Source: Saccopteryx bilineata
Lineage: Eukaryota > Chordata > Mammalia > Chiroptera > Emballonuridae
Direction of reading: 5' to 3'
Assembly: GCF_036850765.1 (NCBI RefSeq)
Contig: NC_089490.1
Span: forward strand, 130,600,522 to 130,664,521
DNA: 64,000 nt
Shown here: in pieces, positions 1 through 64,000 of the stretch
Layout: every line of letters begins with the position of its first letter
How positions within the stretch are numbered: position 1 is the stretch's first letter
Notes under the pieces: model-generated
The model's input: the letters and a program-made list of their open reading frames with translations, nothing else
What the model was told of the DNA's origin: nothing
Database searches by the model: none
Program-made: the position numbers and the translations under genes

Positions 1-160
1 AGGGGAGAGAGAGAGAAAGGGAGAGATAGAGAGAGAACAGGGGGAGGAGCAGGAAGCATCAACTCCCATATGTGCCTTGACCAGGCAAGCTCAGGGTTTT
101 GAACCGGCGACCTCAGCATTCCAGGTCGACGCTTTATCCACTGCACCACCACAGGTCAGG
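1..160 (-). mobile_element. SINE-B, cut by window start
   Basis: Head at 160 (CACCACAGGTCAGG). B box complement near 101-111 (TTTTGAACCGG). The GA-rich body runs off the left edge. Confidence 0.85.
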
Positions 161-209
161 CCTTTCTTTCTTTTTTTTATTTATTTACTTTTTTAGATCA
201 TAAGTTCTT
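161..209. other. Host spacer between two SINEs, T-rich
   Basis: Short pyrimidine and TTTA-rich stretch ending in the left copy of TAGATCATAAGTTCTT, the target duplication of the next SINE. Confidence 0.5.
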
Positions 210-539
210 TAAATTTATTTATTTTTTTTACAGAGACAGAGAGTCAGAGAGAGGGATAGACAGGGACAGAGAGAGATGAGAAGCATCAACTATTAGTTTT
301 TCATTGCGCATTACAACACCTTAGTTGTTCATTGGTTGCTCTCTCATACGTGCCTTGACCGCGGGCCTTCAGCAGACCGAGCAACCCCTTGCTAGAGCCA
401 GTGACCTTGGGTTCAAGCTGGTGGGCTTTTCCTCAAACCAGATGAGCCCGCATTCAAGCTGGCGACCTCGGGGTCTTGAACCCGGGTCCTCTGCATCCCA
501 GTCCGACGCTCTATCCACTGTGCCACCGCCTGGTCAGGC
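210..539 (-). mobile_element. SINE-C with 16-bp target duplication
   Basis: Perfect duplication TAGATCATAAGTTCTT at 194-209 and 540-555 brackets the element. The head complement CCACCGCCTGGTCAGGC ends at 539. Confidence 0.9.
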
Positions 540-555
540 TAGATCATAAGTTCTT

Positions 556-977
556 AAAGTACATTCTGTGGAGTGTTTGTGTTGTGATGAGAATGGTGAT
601 GGCCAACAGCCTCTGCAGACATTCCCAAAAGGAAAGAAGTAGGCAAGAGCCTTCCAACCACATTTCGGCATTTCTACCAGTATCTGTCAACATGCAGTTG
701 CTTCGCTACCACCCAAGTTTCTTTAAGGCCAAGCAAGGCTCCTATGTCCTAGAATTGCTGGGAGTTGGGCCAAAGCTTCCTTTTTCATAGGTTCTTCAGC
801 TGAGTGTCTTAAACACAAAAGTTGGAGGAACACTGCTTTAGGTGATTTTAATACATAATGAAAGTTTTCAGTCATTACCTGTAGATGCCATTGTATTCTT
901 TTTGTGTGTGTTGAGATATAAATGACATATAACATTTTATTAGTTATAGGTACACAACATAATCATTTACTATATAG
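556..977. other. Unique intergenic sequence; short L1-like tail piece at right
   Basis: No gene seen. From about 893 the TTGAGATATAAATGACATA stretch resembles an old L1 3' region on the minus strand. Confidence 0.5.
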
Positions 978-1206
978 ACAGTTGTCCTTTGGTATCTACC
1001 GGTGATTGATTCTAAGGCCCCTAGGGACACTAAAATTTGAGGATGCTCTAGTCCCTCAAATAACTTCTATAGAGTTCTATCATCCTAATACAATATAAAT
1101 GCTATATAAATTGTTATCCTGTGTTGTTTACGAAATAATGACAAGAAAAAAGTCTCAGATGCAACTATGTAGGTCTAACTACATAGTCAGCAACAATGTA
1201 GCTTTT
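978..1206 (+). mobile_element. MER2-like Tigger DNA transposon, left part
   Basis: Begins CAGTTGTCCTTTGGTATC and keeps the MER2-type series (GATTGATTCTAAGG, GATGCTCTAGTCCCTC, AATAATGACAAGAAAAAAG). The matching right end is at about 3008-3059, after 1.8 kb of later insertions. Family assignment is from memory of the consensus. Confidence 0.7.
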
Positions 1207-1303
1207 ATATTGAATTTATTGGGGTGACATTGATTAATAAAGTTATATAGGTTTCAGGTATATAATTCTATAATACACATCTGTATATAATATTGTGTGT
1301 TCA

Positions 1304-2005
1304 TGTTGGGCAGATAAAATATATTATGCTCACTTTGTTAAAGATGGTGCTGCCCACGTGGAGGCCATTGCCCAGATGATATTAATGTGTGTTGGGGGCA
1401 GGCTGTGGGCAGGCAGGATTTTTGTAGCCTGGGGCTTGGTTTTAGGATTAAGCCTTTCCCACCCTTTTTGATGTGGGGTGGTACAATCCCATCATGACTC
1501 AGATATGTGACTTTGTATTAGAGACTTCCCTATTTTGTATATTGGATTAAAGGCTTTGATTTCTGCACTATAAAATGGGGGCAGAACGGGAGCTTGCGCT
1601 CTTGGTTCCTGAGATTAACATTAGAGGAGAGAGGAGAGAGTGAGAAAGGCCACGTGGAGGAGGCCAGGAGAGGCAGCCAAGATGGTGGAGTGTTGAGTGA
1701 GAAGCCAGTTAGTGCAGAGTTTGTGCAGAGAGAAGGAAGGAGATGGGGAACAGAGGTGAATAAGTCTGGTGAGCTAGAAATCTTTGATTCTAGAAAACTC
1801 GGATAAGTCAGTAGCTTTGTGAGCACTGAATGTGAGTGGGTTTTGGAGCCCAGTGTGTGTTTTTACTTGCCTGCCGGGTGCAAGCTAGAATTAAAGATGA
1901 CAGCCCATCAGTTTTTGGCTCCATTGTTTCTTTACCAACTGTCCGAATCCAATGCGAACCTGCATGGGCCAGGCTGTGATGGTAGCCCTGGCTACTGGCT
2001 TTACA
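1304..2005 (+). mobile_element. Solo LTR of an endogenous retrovirus, 702 bp
   Basis: Starts TGTTGGGC, ends TTTACA, flanked by GTTCA on both sides (1299-1303, 2006-2010), and joins interrupted L1 sequence cleanly when removed. A TATA box (CTATAAAATGG) lies near 1568 and an ATTAAA poly(A)-type signal near 1890, which fixes + orientation. There are no internal viral genes, so only a recombined LTR remains. The 5-bp duplication fits an ERV3-like or undetermined class. It carries no recognisable open reading frame. Confidence 0.8.
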
Positions 2006-2125
2006 GTTCACCACTCCAAGTCACGTCTCCTCCAGTCACCCTTTATACTTCCTTTACCCTCTTTACCTTTCCCCACCCCCTTTCCTTCTTGTAATCACCA
2101 TATGATTGTCAATGTCTATGAGTTT

Positions 2126-2126
<1 letters not shown>

Positions 2127-2180
<54 letters not shown>

Positions 2181-2538
2181 CAGGGACAGACAGGAAGGGA
2201 GAGAGATGAAAAGCATCAACTTGTAGTTGCGGCACTTTAGTTGTTCAATGATTGTTTTCTCATATGTGTCTTGACTGGGCAGGGGCTCCAGCTAAGCCAG
2301 TGACCCTTTACTCAAGCCAGAGACTTTGGGCTCAAGCCACAGACCTTGAGCTTTAAGCCAGTGAGCTTTGGGCTCAAGCCAACGACCATGGCATCATGTC
2401 TATTATTACATGCTCAAGCCAGCAACCCTGTACTCAAGAGGGTGAGCCCACACTCAAGTCAGTGACCTCAGGGTTTTGAACCTGGTTCCTCAGCATCTCA
2501 GGTGTATGCTTTATCTACTGCACCACCACCTGGTCAGG
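2127..2538 (-). mobile_element. SINE-C, long form
   Basis: CTATGAGTTTT duplicated at 2116-2126 and 2539-2549. A TG/GA microsatellite sits at the tail side. Confidence 0.9.
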
Positions 2539-2635
2539 CTATGAGTTTTTTTATTTTTTATTTTTCTTTACTTAATCCCTTCACCTTTTTCATCCAGACA
2601 ATGTAACTTTTTTTTTTTTTTTTTATAATTGCCCC

Positions 2636-2996
2636 ACCCGGGTTCGATTCCCGGCCAGGGCACACAGGAGAAGCGCCCATTTGCTTCTCCACCCCTCTGC
2701 CGCGCTTTCCTCTCTGTCTCTCTCTTCCCCTCCCGCAGCCAAGGCTCCATTGGAGCAAAGATGGCCCGGGCGCTGGGGATGGCTCTGTGGCCTCTGCCTC
2801 AGGCGCTAGAGTGGCTCTGGTCGCAACATGGCGACGCCCAGGATGGGCAGAGCATCGCCCCCTGGTGGGCAGAGCGTCGCCCCTGGTGGGCGTGCCGGGT
2901 GGATCCCGGTCGGGCGCATGCGGGAGTCTGTCTGACTGTCTCTCCTGTTTCCAGCTTCAGAAAGAAAAAAAAAAAAAAAAAAAAAAGAAAAAAAAA
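2636..2996 (+). mobile_element. SINE-A, 5'-truncated
   Basis: Begins inside the head just before the B box GGTTCGATTCC and ends in a long A tract. Duplication ATAATTGCCCC at 2625-2635 and 2997-3007. Confidence 0.9.
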
Positions 2997-3007
2997 ATAA
3001 TTGCCCC

Positions 3008-3059
3008 CTGTTGGTTGAATCTTGGGATACAGAACCCTAAGATGCAGAGGGCAACCTGT
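3008..3059 (+). mobile_element. MER2-like Tigger element, right end
   Basis: GGTTGAATCTTGGGATACAG followed by GCAGAGGGCAACCTG matches the other terminus of the element beginning at 978. Confidence 0.6.
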
Positions 3060-5839
3060 ATATATTGAGAAATAAGCTTAGTTCAGCACAGTAAGTTTGA
3101 TAATGGGAAACTCAAGAGTTAAAATTTTAGCTTGAGTAATGGTGGCTTTAGTTATAATCAATACACTTAATGGTTAATCCAAATAAAAGCTCTGTTCCAG
3201 GAACTGGGATACCTGGAGGAGCTTACATGACATAACTAGATCTGTAATCTGCAAGCCACCCACTTTTGTGCCCCGGGGGCCCTATGAGCAAAGCCTTTGT
3301 GCTCCAAGGATGGAATGCAGATGATCCGGTTAGCTTTGACTATGATCTGAATAACTTTTCTTGAAATTCTAATACCCTTCCTACCCTTTTTTTCCCCTTC
3401 TAAAAAGGTTGGAATAGGGGGTTGAGACAGTTTAGGGTACATAACCCCATCTCCTTAGATTGCAGGCCATCTGAATAAAGCTCTCATAAAGGTTCAATCC
3501 CTGTCTCTTGATTTGGCTAAAGTGGTGACAGGCAGCACGAAGGCCAATATTTCTGGTTTCAAGTTTAGTGAATATTCATCATCGCACAATTACATTATTT
3601 TCTTGTGATGAGAGCTTTTGAGTCTACTCCCTCAGCAACTTTCAGATGTATGATACAGCAGTGACAACTACAGTCACCACCTGGATGTGATATCTCAGGA
3701 CTTACTTATTTCTTAACTGAAAGTTTGTATCTTTTGACTGCCTCTGCCCACTTCACACACCTCCACCAACCATTCTGTTTTAAGTGAACCCAAAGAAAAG
3801 TTCCCCTGCAAGGAGGGACTCTAAAACCTGAAGCATCACTCTGCCCAATCCAGCTGTGGCCTTCAGGTATCCCCCCCTCCCCCTCCTCTTCCCGCCCCAG
3901 TGAGAGGGCAATGATGCACCTTGCACACAGTGGTGGGTGGGGTGTTTTCAATTATGAGTTCCCTGCACAATGTCTGCTCTCCTTGCATATTAGCAGTTGT
4001 GTACTCTTCTAAAATTAATTGCTTTGCTGACTCAAAGGTGAAAAATATTTTTTAAATTAGAGAAATACTGCGAACATAGCCGCCCTCAGGTTCCTAAACT
4101 AGATCCTGGGGGCACCGCCCTCTCCAGCATCACTAGCCTGGAGCCAAAGAATGTTTGATGTGCAATCCTGGTCTCAGGTACAGTATTTCTGAGGAGGCCA
4201 GTGGGTCCGGCCTGCTAGGAACCGCACCCAGAGGTCCCAGAAGGAGGTGGTGGTGGAGGGGGCACGGCATGCGGTGAGGAGCTCCAGACCAAACAGATCC
4301 CAGCCATCCTGAGCCTTCACAGCCACAACAGGATCGGAGGGACGTACACATTCAGTGAGGGAGCCACAGCTCTGGACTCTTAAAGTACAACTTGCAAGGT
4401 CACGCACTTCTACCTGGAGGAGTCACAAATCTGTCCCTTGCACCCCAGAGTTTAGCAGTGAACTTCCCACCCGTCTTACTTTGTAGTCACCACCAGAAGG
4501 GGCCGAGATGCTTCGGGCATCTTGAGATTCAGAAATCTTCCCGGAGTCCAGCTCTCAGCTATAAAACGATTAAGCTCCTCCATCTGTGCTGCAGGGAGCG
4601 GCAGCCACTCCAAGTGGACGCACGCTCAGCCCAACCGCGCCGAAGTCCCCACACCAGGCCAGGACTCGCCCAACCCTGCAAGACCCGGGGTAGCGCACGC
4701 CCGCGCCTGTGCCGGGCTTGTATTTCTCTTGTCTTTTTTATTTTTATTTATTTAAAAGTACTGGGTGGTCTTCAGAGGAGTATGGCCAAGGCGTCTTTCA
4801 CGCGCCCTCTTGCGGACACATGTTGGCTCTTCCGCATACCCTCGTAGAAGGGAGTCACCCGGGACCTTGCTCTGTGAGCCTTTGCTTTACAGCCCCAAAG
4901 GAACGGAAAGGGCCTTTTCTCCTCTCCCCACCCCCTTCTTCTCTTCTGTCTTCCCTATTTGTACTGAATTAGGGGTTGAAAGCCCTGAGGAGGAGGTCCC
5001 AAAGAAGGCCAGGAGGGTCAGCCTTAGTGTTCTGATTTTGGTCGGTCTTGTGATTTTTGTTTTTAGAGTTGGGTTGTGACAACGTTCTTAGAAGGAAATA
5101 AACTACAAAACTTTAGTATATTCATTGTTGTTTTTCTTATGGTACAGGTGCAATGAGAATATTGTCTCACACTATTAATCTCCTCTGTAGGTATATCTCT
5201 TATCTGTTTCAGATATTTTGGTGCATACTTTTGTGCACCCTAAAAAAGTTATTACCAACAAGGTGGCTAACTGGATTCAAATTTTAAAAAACAGAGCCTA
5301 GCAGCCCATTCTACACAGGAGCCTCTTATGCAGATTACACTGTAGGGAGAAGCATGCCCTGAACGATATCAATCAACCTCTGCACTCACCTGCCTGCCTG
5401 CACTGTGTTTCTGCTAGCTAAGGCACCCTTATAAAAGAGTTCCTGGAATCCTATTTTAAACAATAAGACTGAGACTTTCTCATCCTCAAGTATATCTGTG
5501 CCATTAGCATCTTCACCAACCAACCAGAGTGGCTCAATTCTGACCAATCAGGACAATGTTTTTGGACCAAACTTCATGATTTGGAGTTCTCATTTGCTTG
5601 AGCATGGACCAGTCCGAGGACCAGGGAGGGCCTTCTTTCTATATGAGTCAGCTTCTTTCTGACTCAGATAGTGCACTTTGCCTTTCCACCTGAGGAGGTA
5701 GACTGCTGCTTCCTGAAGGAACTACAGAGGGGCCTGGCCCCAGGGCCACCTCATAGCTGTGATTACTTCAAAATGAGCCTTTCCACAGCCTTGTTGTATT
5801 ACAGTTGAGCTGTTAGCACTGAATAACATTTCCTTCTTT
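3060..5839. other. Unique intergenic sequence with a CpG-richer segment
   Basis: No gene recognised on either strand. About 4,600-4,870 is visibly richer in CpG than its surroundings and follows a TATA-like CTATAAAACG at 4559. A single-frame 151-codon reading at 4392-4847 has no recognisable domain. Confidence 0.5.
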
Positions 5840-6172
5840 TTTTTTTTTAAATAATTTTATTTTATTTTTTGTGGCAGAGTCAGAGAGAGTCAGAGAGAGG
5901 GACAGATAGGGACAGACAGGAAGGGAGAGAGATGAGAAACATCAATTCTTCGTTGAGGTTCCTTAGTTATTCCTTGATTTCTCATATGTGCCTTGACCGG
6001 GGGACTAGTGCAGAGTGATCCCTTGCTCAAGCCAGGGACCTTGGGCTCAAGCTGGTGAGCCTTGCTCAGACCAGGTGAGCCTGTGGTCAAGCTGGCGACC
6101 TCGAGGTCTTGAACCTGGGTCCTCCGCATCCCAGTCCGACGCTCTATCCATTGCGCCACCACCTGGTGGGGC
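5840..6172 (-). mobile_element. SINE-C
   Basis: Poly-T at the left and head complement CCACCACCTGGTGGGGC at the right; GTCAGAGAGAGGGACAGA body. Confidence 0.85.
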
Positions 6173-6175
6173 CCT

Positions 6176-6660
6176 TCTTTTTTTTTTTAATTGAATTTAT
6201 TAAGGTGACATGAATTTAGGTGACCAATTATACAACCCATCTCCATACACCATACTGGGTATTCACCCCCAGCAAGTTAAGTCTTTGTCCATCACCATTT
6301 ATGCCCCCATACTCTCCTTTACCTCCTTCATCCCAATCACCACACTGTTGTTTGTGTCTATGAGGTTTTTTTTTTATATATAAGATTTTATTTATTGATT
6401 TAGAGAGAGGAGAGAGAGAGAGAGGAAGGTAGGGGTTGGGGAGGAGCAGGAAACATCAACTCATAGTAGTTACTTCTTTTTGTGCCTTGACCAGACAAGC
6501 CTGGGGCTTCGAGCTGGTTACATCAATGTTCCAGGTCAAGGGCTTATCCTCTGTGCTACCACAGGTCAGACCATGACTTGTTGTTGTTTTTGGTCCGTTG
6601 TTGCTCTATTCCTCCACTTTCCTTGCCCAGTCCCCCATGTCCCCCTTATAGCTGTCAGAT
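6176..6660 (-). mobile_element. L1 3' UTR fragment, interrupted by SINE-B
   Basis: TGAATTTATTAAGGTGACAT at 6193 and the pyrimidine-rich 3' UTR run to 6370 and resume at 6574. Confidence 0.65.
6371..6573 (-). mobile_element. SINE-B
   Basis: Head complement CTACCACAGGTCAGACC at right; GAGAGAGGAGAGAGAG body; diverged copy. Confidence 0.75.
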
Positions 6661-6774
6661 GAAATGATATAGAGAACCCTAAAGATTTCACCAAAAAACT
6701 ACTGGAACTGATAAATGAATTCAGTTAAGTAGCAGAATACAAAATAAATATCTAGAAATCAGTTGTATTTTTAT

Positions 6775-7173
6775 TTATTTATTTATTTATTTATTTATTT
6801 TTTCAAAGCTGGAAACGGGGAGAGACAGACAGACTCCCGCATGCGCCCGACCGGGATCCACCCGGCACGCCCACCAGGGGCGACGCTCTGCCCACCAGGG
6901 GGCAATGCTCTGCCCCTCCAGGGCGTCGCTCTGCCGCGACCAGAGCCACTCTAGCGCCTGGGGCAGAGGCCAAGGAGCCATCCCCAGCGCCCGGGCCATC
7001 TTTGCTCCAATGGAGCCTCGGCTACGGGAGGGGAAGAGAGAGACAGAGAGGAAGGAGGGAGTGGGGGTGGAGAAGCAAATGGGCACTTCTTCTATGTGCC
7101 CTGGCCGGGAATTGAACCCGGTTCCCCCGCACGCCAGGCCGACGCTCTACCGCTGAGCCAACCGGCCAGGGCC
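6775..7173 (-). mobile_element. SINE-A, full length, nested in L1
   Basis: Duplication TCAGTTGYATTTTTAT at 6759-6774 and 7174-7189; (TTTA)n replaces the pure T tail. Confidence 0.9.
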
Positions 7174-7449
7174 TCAGTTGCATTTTTATATACCAATAGT
7201 GATCTATCAGAAAGGGAAACCAAAAAAACAATATCACTTACAATTGCTTCGAAAAGAATAAAATGCCTGGGAATTAATTTAACCAAGGATGTAAAAGACC
7301 TGTACTCATGGATAGGAAGAATTAACATCATTAAATGTCCATATTACCCAAGCAGTCTATAGATTCAACACAATTCCTATCAGAAACTCATGTATTTCAT
7401 AGAACTAGAAGAAATATTCCAAAAATTTATCAGAAACCACAACAATCTT

Positions 7450-7480
7450 CTTCTTCTTTTTTTTTTTTTTTTGCTTTTAT

Positions 7481-7512
<32 letters not shown>

Positions 7513-7858
7513 AAGGAAGGGAGAGAAATGAGAAGCATCAACTTGTAGTGCGGCACTTCAGTTGTTCATTGATTGCTTTCTCATACATGCCTTGATCAGG
7601 GGCTACAGCTGAGCCAGTGACCCCTTGCCCAACCCAGCGAACTTGGGCTCAAGACGCAACTTTGGGCTTCAAGCCAGCAACCATGGGGTCATGTCTATGA
7701 TCCCATGTTCAAGCTAGCATTCCCATGCTCAAGCTTATGAGACCACACTCAAGCCAGATGAACCTGAGCTCAGGCTGGCAACCTTGGGGTTTAGAACCTG
7801 GGTCCTCCAGCTGCTTCCCAGGTTGACGCTCTATCCACTGCACCACTACCTGGTCAGG
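7450..7858 (-). mobile_element. SINE-C, long form, nested in L1
   Basis: Duplication CCACARCAATCTT at 7437-7449 and 7859-7871; several CTCAAGC units. Confidence 0.9.
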
Positions 7859-8875
7859 CCACAGCAATCTTGAAAAAGAAGAACTAAGTCAGAATAATTA
7901 TGCTACCTGATATCCCACTATACTACAAGTCCTGGCATAAAAAACATAGATCAATGGAATAGAATAAAGAGCCCAGAAATAAACCTACACCCATATGATC
8001 AATTAATATTTGACAAAGGAGGCAAGAACATACAATAGGGTAAAGACAGTCTTTTCAATAAATGGTGTTGATAAAATTGGATACATGCAAAAAAAAATAA
8101 AACTAGACCACCTTCTTACACCATACACAAGAATAAACTCAAAATAGATTAAAGACTTAAATATTAGAAATGAAACTACAAAACTAGAAGAAATCAGACA
8201 GTAAAATTTTGAACATTTCTCATAGCAGTATTTTTCTGATATATCTCCTTGGGCAAGGGAAATGAGAAAAGAAACAAATGGGACTACATCAAACTAAAAT
8301 ATTTTTGCACAGCAAAGGAAACCATCAACAAAATGAAAAAAACAAACCACTGAATGGGAAAACATATTCACCAATACAACTGATAAAATATTTCCAAAAT
8401 TTATAAAAAACTTAAAAACTCAAAAAACAAAACAAAACAAACAAAAAAACCCTTAAAAACTCAACACCCCCCCTCAAAAATACAACAACCCAATCCAGTT
8501 CAAAAATGGATATGAAAAGATGCTCAACAACACTAATCATCAGAGGAATGCAAATTAATTCCACAACGAGATATTATCTCACACCTCTCAGAGCAGCTGT
8601 GATCAATAAATTAACAAACAACAAATGTTAGTGAGGGTCTGGAAAAAAGGGAATCCTCATGCACTATTGATGGGAATGCAGATTGTTGCAGTCACTATGG
8701 AAAATAGTATAAAGTTTCTTCAGAAAATTGAAAATGGAACCGCCTTTTGACCCTGCAATCTTACTTCTGGGAATAATTCCTAAGGAGCTTGAAACACTGA
8801 TTCAAAAAAAAAAAAAAATGCACTCCTATGTTCATGGCAGTGTTATTATTTATAATAGCTAAGATCTGGAAACAG

Positions 8876-9060
8876 CCTGACCTGTGGTGGTGCAGTGGAT
8901 AAAGCATCGTACCTGGAATGCTGAGGTTGCCAGTTTAAAATCTCAGAGTTCCCTGATAAGGCATATATGACAAGCAACTATGAGTTAATGCTTCCTGCTC
9001 ATCCGCTATCACTTCTCTCTCTCTGTCTTCTCTCTAAAATAAATAAATAAATATTTTTTA
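8876..9060 (+). mobile_element. SINE-B, diverged
   Basis: Head GCCTGACCTGTGGTGGTGCA, then a pyrimidine body and AATAAATAAATA tail. Confidence 0.85.
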
Positions 9061-9350
9061 AGGTAAGAGGAGGAGAGATAGTGAGACAGACTCCCACATG
9101 CACTCTGACAGGGATTGGCTGGAAACCCCATCTTGGGCTAATGCTCCAGTATCGAGCTATTTTTAGCACCTGAGGCTGCTGCACTCTGACCAACTAAGCT
9201 ATCCTCAGCACCTGGGGCCATACACAAACCAATCAAGCCACTGGCTGCGGGGTTGGGGGTGGGGGAGAGTGAGAGATGAGGGAGTAAAAGGGGGGAGAAG
9301 CAGAGGGTTGTTTCTCCTGTGTGTCCTGACCAGGAATAGAACCCAGGACA
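9061..9350 (-). mobile_element. Old SINE-A relative
   Basis: Keeps ACAGACTCCCACATGC at left and GTCCTGACCAGGAATAGAACC (a decayed B box complement) at right, with many changes between. Confidence 0.6.
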
Positions 9351-9790
9351 TTCATATGCTGGGGTTTTCATCTTGTCACTCACTCCCTTGCTCTCTTCTC
9401 TCATTGTGTCCCAATACTAGCTCTGAGGAAGCCAGTGTCTATATCATGAGCTCTCTACTAGTGAAAGCCTTGTGGCCAGGAACAGCCTGCTTTCAGCTGC
9501 CCAGTGCCAACTTGGAAGTGGATGCTGTGGACTTCCTGCAGCTCCTGAGAGACTGGGAGCCAGAACCACCACCTAGTCACCAACATCACTGACCCACAGA
9601 CACCCATATGTTATACGTGTGGCAGCAGAGAGCTAATATGTCTTACTGGCTAATTTATTTTTAAGAGCCCTTTACACATTTTGAATAGTAGTAATTTAAT
9701 ATATAAAATGAGAATCTGTCCACCAATATATTATAGCCTTTATCATTTGTGTTTTTAACTTTATTTATGGCATTCTTTGTCAAATACAAG
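9351..9790. other. Unique sequence with a possible MLT1-type LTR remnant
   Basis: Around 9430-9640, GAGAGACTGGGAGCCAGAACC resembles a MaLR/MLT1 LTR in + orientation. No gene is seen. Confidence 0.35.
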
Positions 9791-9805
9791 AATCTAGGAA
9801 ACGTG

Positions 9806-9987
9806 CCTGACTTGCAGTGATGCAGTGGATAGAGAGTTGCTGGAATGCTGAAGTTTCTGGTTCAAAACCCTGGGCTTGCTGGGTCAAGGAACATACGACA
9901 AGCACTCAATGAACAACTAAAGTAAAGCAACTATGAGTGCTCCCCCCACCCTTCTCTGTAAAATCAATAAATAAAATCTTAAAAAAA
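9806..9987 (+). mobile_element. SINE-B
   Basis: Duplication AATCTAGGAAAYGTG at 9791-9805 and 9988-10002. Confidence 0.88.
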
Positions 9988-10002
9988 AATCTAGGAAATG
10001 TG

Positions 10003-10814
10003 AAACTGGTATTTGCAAAAGTGATTAGGGGAATAAACATTTAAGTTGAAGTAGGGAGAGAATATTGTGAAATGAAAGAAGATTGTTTAATGTGTTGGAA
10101 GGGTTGTGACTAAGCCCTAAGATAAATCCACATTCAGGCCCCGGATTCATGCAGACACCGTGGAGATATTGGCTTCATGAAGAAGGGCATTTTAGGGGAA
10201 TGATGAGAGCAAAGGATATGGGGCTGCAGACCAACAGCTAGCTGTGGTTTCAGTAGGGTCTAATCTTATGTACCGTACATACATATTTACATTCACTGAC
10301 GTGTGGTTTCTTTACCTGTCAAATAATAATTCTTACCATATGGGGTTATTGTATGAATAAAACATTTAATGGATATGCTGTATAATGCTATATATATAAT
10401 ATACATATATTTTATATATATTGTACTGTTATACTTCCAGATTATAAAATAGAATATCATGCATAGTATATGTGCAGTTGTATGGGCTCTATAATATAAT
10501 TTTCAATATGGTCCACCATATACACAGAATCATCATTGCTTATACATCACAAGCTGTATAGTGCAAGCTGTGATTATTATGTAAAGTTCAGTTTCCTTAC
10601 CCATAGATTGGGGATGTTGACATTATTAACAATTATCAACAATGTACACCAAACAGGATGGCTGTGAGGGTTAGTAATAATAAATACAACCTTGGTCTTT
10701 GTTGCTGGTTTCTGACACAGAACTTCTAAAACCCTTGCAATTTACTGCTGTGATATGGATGAGAGAAGCATCTTTTGTTTTTCACAATAAGCTCCTTTCA
10801 AACATACTTGAGTT
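10003..10814. other. Unique intergenic sequence, AT-rich around 10380-10450
   Basis: No gene or recognisable repeat apart from a TATATA-rich patch. Confidence 0.5.
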
Positions 10815-11660
10815 TATGCTAATGAGATGACAAGTTGGGGCCCTTGGATAGCTTCAGGTTAGGAGCTGGTTGCCAGGAGAACCAACCATGTGATTAGAGG
10901 GTGGGAACTTTCAGCTCTATCCCCCAGTCTTTGGAGAGAGGTGAGGGGCTGAAGGTTGAGTTTACCAATGGCCAATGCTTTAATTTTATTAAAATTTTTT
11001 TTTTTAATTTATTGATTTAAAAAAAGAGAGAGAGAAAGGCAGTGAGAAGGAGAAATGGGAAGCACCAATTCACAGTTGCTTCTCATATGTTCCTTGACTG
11101 GGCAAACCAGGGGTCTCAAACCAGCAACCTCAGCATTCCAGATCAACGCCTTATCCACTGCACCACCACAGGTCAGACACCAATGGCCAGTAATTTAATC
11201 AGTCATGCCTACATAATGGAATCTCCATAAAAGCCCTAAGTGCCAGGATTCGGGAACTTCAGACTCGTGAGCATGTGGCAGTCCTAAGAGGCAGCAGGAC
11301 TAGAGAGAGCACAGATGCTCTGGCCCCCTCCCCAGGCCAGTCCGACACCTGGTGCTCTGTGCCTCTTCGTTGGCTGTTACCGAATTGTGTCCTTTATCAT
11401 AAACTAGGAAAATGCTTTCCTAAGTTCTTTGAGTCATTCTGGAAAATTATCAAACCTAAGTAGGGGTAGGTATGGAAACCTTTCAATTTATAGCAGGGCA
11501 ATCAGAAGTACCAGTGACAGCCTGGACTTGTGATTGGTATATTAGCAGGGCAGTCTTGTGGGGCTGAGCCTCAAACCTATCAGATTCAACAATAAGTCCA
11601 GGCTGATAGTGTCGGAATTGAGTTATAGGACACCAAGTTATTGTCCAGAAAAATCAAGAA
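10815..11660 (+). mobile_element. Ancient ERV-type LTR remnant, split by SINE-B
   Basis: Blocks such as AGGGCAATCAGAAGTACCAG, GGGGCAGTCTTGTGGGG-like text at 11546 and GTGTCGGAATTGAGTTATAG match old mammalian ERV LTR language, with a region near 11390 (CCTTTATCATAAACTAGG) at the usual poly(A) position. Family not assigned. Confidence 0.45.
10990..11178 (-). mobile_element. SINE-B inside the LTR remnant
   Basis: ACCAATGGCCA repeated on each side (near 10966 and 11179). Confidence 0.85.
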
Positions 11661-11825
11661 AATTAGTTGTTGAGTGAAAAACAAATCCACACCTTCAATG
11701 TCAGAAGTGTAAAATAATTCATTGTGTTCAGTAGGGTGATGTCAACAAAGTGCTTTGCATTGTCCTGACTCAGATTTTAAAATAACGATTACTGTGACAT
11801 TGCTCAGGAAAAGGAATCGAGTGCT

Positions 11826-12046
11826 GCCTGACCTGTGGTGGCGCAGTGGATGAAGCGTTTACCTGGAAACGCTGAGGTTGCCGGTTCGAAACCCTGGGCT
11901 TGCCTGGTCAAGGCACGTGTGGGAGTTGATGCTTCCGGCTCCTCCCTCCTTCTCTCTCTGTCTCTCCCTCTATGTCTCTCTCCCTCTCTCTCTCCTCTCT
12001 AAAAATGAATAAATTAAAATAAATAAATAAAAATTAAAAAAAAAAA
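11826..12046 (+). mobile_element. SINE-B, well preserved
   Basis: 17-bp duplication AAAAGGAATCGAGTGCT ending at 11825 and starting at 12047; B box GGTTCGAAACC intact. Confidence 0.92.
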
Positions 12047-12063
12047 AAAAGGAATCGAGTGCT

Positions 12064-12796
12064 TTTTAATCAATGTGTATAATCCAACAGACACTGTATT
12101 TTTTTCAGAGCTTAGTGCTGACCCCTGGGAGAAGCAGGCAAGGAGGCACCTGTGTGTAAGGTGGATCGCCAGTCTGCTCTAATCCTGGACAGTGAGACAG
12201 TCTTGAACTGCTGATTTACCTGCTTCTTCCCCCTTCTCCTCAATTCCTCCGGGTTATTCCAGAAGTAAGTGTCTAAGGGTCAGTTTATTAGAGGTATGCC
12301 ACTAGGATAGAGACAAAAAGTGGGGAGTGCTGGAGGGGGCAGATTGGAGGGCCATAGTTTTGCCAAGGAGCCTGAGAGGCATGAACTAAACAGGTCACAT
12401 GTCTCAGGAGCTTGTCTGCTGTAACTGAGTGTCATGCCCAGGTACAAGTCACACCTCACTGTTGAGAACCGAATAAATAAACAGGGTATTTTTGTAATCT
12501 GGATAGAGGTGCTGGGCCCAACCCACACCTTAACCTGCCTAGTTGACAAAGAGCTACACCTGATTCTCGTTTGTCTCACCCATGTTCTCTGGAGGAGGCT
12601 GGAAGCTAGTTTTTATTAGTGTAAAAGTAGATTTGGATGGTATGGTGGGGGTTGTCTTTGAGTTGCCTTGGAAACTTAATTGAATTACTGATGGACCACA
12701 TTTTTTTCTATGAATAAAAGTGGATGTGCTTCTGTGAGCAGGAGGTTATGGCTAAGGAACAGTAGAGACTGTTTGTTGTGGCGTCCTCCCGAACCC
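12064..12796. other. Unique intergenic sequence
   Basis: No gene or repeat recognised. Confidence 0.5.
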
Positions 12797-12880
12797 ATCT
12801 ATATATATATCTAGATATATATATCTAGATATATATCTAGATATATATATATAGATATCTATATATATATATGTATCTTT
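12797..12880. repeat. AT-rich (ATATCTAG)n-type microsatellite
   Basis: Alternating ATAT runs punctuated by four CTAG or AGAT steps, largely self-complementary. It hosts the next SINE at its right end. Confidence 0.85.
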
Positions 12881-13221
12881 TTTTTTTTTTTTTTTTTACA
12901 GAGACAGAGAGAGTCAGAGAGAGGGATAGACAGGGACAGACAGACAGGAACAGAGAGATGAGAAGCATCAATCATTAATTTTTTGTTGCGCATTGCGACA
13001 CCTTAGTTGTTCATTGATTGCTTTCTCATATGCGCCTTGACCGTGGGCCTTCAGCAGACCGAGGAACCCCTCACTTGAGCCAGGGACCTTGGGTCCAACC
13101 TGGTGAGCTTTTTGCTCAAACCAGATGAGCCCGCACTCAAGCTGGCGACCTCGGGGTCTTGAACCTGGGTCCTCGGCATCCCAGTCCGATGCTCTATTCA
13201 CTGCATCACCGCCTGGTCAGG
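12881..13221 (-). mobile_element. SINE-C
   Basis: TATATATGTATCTTT on both sides (about 12866-12880 and 13224-13238); head complement CACCGCCTGGTCAGGC. Confidence 0.88.
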
Positions 13222-13405
13222 CTATATATGTATCTTTAAGTCCCTATTTATCATTTATTTCAATTCCATACCTTTTCCCGTTTGAAGACCTGTAATAGAC
13301 TTGTCATGGCTGGACCCCGACACCTCACAGTTCTGTAGGCCTCAGGCCTGTGAGCAGGGTGCTGAGGTGGCAGGTTTCATTTGGACGCCTCTTAGTCCAT
13401 GATTT

Positions 13406-13804
13406 TTTTTTTTTTTTGTATTTTTCTGAAGCTGGAAACGGGCGGGGGGGAGAGAGTCAGACAGACTCCTGCATGCGCCTGATGGGATCCACCCGACATG
13501 CCCACCAGGGGGCAACGCTCTGCCCACCAGGGGGCGATGCTCTGCCCCTCCGGGGCATTGCTCTGTTGCGACCAGAGCCACTCTAGCGCCTGGGGCAGAG
13601 GCCAAGGAGCCATCCCCAGTGCCCGGGCCATCTTTGCTCCAATGGAGCCTCGGCTACGGGAGGGGAAGAGAGAGACAGAGAGGAAGGAGAGGGGGAGGGG
13701 TGGAGAAGCAAATGGGTGCCTCTCCTGTGTGCCCTGGCCGGGAATCGAACCCGGGACTTCTGCACGCCAGGCCGATGCTCTACCACTGAGCCAACCGGCC
13801 AGGG
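13406..13804 (-). mobile_element. SINE-A, full length
   Basis: Duplication CTTAGTYCATGATTT at 13391-13405 and 13805-13819. Confidence 0.92.
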
Positions 13805-13819
13805 CTTAGTTCATGATTT

Positions 13820-13996
13820 AAAAAAATGTATTTATTCACTTTAGAGAGGAGTGAGAGAAAGAGAGAGAAGCAAGGGTAGGGGCAGAAAACATCAACTCCT
13901 CTATGTGCCTTGACCAGGCAAGCACAGGGTTTCAAACCTGTGCTCTCAGCATTCCAGGTCAAATGCTTTATAAACTGCACCACCACAGGTCAAGCA
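13820..13996 (-). mobile_element. SINE-B
   Basis: Directly follows the SINE-A duplication; head complement CACCACAGGTCAAGC. Confidence 0.8.
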
Positions 13997-14255
13997 TGCC
14001 TCTCCTCTTGACTTGCAGATAGTTCTAATTGCATGGAATGTTCCTCTGGACTCTGTTTTTGTGGATAAAGCTGTCTCACTCTCCCTCTTCATATGTGGGC
14101 ACTTACCCCAGCAGAGGGCCTCATGGTCAGGGCACATCTAACACTAAGTACCTTCCAAAGGACCCACTTCCTCAGACCACAATTGGGGATTAAAGCTTCA
14201 ATATACTAATTTGGGGAGGGCATGGGGCACACATTTGGTCCATAACAGGTGTGGA

Positions 14256-15949
14256 CCACAGCTCATCTCAGTCTTGACAGACCTCCTAGTAGTCCCCCTG
14301 GAACACGAGACTGTGGTAAGCCCGTGAGGAGCTGTGCTGAGACTACCCCCTGGGGATGCTGTCATGCACTTCTTAACACTTCTGAGGTTCTAATGAGGCT
14401 TGGGGACTTCGGGCCCTCCATGCTGGGAGTAGGGCTGCAGAATATGAAACCGAAGCTGCTTAGCTATAGTCTGGGATGGGCTTCTCCACAGGGGCATCCC
14501 TAACGCAACCTTCTTGTTGGGGTGCTGTGTTTTTGGTTTGTGAGAGAGGGCCACAGAGATCTGACATTTTGTATTACTTTTCCTTTTGCTATGTAAGTAG
14601 TGATGTGTTTAAGCCTAACTGTGGCTCCCTGTGTCTTTACCAACTGAATCCTTGTCTTGTCTTGTGTGTGCTTCACTAGGTCCAAAAAGAGGACCACTAG
14701 TGTGTGCTGGGCAGTGTGGGTGGGCGTTCCCGGTTGTCACAAGGACTGAGGAACATGATGAGCATATATAGGCGGGGGCCAGGGTGTGTCTCAAAGAAGA
14801 TTATATGAGGTGCTGTCATAAATCATAAATTCCTAATTGGGCAGGTCATGGTGTGTTGGAGAGAGGCAGAGGGAGACAGCCAGACACCTGGCTGTGCAAA
14901 CTCTCTATCCTGTGGGTCCCATGACTGACACCCCTCCCTCAGGTAGCCTATGTTGGTTTCCTGATGATGGGGTGAGGACAAACAATGCTCAGCTCCCTGG
15001 TTGGCCCCAACTGCGTGATTTACACACCCCTGACTACCATTACATTAAGAAAAAGAAGGCAGGGGCAGTTTTTACTCGTGTCAAATAGAGTTTTCATGTA
15101 AAAAAATAGTTCAATATCTAATAGTTCTCTCTGGAGTGCTGAGCTGTCAGAATGTACTGGAAACCACTGTTTTTCCCCCACCCACAGAAACAATTGAATT
15201 TATCTTTTGTAATTCTATAGTTCAGTTCTCGTGAAAACCAAACTGTCTTTTCAAGTGACTCATACAACTTCTCTTTTCAGTCCTGATATCACTAATACAT
15301 TTTCTAGACTTTTCTAGAAAGTCCTAACAGATTATTTTCTCTTTAGTTTTATTGAAAAGCTATATAGTTGGAATATACTAGTCTGTCAGTTTCAGGTGTA
15401 CACACAGGATTTTTTCAATAGGTAAGAGGTAACTAACACACAGTAGGATGTGAGGGAAGCACACGGAGCTGGTGAGCCAGGGACTCCAGATGAGCAACTG
15501 AGCTCTCAAAACAGGGGCAGGGAGTGCCCACGAAACCCTGCAGCTTTTCAGGGGATCTGCAAGGTCAAGCAATTTGTTTTCACACTCACAAAAGGACAAT
15601 GGGACTCTCAACTGGGCAACAGGTTCTGTGATGTCACAACAGACCGGCTGCTGGAGCACGTGTGAGTCCAGCTGTTTTGCACTAATGCAGATGTTGAGAT
15701 GTACAAAGTATAAAACAAGGTTACCCCTTCATTAGTCTTGTTTGTTTATTTTAGAAAACAGTCATTTTTATAAAAAATGTGTTACCTAAGTTCATATATT
15801 TATTGTTACTTTAAAATAAATTAATAATCATTTAACATTTTCCCCAGTTAATATTTCTGATACAGTAAATATATATCGATGTGATTCTTGCCCCAAAGTC
15901 CTGGGTTCTTATTTTTGAGACCCGATCTTCTGGGAGCTGGAGATGTAGC
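14256..15949. other. Unique intergenic sequence
   Basis: No gene recognised. An L1-tail-like stretch (TTTTATTGAAAAGCTATATAG) occurs near 15348. Confidence 0.45.
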
Positions 15950-16117
15950 CTTAAGAGTATTTTAAAGACTATTCATTTTAGAGAGAGAGAGAAGGGGGAG
16001 GAGCAGGAAGCATCAACTCCTATATGTGCTTTGATTGGGCAAGCCCAGGGTTTCGAACTGGCAACCTCAGTGTTCCAGGTTGACACTTTATCCGCTGTGC
16101 CACCACAGGTCAGGCAC
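15950..16117 (-). mobile_element. SINE-B
   Basis: CATCAACTCCTATATGTGC body and GCCACCACAGGTCAGG head complement. Confidence 0.85.
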
Positions 16118-17430
16118 CTTGCAGATATTTTAGGTCTCAAGTAAACTGACCTCCCGACTCTCAGGGAGCCTTCTAGAAGGGAGGGATGACCTCTAATGTC
16201 TCTGGCTTCCCAGAGAGTGGAAGGTGGCTTCTCTTGCGTGCAGGTCTCAGGAGCCTGTCTTGTGAGTGGGTTTTGGCAAGGGCGAAGGGAGATCAGTGGT
16301 CCACAGGGTGGGGATCCCGGTTCCAAAAAGAGGGGACCCCTGCCTTGCTCTTTTTCCCAGGGCCTGGCTGCTTTTTTGCTCAGGTGTGAAAAATGGAGCA
16401 CAGGGTCAGATTAAAATACTGCCTATTATAACTTTACTAACCATTGTCACCCCAATACATTTAGTTAAAAGATTCTACTAAGGATGGGTGTCAGCCAGGG
16501 CATAGTGCTCCAGCATTCCTGACCTTCCAGGACTGAACATGACATAGCAGATGGAGACCACTGGTGTGCCCTGGTCCCTGGGGCCTTGGGCCCACCTTCC
16601 CAACAAAGGGAAGCTGGCTGCCGCATCCACAGCCCCAGCATGGAGCAGCATTGCTGGGCTACCCAGTTGGGACAGGTGCCACAACCCTTCCCTTCTGAAA
16701 ACAAAGAGGTGGGCCCCAGACTAGTAAAAGTCAGATTTTAGGACTAACTGCTTTTGCAACCCAAATGAGTTTTTTTTCCTCCCAAAAGTTCAAACTAATA
16801 ACTGTATACAAGTCTCCCCAACCCCACCCATTTATCCCGCACCTCCTCCAAATGTCCATCCAGAAAGATGTTGTCTTCCCCCAGCCCGTGTTCGTCCCTC
16901 CTCAGTCTCCTGGAATGCCAGTGCTGGTGACTCTCCACAGCTGTGGCTAGTGCCCTCCTTTCTCCGGTGCTGTCTGCACTCCCCTCTGCTCCTTGCTTTT
17001 CTTTCCTATTCTTCCCCTCACCTGCCGGCCAGGTTCACCTGTGGGCCAGGTTCATCTGCGGGGCAGGGTGCAGGGCTGATGGCCACTATCACCTATAACC
17101 AGCAGGGAGCAGCAGGAGTGAAGCAAAGAGGTCAGCTTGGGGAGCTGAGACCAGGCGAGGGTGGTAAGGCAGTCAGTTTGCTTACAGGTCTGGGGGAGAG
17201 AAAGAGGTGGGGCAGAGGGGCGAGACCCTCAACCTTCATCTCAAGATGCAGCTGCAGGCAAGTTCTGGAAAGGGGAAGTGTTCTCATATGGGCAGTAAGA
17301 GTTGTGACAGCAGTTCCAGCCCACTTCCATTTTTTTCTTTCATATTTCTTTTAGTTTGAGAATCCCAGTTCTTGAAAGAAAAACGAACAAACAAACAAAC
17401 AAAAAACCCAGAAGAAATGATAAGCAGGAG
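16118..17430. other. Unique intergenic sequence
   Basis: No repeat identified. Short open frames of 60-134 codons overlap on both strands without recognisable domains. Confidence 0.45.
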
Positions 17431-17442
17431 TGTAAAATTGTG

Positions 17443-17690
17443 GTGTATTTTATTATTATTATTATTATTATTTTTAAAATTTTTATTTATTGATTTCAGA
17501 GTTTGAGAGAGAAAGAGAGAGAGAAACAGGAAGGGAGAGATAGAGAAAGCAAGAGAGAAACATTGATCTGTTGTTCCACCCATTCATGCACTTGTTGGTT
17601 GATTCTTGTCTGTGCCCTGACTGTGGATTGAACTGTAGACTTTGCGTATCAGGACAGCACTGTAACCAGCTAAGGTCCCAGGCCAAGGCA
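17443..17690 (-). mobile_element. SINE-V (old Ves-like)
   Basis: (TTA)n tail side, AACATTGATCTGTTGTTCC body and a decayed tRNA-like end near 17640-17690. TGGTRTATTTTA-like copies flank it. Confidence 0.7.
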
Positions 17691-17766
17691 CTGGTATATT
17701 TTAGATGTTTATACTGAATAAATCTCCATTTACAGAAAATTCAAAGACCACTGTAATAAACTTATT

Positions 17767-17770
<4 letters not shown>

Positions 17771-17812
<42 letters not shown>
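17771..17812. repeat. (CA)21 microsatellite
   Basis: Uninterrupted dinucleotide run. Confidence 0.95.
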
Positions 17813-17815
<3 letters not shown>

Positions 17816-17857
17816 GCAGTGAGTGATCTAACCCCAATCCAAAACTTTGAAGTTTTG

Positions 17858-17888
17858 CATTTATTTATTTATTTATTTATTTATTTGC
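17858..17888. repeat. (ATTT)n microsatellite
   Basis: Seven tandem tetranucleotides. Confidence 0.9.
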
Positions 17889-19074
17889 ACAAAGATCTCA
17901 CTCAGTGACTCAAGATGAGCCTTGATGTATTATACCATTAAAAGATTGAGCAACAGCTCTTAAAGAGAAACATTTCTGACACTTGTTAGAATGAGGTGAG
18001 GAACATGTTACACAGGACAATTGTAACAACATGTGCTGCTGTGAGAGAGCCTGACCCACTCACTCCATTCCACACACTGTGCAGACAGCTGGGGACTCAC
18101 ACCAGGAGGAGAGAGGCAGTTCCTAACGCAGACCCTAGGAAAAGCTGCCAGAAGCTCCGTCCTCTGAGGGGCTGCTGCAAAGTGCCTGGCTCAGTGCCCC
18201 CAGCTTGCCAGGCCAGGACCAGAGCTAGGAGTTTAACCTCTGCAACTTGGGGTTGAAGGGAAAAGACATATTTGCTTCTGGTTCTTTCAGGGGAGATACA
18301 CTGTTCCTTGGTTGAGAGTGGAGGATGAAGGGGACTCCATTTTCTTGGTCTCACTCACCCAGAGCAGAGCTTTCCTTCCACTGAGCAGGATGGGGCCAGG
18401 TAGGACTAGGAAGGAAGGAGCTGGTCTTGGCTCAGGGGCCACAGGCTCGAACTGCTCTGATGGAGATTGAGTAGATTTCCCTAAGTGCACTTTCATTCTC
18501 TATCTACCTTTAGCGTAATTTCCAGAAACTTTAAATGGTTGTTAGTTTTACAACTTTCTCCAGTTGAAGTTGTTTTCTTGGGTGGGTCCCTGGACTCCTC
18601 ATACTGCTATTTTAGAAATGGGACTCTTCTTATATAGGAGCTTTTTATAAGGAACGACTCAGTGACTTTGCTGGTACCGCAGCGGCCAGGCTCATAACCC
18701 AAGGCCAGCACCCTGTCAGAGAGGGACTGGGAGCAAACAGCTGCCCAGAAACAAAGGGCCCCCACCTAGGGAGGGTGGGAATGTATACAGCCTGGACTAC
18801 AATGGGGGTTTTAAAAAATCATGTGCATAAATTATTTTGATAAAAGTTAAATTGAAAATGTGAAGACAAATTAGGTGCTCCCTGACATTATTTCAGAATA
18901 TCTCCTTTCATTACATGAGCAAATTAAGTTTGTACTCCGCAAAGTTATTTTTACAGGCTCAGTATTTTTAAGGTCCTAATCTGTTTAAAGTTTCTCTTGA
19001 CTACTTGCTGAAATGAATGTTGGCTGGACAAACAATTCCTAGCCACACTGTGTGCTTTAAGGTTTCAGTGAGAT
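17889..19074. other. Unique intergenic sequence
   Basis: No gene or repeat recognised. Confidence 0.45.
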
Positions 19075-19091
19075 GATGCTGAGGGTTTTGT

Positions 19092-19286
19092 TTTGTTTTA
19101 ATATTTTATTTATTGTTTTCAGAGAAAGGAGAGAGAGACAGAGAAAGGGGTGGGGAGGAGTGGGAAGCATCAACTGGTAGTAGTTGCTTCTCATATGTGC
19201 CTTGACTGGTCAAGCCTGGAGTTTTGAGCCAGTGACCTCAGCATTCCAGGTCGATGCTTTATCCACTGTGCCACCACAGGTCAGGC
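19092..19286 (-). mobile_element. SINE-B
   Basis: Flanked by WTGCTGAGG copies near 19076 and 19288; clear head complement. Confidence 0.85.
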
Positions 19287-19289
19287 GTT

Positions 19290-20006
19290 GCTGAGGTTTT
19301 GATCAAAAGTCTGTGGATAGCTTGATGGCTATTCTTCTACCATATCTTTTTATTTTTGCCCATACAGTTTTTTCTTCATCTTTGAAAGATGGGCCTAAGG
19401 CTAGCAGCCCCTGAGTCAGTTATTTATAAACCACTTTGTGCCTTTTCGGTGGCTCGATTTAGTTACTCCTTTATTTTAGGAAAGTTTTTTTTGCCATTTT
19501 TTTCCTTGGAGCATTTGCTTCTGTCTTCAGGGACACAAATGACACATGTGTGGACCTCCTTTGTCTTCTGTGGCCTTTGACTTTAGAATTCTCTCAAACA
19601 TTTGTCCTTCTCTCTTGCTTGGCTCAGTTGCTCAAGCCTAATAATCCCTACTAGCCTGAAGCATCGAGCAGATCTGGGTTCTAGTGAAGCTGGCTTGCTA
19701 CCCTTTACCTGATTTTCTCTCAGGTTTTTCTCCTTTGCAGCTGATGAGCCGGTTAGCCGCTCAGTGCAGCTCCTTTTCTCCACATTGCCCTTGCTGTCCA
19801 GCCCTTCCTGTCTCTTCTTCAGTCTCTTACTTTGATAGACACCATGTTCTGTGAATTATCTGATTTCACAGAGAACCAGTAGCTTTTAATTGTATTCTTT
19901 GTCTATGGCTGCCATACAATGACTACAAATGTATTGGCTTAAAAAAAACAAAATAATTATATTATAGGTCTGCTGGTCTGAAGTCAAATTGTAAGGGGTT
20001 AAATTG
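19290..20006. other. Unique intergenic sequence
   Basis: No gene recognised; includes a short piece (GTCTATGGCTGCCATACAAT) resembling an MLT1 LTR end near 19900. Confidence 0.4.
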
Positions 20007-20018
20007 CAATAATTTTTT

Positions 20019-20422
20019 TTATTTATTTATTTATTTTTTTTGTACTTTTCTGAAGCTGGAAATGGGGAGAGACAGTCAGACAGACTCCCGCATGCGCCCG
20101 ACCGGGATCCACCTGGCACGCCCACCAGGGGCGGTGCTCTGCCCCCCAGGGGGCGATGCTCTGCCCCTCCGGGGCGTCGCTCTGCCGCGACCAGAGCCAC
20201 TCTAGCGCCTGGGGCAGAGGCCAAGGAGCCATCCCCAGCGCCCGGGCCATCTTTGCTCCAATGGAGCCTTGGCTGTGGGAGGGGAAGAGAGAGACAGAGA
20301 GGAAGGAGGGGGGGTGGAGAAGCAAATGGGCGCTTCTCCTGTGTGCCCTGGCCGGGAATCGAACCCGGGTCCCCCCGCACACCAGGCCGACGCTCTACCG
20401 CTGAGCCAACCGGCCAGGGCCA
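20019..20422 (-). mobile_element. SINE-A, full length
   Basis: CAATAATTTTTT on both sides (20007, 20423). Long open frames across it are SINE translations. Confidence 0.92.
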
Positions 20423-20734
20423 CAATAATTTTTTGTAAGGGCAAGCCACAGAATTTCCTGGAAGGGGTTAAGGCACTGTAGATAACTAGAAGCTTAGTTC
20501 ACAAACCTTAACCTTTACTTTATTGCCTAAGAAATACAGGGAGTTTCGTATTTTTGTCCTTTGGGAAAACACTCTTGCAGAATGTTCCCAGGGGTGCCAA
20601 ACCCTGGCCATCCCAGAGCAATGTCAAGGATGCCAGACAGACCTGTGTCAGAGTCAGAAGGACATTCCAGGGAGGCATTCCTACAAACCGGACTCCTGCC
20701 TCCTGCACACTCCTGTGTGACTAACTGCATAGAC

Positions 20735-21067
20735 CAGGGGTCCCCAAACTACGGCCCGCGGGCCTCATGTGGCCCCCGGAGGCCATTTATCTGGCCCCCG
20801 CCGCACTTCTGGAAGGGGCTTACCTCTTTCATTGGTGGTCAGTGAGAGGAGCATAGTTCCCATTGAAATACTGGTCAGTGTGTTGATTTAAATTTACTTG
20901 TTCTTTATTTTAAATATTGTATTTGTTCCCATTTTGTTTTTTTACTTTAAAATAAGATATGTGCAGTGTGCATAGGGATTTGTTCATAGTTTTTTTTATA
21001 GTCCGGCCCTCCAATGGTCTGAGGGACAGTGAACTGGCCCCCTGTGTAAAAAGTTTGGGGACCCCTG
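20735..21067 (+). mobile_element. Non-autonomous hAT element, 333 bp, copy 1
   Basis: Terminal inverted repeats CAGGGGTCCCCAAACT and AGTTTGGGGACCCCTG, with a perfect 8-bp duplication GCATAGAC at 20727-20734 and 21068-21075. No coding capacity. The second copy at 29774 has the same length in the opposite orientation and about 13 differences by my count. Confidence 0.93.
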
Positions 21068-21075
21068 GCATAGAC

Positions 21076-21365
21076 TTTGCCTCTTACGCCATTACTAACA
21101 GCCCCTGAACCCCATAAAAACAGTCAGCTCCAGGAGAGTGGGGAGGCAGTTCTTTTGGATAGGAGTTCCCTGCCTTCTCAGGCTGCTGACAATCTGAATA
21201 AAAGACATTTTTCTATACCACTCGGACCCTGATTCTATGACTCAGTGGCAATAAGCAACTCAAACCCTGGCTCATTCCAGTAACAAAATACAGGTCTCAC
21301 TGGGCTAAACTCGTGGTGTCGGCAAGTTCTGTTCTTTTCTGGAGTTTTCTGGGAAGAATTGACTT

Positions 21366-21366
<1 letters not shown>
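21076..21366. other. Unique sequence
   Basis: Nothing recognised; contains CTGAATAAAAGACATTTTTC near 21196, an AATAAA without a linked gene. Confidence 0.4.
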
Positions 21367-21399
<33 letters not shown>

Positions 21400-21478
21400 C
21401 TTTCTTTCTTTCCTTCCTTCCTTCCTTCCTTCCTTCCTTCCTTCCTTTCCTTTCCTTTCTTTATTTCTTTCTTCTTTA
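21367..21478. repeat. (CTTT)n/(CTTC)n microsatellite
   Basis: Pyrimidine-only run with a CTTT to CCTT to CTTT gradient, about 110 bp. Confidence 0.9.
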
Positions 21479-21479
21479 A

Positions 21480-21625
21480 AATTTTTTTAATTTAATGATT
21501 GACTTGAGAGAGAGAGAAAGGGAGAGAGAAACATCAATTTGTTGTTTAACTTATGTGTGCATTCATTAGTAGATTCTTGTATGTGTCCTGACCGGGAATC
21601 AAACCAGCCACCTTTTTACATTTGG
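21480..21625 (-). mobile_element. SINE-V fragment
   Basis: AAACATCAATTTGTTG and GTGTCCTGACCGGGAATC motifs; head end decayed. Confidence 0.6.
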
Positions 21626-22157
21626 GAAACCAGTGAAAATAGGAGAATTATTTTGGGAACCTCTAAGGCAGAAATAAAAACCATTATTAGTATTTTGTGC
21701 ATTATCTTTTAATTATAGTAATTTTAATCATAATACTCTAAAATGAAAGTCCCCTAAAATAACCAGATGAACAGTAAAAATAGCATATTTTTAATAAAAT
21801 ATAACTGCAATTTCTAGAGAGAACTGAGTTATTGATCCAGCAGTTACCATTATGGGGATCCTATTTTCAGGGTGATAATGGTCAGAGTTTGGAACTAATG
21901 CTCTTAAACATTGACTTATTATATAAAATATGAATTTCTGGTTGATGTCTGCAGCAATCAAAAAGTCTTGGAAAAGTAGAAACATTTCTACATCTTCTTC
22001 TTGAAGCAACTTTCCCAAAGGACAAGTTTCTTTTTGAATGCATTCATCTTATTTCTTAATGCTGAAATGTTTGTGTTAAACCCCTGACAAGAAATACTAA
22101 GTTCACTGAAGAGGCTAAAGGTATCTGCTATATATGCAAACTTTGCCGTCCATTCTT

Positions 22158-22370
22158 TTTTTTTTTTTTTAATTTTTTTTAATTTTTTAAATTCATTTTA
22201 GAGAGGAGAGGGAGACAGAGAGAGAGGAGAGACAGAGAGAGAGAAGGGAGGAGGAGCTGGAAGCAGCAACTCCCATATGTGCCTTGACCAGGTAAGCCCA
22301 GGGTTTCGAACCAGCGACCTCAGCATTTCCAGGTCGATGCTTTATCCACTGTGCCACCACAGGTCAGGCT
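22158..22370 (-). mobile_element. SINE-B inside hAT fossil
   Basis: GCCGTCCATTCTT duplicated at 22145-22157 and 22371-22383. Confidence 0.92.
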
Positions 22371-22870
22371 GCCGTCCATTCTTCATCCAACAAAAGCCCT
22401 AGTAATGCAGAGTTTTACTCTTGCAGAAACTGTTTCACTTTTTCTCTCAGCTCAAAAAGCCATGAAAGAACCCTTCCTCTGGAGAGCCACCTCACTTCCG
22501 TATAGAGAAGATGTTGGTGGTGTGACTCCATGCTTTCACATAGTGTTGTGAACAGTCTGGATCTCCACTGTTAATATCATTAATGATCTTCACTGTGTCA
22601 CTCATCACTGTGTTCAATGCAGGGGAAAGTGTCTTTGCAACTAAATGCTGCCAGTGAATCATACAGTGTGTAGACAACATTTCTGGATGTGTAATGTCCT
22701 TTATTTTTGCAACTACCTCTGAGTGATGTCCAATCATGCTCACAGAATTTTCCATACATACTCTGACACACTTTCCCCAGTTGAAGCCCTCTGCTTGAGA
22801 GTACTCATTAGAGAATTAAATATCTCTGAACTAGTAGTTCAACCAGGTAGATCAAGACAACATACTAGTT

Positions 22871-23083
22871 CAGTGGTCGGCAAACCGCAGCTTGCGAGCC
22901 ACATGCAGCTCTTTGGCCCCTTGACTGTGGCTCTTCCACAAAATACCACATGCAGGTGTTACCTCAATAAGGAATGTACCTACCTATATAGTTTAAGTTT
23001 AAAAAATTTGGCTCTCAACAGAAATTTCAATGGTTGTACTGTTGATATTTGGCTCTGTTGACTAATGAGTTTGCCCACCACTG
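22871..23083 (+). mobile_element. Non-autonomous hAT element, 213 bp, inside hAT fossil
   Basis: CAGTGGTCGGCAAAC and GTTTGCCCACCACTG ends; 8-bp duplication KACTAGTT (7 of 8 identical) at 22863-22870 and 23084-23091. Confidence 0.88.
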
Positions 23084-23351
23084 GACTAGTTCTTCCCTAA
23101 AGTCTTTATCGTCAATATACTTCATGAAACAAAGTAGAATAGCATGGTTACTCATGTCAGTTGAGTCATAAAGCTGAATGGTGAAATATTTCAATTTCTG
23201 AATCCCCTCTACAATTTGCTCTTCAATATTATTGGCCATATCAACAATTCTCTGAATGGTACGGTCCTAAAGCAGTATAGCCTCAAGTTTGGTGTGGCAT
23301 GAAGACCCAAAATTTCCCAAATGACATCCAACATGCAAGGTCTTAATTCTT

Positions 23352-23595
23352 TACTAATAGTAATTTTTTTTTCATTTTTTTTAAAAAATGATTTTATTTT
23401 TTATTGATTTTTATAGAGAAAGTAGTGGGGAGTGAGAAGTATCAATTCATAGTTCACAGTTGCTTCACTTTAGTTGTTCATAGCTTGCTTGTTGCTTGTC
23501 ATATGTGCCTTGACCAGGCAAGCTAGGGGGTTTGAACTGGCAACCTCAGCATTCCAGGTTGATGCTCTATCCACTGCATCACCACAAGTGAGGCA
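23352..23595 (-). mobile_element. SINE-B, diverged, inside hAT fossil
   Basis: GTGCCTTGACCAGGCAAGC core and CACCACAAGTGAGGC head complement. Confidence 0.75.
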
Positions 23596-23880
23596 TTTTT
23601 ATCATTTCTGATATTCGAAGGGCAGCTAAATAAGATGCTCAAAGCAGCAATTTATTATTAGTTATTATTGTTTTCATTTGAATTTTCTAACTTTTCATTT
23701 GGTTGTGTAACCTTTCTAAAAAATTCCAGTGGCTTCTCAGTAAAATCACTATGTTTTGAATGCAAATGGTGAGTAAGTTTGAAAGCTTTCATTGTATCAT
23801 TTCAAAGAATTTCAGAACATACTTGAAACAAGGGCTATGGCACTAATTCACTAACCAAATGCTACAGTGAAACAAAATTT

Positions 23881-24123
23881 TAAATACTCCTGTTATCCTG
23901 CCTAACAAAGTTTCCTTTGACAACTTGTCAGTCAGTCACCTCCCCATCAATTATCTGAACATTTTGTTACTTAGTCAGTAATCACTCATTGTTTAATTTC
24001 CACAGGTAATAGAAGTTTTCACCTTATGGAGGGAAATACCCCTAAACCCATTGTATGTAGACTAGGGCTTCTCTTCCTCTCACTGCTGAAATGATCAGGG
24101 TCTCAGTCCATCTGTTTGCAGAT
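23881..24123. other. Unique sequence
   Basis: Nothing recognised; may include the outer end of the hAT fossil. Confidence 0.35.
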
Positions 24124-24132
24124 GCTAAATAA

Positions 24133-24492
24133 TTTTTTTTTTTTTGTATTTTTCTGAAGCTGGAAATGGGGAGAGACAGTCAGACAGAATCCCGCATGCG
24201 CCCGACCGGGATCCACCCGGCACACCCACCAGGGGCAATGCTCTGCCCACCAGTGGGCGATGCTCTGCCCCTCCGGGGCGTCGCTCTGCTGCGACCAGAG
24301 CCACTCTAGCGCCTGGGACAGAGGCCAAGGAGCCATCCCCAGCGCCCGGGTCATCATTGCTCCAATGGAGCCTTGGCTGCGGGAGGGGAAGAGAGAGACA
24401 GAGAGGAAGGAGGGGGGGGGGTGGAGAAGCAAATGGGCGCTTCTCCTATGTGCCCTGGCCGGGAATTGAACCTGGGTCCTCCGCACGCCAGG
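24133..24492 (-). mobile_element. SINE-A with head deletion
   Basis: GCTAAATAA duplicated at 24124-24132 and 24493-24501. The head lacks the A-box segment: CCAGGC...CCAGGGC has collapsed to a single CCAGGGC, removing about 36 bp between short direct repeats. Confidence 0.9.
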
Positions 24493-24582
24493 GCTAAATA
24501 AATTTTTTTATAAAATTCATCAAGCCTTGTGCATCCCTGCTTTGATGATCTAACAAAGAGTTGTAAACAAAATTTAACTTTT

Positions 24583-25018
24583 TTAATGTATTTTTTATTT
24601 TTATTTTTTAGCAAGAGAGACAGAAACAGAAAGAGACAGAGAGAGGGACAGATAGGGACAGACAGGCAGGAAGGGAGAGAGATGAGAAACTTCAATTCTC
24701 TGGTGAAGCACCTTAGTTGTTCATTGATTGCTTTCTCATGTGTTCCTTGACCTGGGGCGGGAAGAGCTTCATTTGAGCCAGTGAACCTTTGCTCAAGCCA
24801 GCGACTTTGAGCTCAAGCCAGCAACCTTTGGGCTCAAGCCAGCAATCATGAGGTCATGTCTTTGATCTCATGCTCAAGCCAGCGACCCCGCACTCAAGCT
24901 GCTGAGCCTGTGCTCAAGCCAGATGAGCCTTCGTTCAAGCTGGCAACCTTGGGGTTTTGAACCTGAGTCCTCAGCATCCCAGGCCAATGCTCTATCACTG
25001 CACCACTGCCTGCTTAGG
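24583..25018 (-). mobile_element. SINE-C, long form
   Basis: At least six CTCAAGCCAGC-like units; head complement ACTGCCTGCTTAGGC is diverged. TAASTTTTTAA flanks. Confidence 0.85.
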
Positions 25019-25092
25019 CTAAGTTTTTAAAATATTAAGACAACTCAATTTACTTAAGCAATTAAAAATCTGGTGATAAGAAGCCCAAGGAA

Positions 25093-25466
25093 GCCCTGGC
25101 CAGTTGGCTCAGTGGTAGAGCCTCAGCCTGGCGTGCAGGAGTCCCAGGTTCGATTCCCAGCCAGGGCACACAGGAGAGCACCCATCTGCTTCTCCACCCC
25201 TCCCCCTCTCCTTCCTGGCTCTCTCTTCCCCTCCTGCAGCCAAGGCTCCATTGGAGTAAAATTGGCCGGGCGCTGAGGATGGCTCCATGGTCTCTGCCTC
25301 AGGCACTAAAATGGCCCTGATTGCAACAGAGCAACGCCCTAGATGGGCAGAGCATCGCCCCCTGGTGGGCATGCCAGAAGGATCCTGGTTGGGCGCATGC
25401 GGGAGTCTATCTGACTGCCTCCCCGTTTCCAACTTCAGAAAAATACAAAAAAAAAAAAAAAAAAAA
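25093..25466 (+). mobile_element. SINE-A
   Basis: AGAAGCCCAAG at 25079-25089 and 25467-25477; head GCCCTGGCCAGTTGGCTCAG. Confidence 0.9.
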
Positions 25467-25538
25467 AGAAGCCCAAGCAATTATTTAAAATATTAAAGTT
25501 TTGCTTTCCCTTTATAATCTCTTATTAAGAGCATACCA

Positions 25539-25853
25539 GGCCCTGGCCAGTTGGCTCAGTAGTAGAGCGTCGGCCTGGCGTGCAGGGGGACCTGGGTTCG
25601 ATTCCTGGCCAGGGCACATAGGAGAAGTGCCCATTTGCTTCTCCACCCCCCCTTCCTCTTTGTCTCTCTCTTCCCCTCCCGCAGCCAGGGCTCCATTGGA
25701 GCAAAGATGGCCCGGGCGCTGGGGATGGCTCCTTGGCCTCTGCCCCAGGCGCTAGAGTGGCTCTGGTGGCAGCGGAGCGACGCCCCGGAGGGGCAGAGCA
25801 TCTCTCCCCGTTTCCAGCTTCAGAAAAATACAAAAAAAAAAAAAAAAAAAAAA
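25539..25853 (+). mobile_element. SINE-A, short form
   Basis: AAGAGCATACCA at 25527-25538 and 25854-25865. About 85 bp of the usual GGTGGGC-repeat and CGCATGCGGG segment is missing before CTCTCCCCGTTTCCAG. Confidence 0.92.
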
Positions 25854-25865
25854 AAGAGCATACCA

Positions 25866-26149
25866 TTAGTACAGAAAAATTTCATTCTTTTAACAGACAA
25901 GTAACATTCAGTTTTAGCTTTACATAAGTACATCACTGATATTAAAGCTTAGTTAAGTTTTAAAGCATTAACAAATCATTCAACTTTAGCCAGCTTAAAA
26001 ATCTGAAATAACTAGGGCAAAATTATTTTTATTTTCCTTAATGAAAATGTTAGCACAGGCAGCTAGATACTAGTAAACAAAGTGAGCAATGGGATCAGAC
26101 ATTATTAAGCATAATAAACTAGAGAGCATACGTCTGCTTCACTAGGAAG
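25866..26149. other. Unique AT-rich sequence
   Basis: Nothing recognised. Confidence 0.4.
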
Positions 26150-26390
26150 TTGGACAAGGTTTCCTTTTTCTCTACACCCTTTAGCACTTGTTGTTTGTTG
26201 ATGTACTGTTGATAGCTATTCTGACTGGTGTGAGGTGCTACCTACCTCCTTGTGGTTTTAATTTGCATCTCTCTGATGATTAATGACATTGAGCATCTTT
26301 TCATATGTCTATCGGCCACTGTATGTCCTCCTTGGAAAAGTTTCTATTGAGGTCCTCTGTCCATTTTTTAATTGGATTGTTTGTTTGCTG
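26150..26390 (-). mobile_element. L1 ORF2 fragment
   Basis: GGTTTTAATTTGCATCTCTC and CATTGAGCATCTTTTCATAT are standard L1 antisense text, also present at 63291-63340. Confidence 0.8.
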
Positions 26391-26570
26391 AAAAATTTGC
26401 TATAAAACTCTTTTACTTTATTTATATCTATTTAATTCATCAATTATTAACAAGTATGTTTAGGTTACCCACAAAAAGTTTTATGAAGTTATACCAAGTT
26501 ATTGCTTTTGTTGACAAGTTTGTAAGCCTAGGTAGAATAAAAATACTATTCTTAAAAATTGATAACTTTA

Positions 26571-26962
26571 GGCCCTGGCCGGTTGGCTCAGCGGTAGAGC
26601 GTCGGCCTGGCATGCAGGGGACCCGGATTCGATTCCCGGCCAGGGCACACAGGAGAAGCGCCCATTTGCTTCTCCACCCCCCCTCCCGCCCCTCCTTCCT
26701 CTCTGTCTCTCTCTTCCCCTCCCACAGCCAAGGCTCCATTGGAGCAAAGATGGCCCGGGCGCTGGGGATGGCTCCTTGGCCTCTGCCCCAGGCGCTAGAG
26801 TGGCTCTGGTTGCGGCAGAGCGACGCCTGGGAGGGGCAGAGCATCGTCCCCTGGTGGGCAGAGCATCGCCCCTGGTGGGCGTGCCGGGTGGATCCCGGTA
26901 GGGCGCATGTGGGAGTCTGTCCGACTGTCTCTCCCCGTTTCCAGCTTCAGAAAAAAAAAAAA
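26571..26962 (+). mobile_element. SINE-A, full length
   Basis: ATTGATAACTTTA at 26558-26570 and 26963-26975. Confidence 0.93.
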
Positions 26963-26975
26963 ATTGATAACTTTA

Positions 26976-27309
26976 AAGATGTGTCTGATTTAATTAAACA
27001 GACAAACCTAAATCAGTTTTAACATCAAATATTCTCCCAGATCACATGGTTCTGAAAAGCATTTGGGTTCATTTTTGTTATACTTTTAAATTTATATAAG
27101 CACATAATTTCTTTAAGCCAATTAAACAGCTTTTTAAAAATATATAAACCAATTTTATTAATCTTCTCCAGAGGTATGAAAATACATGCATGTTAAAGAA
27201 AAAAAAAAAAGAACCATGACATAAGTACAATAAGGCAAAATACTACTAATTTGTAACAGTTGAAATCAGCTAAGTTTTTGCCATTCAGATAGCCAAGGCT
27301 TTACGGGTT
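26976..27309. other. Unique AT-rich sequence
   Basis: Nothing recognised. Confidence 0.4.
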
Positions 27310-27625
27310 TTTATTTGTTTGTTTGTTTATAGGGAGAGAGAGAGACAGAGACAGAGTTCAAACAGACAGGAAGGGAGAGATTAGAAGCATCAACTCATAG
27401 TTGCAGCACGTTAGTTGTTCATTGATTGCTTTCTCTGATGTGCCTTGACGGGGGGCGGGGGTAGGGTGGGAGCAGCTGAACCAGTGAGCCCTTTCTCAAG
27501 CCAGTGACCTCTTGCTCAAGCCAGGGACCTTGGGCTTCAAGCCAGTGACCATGAGGTCATGTCTCTGATCCCATGCTCAAGCTGGTGACCCTGTGCTCAA
27601 ACTGGTGAGCCTATGCTCAAACCTC
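27310..27625 (-). mobile_element. SINE-C, head missing
   Basis: (GTTT)n tail side and several CTCAAGC units; stops before the tRNA-like end. Confidence 0.75.
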
Positions 27626-28751
27626 AGAGTGCCTGGCACACACCAGGCACTCCACAAATGTTAGTCAAACAATTCAGTCAATGAGTCAGGAAATAGGGTT
27701 CGTGCCCATCCAAAAATAACAACAAGAACAAGAACAACAACAAAATCAGAATTTTGGAGAGATATCTGCATCTCTATGTTCATCGCCAAGCTAAGAACAT
27801 GGAAGCAGACATGAAAAGAATAAAATCCTGCCATTTGCAACAACATGGATGGACCTAGAGGGCATTATGTAAGTGAAATAAGTCAGAAGCAAATACTGCA
27901 TAACCTCACTTACACGTAAAATCTGAAGTAGTCAAGGTCAGGTACAGTTTCTGTTATGCAAGATGACTAAGTCTTGGTGGTCTACTGCACAGCATACTGC
28001 CTGTAGCTAATACTACTATATTGTGTGCTTACAATTTGCTAAAAGGGTAGACCTTGTGTTCAGTGTCCTCACCACACACACATTGTCCTCACCATCGTCA
28101 TGTGGGAGGGAACTTTAAGAGACAATAAATGTGTTTCTGGCCTGGATCGTTGTGGTTTTATAGTGCATGCTTACCTCAATACGGTGGTTGGCAAACGACA
28201 AATGATGGAGAGAACCTGTGCTGCCTACAGCTGCCTGCACACAGTGTCTTAGAGAGCACGGGATCTGTGGACCACACTCTCTACCCCCTACTCACTGGTT
28301 CTGGTGGACTGCCCACCCCACTCCTCTCTATCCTCTTCCCACCAACCCCATCACTCCTGTGGCGGCAGCGAGAGAGGAGAGAGGCCAGATTTCTCTGGCT
28401 GCTTCCAGGCCCTCCTTTGAGAACACTGTTCTTTCCGTTTGGAAAACCCGGCGACGTGCGTAACCATTAGTCTCTGCCTGTACCTGTGATGCAATCTTGT
28501 TCACTCCACAGAACCCACATCCTTCCTGCCCTGCTGGCCTGTGATGACTATAAATTCTTCAAGTTTCCTCTTGGGCTGTTCCTGAGGCCAGAATCTGGGT
28601 GAGTACAGCTTCTGGGTGAGTCCAGTTTTGTGGAACAGGATGGCCAAACGGGCCTGGGGAAGAATGGGGAGAGTGTCTTCAAGACCAGAACTCGACTAAG
28701 GATTTCTTCTGTCAGCCTCCTGTCAGTCCCTCAATGACATTTCTGGTATGT
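27626..28751. other. L1 3' piece at left, then unique sequence
   Basis: About 27775-28060 reads as + orientation L1 3' sequence (GCAACAACATGGATGGACCT, then GTGAAATAAGTCAGAAGC). The rest shows no gene. Confidence 0.5.
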
Positions 28752-28940
28752 TTTTTTTTTTCTTAATTTTTATTTATTGATTTTAGTGATAAAGGGAGAG
28801 GGGGAGAGACAGAAAAAGAGAGAGAGAGAGACAAGAACATCGAGCTGTTCCTGTATGTGCCCTGACCAGGGATTGAGACAGCAACCTTTGTGCTTCAGGA
28901 TGACACTCTAACCAACAAAACTATCTGGCCAAAGATGGAA
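28752..28940 (-). mobile_element. SINE-V
   Basis: TTTTTATTTATTGATTTTAG tail side; GTGCCCTGACCAGGGATTG core; AACTATCTGGCC end. Confidence 0.75.
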
Positions 28941-29206
28941 TGTTCTTTTATGTTTATCATTATATGGACTCTATGTGCACATGTGTGAGGGTGGGGTAGG
29001 GGGTGGGGACAGGAACAGCATCACAGTTTACACCCAGGACTGCTGCAGATTTGCCAAGCGGCCCCAGGGAGTGGATGGGTGGGATGAGCATCCTCAGAGC
29101 CCAACAGAAAGAAAGGGGAAATTTCAGAGTGAGTGCACCAGGGCTAAGAATAGGGGAGCACGGGGAAAAGCTGAAGTCCTGCTGTGGACGGGAAGGCTGG
29201 TGGGGC

Positions 29207-29470
29207 TAGCGATTTTCAACCTTTTTCATCTTGTGGCACACATAAATTAATTACTAAAATTCTGTGACACACCAAAAAATATATTTCTTGCTGATCTGAC
29301 AAAACATAAGTATAATTTTGATTTATTTACATTGGGCAGCTACTGTTGTGTTGGCTCTTGACATTTTTTTAAATTTGACAGTCTAAGGGAAAAGAGGTCA
29401 GTGTCCCTAACTAAATAATCAGGTACTGCATACTTTAAAAATTCTTGCAGAATACTGGTTGAAAATCGCT
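29207..29470 (+). mobile_element. Non-autonomous hAT element, 264 bp
   Basis: AGCGATTTTCAACC and GGTTGAAAATCGCT ends, perfect 8-bp duplication GGTGGGGC at 29199-29206 and 29471-29478. Confidence 0.9.
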
Positions 29471-29478
29471 GGTGGGGC

Positions 29479-29765
29479 AAATGTGGAGGGTCTGAACAGC
29501 TGGTGGATCTGTCTGAAGATAATCGCCCTCCCCAAATGCATAAGAAGATGGAGTTGGGTGGGCAGGGGAGGAGAGAAGTGGAGAGGCAAGGATGGAGATA
29601 AGGAGCAATAAGCACATTTGAGGTGCCGAACATCAAACTGTGGTTCAGTACAAATCCTGATTTGTCCACTTCCTCTGATATTGTCATTTTTGGTTTGGGC
29701 TGATGTGCTTTTCTCAACTCAATAATGTGAAAATATTGATCCCAAACAAAGCAACATGTGCATCC
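29479..29765. other. Unique sequence
   Basis: Nothing recognised. A minus-strand frame running through this and both neighbouring hAT elements is fortuitous. Confidence 0.4.
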
Positions 29766-29773
29766 ATCTAACA

Positions 29774-30106
29774 CAGGGGTCCCCAAACTTTTTACACAGG
29801 GGGCCAGTTCACTGTCCCTCAGACCGTTGGAGGGCCAGACTATAAAAAAAACTATGAACAAATTCCTATGCACACTGCACATATCTTATTTTAAAGTAAA
29901 AAAACAAAACGGGAACAAATACAATATTTAAAATAAAGAACAAGTAAATTTAAATCAACAAACTGACCAATATTTCAATGGGAACTATGCTCCTCTCACT
30001 GACCACCAAAGAAAGAGGTAAGCCCCTTCCAGAAGTGCAGCGGGGGCCGGATAAATGGCCTAAGGGGGCCGCATGTGGCCCGCGGGCCGTAGTTTGGGGA
30101 CCCCTG
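29774..30106 (-). mobile_element. Non-autonomous hAT element, 333 bp, copy 2
   Basis: Same family as the element at 20735, inverted. Perfect duplication ATCTAACA at 29766-29773 and 30107-30114. Confidence 0.93.
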
Positions 30107-30114
30107 ATCTAACA

Positions 30115-30594
30115 CTTAGGAGCTGTGAGGGCATGAAAGAGCTGATTTCCAGTCTTTGTGGAACTTGAAGTCTAATTAGAAAAACTGAGTCGACAGTGAA
30201 AGTCTGTGTATGTCGAGAGAGGCAGTCTGCCCTGGGCCCTGAATGTCTCCCCCACACCCTTGCTGAGTATGCCAAGAATAAAAGTTCTAGCTGCTCCTTA
30301 TCTGGGCTATTTCTCAGAACAGTGAGGGTCCTTGAGATGAAGTCACCTCTCTCCCCAACCAAGGCCAGGCTTGTTTCTGCTTGCTATCAGAGTGTTGAAG
30401 CCCCCAAGCTACGTGTGATACAAACCCACAGTGTACATGCATTATCCCCAGCGGACTTGGAGGACATAGGAAACCAATGCAAACCAGTGTCATGCTCATG
30501 CTTCTTGCTTTGCCAAAGGCTACAAAGGTCATCATCTATGACCCATGAATTTCATGTCTTTTGCCTGCATCCATGAAACCTTAACACACCTGTT
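30115..30594. other. Unique intergenic sequence
   Basis: Nothing recognised. Confidence 0.4.
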
Positions 30595-30606
30595 TATTAG
30601 ATTTTT

Positions 30607-30976
30607 TTTTTTTTGTATTTTTCTGAAGCTGGAAATGGGGAAAGACAGTCAGACAGACTCCCGCATGCGCCTGACCAGGATCCACCTGGCACGCCCACCA
30701 GGGGGCGATGCTCTGCCCCTCCGGGTCGTCGCACTGCCGAGACCAGAGCCACTCTAGCGCCTGGAGCAGAGGCCGAGGAACCATCCCCAGCGCCCGGGCC
30801 ATCTTTGCTCCAATGGAGCCTTGGCTGCGGGAGGGGAAGAGAGAGACAGAGAGGAAGGAGGGGGTGGGGGTGGAGAAGCAAATGGGCGCTTCTCCTATGT
30901 GCCCTGGCTGGGAATCGAACCCGGGTCCCCCGCACGCCAGGCCGACGCTCTACCGCTGAGCCAACCGGCCAGGGCC
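30607..30976 (-). mobile_element. SINE-A
   Basis: TATTAGATTTTT at 30595-30606 and 30977-30988. Confidence 0.93.
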
Positions 30977-30988
30977 TATTAGATTTTT

Positions 30989-32059
30989 AAGTAGGGTAAA
31001 ATCCCAGATCCTTTATAGAACCTAACATAATTGTGCTTTCAAGTTCTGGGAAGAATATTAGCAAGGCATTACCATGGACCATTGAATGACTGTTAATTGT
31101 AGCTGGTCTTCCACATGGAGGTGCTCTGTTTACTATAATACAATCAAAGTGTTGGGAAAATCAAAGGGTGCAAATCAAGACATCCACCCTTGTATATTTT
31201 AGAAATACACTTTAAAAATCTCTCTGTGTACTTTACGTATAGATTTGTCAAAAATTTGGAGTAATAGATTTAATTCATTCAAGTTTTGGGAGTCTCTACT
31301 ATTATAACCCAACTGTCAAAGCTGGTAAAGACTATAAAGATAGTCAAATTAATCTACCAAACTAAACATATTCAATTGAAAAAATAAAGAGAGTCTATAT
31401 ATGATAAAGGTTGGGAAAATGTCTTTGCCTTTTAATGATCTATTTTACTGTCTTGATCTGAATGAGATAACTATTATAGTGAAGAAGTTGAACTGATGGT
31501 CTCACATGTTTTCAAGCTGTGAAACATGCAGTGTTGGGGGTACAAGCTCAGGGATCAATGAGTCTGGTCTCCTTCCTGGCTGTGCCTGTCTGACTTGGTC
31601 TTCACTTCCATCAAATGGGGCAAGGTACGTGTACATCTCACAGGGCCTTGAGCAGGTGAGACAGGAGGAAGAGTCAGTGTCATGCCCAGCCCATGGGACA
31701 CTCTCAGTCAGTGTGAGGTACACAGTTATTACAATCACAAATCCTATAGGAGGCATTAACGAGATGTGTGTTCCTTGTTCCCCTGTGCACCCAACTGCAT
31801 CTCACCAGTTTCTCCCCATCAGTGGGCTGCCAGGTGGGCAGTTTGGGGCAATCCTTCCTCCATTTGCTGCATGCTCTCACTGCAATCCTTCCTCCACTTG
31901 CTGCATGCCCTCTCGTCTCTCCAGTATCCCCACCGTCACTCATTCCCTGGTGTCCTTTGGTTTCCCATCATCTTTCCTCAAATCAACTGAGACACAAGGA
32001 ACCAGAGCCTTTCAGTTGGTCATTTACAAACCATGTTTTTTTCCACTCTGTCGTTTTAT
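30989..32059. other. Unique sequence upstream of NLRP3; likely promoter region
   Basis: No repeat recognised over the last kilobase before the 5' exon. Tandem-like copies of CAATCCTTCCTCCAYTTGCTGCATGC's core (CTTCCTCC, TTGCTGCATG) occur at 31850 and 31884. I could not identify a convincing NF-kB site by eye; GGGGCAATCC at about 31844 is a weak match. Confidence 0.4.
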
Positions 32060-32293
32060 AGGTGAGTAGAGTGAAGTTGAGGGACAATGAAATATTTGAC
32101 TGAGTGTAGCCCAGTCTTCAGTGTGACCCACACTTTCCAGGTGGCCCACAGAGGTGGTGCCACGATGCAGTCCAGAACATCCACTACCTTGTTGGTGTGA
32201 CTATGTGTGCCAGTTCAATTGTTTCTGTCACAGGGATGCCTTTCTTCTGTGGCACAGGACACTCTTGAGTTGAGCCAGGAACAAAATTGTCTG
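32060..32293 (+). other. NLRP3: Putative 5' untranslated exon of NLRP3
   Basis: Two blocks here resemble the human NLRP3 5' leader as I recall it: one near 32066-32112 (GTGAAGTTGAGGGACAATG) and one near 32233-32293 (GCACAGGACACTCTTGAG, then GAGCCAGGAACA). A good donor, CTG|GTAGGT, follows at 32293/32294. The next acceptor, CTTCCCAG at 32451-32458 behind a pyrimidine tract, would join it to the start-codon exon 43 nt before the ATG. The 5' limit is a guess. A TATA-like TTTTATAGG lies at about 32053. RNA 5'-end data would settle both ends. Confidence 0.55.
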
Positions 32294-32458
32294 GTAGGTA
32301 TTTGATTCACTTATCAAAACTGCAGATAAAATTTGTTACATTTCATTGATACATTTTCCTTTTAGTCTTCCTACTTTTTGATCATTTAGGTCTCTCTGAA
32401 ATGTCTCTTTGAAAGATACTCTTTTTACCTATATGCTGTTTCCACTCCTACTTCCCAG

Positions 32459-32778
32459 AGTGGACCTACATCCCAAAGCCTTGACTTGAGTTCACACAAG
32501 CATGACCAGTGTCCGTTGCAAACTGGCGCACTACCTGGAGGACCTGCAGGACGTGGACTTGAAGAAGTTCAAGATGCACCTGGAAGACTATCCTCCTCAG
32601 AAGGGCTGCACTGCACTCCCTCGGGGCCAGACGGAGAAAGCAGATCCTGTGGACCTAGCCACTCTCATGATTGACTTCAATGGGGAGGAGAAGGCATGGG
32701 CCATGGCAGTCTGGATTTTTGCTGCAATCAACAGGAAAGACCTTCATGAGAAAGCCAAGAGGGATGAACCAGAATGGG
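32459..32778 (+). CDS. NLRP3: NLRP3 coding exon 1: pyrin domain
   Basis: The start codon at 32502 has A at -3 (AAGCATGA) and aligns with human Met3, so the human-type upstream Met-Lys is absent. Residues 1-92 form a complete six-helix PYD that nucleates ASC filaments. Visible conserved pieces are [35 protein letters not shown] and [16 protein letters not shown]. Ser3 corresponds to human Ser5, the PP2A-controlled site that gates PYD assembly, and Cys6 to human Cys8. The exon ends after the first base of codon 93, with donor G|GTGAGT. Reading on into the intron gives a stop after two codons, so unspliced RNA would encode a free pyrin domain of 94 residues. Positions 32459-32501 are untranslated. 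Confidence 0.97.
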
Positions 32779-35001
32779 GTGAGTGAAGGAAGACAGTGTT
32801 TTTTTTTGTTTGTTTTTTGGGGTTTTTTTTAAGTGATGATAACACACACATAACATAAAATTTGTCATCTTAACCATATTTCATTTCACTAGTGTTCAAC
32901 ACATTCAGATTGCTATATAATCAATGGCCACAACTCCTTTTCATCTCACAAAACTATATACCCATTAAATATCAATAACTAATCCCTTTCCTTCAGCCCC
33001 TGGCAACCACCGTGTACTTTCTGTCTATGAATTTGACTCCTCTAGGAATCTCTTATAAGTGGAATTATTCAGGATTTGCCTTTTAGTGGTGACTGATTTA
33101 TTTTATTTAGCATAATGTCCTCAGACCAGAGGCGGATTTAACGGTGGGTGCACCAGGCATGCACCCTGGGCAACGACATCTGAAGGGCCCAGCAAAACCC
33201 CAACTTTACACTTTTTTCTAATGTGAGGGGCCCAATGTTTTCTTTTGCACCCGAGGCCTCAACTTAATCCACCTCTGCCTCAAACATCACCCATGTTGTC
33301 ACAGATGACAAGATTTCATTCCTTGTTAAGGTAGAGTAATATTCCACGGTATGTTTATACCACATTTTGTTTATCTATTACTCTATCCGTGGACATTCAG
33401 ATTGCTTTCAGCTTTTCATTATTGTGAATAATGCTAATATGAACATGTACAAATTTCTTGGAGATCCTGCTTTCAATTCTTTTGAGTATATGCCCAGAAG
33501 TGGAATTACTGAATTATATGGTAGTTCTATGTTTTTTGAGAAATTGGCATATTGTTTTTCATAGTGCCACTCCCACCAACAGTGCACAACGATTCTAATT
33601 TCTCCACATTATTGCCAACAGTTATTTTATGTTTCTTTTTATAGTAGTTATCCTAATGAGTGTGAGACAACATCTCATTTTGGTTTTGATTAGCATTTCA
33701 CTATTGGCTAGTGATAAGGAGTGCCTTTTCATGTGCTTGTTGGCTCTTTATCTTTGAAAAAAAATGTCTATTTAAGCCCATTTAATTGACTGGCTTGTTT
33801 TTTGTTGTTGACTTTACAGGAGCTCTTTCTATATCTAGATATTAAGCCCTGCTGAGATATATGATCTGCAGATATTTCCCCCCATTCCATTCATGGGTTG
33901 CCTTTTTACTATGTTAATTGTATCCTATGCATCAGAGTTGGTACATGTGTGTTTTAGTTATTTCTTTTACTTTTCTTGGCTTCATCCTCTTTCTTCCTCT
34001 CATGATAGTGGTATGAGAAGATGGAAAAAAAACAGTCCGCTTTTGTTTCTAACTCCTTTAGAAATTCAAGTCAGGGGCCCTGGCCGGTTGGCTCAGCGGT
34101 AGAGCGTCAGCCTGGTGCGCGGGGGACCCGGGTTCGATTCCCGGCCAGGGCACATAGGAGAAGCGCCCATTTGCTTCTTCACCCCCACCCTTCCTCTCTG
34201 TCTCTCTCTTCCCCTCCCGCAGCCAGGGCTCCATTGGAGCAAAGATGGCCCGGGCGCTGGGGATGGCTCCTTGGCCTCTGCCCCAGGCGCTAGAGTGGCT
34301 CTGGTCTCGCAGAGCGACGCCCGGGGAAGGGCAGAGCATCGCCCCCTGGTGAGCAGAGCATCGCCCCTGGTGGGCGTGCCGGGTGGATCCCGGTCGGGCG
34401 CATGCGGGAGTCTGTCTGACTGTCTCTCCCCGTTTCCAGCTTCAGAAAAATACAAAAAAAAAAAAAAAAGAAACCCAAGTCAGGGCTCATGTACCCTCAG
34501 GAAACTTCTCTGATTAGTTTCACTTTATCCAAATTTCTCCTGTGTCTGAAACTTAGCATTAGGTCTCAGTTACATCCCCTTAGTTAGGAGTTCCAGTTTT
34601 TGACACTTTGTATTTTTTTTCCTTTCCTTTTCTTTTCTTTTCTTTTCAGAGAATGCACATGTTTCTGTGGTATGCCGGGAAGAAAGCCTGGAAGAAGAGT
34701 GGATGGGTTTATTGGGGTACCTTTCCAGAATCTCTATTTGTAAAAAAAGAAAAGGTAATCATGAGGGTGATGCTTTCAATTGGGTTTGGAGACTCAGTCT
34801 GGGAGGCATTGGAAAGCCGGGAATTCGTCATCCTAAGTACTCCTGCTCCTGGGGCTGAAAAGCCTATTCCAGGAAATCCACCCCTGCTGAAAACACGAAT
34901 ACATTTTCACTTGGCTCCTTGCAATTCCCAAGCCAAGGAGAGGCCATTGAGTGTCTCAGCTTTTTTAAAAAATTATTTATTAGTAGTTTTAGAGAGAAGA
35001 G

Positions 35002-35036
<35 letters not shown>

Positions 35037-38000
35037 CCATTTGTTTTCCACTTATTTATGTATATTCATTGGTTGATTCCTGTATGTACACTGGCTGGGG
35101 ATTGAACCTGCAATCCTAGGAGTATTGGGACAATGCTCCAACCACCTAAGCTATCCATTCAGGGCCAGTGTTTCAGATTTGAAAGGCAGGCACGGCCTGC
35201 AGACTTCCCAAAGGAGTAAGACTGAATAAAAGAATTTTCTGGCTAGGGGAAGCACAAAAGCTGTTCTGCCCAAGATTTTGAAACCCCAGATTTATACCAA
35301 AGGAGTGGAGAAGAACCACACCCTCATCTGTTAGCCCGGTTGCCACGCCCTGTGCACTACAGGCCCCAGCTGAGAGCTCAAGTCCTGTGGGTGTGCTTGG
35401 GCTTCTCCTGGAGCCTAACTTGCTGTCTCTCCACAGATTACTGTAAGAAATACAGAAATTATATAAGAAGCAGATTCCAGTGTATGAAGGACAGGAATGC
35501 CCGTCTTGGTGAGAGTGTGAACCTCAATAAACGCTACACCAGGCTGCGTCTCGTCAAGGAACACCAGAGCCAGCAGCAGAGGGAGCACGAACTCCTGGCC
35601 ATTGGCAAGACCGTGACTAACATGGGGGATGGCCCTATGAATTCTGTGAACTTGGAATTGCTGTTTGAGCCTGAGGACCCATACTCTGAGCCTGTGCACA
35701 CAGTGGTGTTCCAGGGATCGGCAGGCATTGGGAAAACTATGCTGGCCAGGAAGATCATGTTGGACTGGGCATCAGAGAAACTTTACCAGGACAAGTTTGA
35801 CTATTTGTTCTACATCCACTGTCGGGAAGTGAGCCTGGGGACACGAAGGAGCCTGAGAGACCTGATGGTCAGCTGCTTCCCTGACCCAAACCCACCCATA
35901 AGCAAGATCATGAAGAAGGCTTCCAAGATCCTCTTCCTCATGGACGGCTTTGATGAACTGCAAGGAGCCTTCGATGAGCACAGTGAGGCACTCTGCACGG
36001 ACTGGCAGAAGGTGGAACGGGGAGACATTCTCCTGAGCAGCCTCATCAGGAAGAAGCTGCTTCCCGAGGCCTCGCTGCTCATCACCACAAGGCCCGTGGC
36101 CCTGGAGAAGCTGCATCACTTGCTGGATCATCCGCGGCATGTGGAGATACTGGGTTTCTCAGAGACCAAAAAGAAGGAATATTTCTTTAAGTATTTCCCA
36201 GATGAGCGGCAAGCCCAGGAAGCATTCAGGCTGATTCAGGAGAATGAGGTCCTTTTCACCATGTGCTTCATTCCCTTGGTCTGCTGGATCGTGTGCACTG
36301 GGCTGAAGCAACAGATGGACAGTGGCAAGAATCTTGCTCAGACATCCAAGACCACTACTGCCGTGTACATCTTCTTTCTCTCCAGTTTGTTGCAGTCGCA
36401 AGTAGAGAGCCAGAAGCGCCACGTGTCGGCCAACCTTCGGGGTCTTTGTTCGTTGGCTGCAGATGGGATCTGGAACCAGAAAATCCTGTTCGAGGAGGCA
36501 GACCTCAGGAACCATGGCCTGCAGAAGGCGGATGTGTCTGCTTTTCTGAGGGTGAACCTATTCCAAAAGGAAGTGGACTGTGAGAAGTTCTACAGCTTCA
36601 TCCACATGACTTTCCAGGAGTTCTTTGCCGCCATATACTACTTGCTGGAAGAGGAGGAGCGGCGAGGGGTGACGGACGTGCCACAGAGTCTTTCGGAACT
36701 CCCCAACCGAGACGTGACAGCTCTTCTCGAGAACTATGGCAAATTTGAAAAAGGATATCTGATTTTTGTTGTCCGTTTCCTCTTCGGCCTTATAAACCAA
36801 GAGAGAACCTCTTACTTGGAGAAAAAACTGAGTTGTAAGATCTCACAGCAAATCAGGCTAGAGCTGCTGAAATGGATCGAAGCAAAAGCTAAGGCTAAGA
36901 TCCTGCAGATGCAGCCGAGCCAGCTGGAGTTGTTCTACTGCTTGTATGAAATGCAGGAGGAAGATTTTGTGCAAAGGGCCATGGGCCACTTCCCAAAAAT
37001 TGAGATCACTCTCTCCACCAGAATGGACCATGTGGTTTCTTCTTTCTGTCTCAAGAATTGTCAAAATGTGCAATCCCTTTCCCTGAGGTTGCTCCATAAC
37101 TCACCCAAAGAGGAAGAGGAAGAGGAAGAGGAGGAGGAGACAGCTCAACACTCTGATGTGGACCACTGTATCGTCCCAGAACCTTCTTCTTATGGGTAAG
37201 GATACCAGCTTCAGGCAGGTGGTAAAAGATGCCCTCCACTTTTTAGCCACCTTTCTCTCAGCACTTGCTCCCTCTCCCCTCTTCTCAGCTGTCTCTCAAA
37301 CACAGTTGCCTCAGCTATATTTTTTATTTATTTATTTATTTTACAGAGACAGAGAGTAAGTCAGAGAGAGGGATAGACAGGGACAGACAGACAGGAACGG
37401 AGAGAGATGAGAAGCATCAATCATCAGTTTCTCGTTGTGCGTTGCGACTTCTTAGTTGTTCATTGATTGCTTTCTCACATGTGCCTTGACCATGGGCCTT
37501 CAGCAGACCGAGTAACCCCCTGCTGGAGCCAGCGACCTTGGGTCCAAGCTGGTGAGCTCTTTGCTCAAGCCAGATGAGCCGGCGCTCAAGCTGGCGACCT
37601 CGGGGTCTCGAACCTGGGTCCTTCCGCATCCCAGTCCGACGCTTTATCCACTGCGCCACCACCGGGTCAGGCCAGTTGCCTCAGCTATATAGTAATGCAA
37701 CCTCCACCATCTCTAGTAGATCCCTTCATTGGCAGAGACTGACCAGTGGAAGAAGGGTAGCTGGACAAGTAGGACAAGATAAAGCCAATGAAACAATAGA
37801 GAACTGAGTAAAAATGTTTGTCAACTCAAATTGCTTGTAATCAATCCACTTGGGGTTCTAGCCGGGTAATAGCCAGTCGATACCGAAGGGAGAAAACCAG
37901 CCCTGTGACTTGGTCTCAGGACCACAGAGGACAGAAGGCCCTTAGCACTGACTGATGTATGGCGGTTTCACAGAGTGAAGTCTGAACCTCTCTGGACAAA

Positions 38001-39718
38001 GAGGTGGGACCTGGGTGAATAGAGGAGAAGGTAAAAAGATTTGAGCAGTAGGGTCTGCTAAGAACAAGACGTGAACGTGGTCTGAGGAAAAGTGTGTGTA
38101 GAAAACAATAAGGAGAGACACGGCTTCATTGGAACCAATGTGATAAGGAATGTTGAGGAAATAAGGCTAGATGGCAGAGAATGCTCCCAGGCCTCACACA
38201 GTATTTGCAAGCAGGAGCTCAGCAGCAATACCTCCGCCACAGTCCATTTGCCTCCTTGCAGCCCAAGCCCACCCCCTTGTGACTGCATTGGTACAGTTGC
38301 TACCCTACTGCTGAAGTCCCTGCATGGAACTGCCACAACCACAGTAGCTGTGGGAAGGTGGCCATTCTGTGAATGTGTGCATGTGACCTCTGTACAAGAC
38401 AGCAGACACGGGACAAAATAAAGCAGAGAAGAAGCTGGACACATTCAGCAGCAGCAATGAATTTTAAACTCCTTTTCTCTGTCTCCCTAGCACCTTCATT
38501 GTTTGGTCAACCAGGACCACCCTCTGGGACTTCAGTGGTGGCTAAGACTCAGGTCCTGCTTACAGTGACTTAAGGTTCAGTTTTGGGGACCGTTGGGAAA
38601 CACAGGCAGAATGAGGAAAATGGGCCACCGAAAGAACATTTGTAGAGTGCACCTGGAGGGGAGCCCTCAAATGGCGATCCTGGAGGGTGGGGCACGGGAG
38701 AGCCAAGCCAGGCGGGGGGGGGGGCAGACAGAGGAATATGAGGCTGAGAGTGGGAGGTGGAAAAGCAGGTTATGTTTCCATGGTGGCCAGTACGTTAGAA
38801 TAGCTAGAAAGAAGATGGGGAGGTGGAGAGAGAAAAGGAGTAAGAGAAAGTGGCAGAGATGCCCATCAAAGCCCTAAAAGCAAGGCTGAGAAAACAGGAG
38901 GCTTGACCCAGACCCCATAGTTGTGAGGAAGGCTCACAGGGACTCAGATGAAAATGCCTCAAGGAAAGCCTGATGCCATCTCTTCAGCTCCCAGCTCCCT
39001 TTCTCTGAGAGCAGGTGCTTGCTTTGTGTGTTCTAGAACCTTCTGGGACCAACCACGGGGACAAACCATTCAGTGCCAACTAGACATGCAGGCCCAACCC
39101 TAGACCCATGGAGTCAGACTCTGAATTTGAACAAGAAGTGTACACTGGAGTCACTTGGAAGTCTCAGAAATATTCATGTGTCTGATCCTATTTCCTGGAG
39201 TCTAACGTTATTCCCAGGGGGTGGCCTGGTCTCTGCATCACTGAGCAGAGGGACAGCTAACCAATGGGGGAGCGAGCAGGACACCTGAGGAAGGGCCCGA
39301 GGAGTTCGCTGTTAGCCAAAGCCACCGGCTCACACTATGCACCATACTGTGTGCAGAGCAACCTTACTAAGTCTCTGTCTGCTTCGTTCCTCTGTGGGCC
39401 GTCTTTGGTTCAACGACTCATTTCTTTATCCCTGGGAGGCCGTTGTCTCAACAGGTGCCAGCCACTCCTGACCCCTTCGCTTGTTTGCTCTTCTCACAGA
39501 TTGATTTTCTTCTCGCCTTCTTCCTTCCTTCCGTTTCTAGATTGGTGAGCTGCTCTTTTACTTACATCTTTTGTTGGAGTCTCTTCTCTGTCCTGGGAAC
39601 TAACCAGAATCTCATGGAACTGAACCTCAGTGACAGTCCTCTGGGGGACGCAGGGATGAAGGTGTTATGTGAAATGCTCCAGAATCCTGGCTGTAATGTT
39701 CAGAGATTGTGGTAAGAA

Positions 39719-39767
<49 letters not shown>

Positions 39768-41020
39768 GAGAAAGAGGGCTGGAGGAACACCTCAGGGACC
39801 ACCAGATCAGTGGTTTATTACTTCCTAGGGCTGCCATTAACAATGTACTACAGACTGGGGGCTTAAACAACAGAAATTTATTTTCTTGTGAGACTGTTCT
39901 GGAGGCTGGAAGTCTAAAATGAAAGTGTGAGCAGGGCTGTTTTCCACTGAAGCCTATCTTCTTGAATGTAGATGGCATCTTCTCTCTGTACATGTTTGAT
40001 CCCCTCTCCTTACAAGGAAGCCAGTTATGTTGGATTAGGGCCTGCTTTAATGACATTTTAATTTAATTACCTCTTGAAAGACCCCCATCTCCAAATACTG
40101 CCACATTCTGAGGTCCTAGCAGTTAAGACTTCAACATATTAATTTTTTTATGGGGGACACAATTTAGTCCATTGCAAGTAAGAAGGCAGACTGATTGGAG
40201 TCTGGTTGTTTGGGAGGTATTATATGGAGAAGTATGAAGGGGAACTGAAAACAGGTGATTTGTTGGTGGTGTACAAAAATGCATGACCTTCAGTATCTTC
40301 CATTTCCTCATGGCCATGTTGATAGAAGGGAATCTGAGAGTGTTGTCACAGACAGTGGTGGCTACTGGGCTGGAACCCATCGGGACATTTTGTATAGATT
40401 GGTTGTCCCAGGGAATCTCTGGTTGCCTTGTTCTGAAGAGCTTGCTCTGAATCCACATGGGAATCAGACGCTCATATTCTTAAGGTGAGCACGTTGTGTC
40501 TAGGCCATCCTTGCAGCCTTGTCCCACAATACATCTGAATTAGTGACAAGCCACACTCTAGGATGTCTTTCTACCTTTCTCTCACGCTCACTGTTCCCAC
40601 CCCATCCCCAATCTTCCCAATTTTACCTACTTTACAAGCCATTGTCCACTCTCCTCATTCTTGACAGCCCAGGTCCAATAACCATGATCATATGCCTGGA
40701 TATTACAGTGGCTTCCAAGACAATCGGCTTCCCAGGGCAAGGTTTGTGTTTGTGTTTGTCTTGCCATTCATTGTCTCTACAATGCCTGAACAAGTGTCTC
40801 AGCACACTTTAGTGCTCAAAAGTGCACACTGAATAAACAGTGGCTGTTCTCCCTTCATCCACCTTTGTTACCATCCGACCCCTCGTCCATGTAGAAGTCA
40901 GAGGGGTTAGAAAATTCTACCTTCATCATGATGTTCCACTTGCTTGAATGCTTTCTCTTTGCTCTTTTTTTTTTAAATTAAATGAGGTTTTTTTTTAGAT
41001 TTTATTTATTCATTTTAGAG

Positions 41021-41057
<37 letters not shown>

Positions 41058-44000
41058 GGGGAGGAGCAGAAAGCATCATCCCCCCTTGACCCATCCCATA
41101 TGTGCCTTGACCAGGCAAGCCTGGGGTTTTGAACCGGTGACCTCAGCATTCCAGGTCAACGCTTTACCCACTGCGTCACCACAGGTCAGGCGGAGTAAAT
41201 TTTTTTAAAACTGAATTTATTGGGGTAGCATTGGTTAATAAGATATATAGGTTTCAGGTGTACAGTTCTATGATACATTACCTGTATATTGTGTTGTGTG
41301 TTCCCCGCCCAAGTCAAGTGTCCTTCTGTCACCATTTACCCCCCTTTACCCTCTCCTACTCCCCCACCCCCTTTCCCTTTATAATCACCATATTGTTGTC
41401 CATGTCTATGAGATTTTGTTTTGCTCGTAATCCACTTATGTTTTTCACTCATCCTCCAACCCGCTCTCTTCTGACAGCTATCAGTCTGTTCTCTGTATCT
41501 ATGAGTCTCCTTCTATTTTGTTGTTTATTTATTAGATTCCACATATGAGTAAAATCATAGAGTAGTTGTCTTTCTCTCACTGGCTTATTTCACTTAACAT
41601 AATGCTCCCCAGGTCCATACATGCTGTTGCAAAGGGTAAGGTTTCTTTTTTTTTTTTTTTTAATTTTTATGGCTGTGTAGTATCCTATTATATAAACGTA
41701 CCACAGCTTGCTTTATCCACTCATCTACTGATGAACACTTGGGCTGCTTCCATGTCTGGGCTATTGTAAATATACTGCTCACAAAAATTAGGGGATATTT
41801 CAAAATGAATACAAAGCTATAAAATATCCCCTAATTTTTGTGAGCAGTTTAGCACTGCAGAGAACATAGGGTACTTTTTGCTCTTTTGATAAATTATAAA
41901 TGCTTTGTAATTTTTCCCTTGACGGTTCCTTCTTGTCTTGATGCTCTGGCTGGCTGGCTTTGGAACTTCACCTGCCTCTCTGCCCTCATCTCCAGCTACT
42001 GCCTCCATGACCCCATGGGTACCCCTGTGTGATTCCTGGGAGATGGATGACAATGAGATGCTTCGCAGATCAACTAGATGTCCATTTACTTCTAGTTGAT
42101 GTGAAGATTGGGGCAGGAAGGAAGGTGGTCCATAAAGCTCAGGACATCTGCACTATTGGCCTGGGAAGGACCTGGGATACTGCTCTTGTTCCTTTGACAG
42201 GGACAAATTATTATTATTGTTGTTGTTGTTATTGGGAATGGTGTGTGTGTGTTTGTGTGTGTGTCTGTGTGTAAAACAAACCAAGAGCCAGAGCTTCTTG
42301 TACCTTCAGTGTGGATGAGGGTCTGAGGTTAAATCACTCAGCAGAACAGCAGGCGCTTTGACCAAGGGAAGAGGACGGGTGCAACCCTAAAGAGGTGGGC
42401 ATGTGTGTGAGGGAGTCTCAGCGGTTAGGGCACAGGGTGAACTGTGGGACTATGGATTCATTCCCTTTCCATTTATAGAACAGGCACATGCCATTTATGT
42501 ATTTGAGAGTTAGCCATTATTTATGAAGCAAGATCATTGCTTGCTGCTCAACAGCTATCTGTGGTCCTGGGCTGTGAGCTGGCCAACCTGGAGCTTACTT
42601 CCCTGTATGTCTCTTGGGCGTGTTCAGGAGTTCTGATAAGAGGCTGCTCTCCCCAATACTTCATTATGCTTTCCCCTTTGTCACATGAGGACACAAGTGC
42701 CCCTGTATGGGCTGAAGTCACAGGTAGCCCTAGAGGGATCATCGCCAGGCAGCGATGATCTGATACTCTCTGCTTCTGTGCTCGGCTCCCAGGTTGCGGC
42801 GGTGCTGCCTTTCCCATCAGAGCTGCTTCCACCTCTCCTACGTCCTGAGCAGCAACCAGATGCTGGTGGAGCTGGACCTGAGCCACAATGCTCTGGAGGA
42901 CTGTGGAGCCAGGCTCATATGCACGGGGCTGAAGCATATATTCTGCAGCCTGAAGAAACTGTGGTGAGTGTGAGCTCATTCCCCTCATGAAGAAGCAAGA
43001 GCCGTGACTTCAATGAGCTCACACAGACGGGAGAGCTAGTGTCCCAAAGATGGTCCCCGAGCTCCTTCCAGGTGGTGGTCAGTAGTTCCACCAGTTAGTG
43101 GTCACTGTGGGAGGAGCCCCATACTGAGTGCTGGTGGGAAACTCAGCCAGGGGAATTATGTTGTCTTTAGGGTATTCCCAGCCTAGCTGAACAAATTCAG
43201 CCGCTGCCATGCGATGCTCTAGCAGAGCCCTTGGTCTCCACGCTGGACAGGAACAGCGGTGCTGGAGCAATGCAGATACTGAAGGAAGCACTTGGAATGG
43301 TAGGGTTGACTTATACACATTAGGGTGGTTATCCTAAAAAAACAAAACAAAACAGAAAACAACAAATGTTAGTGAGAATGTGGAGGAAGCAGAAACCTCA
43401 CACATGGCTGGTGGGAATGTTAAATGGTACAGCTGCTGTGGAAAACAGGGTGTCAGTTCCTAAAAATAAAAAATTTAAACATAGAATTAACATGTGATTT
43501 AGCAATTTTATGTCTGGGGAAATACCCCAGAGAGTTGAAATGAGGCACTCAAACATGTACTTGTACACCCAGCAGTGGTGTTCACAATAGCCCACAGGTG
43601 GGGACAACCCAAGTGTCCGTCAATGCACAAGTAGATTTAAAAAATGTGATATATATACAAATATAGCCTTAAAAGGAATCTGACACATGCTGCAACATGG
43701 GTAAACCTTGAGGACATTGTATTAAGTGGAATAAGCCAGACACAAAAGGACAAATTCTATATGATCTGCTTACATGAATGAGGTCCCTAGAGTGGTCAAA
43801 CTCATAGAGACAGGAAGTAGAAGGTTGGTTGCCATGGGTTGGGGAATTGGGAATTATTGTTTAATGGGGACAGAGTTTTAGTTTAGTATGATGAGGAAGT
43901 TCTGGAGATAGATGGTGGTGATGGTTGCACAACAGTGTGAGTATACTTCGTGCCACTGAGCTGTACGCTTACAGTGGCTACAATGGTAACTTGTATGTTG

Positions 44001-47000
44001 TGTGTAACTTGTAAATATATAAGCGAGAGAGAGAAAAAGATGTATATAGAGACAAAAAGAGAGAGATGAGAAGTATCAATTCGTAGTTGTGGCACTGTTA
44101 GTTGTTCATTCATTACTTCTCCTAAGTACCTTGATGGGGTGGGCAATGGGCCCAACAGAGCCAGTGACCCCTTGCTCAAGACAGCAAACTTGGGTTCAAG
44201 CCAGCGACCTTTGGACTCAAGCCAGTGACCATTGACATGATCCCACACTCAAGCAGTTGACCCCACACTCAAGCTGGTGAGTCTGCATTTCAGCCAGATG
44301 AACCTGTGCTCAAGCCAGCAACCTCATAGTTTAAAACTGGGATCTTGGTGTCCTGGGTTGATACTCTATCCACCGCTCCACCACTGGTCAGGCGTATGCT
44401 GTAAACATTTAACACAATAATAAATGTAGGGAGTGGGAAGGTGCAGAATTGGCATGGGGTTAGAAGGTGTTTACTTGCTAGTACAAAAACAGAAAAGGAA
44501 ATAAAAAGTTAACATAGAACATAAATGTACTCTTTCCATGTGTGGATTAGACTAGAAGTGCTTCCTTGAATCACAGCAGAGGGAGTGAGAGGTATGTTAA
44601 TGCTCTGCCATCTCTGTGTAAGGTTGGTCAACTGCTGTCTCACATCAGCGTGTTGCGTGGATATCGCGTCTGTCCTGAGCATGAATCAGTCCCTGACCAG
44701 ACTCTACTTGGGGGAGAATGCCCTAGGAGACTCAGGAGTTGGAGTTTTATGTGAAAGAGCAAAGCATCCACAATGTAAGCTTCAGAAACTGGGGTAAGTA
44801 AGTATTCACGGTGTCTCCTTTCAAGGATACATTATTGGGAAAATGTGGGTGTTACTCAGATGGAGTTGAGGGTGGAGAACAAAGGAGACAGGTTTTTGTC
44901 CTCCCAATTCTCTACATGCTTCTAAGATATTCATGGGGATAGTCACCCACTTTATGTGTGAACACTTCCAAGCAAGTCGATCGTTGCTGCACAATGGGGC
45001 CACTGCAGCAGGGGTGAGTTCTGATCCCAGCAGGGCACCTTCTTTGATTTCTGTGGATTAGCTTTGCTCCCAAGAGTCCGCCGAGGGGTGCTGATCTCAA
45101 TTCCCAGAGAAAACACTCACTCTCTAGTCTTTTCATCTCAGCCCTCAATTAGGAGACAGCTGAGCACCAACACCCACATAGTCATGTGGTCCTAATTAGG
45201 GACTGGTCTGTTAAAACTCATTACCTGCCAAATTTTTATTTCTGATTTTTTTTGGTGTATTTTGTTTGAAAATGGAATTAGGTAATGGAATTTAGGGGTC
45301 TGTATTGGAAAAAAAATATTGATACCATTTGGGGTTCATGGACTGTCTTGTCACAAAAATTTTGAAAGAACAGATAATATTACACACACACACAAGACAA
45401 ACTCATGTTCTATGCCAAACAGGAAAGCATTCGACATGGAGTCCTACATTACATTTCCTACACTGCTTGCACACATTTGTACCACATACAGCACATTTTC
45501 TTTGCTTTCCCTCACAGGTCCTTCCAATACATGTCCAATTGGATCAAATCTAACATCTTCAGGTACACGGCTTTTCCTTGTCACACTTGAACTGGGTCTT
45601 CCGATGACTTTAGGATTGGATAATGAGTCTTTTTTCATATATGTTCTTGCAATATTGTGTCTGAAGTCCTATAACGAGATGTTTTCATTTGAAGCAGTAT
45701 AAAGAGCATGGGCGTTAACAACAGCAACATCAATGGCATTTATAAAAAAGAGGAAAATACCACTTCTTTCCTCTAAATTTAATGCAGTACTTTTGGACAT
45801 TCCAGCCCAGCTTGTCAACATCACCTATATACTTGTTATATTGCCCTACAATGTGTGGTCTATCCACTCGACATTCTATCTTTTCTTTCTTAGAATACCT
45901 TTTCACTTTTTCTAAAGGTTGTACTCCTAAATAATTTGACATAACTTTGACACAGTTATTGTCATTCCAAATCAATGCAAAAATGTTATTACTTTCATAA
46001 TAATAGTAATCATATGCTCCATGTAGCTATCCTGTATAGCCTCTACAGACTCGTCACTGACTGATGGCCTACCAGAACGGGGTTTCTCCACCAAACTGCC
46101 GGTTTCCTTCAACTGCTTATCCCACCGTGTAATGTTATTCCTACGTGGTGGCGCTTCATTATAAACACGCCGATATTCACGTTGCACTTTGGTCACCGAT
46201 TCGAATTTAGCGAGCCACAGAACACACTGAACTTTCCTCTGTACCGTCCACATCTCGACTGGCATGGCCATGGGCTGCTCTGCTGTATACACGGTGTTAC
46301 GTCATCATCTGTGCATGCACACATGCTGCCACATCATCCTACAGAAACTGGGAGGGTTTTCCTTTTATTTGGTGCAGATTTCACATTTCTGTTGTCTTTT
46401 GTTGCTTTCCTGTGACCGGTCAAAAGTGCAACACTACTTTACAAACACACTGTACTTTGGGTTACTATGTAGTTTAACAAGTCTTCATCAAAAAAATTTT
46501 CAAATATGTCAACAGGTGATTTATTTTTCAAATGTTGAGTCATTTTTTATTTCAGTTCAGATACATTGTCGTACTGTAATGTACTACTGGAAAAGTTTAT
46601 GTCCTGTTTTTTCCAGTCACTCTTCGGCAATACTTTACGTTTTGATTTTTGCATAGATGATGGATTGTCTTCTAAGGCACTAGAATGTACTTCTAATTGA
46701 CCAGAAACATCCTGTGTAAGAGTGTCTTCTAAAATATTTTCATCAAGGTCTTTACAATCTGATACTGCATCCATGTTATTGGGAGGCAGTTCAACTATAT
46801 CGATGGTTTCTTGTTCTAATTTGTCAAAAAGTTCGTCATTTCTGAATAGTTCTTCTATATCTCTAACACTAAGAAATTCTCTAGCAGCCATACTGCCCCC
46901 AAAACTGTGGAAGTAAAACAACAACTATGAATTACTAAAGTACCTAAATATTATCAATTTTTTAACATAGCACATTCCATGAGCCCCAAATGGGGAACAA

Positions 47001-50000
47001 CATATTTTATAGTATATTTTTTATAATAGGTATTATATGGACTTACATATTATTGTGCTGTCCACTAAAGAGATGTGTTAATAGTCTCACACATGAACCT
47101 GCCTAAAAAACCAAAAAATTAATAACAAAAAGTTCGCTAGAAAACAACGTAAATTTTAAAACAACATTTTACCTCACAAGTTATATATTTATATGTCAAA
47201 TACTTTTACAGGTTAGGCAACATTGAAACAAAAATAATTTTGAAAGCTAGAAGGTATGTGTGTTTAAACGAGTACACATTTATTCATTATAACCGTACTT
47301 TAAGTAAAAAAAAAAAAATTAAAATTCCCACGTGAGACCCACGGCAGTTTAATACCCCATTTGAAGTGCAAATGCTCAGACATGGAACTGACCTTCCAAG
47401 AGATGTGTGCTGGAGCTCTCTTCTTTTGCGTCCCTGTGCTGTCACTGGTGGGTTAGAACTCTTACCTTCTTTGTCTCTGTGATGTCACTATTGGGTGGAT
47501 CTGTCATCTTCTGATCTTGTGTGTCCCTGTCCTGTCACTAGTGTGGTGAAACTCTCATCTTCTGAATCTCTGTGCTTTCACTGGTGGGGTGGAGTTCTTA
47601 TCTTCGTGGCCCTGGGCTGTATTTGTTGAGCTAGTAGTTTGCTCATATTTCTGGCTCTCATGTCAGAATGTGAGTTGTTGGAATTTTTGAACAAATAATA
47701 ATAAAAATTCTGGGGTGTCCTTTAACACCAACAAGCAATTCTCTGGAAACACCAACTGGGTGTCTTACAGTCAATTTTATTTTGATGCCACCAGATCGCA
47801 CTTGACAACGGCTCTGTCCTACAAGACTGTCCTCTCCCCAGCAATGCTGGATGCTAATTGCAAATGGTGGATCCTTAGGTTACTCGCATTTCTTTCTTGG
47901 CTACAAATTGGGGGTTCCCATGACACTCACCACAGGGTTAAAAATTTGCTACAATAGCTCACAGTAATCAGAAAAACCGTTATTATGTTTATTTTAAAGA
48001 ATATTATAAAGAATACAAATAGCCATGTGAAGAGTCATGTAGGATGAGAACCAGAAGGTCCGGGGCTCAGGAGTGTCTGTTCCCATGGAGCTGGGGTGCC
48101 CCACTCTGCCAGCATGTGGGTGTGCTCACTGTCCCAGAGAGTCTTCAAATCTTTCTTCAGGAGATTTTATTTTATTTTATTTATTTATTTATTTAAAAGC
48201 TGGAAACGGGGAGAGGCAGTCAGACAGACTCCCGCATGCGCCCGACCGGGATCCACCTGGCACGCCCACCAGGGGCAAAGCTCTGCCCACCAGGGGGCGA
48301 TGCTCTGCCCCTCTGGGGGGGGGGGGTCGCTCTGCGGCGACCAGAGCCACTCTAGCGCCTGGGGCAGAGGCCAAGGAGCCATTCCCAGCACCGGGGCCAT
48401 TTTTGCTCCAATGGAGCCTTGGCTGCGGGAGGGGAAGAGAGAGACAGAGAGGAAGGGGGGTGGTGAAGAAGCAAATGGGCGCTTCTCCTATGTGCCCTGG
48501 CCGGGAATTGAACCCGGTTCCCCCGCACGCCAGGCCGACGCTCTACCGCTGAGCCAACCGGCCAGGGCTATTTTTTAATTAATTATTCATTCATTATTTT
48601 TTTTAAATTTTTTATTTTTTTTATTTTTCTGAAGCTGGAAATGGGGAGAGACAGTCAGACAGACTCCCACATGCGCCCGATGGGGATCCACCCGGCACGC
48701 CCACCAGGGGGCGACGCTCTGCCCACCAGGGGGCGATGCTCTGCCCCTCCAGGGCGTCGCTCTGTTGCGACCAGAGCCACTCCAGCGCCTGGGGCAGAGG
48801 CCAAGGAGCCATTCCCAGCGCTCGGGCCATCTTTGCTCCAATGGAGCCTCGGCTGTGGGAGGGGAAGAGAGAGACAGAGAGGAAGGAGAGGGGGAGGGGT
48901 GGAGAAGCAGATGGGTGCTTCTCCTGTGTGCCCTGGCCGGGAATCGAACCCGGGACTTCTGCACGCCAGGCCGACGCTCTACCACTGAGCCAACCGGCCA
49001 GGGCCAATTATTCATTTATTTATTTTGGGGGGAATTAGTTCTTTATTTTTAAATTGAATTTATTGGGGTGACATTGGAAAATAAAATAATACAAGTTTCA
49101 GATGCACAATTCTACCATACATCACCTGTTAGGTTGAATTGTGTGTTTACCACAACTAAGTCAAGTCACCCTCCATCATCATCTATCTCCCTCTATTCTC
49201 CTTTACCTCCCCAACCCCTTTCCCTCCAGCAACCCCACAGTGTTGTCTGTCTATGAGTGTGTTTTTAAATTTTTTTATTTTTTTTATTTTTTTATTTTTT
49301 ACAGAGACAGAGAGTGAGTCAGAGAGAGGGATAGACAGGGACAGACAGACAGGAACGGAGAGAGATGAGAAGCATCAATCATTAGTTTTTCATTGCGCGC
49401 TGCAACACCTTAGTTGTTCATTGATTGCTTTCTCATATGTGCCTTGACCGCGGGCCTTCAGCAGACTGAGTACACCTTGCTGGAGCCAGGGACCTTGGGT
49501 TCAAGCTGGTGGGCTTTTGCTCAAACCAGATGAGCCCGCGCTCAAGCTGGTGACCTCGGGGTCTCGAACCTGGGTCTTCCTCATCCCAGTCCGATGCTCT
49601 ATCCACTGTGCCACCGCCTGGTCAGGCTATGAGTGTTTTCTTAATCTTTTACCTTTTCTACTCAGCCCCCAAGCCCTAGTCTCCTCTGACAGCTCTCAGT
49701 CTCTTCTCTGCATCTTTGAGTCCATTAATTTATTTCATTCATTAGACTCCACATATAAGTGAATCTCATTGTGGTTTTAACTTGCATTTCTGTGATAATC
49801 AGTGATGTCGAGCATCTTTTCAAATGTCCAGTGACTATTTGTATGCTTTCTTTGGAAAAATATCTATTCAGGTCCTTTGCCCAGGTCATTTTATTTTTTT
49901 AACTCAATTTTTTTTTTTACTTCAAAAATTTTATTTATTGATATTTAGAGAGAGAGGAAAGGAGAGAGAGAGAAAGAGACAGAAACATTGATCTGTTTCT

Positions 50001-50276
50001 GTATGTGCCCTAACTGGGGGTCAAACCTGCAACCTTTGCACATCAGGACAATGCTCCAACCAACAGAGCTGTCCAGTCAGGATCCAATTCTTAATTGAAT
50101 TGTTTGATTTTTGATATTTTGAAAGTTTTGAGTTTTAAAAGTTTCTTATAGCCTGACCTGTGGTGGCGCAGTGGATAAAGCGTCGACCTGGAAATGCTGA
50201 GGTCGCCGGTTCGAAACCCTGGGCTTGCCTGGTCAAGGCACATATGGGAGTTGATGCTTCCAGCTCCTCCCCCCTG

Positions 50277-50307
<31 letters not shown>

Positions 50308-53300
50308 CTCTCTAAAGTGAATAAATAAAAGTAAAAAAAAAAAAAAAAAAAAGTTTCTTATAAATTTTAGGTATGAAGCCCTTATTAGAGGTATTGGCAA
50401 ATATGTTCTCCCATTGAGTGGGTTTTCTTTTCATTTTGCAAAACATTTTAGTATGATCTAGTCCCATGTGTTTATTTTTTCTTTTGTTTCCCTTGCTTGC
50501 AGTGATATATCAGAGAAAAAGAATATTGCTATGAGAAACATCTGAAACTTTACTACCTATGTTTTCTCCTAGAATTTTTATGGTTTTGAGTCTCTAATAT
50601 TTAAGTATTTAATAAATTTTGAGTTTATTCTTGCGTATAGTGTAAGCTGTCCAGTTTTATTTTTTCCATGTATCTGTCCCATTTTCCTACCCTTATTTAT
50701 TGACTAGACTAGATTTACCCCATTGTATGTCCTTGCTTCCTTTGTCAAATATTAATTGACTATAAAGATGTGAGTTTATTTCTGGGATCTCTGTTCTGTT
50801 CCTTTGATCTATATGTCTGTTTTTATGCCACGACCATGCCGTTTTGATTACTATGGCCTTGTAGTATAGTTTGTTGTTAGGTAGTGTGATTCTTCCAACT
50901 TTATACTTTTTTTTTTATTATCAAGATCACTATTGCTATTTGGGGTCTTCTGTGGTTTCATGTACATTTTTAGAATATTTATTTTAGTTCTGTGAAATGC
51001 TCCATTGGCATCTTGATAGGAATTTCACTGAATCTATACATTGTTTTGGGTAGAATGAACATTTTAATCATGTTAATTTTTTCTATCTGTGTACATGGTA
51101 CATGCTTCCACTTAATGTGTATCTTCTTCAGTTTCTTTCTTCAGTGTCTTAAATTTTCCAAGTACAGATATTTTACATCCTTGGTTAAATTTATTCTTAC
51201 GTATTTTATTCTTTTTGAAGCAATTGTAAATGGAACTGTTTTCTTAATTTTTCTATTTGATAGTTCATTATTTGTGCATAAAAATGCAGCTGATTTCTGG
51301 ATATTTATTTATTAATTTTAATTTTTAGTAAGTAAATGAGAGAGACAGGAAGGAAGAGAGATGAGAAGCATCAATTCATAATTATGGCACTTTAAGTTTT
51401 TCATTGATTGCTTCTCATATGTGCCTTGACAGAGGTGGGGAGAGGGCTCTAGCCAAGTCAGTGACCCCTTGCTCAAGACAGTGACCTTGGGGTTCAAGCT
51501 AGTGACCTCTGGGCTCAAGCCAGTGACCACGGGGTCACATCTATGATCCCACATTCAAGCTGGTGATTTCATACTCAAGCCGGATGAGCCCACGCTCAAG
51601 TCGGTAACCTCAGAGTTTCAAACCTGGGTCTTAGCATCTTAGGTTGACGTTCTATCCACTGTGCCACCTCTTGGTCAGGCAGTTTCTGGATTTTTAGTTT
51701 GTATCTTGCTACTTTACTGAGTTAATTTATCAGTTCTTATAGTTTTTTCTGGAATCTATAGGGTTCTCCATATAAGGTATTATGTCATCTGCAAATAATG
51801 ACAGCATTACTCTTTCTTTTCCAATTTGGATGCCTTTTGTTTCTTCTTTTCTGAATGCTGAGGCCAGACTTCTAGTAGAATGTTGAATAAGAGTGGTGCT
51901 AGGGGACATCCCTGTCTGGTTCCTGATCTTAAGGGAAACACTTTTAGTTTTTGTGCATGAAGTATAATGTTGGCTGTGGGTTTGTCATATATGGCCTTTA
52001 TTATATTGAGGTATGTCCCTTCTACTCCCACTTTGGTGAAAGTTTTTTATTGTAAATGAAGACTGGTTTTTATCAAATGCTTTTTCTGCATCTATTTATA
52101 TGACCATGTGGTTTTTATCCTTAATTTAAAAAATGTGCATCATGTTAATTGATTTGCAGGAATTGTACCAACCTTGCATCCCTGGAATAAATCCCACTTG
52201 ATTGTGGTAGATGACTTTTTTTTAACGTATTACTGGATTCAGTTTGCTAATATTTTGCTGATGATTTTTAATAAGTATGTTCATTAGGGATATTGATGTC
52301 TAATTTTCTTTTTTTTGTAGTGTCTTTATTTGGTTTTGGAATTAGGATGATGCCATGTCCAAGGAAGGCTGGCATTGAGGACTCTCCTCCCCGTTTTTTC
52401 TATAGGCTGGTGAAGTCAGGCCTGACATCAGATTGTTGTCCAGCCCTGTCCTCAGTGCTGAGCACTAACTGGAACCTCACACACCTTTACTTACGGGGTA
52501 ATGCTCTTGGAGACATGGGGGTGAAGCTACTATGTAAGGGACTCTTGCACCCCAACTGCAAGCTTCAGATGTTGGAGTAAGTTTCTTAGGTTATTAGGGC
52601 AATGGGAATACATGGTGGGTAAGGGGGGAGTCAGGGGAAGTGATGATGAGATAATCTGTATCTCTGAAGTGATGGTGTCTTCTGAGGGTTTGGCTTTTTA
52701 CAGAATCATGAGACTAGGACAAATTCTACTTTCAGGTGGTGTAAAGGTAGAGACTGGAGCCGCTTTCCCCACATATCTTTCTACCACAAAGGAGTGGGGG
52801 CGGTATGGCTCTTGTGTTTTAAGGAAATTTGGGAAAGACATACAATTTGGGGAAAATCAATTCAGAAACCACTATTGCTAATTGGGTCTGGATAATCCAG
52901 TGGACCAGAAAAAATACTCCTCCGTGCAAAGAAAACAACTGTGGCACACACAACAGTTCTGGGCTTGTTGACACTGCCTTTCCACTTTATTTGAAACATC
53001 ACAGGCTAAGGGACCTGGGTGGAGGGTAAGAGGACATTTGCTTTGATCACCCCCCCCCTTTTTATTGTCTTTTATTTTTTTAAAGAGTTTAGAAAAATTT
53101 TTTTAATTTATTAATTTTAATGTGGTGACATTGATAAATCAAGGTACATATGTTCAGAGAAAACATCTCCACATTATTTTGGCATTTGATTATGTTGCAT
53201 ACCCCTCACCCAAAGTCAAATTGACCCCCCCCCTTTTTTTGGCAGACTAGACAACTGCAGCCTGTCTTCACACTGCTGCTGGGATCTTTCCACACTTCTG

Positions 53301-56300
53301 ACCTCCAACCAGAGCCTACGGCAGCTGAGCCTGGGCAGCAATGACCTGGGTGACCTTGGGGTCATGCTGTTCTGTGAGGTGCTGAAGCAACAGAGCTGCC
53401 TCCTGAAAAGCCTTCAGTAAGTGCCCCCTGCAGAGATGTGAGGGACAGGGCTCTGAGCACTAAGGAAAAGTGGCCAGTCACAGAATTCCAAGATGGTTTT
53501 TTTGCACTCAGTGTGAAGTTGGGCTTGGGCCAGGTGTTGCAGATATTTTAGGGTGAATGAGTCATGAACTTCATTCAGGCATTTAGAATGTTCCACGTTC
53601 AGTTGGGTGTGGAAAAGCCTTCCATCTATATTCCTAAAAGAAATGTAAGGCCCAATGCAAGTGGCCAAAGGGGGTTACATTTCTAGACAGGGGCTTAGAC
53701 TTTGTAGAGCTAGACCTTGTCTATGGTTCATCCTGATTGCAAAGGTCTTGCCATAGAGGAGTGTTGTTGGCCTTATTTTTGAGGATTTCTAAATGGAGAG
53801 AGAGTGCTCCAGAAACATCAAGATGAGAAATTCCATAAAATTCAGCCAGTGCCATGTGTTGGGACCCCTGGCTCCCTTCCATCACAGGGACAGCACTGAG
53901 GTACTCATTACCTCCCAAAGTAAGAGCTTCCTGTTAATGTCCTGCCTTCAGTTCAACCTGCAGATTACACTCTGGACTTAACTATTACTGTTTGTTTTTT
54001 TAAATTTTCTGGAGAGAGAGAAGAACAGACAGACAGGAGGGAGAGAGATGAGAAGCATCAATTCTTTGTTGCAGCATCTTTGTTGTTCATTGATTGCTTT
54101 TTTATATGTGCCTTGACCAGGTGGCTCCAGCAGAGTAAATGACCCCTTGCTCAAGCCAGCGACCTTGGGCTCAGGCCAGCAATCTTTGAGCTCAAGCCAG
54201 TGACCATGGGGTCATGTCTATTATCTCATGTTCAAGTTGGTGAGCCCATGCTCAAGGCTCGCATTCAAGCTGGTGACCTTGTGGCTTCAAACTTGGGTCC
54301 TCACCATCCCAGGTCAATACGCTATCCATTGTGCCACAGCCTGGTCAGGCTTCCCTAGACTTGAGTGGCAACACACTACCCTCTGGGTTTTCTCCTACTT
54401 CATTGGCTTGTTTCCGCTCTGTTTTATCTCTTGTTTCTCATTGACCTGATCTTTACAAACTGAATCCCTGAAACTCACCCATTGTCTAATTTTTCTTCAT
54501 ACTTTCCCCTTCATTTATACTGTCTAGTATACTGGCTTTTTCCACATATGTGCTGAACACCCCAAATTATATTTCCCTGAATACCATGTCCAAATGCTGG
54601 TCTGACTTTTTCACTTAGGTTGTCTAATAAGCCTCCCAAACTTTGCATATTCGAATTGCAACCTGTGCTTTTCTACTTTGTCTGCAACCTGTTTCTTCCC
54701 CTTCTCAGTCAGTGGTAACTTGTCTGAATCACTCCGGACAAAAAATCCTTATGTCCCCTTTGATGCCTCTTCTTGCTTATGTATGTACATTCTAGCGGCA
54801 TGTCCTGTAAGAGTATAAATTCTATTAGCCCAGGGACTTCTGTCCTTGTCCATGACCTCAAGGCAGAGAACCGACTAGAATGCATGTTTGAATAAATAGA
54901 AGTTTGACTCAGCATTGCATTCTTGGGATGACATAATAGAGCACATTTGTTATAGGAAAAGTCAAAATTCCCAGAGCTAAGTGAAACAGAGGAGCAAAGG
55001 ACAGGACGGTGGGGGTGAAGCTGGGATATTGCTATACATGGGATCACTAATGGACACTCTGGGGATGAGGGACAAGCTCAAAATACACTTGGGAGTCGAA
55101 GGATGCTGTCAAACCTGTCTTGTTGGCTTGGCTGTCGTAACAAATTAGCACAGACTGCGTGCCTTAAGTGATGGACATTTGTTTCTCACAGTTCTGGAGG
55201 AAGGAATGTCCAAGATCTGCTGACTTGGTTTCTGGTGAAAGCTCTCTTCTGAACTGTCAGACAGTGCCCTTGTCCTGTGTTCTCACATGGCAGAGAGAGA
55301 GAGAGAGAGAGAGAGCGAGCACTGCTATCTCTTCCTGTAAGAACACTAATCCCATCGCAAGGACCTACCCTAATGACCTCATCTAACCCTAGTTGTATCC
55401 CAAAGGCCTTCTTTCCAAATACCATCCCATTGAGGGTTAAGGCTTCAACATACAAATTTTGGAAAAACATAAATTTTCAATCCAGAGCACAGTCAAATCA
55501 AGATTGTTAGACATGATACAGGACAAATGGTAGGATTTTTCAGTTAAGTGTCAAGGAAAAGAAAAGGGGCAATGACTTCTGTCACAGATGACTGAAGAGG
55601 CATACCAAGCAACTGCAGCATATGGACATGTAATAATACTAAAAAATTATCAGACAGTTGATGAAATTTAAACATGTTGAATATGTGTTGAGATTAAAGA
55701 ATTACTGTTAACTTTTTAAGCTGTGAGAATGCTACTGTGGTTATGTTTTTAAAAAGTCTTTGTGCTGCCCTGGCTGGTTGGCTCAGTGGTAGAGCATTGG
55801 CCTGGCGTGCAGAAGTCCCGGGTTCGATTCCCGGCCAGGGCACACAGGAGAAGCGCCCATCTGCTTCTCCACCCCTCCCCCTCTCCTTCCTCTCTGTCTC
55901 TCTCTTCCCCTCCTGCAGCCAAGGCTCCATTGGAGCAAAGTTGGCCCGGGCGCTGAGGATGGCTCTGTGGCCTCTGCCTCAGGCACTAGAATGGCTCTGG
56001 TTGCAACAGAGCAACGCCCCAGATGGGCACAGCATTGCCTTCTGGTGGGCGTGCCGGGTGAATCCCCGGTTGGGTGCATGTGGGAGTCTGTCTGACTGCC
56101 TCCCCGTTTCCAACTTCAGAAAAAATACAATACAATACAATACAATACAATACAATACAATACAATACAATAAAATAAGTAAAAAAAAAAAAAATCTTTG
56201 CCCTGGCTGATTGACTCAGTGGTAGAGTGTTGGCCTGGCCTGTGGAAATCCTGGGTTTGATTCCTGGTCAGGGCACACAGGAGAAGTGACCATATGCTTC

Positions 56301-56992
56301 TCCACCCTTCCCCCCCTGCTCCTTTCTCTCTCTCTATTGGAGCAAAGTTGGCCCAGGTGCTGAGGATGGCACTGTGACCTCCACCTCAGGTGCTAAAATA
56401 GCTTGGTTGCCAAGCAATGGAACAGTGGCCCCAGATGGTTAGAGCATTACCTGGTAGGGGGCTTGCCAGGCGGATCCCAGTCAGGGTATATGCAGAAGTC
56501 TGTATCTCTGCCTCTCCTATTCTGACTTAAAAAAAAAAAAAAGAGTAAAAAGTCTTCTACATTTATTGTTGTACCATACAATATTTGTAGCATGTGTAAC
56601 ATGCTATGTTTAACTGAAACAAGATTGGCCACGGACTATTAATTGTCAAACTTACATCACAAGCATATGGGGATTCATTACACCATTCTCTGTACATTTA
56701 CATATGTTGAAATATTTTCAAACTTGCAGGTTACAAATATAACATAAACCGCATTAGGTATGAAGTGCAACACTGGGGAGCTTAGCAGTGTGTGAGAATA
56801 AGGGATGTGAGATGAGATTTTTAAGGCCAAAAACTCTGCACATGTTCATGTAAAGAATATAACTCAAGACTTTCTGTTTACTTTTGCAGGTTGTGCAAAA
56901 TGTATTTTAATTATGATACAATCTGCGCATTAAAAACACTTCAAGAAGAAAAGCCTGAACTGACTGTCGTCTTTGAGCCCTGGCAGAAGTGA
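32502..56992 (+). CDS. NLRP3: NLRP3 (NALP3/cryopyrin), nine coding exons, intact
   Basis: Cytosolic pattern-recognition ATPase that oligomerises after K+ efflux or organelle stress, recruits ASC and pro-caspase-1, and drives IL-1beta/IL-18 maturation and pyroptosis. Joined exons are 32502-32778, 34650-34754, 35437-37195, 39541-39711, 42793-42963, 44623-44793, 52406-52576, 53246-53416 and 56890-56992. They give 3,099 nt with the stop, 1,032 residues, no internal stop or frameshift, and every intron GT-AG. Domain order is pyrin (1-92), linker and polybasic segment (93-127), FISNA/NACHT/WHD/HD2 (128-714), LRR (715-999) and a C-terminal cap (1000-1032). Human NLRP3 is 1,036 residues by my recollection; four net residues are explained by a start two codons later, a linker five shorter, a FISNA loop two longer and small changes elsewhere. 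Walker A is GSAGIGKT (221-228) and Walker [11 protein letters not shown] (293-302). Identity is near certain; expression and activity cannot be judged from DNA. Confidence 0.98.
32800..33950 (-). mobile_element. Old L1 fragment in NLRP3 intron 1
   Basis: Antisense L1 3' sequence in order: CACATAACATAAAATTTGTC, GGAATCTCTTATAAGTGGAA, AATATTCCACGGTATG, ATTGTGAATAATGCTAATATG. Interrupted by a 151-bp hAT element. Confidence 0.75.
33127..33277 (+). mobile_element. Non-autonomous hAT element, 151 bp, nested in L1
   Basis: CAGAGGCGGATTTAA and TTAATCCACCTCTG ends; duplication CCTCARAC at 33119-33126 and 33278-33285. Confidence 0.85.
34077..34468 (+). mobile_element. SINE-A in NLRP3 intron 1
   Basis: AGAAAYYCAAGTCAGGG at 34060-34076 and 34469-34485. 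Ends 181 nt before exon 2. Confidence 0.93.
34650..34754 (+). CDS. NLRP3: NLRP3 coding exon 2: linker and polybasic segment
   Basis: A 105-nt exon between a long (TTTTC)n pyrimidine tract ending in CAG and donor G|GTAATC. It encodes residues 93-127. Key parts are [16 protein letters not shown], with Cys101 matching human Cys108 (proposed PYD disulfide), and the basic end ICKKRK. The basic end continues into exon 3 as [13 protein letters not shown], the segment that binds PI4P on dispersed trans-Golgi membranes. The stretch before Cys101 is five residues shorter than in human. The exon lies in a frame that a single-exon ORF scan misreads. Confidence 0.95.
34965..35166 (-). mobile_element. SINE-V in NLRP3 intron 2
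   Basis: Includes a (GA)13-like run at 35007-35032 and an ACACTGGCTGGGGATTGAAC core. Confidence 0.75.
35437..37195 (+). CDS. NLRP3: NLRP3 coding exon 3: FISNA, NACHT, WHD, HD2, acidic loop
   Basis: 1,759-nt exon, residues 128-714, acceptor TCTCTCCACAG, donor TATGG|GTAAGG. FISNA covers about 128-213. NACHT begins with Walker A GSAGIGKT (221-228; the second position is Ser where human has Ala227) and includes Walker [11 protein letters not shown] (293-302, Asp297 and Asp300) and the sensor-type [10 protein letters not shown]. Ser290 in KKASK matches the PKA/PKD site human Ser295. The WHD/HD2 part keeps [13 protein letters not shown] and the [11 protein letters not shown] region. Lys685 is followed by ten consecutive Glu (686-695), corresponding to human Lys689 and the acidic loop. 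The FISNA loop at 189-199 differs sharply from human and has no Ser-Pro. No stop codon or indel breaks the frame. Confidence 0.98.
37321..37672 (-). mobile_element. SINE-C in NLRP3 intron 3
   Basis: Perfect 18-bp duplication CAGTTGCCTCAGCTATAT at 37303-37320 and 37673-37690, so a young insertion. It begins 126 nt after exon 3. Confidence 0.95.
37691..39540. other. NLRP3 intron 3, remaining unique sequence
   Basis: No further repeat recognised. It ends in a strong pyrimidine tract and two AG dinucleotides (39498-39499 and 39539-39540) that could each serve exon 4. Confidence 0.5.
39541..39711 (+). CDS. NLRP3: NLRP3 coding exon 4: LRR unit 1
   Basis: 171 nt, residues 715-771, acceptor CCGTTTCTAG, donor TG|GTAAGA. 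The peptide starts [19 protein letters not shown] and ends [17 protein letters not shown], one pair of ribonuclease-inhibitor-type leucine-rich repeats. Ile723 stands where human has Ser728. Trp726 replaces a human Arg in the next helix. A second usable-looking acceptor lies 41 nt upstream and a (TG)21 run starts nine bases after the donor. Confidence 0.96.
39721..39762. repeat. (TG)21 microsatellite next to exon 4 donor
   Basis: Uninterrupted run beginning nine bases after the exon boundary, directly following GTAAGAATC. Confidence 0.95.
39812..40178 (-). mobile_element. MLT1-type LTR in NLRP3 intron 4
   Basis: GGGCTGCCATTAACAATG, CAGAAATTTATTTTCTTGTG, GGATTAGGGCCTGCTTTAAT and CACAATTTAGTCCATTGCA are the standard reverse-orientation MLT1 series. 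Confidence 0.7.
40179..40977. other. NLRP3 intron 4, unique sequence
   Basis: Nothing recognised. Confidence 0.4.
40978..41191 (-). mobile_element. SINE-B in NLRP3 intron 4
   Basis: (GA)n body and GTCACCACAGGTCAGGC head complement. Confidence 0.88.
41200..41774 (-). mobile_element. L1 3' end in NLRP3 intron 4
   Basis: TGAATTTATTGGGGTAGCAT at 41213 through ACACTTGGGCTGCTTCCATG at 41736: 3' UTR then ORF2 end, antisense. Confidence 0.85.
41775..41847. mobile_element. Palindromic mariner-type MITE in NLRP3 intron 4
   Basis: Arms CTGCTCACAAAAATTAGGGG... and its complement are 26-27 bp and essentially perfect, separated by about 21 bp. AT-rich flanks (TATA left, TTTA right) suggest TA targeting. 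The transcript would fold into a single hairpin. Confidence 0.8.
41848..42792. other. NLRP3 intron 4 end, unique with (TTATTG/GT)n patches
   Basis: A GT-rich microsatellite lies at about 42237-42273. No other repeat is recognised before exon 5. Confidence 0.45.
42793..42963 (+). CDS. NLRP3: NLRP3 coding exon 5: LRR unit 2
   Basis: 171 nt, residues 772-828, acceptor GGCTCCCAG, donor TG|GTGAGT. Peptide begins [11 protein letters not shown] and contains [14 protein letters not shown] before LKKLW. Ser801 aligns with human Ser806, the CK1alpha site that blocks NEK7 binding, but the following acidic residue is His and the human Gly810 is Glu. In human, skipping of exon 5 yields an inactive in-frame form; the same skip would be in frame here. 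Confidence 0.96.
43340..44027 (+). mobile_element. Old L1 3' end in NLRP3 intron 5
   Basis: GGTGGGAATGTTAAATGG, AAATACCCCAGAGAGTTG, CACCCAGCAGTGGTGTTCAC and CCATGGGTTGGGGAATTGGG in order. Confidence 0.8.
44028..44392 (-). mobile_element. SINE-C in NLRP3 intron 5
   Basis: Sits at the tail of the L1; head complement CACCACTGGTCAGGC. Ends 230 nt before exon 6. Confidence 0.85.
44623..44793 (+). CDS. NLRP3: NLRP3 coding exon 6: LRR unit 3
   Basis: 171 nt, residues 829-885, starting [19 protein letters not shown] and ending CKLQKLG. Cys832/Cys833 match the palmitoylated pair human Cys837/838, and Tyr856 matches human Tyr861 (PTPN22 target). The acceptor is TGTGTAAG|G: an AAG trinucleotide with a short, broken pyrimidine tract, the weakest 3' splice site in the gene. 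Donor GG|GTAAGT is strong. Confidence 0.95.
45340..46912 (-). pseudogene. piggyBac transposase fossil in NLRP3 intron 6
   Basis: Minus-strand N-terminus [20 protein letters not shown] opens at 46886 and continues acidic ([12 protein letters not shown]) to [19 protein letters not shown] near 46460. A mariner-type element then intervenes. The C-terminal part resumes near 46000 as [51 protein letters not shown] and a Cys-containing tail. The central DDD catalytic region is largely absent, so the copy is dead. PGBD-family proteins are the domesticated relatives. Confidence 0.8.
46019..46452 (-). mobile_element. Truncated Tc1/mariner-type element inside piggyBac fossil
   Basis: The 5' terminal repeat, about 107 bp, ends at 46452 (ACAAACACACTG, then TA). 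A minus-strand frame gives [20 protein letters not shown] and [17 protein letters not shown], matching the copy at 59702. The 3' terminal repeat is missing. Confidence 0.8.
46925..47434. other. NLRP3 intron 6, AT-rich; may include piggyBac outer end
   Basis: TTAAAATTCCCACGTGAGAC followed by GCAGTTTAA near 47318-47352 could be a piggyBac terminus at a TTAA, but I cannot pair it with the other end. Confidence 0.35.
47435..47613. repeat. Imperfect 43-50 bp tandem repeat, four units
   Basis: Units start TGTGCTGTCACTGGTGGG (47435), TGTGATGTCACTATTGGG (47478), TGTCCTGTCACTAGTGTG (47528) and TGTGCTTTCACTGGTGGG (47571), each followed by an ACTCTYATCTTCTG-like block. Confidence 0.75.
47700..48171 (-). 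mobile_element. Old ERVL-type LTR remnant in NLRP3 intron 6
   Basis: GAATATTATAAAGAATACAA and CATGGAGCTGGGGTGCCCCA resemble mammalian ERVL LTRs read in reverse. Cut at the right by a SINE. Confidence 0.45.
48172..48568 (-). mobile_element. SINE-A, NLRP3 intron 6
   Basis: Full head complement ending GCCAACCGGCCAGGGC at 48568; has a G11 run at 48316-48326. Confidence 0.9.
48596..49005 (-). mobile_element. SINE-A, NLRP3 intron 6, tandem neighbour
   Basis: AATTATTCATTYATT at 48581-48595 and 49006-49020. Same orientation as the previous copy, 27 bp apart. Confidence 0.92.
49264..49626 (-). mobile_element. SINE-C in L1
   Basis: CTATGAGTGT on both sides; head complement CACCGCCTGGTCAGG. Confidence 0.88.
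49905..50085 (-). mobile_element. SINE-V in L1
   Basis: GAAACATTGATCTGTTTCTG and GTGCCCTAACTGGGGGTCAA. Confidence 0.75.
50151..50348 (+). mobile_element. SINE-B in L1, young
   Basis: Perfect AAAAGTTTCTTATA at 50137-50150 and 50349-50362; intact GTCGCCGGTTCGAAACCC. Confidence 0.94.
51308..51679 (-). mobile_element. SINE-C in L1
   Basis: TTTCTGGAT on both sides; CACCTCTTGGTCAGGC head complement. Confidence 0.87.
52406..52576 (+). CDS. NLRP3: NLRP3 coding exon 7: LRR unit 4
   Basis: 171 nt, residues 886-942, [19 protein letters not shown] to [12 protein letters not shown]. Acceptor CGTTTTTTCTATAG, donor GA|GTAAGT. The preceding intron is 7.6 kb of piled-up transposons, and L1 sequence comes within about 50 nt of the exon, leaving only a short stretch of older intron for the branch point. 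Confidence 0.96.
52577..53048. other. NLRP3 intron 7, unique sequence
   Basis: No repeat recognised before the C9T5 tract at 53050. Confidence 0.45.
53064..53223 (-). mobile_element. Truncated L1 3' UTR directly before exon 8
   Basis: GGTGACATTGATAAATCAAG and TATGTTGCATACCCCTCACC match the L1 3' UTR copy at 60377-60453. The 15-bp duplication A-C9-T5 at 53049-53063 and 53224-53238 brackets it, with a T-rich tail remnant at the left, as expected for target-primed insertion on the minus strand. Confidence 0.88.
53246..53416 (+). CDS. NLRP3: NLRP3 coding exon 8: LRR unit 5
   Basis: 171 nt, residues 943-999, [20 protein letters not shown] to CLLKSLQ. Donor CA|GTAAGT, so unspliced reading stops at once. 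The acceptor is a C9T7GGCAG tract at 53225-53245; directly upstream lies a 160-bp L1 fragment flanked by a duplication of that tract. Confidence 0.96.
53417..53994. other. NLRP3 intron 8 start, unique sequence
   Basis: Nothing recognised. Confidence 0.45.
53995..54349 (-). mobile_element. SINE-C in NLRP3 intron 8
   Basis: Several CTCAAGC units; head complement GCCACAGCCTGGTCAGGC. Confidence 0.87.
54350..55119. other. NLRP3 intron 8, unique sequence
   Basis: Nothing recognised. Confidence 0.4.
55120..55498 (-). mobile_element. MLT1-type LTR in NLRP3 intron 8
   Basis: GGCTGTCGTAACAAATTAGC, TTCTCACAGTTCTGGAGGAA, CCTACCCTAATGACCTCATC and AAGGCTTCAACATAC; contains a (GA)13-type run at 55291-55315. 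Confidence 0.7.
55766..56190 (+). mobile_element. SINE-A with (TACAA)n tail, NLRP3 intron 8
   Basis: Head GCCCTGGCTGGTTGGCTCAG. Its tail is nine or so tandem ATACA units (56127-56171) before the A run. TCTTTG flanks it on both sides. Confidence 0.88.
56199..56545 (+). mobile_element. Older SINE-A, NLRP3 intron 8
   Basis: Diverged head CCCTGGCTGATTGACTCAGT. AAAAAGTCTT occurs both before the previous SINE (55751-55760) and after this one (56546-56555), so the younger copy inserted next to this element's left duplication. Confidence 0.78.
56890..56992 (+). CDS. NLRP3: NLRP3 coding exon 9: C-terminal cap
   Basis: 103 nt of coding sequence after acceptor ACTTTTGCAG. Residues 1000-1032 read [18 protein letters not shown], then [15 protein letters not shown] and TGA at 56990-56992. 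The conserved end ELTVVFEP is intact; the last residues are WQK where human ends SW. It codes the terminal LRR cap helix and strand. The splice-in frame is confirmed by CA|G completing Gln999. Confidence 0.95.
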
Positions 56993-57475
56993 TGGAAGCA
57001 GGGCTGGCAGACACCACTGCACTGTGGCCTGGCCATCTAAGTGTGACAAGTGTCAGTGAGCCCCTCCAGCCAGGGTTAAGACCACCACTATGCAGCCTTC
57101 TGGTCCCAGGTGGGAGAAGGAGAATGTGAGCCCCTCCTCTACTCCTGGGTAAAACACCAAGTTAACAAAATTATCCACATGGTATGGTTCTCATCACAGC
57201 ATTTTAGTCAGAGAGCTTGTTCCTCTTGGTGACTTCATCTAACTAACATTCAGTAAAGTACTTTTTCTGCCTTCTTCTTGCTCTTCCTCTTTCTAAGTCT
57301 CTTTCCTTTCATATCCATGTCTCTTCTTTGTTCTGTTCACACCTGCCATCTTTCTCTTGGCTGACCATAACAGAAGGAGTTAACTGTATATTATGTTGCA
57401 ATTTTGTGGTAGTAACTTATTTATTTTTAATTTTTGTAACAGCGTTATTTTCTAATAAAATATTCATGTTTATTG
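56993..57475 (+). other. NLRP3: NLRP3 3' untranslated region
   Basis: About 480 nt between the stop codon and the first poly(A) signal, free of recognisable repeats. It contains one AU-rich nonamer, TTATTTATT, at 57417-57425. I find no sense match to the miR-223-3p seed target ACTGACA here, although human NLRP3 is controlled through such a 3' UTR site. Confidence 0.75.
57454..57459 (+). promoter_or_regulatory. NLRP3: NLRP3 poly(A) signal AATAAA
   Basis: Canonical AATAAA in TCTAATAAAATATTC, about 460 nt after the stop, followed by a U/G-rich stretch. It is the first canonical signal after the CDS. Confidence 0.75.
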
Positions 57476-57619
57476 AACCTGGTTGAAAATTCACAAAATA
57501 TAGAAACTTTGTTGTATTTATGAACTTAAATTGTTTTCTTTCTTAATTAAAAAAAAGGTACCTAGAGATATTTTTACTTATTTATCTAAATTACTAAAGA
57601 TAAATTAACTTACTTTATG
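57476..57619. other. Unique downstream flank
   Basis: AT-rich, nothing recognised. Confidence 0.4.
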
Positions 57620-57818
57620 AAGCTTATTTATTTTTATTTTTAAAGGATTTTACATATTCATTTTAGAGAGAGGAAAGAGAGAGAGAGAGAGCGCCGTAGT
57701 GGGGGTGAAGGAAGCATCAACTCCCATATGTGCCTTGATTGGGCAAGCCCAGGGTTTCGAACTGGCAACCTCAGCATTCCAGGTTGATGCCCTATCTACT
57801 GTGCCACCACAGGTCAGG
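57620..57818 (-). mobile_element. SINE-B downstream of NLRP3
   Basis: CTTACTTTATG at 57609-57619 and 57819-57829. Confidence 0.92.
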
Positions 57819-57829
57819 CTTACTTTATG

Positions 57830-58589
57830 CATTTAAAAAATCTCTTTGCCAAGTGATTCAATTGTAACGAATGGGGGAAAAAAAAATCACCTTACCCTAA
57901 CTCTGAAGGTTGAAATGTCAGCTCTGGTTGGAGATGCTGAAAATTATGCGAAGAAAAGTGTTAGAGTAGATGGAGCCTATACTCATAAATAGAAATGTGT
58001 AGAAGATGCATTTTTTCAGTTACAAGAAATCATCTAGGATTTATTTCATCCCCGCAGAACTTAATCTACCACACTTCACATAGTAGTAAATTATTGATTA
58101 TTGTTTCTCTACAAATGGGGCAACTCTGAACCACATGAAATTATACAGGATGGAAATACTAGTATTTCTGTCAAATGAGCCATCCAGACCTCTGTTATTC
58201 AAATTGTGGACTGTGGAATGTTGATGTAAAACATTTGCATAAACATGTAAATCAATGACCTTACTAAGTATGCATTTTAGATAAGCTGACTCTTTTTTCA
58301 TGGTAAGACTTTCTCATAAAGAAATGGTGTGCGATTGACATTCAGGTGCAAACTCTATCTAGTCTAAGGCCAGCACTTTAAATAACTCTGATCTAGATAC
58401 TGGATTTTGCATCTCTGTGAAGGGAGCTATTACAGACTGCTTCCCTGGTACAAACACCTTGACATGCAAGATAAAATGTAGTTAAAAGCACACAGCTATG
58501 TTGGAAAGAAAGAAAGAAAAACTCCTGGGCACTTGGAACTTAAAGCTGAATTAAGAGCTTGCGTCTCAGTGATCCAGAAGACGATAAAG
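57830..58589. other. Unique intergenic sequence
   Basis: Nothing recognised. Confidence 0.4.
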
Positions 58590-59600
58590 ACTCCACAATG
58601 CAACTATTAATATAGAAACATTCACAAACTTTTCCATACTCATAGAAATAAAAAAATAAGTAAAGTTGCTGGATATAAGATCAATATATAAACATCAATG
58701 GAATGCAGTTGGGGAAAAAATCATTATTTTCAACCATTATAGTGAAGATTGGGTCAGGTATGAGGAGCAGCAGATGCTGAAATCTAAGGGGAAATTTAAA
58801 TGAAGAGCAGAATACTTGTCTAGTCTGAAAGTATCTTTTCACAGTTGGTTAATCAGTTGCACACAAAAAAAGTAGTAGCTATATAAAGAGCAGAAATTGG
58901 ACAGTACCCTGACTTTCTAATAATAAAATATTAATGGGGGCAGATGAATATCTGCTTTCAGGTGAGGTACCTTGAGAAGGAACCAATATTACCTATGTAC
59001 AACTCTGGCTGAAAATGCATACCCTAGAATATAATCACCAGGAAATACCAGACAAACTGCAAATAAGGAAATTCTATGGAAAAGGGTAAGGGGACTGTAT
59101 TTTTCAAGAATTCCAATATCAGTGTTGACAGTGCATAATTATTGGGATGGGTGGTAGAGAACTAGTCTTTACACAATTCTCATTCTTGCATCTTTTCTGT
59201 ATATATTGCATTATTTCCAAATAAAAAGTTAAAATATCAAAACAGCTAACAGTATTCTTTTTTTTATTTTTTTTATTTTTTTTATTTTTTTATTTTTTTT
59301 TTCTAACAGTATTCTTAAGCACCTGCAATTTCAAATGTATAAAAATTCCTATTAATCATGGCAAAAAAAAAATTATCAGGTACCTGAAATAAATCTATCA
59401 AAAACTGCACAAAAAAATCATACAAAATAAAGCCTAGATGATTGGAGAGCTGTGTCTTATTCCTGGATGGAAAGCTTCTATAACATGCCAATGCCAGTCC
59501 CCATCCCCACCCCAATATACTAAATCCAATGCAATTGCAGTTAACATACTAATGTGGATTTTTTTAAACTGATTAATTCCTTTAATTAAATTTTCATAAA
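58590..59600 (+). mobile_element. Old L1 fragments
   Basis: AAAGTTGCTGGATATAAGAT, CAATATATAAACATCAATGG and TTATTCCTGGATGGAAAGCTT-like text (first 20 bases at 59458) indicate + orientation L1 ORF2, strongly decayed. A (TTTTA)n patch lies at 59260-59302. Confidence 0.55.
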
Positions 59601-59701
59601 ATTGCTATGTGAGAGCAATTCTTTTTTTTTAAAGATTTTTGATACATTCTGCATAATTATTTTTCAGAAATCCTATAACAATTTGTACATAAAATAATAT
59701 A

Positions 59702-60298
59702 CAGTGTGTCTGTAAAGTCATGGCGCACCTCCGACCGGCCACAGGAAAGCAACAAAAGACGATAGAAATGTGAAATCTGCACCAAATAAAAGGGAAACCC
59801 TCCCAGTTTCTGTAGGATGATGAGGCAGCATGTGTGCATGTGCAGATGATGACGTAACACTGTATATACAGCGGAGCTGCCCACGGCCATGCCAGTCGAG
59901 ATGTGGACAGTACAGAGGAAAGTTCAGTGTGTTCTGTGCTTCGCTAAATTCGAATCTGTGACCAAAGTGCAACGTGAATATCGGCGTGTTTATAAGGAAG
60001 TGCTACCACATAGGAATAACATTACACGGTGGGATAAGCAGTTGAAGGAAACCGGCAGTTTGGTGGAGAAACCCCGTTCTGGTAGGCCATCAGTCAGTGA
60101 CGAGTCTGGAGAGGCTACATGGGATAGCTACCTAAGGAGCCCTAAAAAATTTGTGCATGAGCCCACATCAAACTGCACTGAATAGGTATGAAACTGGGAG
60201 AGTTTTCCCTTTATTTGGTGCAGATTTCACACTTCCATCGTCCTTTGTTGCCCCCCTGTGACCGGTCAAAAGTGCACCATGACTCTACGGACACACTG
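59702..60298 (+). mobile_element. Tc1/mariner-type element with ~109-bp inverted repeats
   Basis: TA on each side (59700-59701, 60299-60300). Ends CAGTGTGTCTGTAAAGTCAT and its counterpart ATGACTCTACGGACACACTG. The similarity continues inward for about 109 bp (59702-59810 against 60190-60298). It encodes only the N-terminal part of a transposase. Confidence 0.85.
59889..60185 (+). pseudogene. Transposase N-terminal fragment (HTH, GRPS motif)
   Basis: 98 codons: [20 protein letters not shown], then [36 protein letters not shown] and GRPSVSDE. The pattern is a helix-turn-helix of the DUF4817/mariner type plus the GRPR-like basic motif. The DDE catalytic domain is absent, so at most this could bind DNA. 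Whether it is transcribed is unknown. Confidence 0.7.
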
Positions 60299-60339
60299 TA
60301 TTTACTATCATACTGTTTCAAAATTTAAAAATTTTTTTT

Positions 60340-60786
60340 TTTATATATAAATAAATTTTTATTTTAATGGGGTGACATCAATAAATCAGGGTACATACAT
60401 TCAAAGAAAACATTTCCAGGTTATCTTGTCATTTAGTTATGTTGCATACCCATCACCCAAAGAGAGATCTACCTCTGCCACCCTCCATCCAGTTCTCTCT
60501 GTACCCCTCCCCCTCTCCTCCCCCTCTCCCTCCTTCCCTCCCCCCACCCCCCATAGCCACCACACTCCTGTTCATGCCTCTCAGTCTCGCTTTTATGTCC
60601 CACTAATGTATGGAATCCTGCAGTTCCTGTTTTTTTCTGATTCGCTTATTTCACTCCGCACAATGCTACCAAGACTCCACCATTCCGCTATAAGTGATCC
60701 AATGTCACCATTTCTCCTAGCTGAATAATATACCATGGTGTTTATGTGCCCCATCTTCTTCATCTAGTCCTCTATTTTTTTTACAG
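60340..60786 (-). mobile_element. L1 3' UTR and ORF2 end
   Basis: GGGGTGACATCAATAAATCA at 60370, long CCCCTCCCCCTCTCC pyrimidine region, then CCACTAATGTATGGAATCC. Confidence 0.85.
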
Positions 60787-62076
60787 TGATTAAAAGCCTT
60801 TAAGCAAACTCTTGGCCAATACAGCAAGAATCCATAAATGAGTAGTGTCCTTAACATGTTCCCCAAGTCCAAGTTGGCCCCCTCACCATGCCAAATCCCT
60901 GAAAAATGCAACCCAACCACAGTTCAGTCTGTTAGGAGCTGTCACAGGGAGCAGGAGTCCAGGAAAGTTCCCCACAGGAAAAGTCCATATGGCACTGGAG
61001 TTGTTGTCACCATTCTATACTTTGCAGCTCATGTCCAAGTCCCAATGACCGCTGCTTCTAGCTGGTAATGATTCAGGTAGACTGGAAAAAGCCATTTGCA
61101 GCATGCGTGGATATGGAGCTTCTGTTCTCCTCTGCCTGGAGAGTTGAGACCAGGTTGCTTTTCCCTGGAGCTCTGTGACTGTGGCCTGGTAAAGAGAACT
61201 TTGGGATACACTAAGCTGGGTGGCAAAGGTAAATTCATAATACAAGTTGGCAAAAGGAGGAAAGAGAGCTCTAAATTAAGAGTAGGTCCCAGCCTGAAAT
61301 ATGAGTGGGGCATTGAGGTAGGAGGAATAAAGGAATCACTATATATTAAGCAAAGCAGCAGAAAATAGGACTATCAACACCCACAACAGAGATCTTTGAA
61401 GGAAGAATAAAGAACCTGACTATTCAGGCAAAACATAGTTAAGTGGCCCTTGTGCAAATGAGATCAGTTTACCTGCTTCTTGGAAGAAATACCCTAGGCT
61501 CGTCCACAGTGTCGTAGATGGGGTCGACGGCCCTGGGCACCTTCAGCCTTCAGTGGCAAACCCCAGCATTCTGGGCAAGGTTAGGTCATAGGTGGCTGGA
61601 GCAGGCCTGGAAGAGATTGAACCCTCCCTTAGAGGAGCGAGGGGGAAGCCCACCTTCCAGTGTCCCTGTTTCCTCACAGCAGAGGTGTGTAAGCCTGGCA
61701 GGCTTTAGCTCAATGACCTTCCTTTCCACTATTGAAGCAGGACCCAGATGGCATCCTATGAGACCCCTTTGGGCTACTGGAGCCTTTAAGGGTGTATCCT
61801 AAAAGCTGGTAGTTCCCCCTGATCTCTATTGGGCTTTTTCTGCCTCTAGGTATCTTAAAAGCCATTCTCAGAAGATCTCGCTGAGGGGTTTGAGGATCCC
61901 CATCCGCCTATATAAATCTTTTCCATATATCTGGAGCTATTTGGAAAAAAGACAGAACAGTGTTATTAGCTAGATCTAATAAAGAAGGTAGATTTGGTGT
62001 CTCCTGTTCATCAGCTTTCAAAAGAAATGTAAATTTTTTTTTTTTAAGTAAAAAGCATGATATGGTAGACCCGTCG
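60787..62076. other. Unrecognised block between two L1 pieces
   Basis: No gene or familiar repeat. A TATATAAATC sequence occurs at about 61910 and GATCTAATAAAG at 61973, and the composition is less AT-rich than the flanks. It could be an unlisted LTR or L1 leader. Confidence 0.4.
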
Positions 62077-62452
62077 GAGTCATTGGCCTGGTGTGCAGGA
62101 TTCCCGGGTTCGATTCCCGGCCAGAGCACACAGGAGAAGCGCCCATCTACCTCTCCACCCCTCCCCCTCTACCCCCTCCCGGTCCCTCTCCTCCCGCCCA
62201 CAGCCAAGGCTCCACCGGAGCAAATCCACCCTGGGCACTAAGGATGGCCCCATGGCCTCCGCCCCAGTTGCTAGAATGACTCCGGTTGTAACAGAGCAAC
62301 ATCCCAGATGGGCAGAGCATTCCCCCCGGTAGGCATGCCAGGTGGATCCCAGTCAGGCGCATGCAGGAGTCTGTCTGCTTGCCTCCCCATCCCCATCCTC
62401 AGAAATATACAAAAAATAAATAAATAAAAGAAAAAATACAACAACAAAAAAA
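62077..62452 (+). mobile_element. SINE-A, 5'-truncated and diverged
   Basis: Starts within the head (ATTGGCCTGGTGTGCAGG), intact GGTTCGATTCCCGG, mixed AATAAATAAATAAA tail. Confidence 0.85.
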
Positions 62453-62696
62453 AAGGTGGGGGGGCATTCCCTTGTGCTAAAGCACCAGGAAGCATGGAGT
62501 GAGCTTGAGTATGTCCTATGAAACATGGAGCTCTATGTTTACATATAAGTCTTTGAAGAAGGAGGAACTGCTGAAATAGTTTGTCAGCATTTGTCCCTAA
62601 GACAGCAGTCTTTATAGTGGGAACACCATACGTAAATATTTGCTGTCTATCTATAGATTAAGGGGGGAATATGGCCAATGCTGAAAAGCCATGATC
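62453..62696. other. Unrecognised sequence
   Basis: Nothing recognised; abuts the L1 3' UTR abruptly at 62697. Confidence 0.4.
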
Positions 62697-64000
62697 TTTG
62701 TGCCCCTCCCCTTCCCCAACCCCCTCCCTCTCCTCCCCCCACCCTGTAACCCCAACACTGTTGTTCATGTCTCTGAGTCTCATCTTTATGTCCCACCTAT
62801 GTGTGGAAACATATAGTTCTTAGTTTTTTCTGATTTACTTCTTTCACTCAGTATAATGTTATCAAGGCCCATCCATGTTGTTGTAAAAGATCCTATGTCA
62901 TCATTTCTTATGGCTGAGTAGTATTCCATAGTATATATATACCAAAGCTTTTTAATCCACTCATCCTCTGATGGACACTTGGGCTGTTTCCAAATCTTTG
63001 CTATTGTGAACAATGCTGCCATAAACATGGGGGTGCATTTCTTCTTTTCAAACAGTGCTATGGTGTTCTTGGGGTATATTCCTAACAGTGGTATAGCTGG
63101 GTCAAAAGGCAGTTTGATTTTTAATTTCTTGAGGTATCTCCATACTGTTTTCCACAGTGGCTGCACCAGTCTGCATTCCCACCAGCAGTGCAGGAGGGTT
63201 CCCTTTTCTCCACATCCTCGCCAGCACTTATTCTGTGTTGTTTTATTGATGAGCGCCATTCTGACTGGTGTGAGGTGATATCTCATTGTGGTTTTAATTT
63301 GCATTTCTCTAATCATTAGTGATGTTGAACATTTTTTCATATGCCTATTGGCCATCTGTGTGTCCTCTTTGGAGAAATGTCTATTCATTTCTTTTGCCCA
63401 TTTTTGGATTGGATTGTTTGTCTTCCTGGTATTAAGTTTTACAAGTTCCTTATAAATTTTGGTTATTAACCCCTTATCAGACGCTATGTCAAATATATTC
63501 TCCCATTGTGTAGTTTGTCTTTTTATTCTGTTCTTATTGTCTTTAGCTGTGCAGAAGCTTTTTAGTTTGATAAAGTCCCATTTGTTTATCCTGTCTTTTA
63601 TTTCACTTGCCTGTGGAGACAAATCAGCAAATATATTGCTGCGAGAGATGTCAGAGAGCTTACTGCCTATGTTTTCTTCTAAAATGCTTATGGTTTCATG
63701 GCTTACATTCAAGTCTTTTATCCATTTTGAGTTTATTTTTGTGAGTGGTGTAAGTTGGTGGTCTAGTTTCATTTTTTTGCAGGTAGCTGTCCAGTTTTCC
63801 CAACACCATTTGTTGAAGAGGCTGTCTTTACTCCATTGTATTGTCTTACCTCCTTTGTCAAATATCAGTTGTCCATAGAGCTGTGGGTTTATTTCTGAGT
63901 TCTCTGTTCTGTTCCATTGATCTATGTGCCTGTTCTTATGCCAGTACCATGCTGTTTTGAGTACAATGGCCTTATAATATAACTTGATATCTGGAAGTGT
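62697..64000 (-). mobile_element. Young L1, 3' part, runs off window end
   Basis: The 3' UTR begins abruptly at 62697 with GTGCCCCTCCCCTTCCCC; no poly-A tail or target duplication is visible. ORF2 occupies the rest. Confidence 0.9.
62786..64000 (-). CDS. L1 ORF2 protein, C-terminal part, open to the window edge
   Basis: L1 ORF2 encodes an endonuclease-reverse transcriptase that copies L1 RNA at nicked target DNA. From the stop at 62786 the minus strand stays open for about 405 codons to 64000 with no stop. Upstream of the first Met (63772) it reads [33 protein letters not shown] and [12 protein letters not shown]. Family landmarks seen are [42 protein letters not shown] (as [15 protein letters not shown]), [17 protein letters not shown], the Cys motif [18 protein letters not shown] and [14 protein letters not shown], ending FPHIGGT. 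The catalytic YADD lies outside the window. Confidence 0.9.

What the first reader, a model, noticed from the sequence alone, without database searches (positions are those of the whole stretch)
53049..53245. L1 inserted between the exon 8 polypyrimidine tract and its old branch point
A 160-bp minus-strand L1 3' UTR piece (53064-53223) is bracketed by a perfect 15-bp duplication, A-C9-T5, which is itself the exon 8 pyrimidine tract. Only 22 nt of older intron (53224-53245) now precede the exon. The original branch point must be at least about 197 nt away, outside the usual 18-44 nt range. L1 supplies a plausible replacement: CTCAC with A at 53208, 38 nt before the exon, or TTGAT with A near 53189. 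So a retrotransposon may have supplied, or weakened, the branch point of an NLRP3 LRR exon. Skipping exon 8 stays in frame.
Basis: partly seen in the sequence, partly recalled or inferred. Interest (0 to 1): 0.8.

Follow-up and report, generated by a model that had tools for sequence, protein, structure and literature searches.

The report
L1 insertion splitting NLRP3 splice acceptor
In a sac-winged bat's NLRP3 gene, an old jumping-gene fragment landed inside the signal that marks the start of one exon; it duplicated part of that signal and probably rebuilt what it displaced, so the exon is most likely still read normally.

Summary
A 160-bp minus-strand L1 3' end (53064-53223) sits between perfect 15-bp copies of the exon 8 pyrimidine tract in bat NLRP3, 22 bp from the exon. 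The host is close to Saccopteryx leptura (98% protein identity).

In the joined empty site the best motif is TTGAT at -25. So the insertion most likely swapped one ordinary branch point for another 3 nt away. Chance gives a yTrAy within reach at 21% of 331 L1 truncation points.

No evidence of exon 8 skipping was found: the frame is open, and 0 of 12 named bat records lack exon 8. The left tract copy plus antisense poly(A) makes a possible decoy acceptor leading to early stops. RNA and related bat DNA were out of reach. An ordinary exon-proximal insertion, tidily placed.

The parts
52577..53245 (+). NLRP3 intron 7 (669 bp now; 494 bp with the insert and one tract copy removed)
   Evidence: exon limits; empty-site join
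53046..53046 (+). best-motif branch-point candidate of the empty site, ctttgAtca, -25 there, 200 nt from the exon now
53049..53063 (+). left copy of the 15-bp target-site duplication (A C9 T5)
53064..53223 (-). 5'-truncated L1 3' end, antisense to NLRP3; decayed poly(A) at the 53064 side
   Evidence: 85% over 105 bp to 60358-60462, which joins ORF2-end-like sequence
53084..53092 (+). decoy acceptor AGs (53084-53085, 53086-53087, 53091-53092) behind the left tract copy plus antisense poly(A), 29 of 33 pyrimidines at 53049-53081; use would give early stops
53214..53215 (+). AG that limits the AG-exclusion zone (28 nt) of the exon 8 acceptor
53220..53225 (+). junction-made branch-point motif: L1 ATTG plus duplication AC; candidate A53224 at -22
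   Evidence: only yTrAy in the zone; 4 Watson-Crick + 2 G-U pairs with U2
53224..53238 (+). right copy of the target-site duplication, now the exon 8 pyrimidine tract
53246..53416 (+). NLRP3 exon 8, 171 nt LRR exon

Best explanation
An antisense, 5'-truncated L1 inserted by target-primed reverse transcription with its nick in the T-run of the exon 8 pyrimidine tract. The target-site duplication copied the whole tract and its leading A, so the exon kept tract and AG. The L1 end put TTG before that A, making aattgAccc at -22, which most likely serves as the main branch point in place of the old ctttgAtca at -25 (or of the same A in its old context). Exon 8 is then spliced about as before. Shown: insertion, duplication, sequences, open frame. 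Inferred: which A branches, and normal inclusion.
For: Perfect 15-bp duplication flanking an antisense L1 3' end. A53224 is the only yTrAy in the 28-nt AG-exclusion zone; among the 5 TNA adenines listed in the last 60 nt it has the lowest U2 duplex energy (-2.7 kcal/mol; the other four +1.0 to +1.9), and more fixed-register U2 pairs (4+2) than A53208, A53218 and A53189, the three others counted. -22 lies in the usual range (paper passages). Frame open through exons 3-9; exon 8 peptide 56/56 identical to S. leptura; 0 of 12 named bat records (10 species) lack exon 8.
Against: No RNA evidence. Motif and distance predict branch points imperfectly; a far A53128 (-118, outside the zone) has a lower duplex energy (-3.6). 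Some TNA within reach arises by chance at 68% of 331 L1 truncation points, and at all 93 points inside the insert itself, so several As may be used, A53208 included. Insertions this close often do change splicing: 5 of 23 assayed Alus within 100 bp of an exon did (PMC6326789 passages), and NF1 Alus inserted in pyrimidine tracts caused skipping (PMC3219598 passages). Protein records are mostly gene predictions, and the presence of the insert in those bats is unknown. The empty-site motif is today's left flank and may have drifted.
Confidence: 0.6

Rival explanations
1. L1 body supplies the main branch point (A53208, CTCAC, -38); A53224 is minor.
For: yTnAy match, -38 within the usual range; an AG 6-7 nt downstream can be bypassed (PMC2991248 passages).
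Against: Lacks the purine at -1, fewer U2 pairs (4+0), sits outside the exclusion zone.
Confidence: 0.15
2. The insertion weakened the acceptor and exon 8 is partly skipped in frame in this bat, trimming an LRR module.
For: The insert is 22 bp from the acceptor, inside the 50-bp zone where LINEs are depleted in human introns (PMC3088655 passages); 3 NF1 Alus in pyrimidine tracts of acceptors went with skipping (PMC3219598 passages); antisense L1 can bind splicing repressors (PMC6108849 passages); a review reports bat-specific NLRP3 splice variants in Pteropus alecto and Myotis davidii, the exon not being named in the passages seen (PMC11599095). One rodent record (P0108, Nannospalax) joins exon 7 to 9 cleanly.
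Against: Tract and AG kept intact and a good branch candidate present; 0 of 12 named bat records lack exon 8; over the 120 listed records exons 4, 5, 6, 7 and 8 are scored absent in 42, 10, 50, 3 and 2 (approximate script).
Confidence: 0.12
3. The left tract copy, old branch region and antisense poly(A) form a decoy acceptor; some transcripts use it, gain a stop within 12 codons after the junction and are destroyed, lowering NLRP3 output.
For: 29 of 33 pyrimidines at 53049-53081, AGs ending at 53085, 53087 and 53092, old TTGAT 40 nt before 53086; 3 of 3 extensions hit stops.
Against: Decoy AGs follow A or G or lie past purines, weaker than the authentic CAG (recalled preference); the old branch motif pairs poorly with U2; no transcript evidence.
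Confidence: 0.1
4. The C9T5 duplication or insert is an assembly artefact.
For: Homopolymer tracts are error-prone (recalled); no reads were available.
Against: The insert has L1 homology, with poly(A) placed as expected for target-primed insertion.
Confidence: 0.03

Closest known systems
Exon-proximal antisense LINE insertions ('underrepresentation zone' elements; PMC3088655, passages)
   Same: Short, antisense, within 50 bp of an exon.
   Different: On the acceptor side, which those authors find to hold fewer elements, and inside the pyrimidine tract.
De novo Alu insertions into pyrimidine tracts of NF1 acceptors (PMC3219598, passages)
   Same: L1-endonuclease-dependent insertion into a tract, with duplication.
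   Different: Those went with exon skipping in patients; here the frame is intact and a branch motif lies at -22.
Transposons introducing or removing branch points (OGDH reporters PMC7969005, section 18; BLOC1S2 MIR/AluSp PMC6822395, passages)
   Same: Element sequence changes the set of branch-point candidates.
   Different: Here the motif straddles the junction, its A coming from the target-site duplication, and serves an old coding exon.
Human NLRP3 LRR exon skipping (PMC6642158, passages)
   Same: In-frame LRR exon modules of the same gene.
   Different: There exons 5 and 7 are skipped; 'exon 8' has 0 occurrences in that main text. That its exon numbers equal those used here is assumed, not checked.

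Membership tests
L1 retrotransposon insertion (target-primed reverse transcription) | target-site duplication of about 7-20 bp | tested here: met
   15/15 bp; range from PMC3219598 passages
L1 retrotransposon insertion (target-primed reverse transcription) | poly(A) at the 3' end next to the duplication | tested here: met
   A-rich, decayed end: minus strand of 53064-53081
L1 retrotransposon insertion (target-primed reverse transcription) | homology to L1 3' UTR joined to ORF2 | tested here: met
   85% to a copy that joins ORF2-end-like DNA; the ORF2 name is recalled, Pfam gave no hit
L1 retrotransposon insertion (target-primed reverse transcription) | nick site resembling TTTT/AA (recalled consensus) | tested here: inconclusive
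   nick in a T7 run followed by GG; position ambiguous by 2 nt
Functional mammalian branch point | yTnAy/nnyTrAy motif at the usual distance inside the AG-exclusion zone | tested here: met
   A53224
Functional mammalian branch point | lariat formation at that A | not testable with these tools
   no RNA data
Alternatively skipped NLRP3 LRR exon | records lacking the exon | tested here: not met
   0 of 12 named bat records lack exon 8; this species itself is not represented by RNA, and 2 of 120 records over all mammals were scored as lacking it

The most novel reading that the evidence does not exclude
Target-primed insertion into a pyrimidine tract is inherently self-repairing: the duplication recopies tract and leading A, L1 supplies the bases that turn that A into a branch point, and the left copy is left as a decoy acceptor. 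In this bat the split acceptor tunes NLRP3 output by shunting some transcripts to a stop-bearing form.
Probability: 0.08. Interest if true: 0.7.

Novelty: new member of a known kind. Interest (0 to 1): 0.32.

Why it matters
It is a clean example of an acceptor that seems to have survived a retrotransposon landing inside it, in a gene central to inflammation in bats. It suggests a rule that can be counted genome-wide: insertions into tracts may be tolerated when the duplication carries the tract and the junction restores a UNA motif. If the decoy acceptor were used, it would be a cis-acting brake on NLRP3 in this lineage. As it stands it is most likely neutral.

Tried and rejected
Longer duplication with a 3-nt loss (TTGATCACC versus TTGACC): only TTG is shared beyond the 15 bp, and the L1 sequence as recalled has TTG there, so not adopted. 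A53189 as branch point: outside the AG-exclusion zone. Old branch point still used over 200 nt: AGs intervene (from 53084 on). Selection for the junction motif: not needed; a yTrAy within reach arises at 21% of 331 L1 truncation points, 47% of the 93 points inside the insert, 22% of 7482 intron-6 offsets and 19% of 9125 window offsets. Age: 16/105 differences to one other copy, K2P 0.174, suggests an old element, but one pair gives no date. L1 copies in viral and prokaryote contigs: one exact pattern, 0 matches. Papers: the search for bat NLRP3, splice variant and exon 7 gave 0; the Saccopteryx/NLRP3 search listed 7, none opened; the main bat NLRP3 paper is not held. The first exon tally wrongly flagged exon 9 as missing because of the stop sign in the query, and differs from the second for some exon 4 calls; exon 9 was dropped and the count redone.

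Full report
What is there. Window 53064-53223 is a 160-bp insert between perfect copies of ACCCCCCCCCTTTTT at 53049-53063 and 53224-53238. The 15-mer occurs twice in the window and not on the other strand; 2 of 5000 Markov shuffles of intron 7 hold any such repeat. The insert looks like an antisense L1 3' end: 85% over 105 bp to 60358-60462, a copy that continues into DNA 73% alike to the end of an ORF2-like frame (the ORF2 name is recalled, Pfam found nothing). The decayed poly(A) lies at the low-coordinate side, as expected for a minus-strand element.

The gene. The five LRR exons 4-8 are 171 nt each, the frame is open to the stop, and skipping exon 8 keeps it. The NACHT exon and exons 7-9 match NLRP3 chains in the PDB, and Pfam calls NACHT. 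The closest protein is NLRP3 of Saccopteryx leptura, 98% over the query; the species is therefore a close relative, perhaps S. bilineata (inference; genus list).

Branch points. I listed every TNA adenine from 13 to 120 nt before each of seven acceptors and counted fixed-register pairs with U2 for selected ones. For exon 8 the zone-defining AG is 53214-53215. Inside the zone are A53218 (gTCAa, -28, 3+1 pairs) and A53224 (tTGAc, -22, 4+2 pairs, duplex energy -2.7). A53208 (cTCAc, -38, 4+0) lies just upstream; A53189 (-57, 1+3) is outside; A53128 (-118) has a lower duplex energy (-3.6) but is far outside. The motif of A53224 is built from L1 TTG and the duplication's AC. In the joined empty site the near candidates are A53046 (tTGAt, -25, 1+3 pairs), A53049 (aTCAc, -22, 4+1) and, upstream of the zone, A53029 (gTAAg, -42, 3+1). 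So the branch region is restored to within 3 nt, or kept exactly if A53049 was the old branch point. Exons 3, 4, 5 and 6 also hold a yTrAy in their zones; exons 7 and 9 hold none, so exon 8 is not the weak acceptor of the gene by this measure.

Chance. A yTrAy within reach appears at 21% of 331 L1 truncation points, 47% of the 93 inside the insert, 22% of 7482 offsets in intron 6 and 19% of 9125 window offsets; any TNA at 68%, 100%, 81% and 77%. The junction motif needs no selection.

Does exon 8 skip? Of the 120 listed NLRP3 proteins, exons 4, 5, 6, 7 and 8 were scored absent in 42, 10, 50, 3 and 2 by an ungapped best-match script, which is approximate. The two for exon 8 are P0108 (Nannospalax, clean 7-9 junction) and P0056 (Mirounga, unrelated tail). 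Of 12 named bat records (10 species) 0 lack exon 8. These are mostly gene predictions, the 120 are the best of 7750 hits among 7982 scored candidates, and the presence of the insert in those bats is unknown. In human cells exon 5 is skipped often and exon 7 rarely (33% and 2.6%, PMC6642158 passages). A review says that Pteropus alecto and Myotis davidii have bat-specific NLRP3 splice variants (PMC11599095 passages); the passages seen do not name the exon.

Decoy acceptor. The left tract copy keeps the old branch region and gains the antisense poly(A), giving 29 of 33 pyrimidines, then AGs ending at 53085, 53087 and 53092. 3 of 3 extensions of exon 8 from there reach a stop within 12 codons after the junction; the third was translated from 53092, one base before the true start behind that AG (53093), so its frame is off by one and its stop is not established. 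The first two stand. Use of the decoy is untested.

Literature. LINEs are depleted within 50 bp of human exons, and fewer elements lie near acceptors than donors (PMC3088655 passages). Three NF1 Alu insertions in pyrimidine tracts went with skipping (PMC3219598 passages). Of 23 assayed Alus within 100 bp of an exon 5 changed splicing, most towards skipping (PMC6326789 passages). Transposons can add or remove branch points (PMC7969005, abstract, passages and section 18; PMC6822395 passages). Motif and distance ranges come from PMC8531310, PMC9636908 and PMC2991248 (passages), the AG-exclusion idea from PMC1431707 (passages). The listings of paper searches showed no report of this insertion; that is not proof of absence.

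Verdict. Observation confirmed; interpretation partly supported; an ordinary exon-proximal insertion with a tidy, testable anatomy.

Noticed in passing
NLRP3 protein records: A double absence of exons 4 and 6 is scored in 6 of 12 named bat records (Rhynchonycteris naso, Myotis brandtii, M. yumanensis, Eptesicus fuscus, Rhinolophus ferrumequinum, Phyllostomus discolor), exon 4 alone in one Myotis brandtii record and exon 7 in one Rousettus record.
   Followed up: partly
window 52380-52405 and 56869-56889: The acceptors of exons 7 and 9 have no yTnAy in their AG-exclusion zones, so they look weaker than that of exon 8 by this measure.
   Followed up: partly
window 44600-44622: The exon 6 acceptor ends in AAG rather than CAG or TAG; exon 6 is the exon most often scored absent in the 120 records (50 of 120).
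   Followed up: no
window 39712-39760: A (GT)n microsatellite starts about 10 bp after the exon 4 donor.
   Followed up: no
window 46547-46924, minus strand: A 125-aa acidic frame that resembles the start of a piggyBac-type transposase (recalled); no significant Pfam match.
   Followed up: partly
window, 10 places listed: Ten tRNA-model matches, most likely heads of tRNA-derived SINEs (inference).
   Followed up: no
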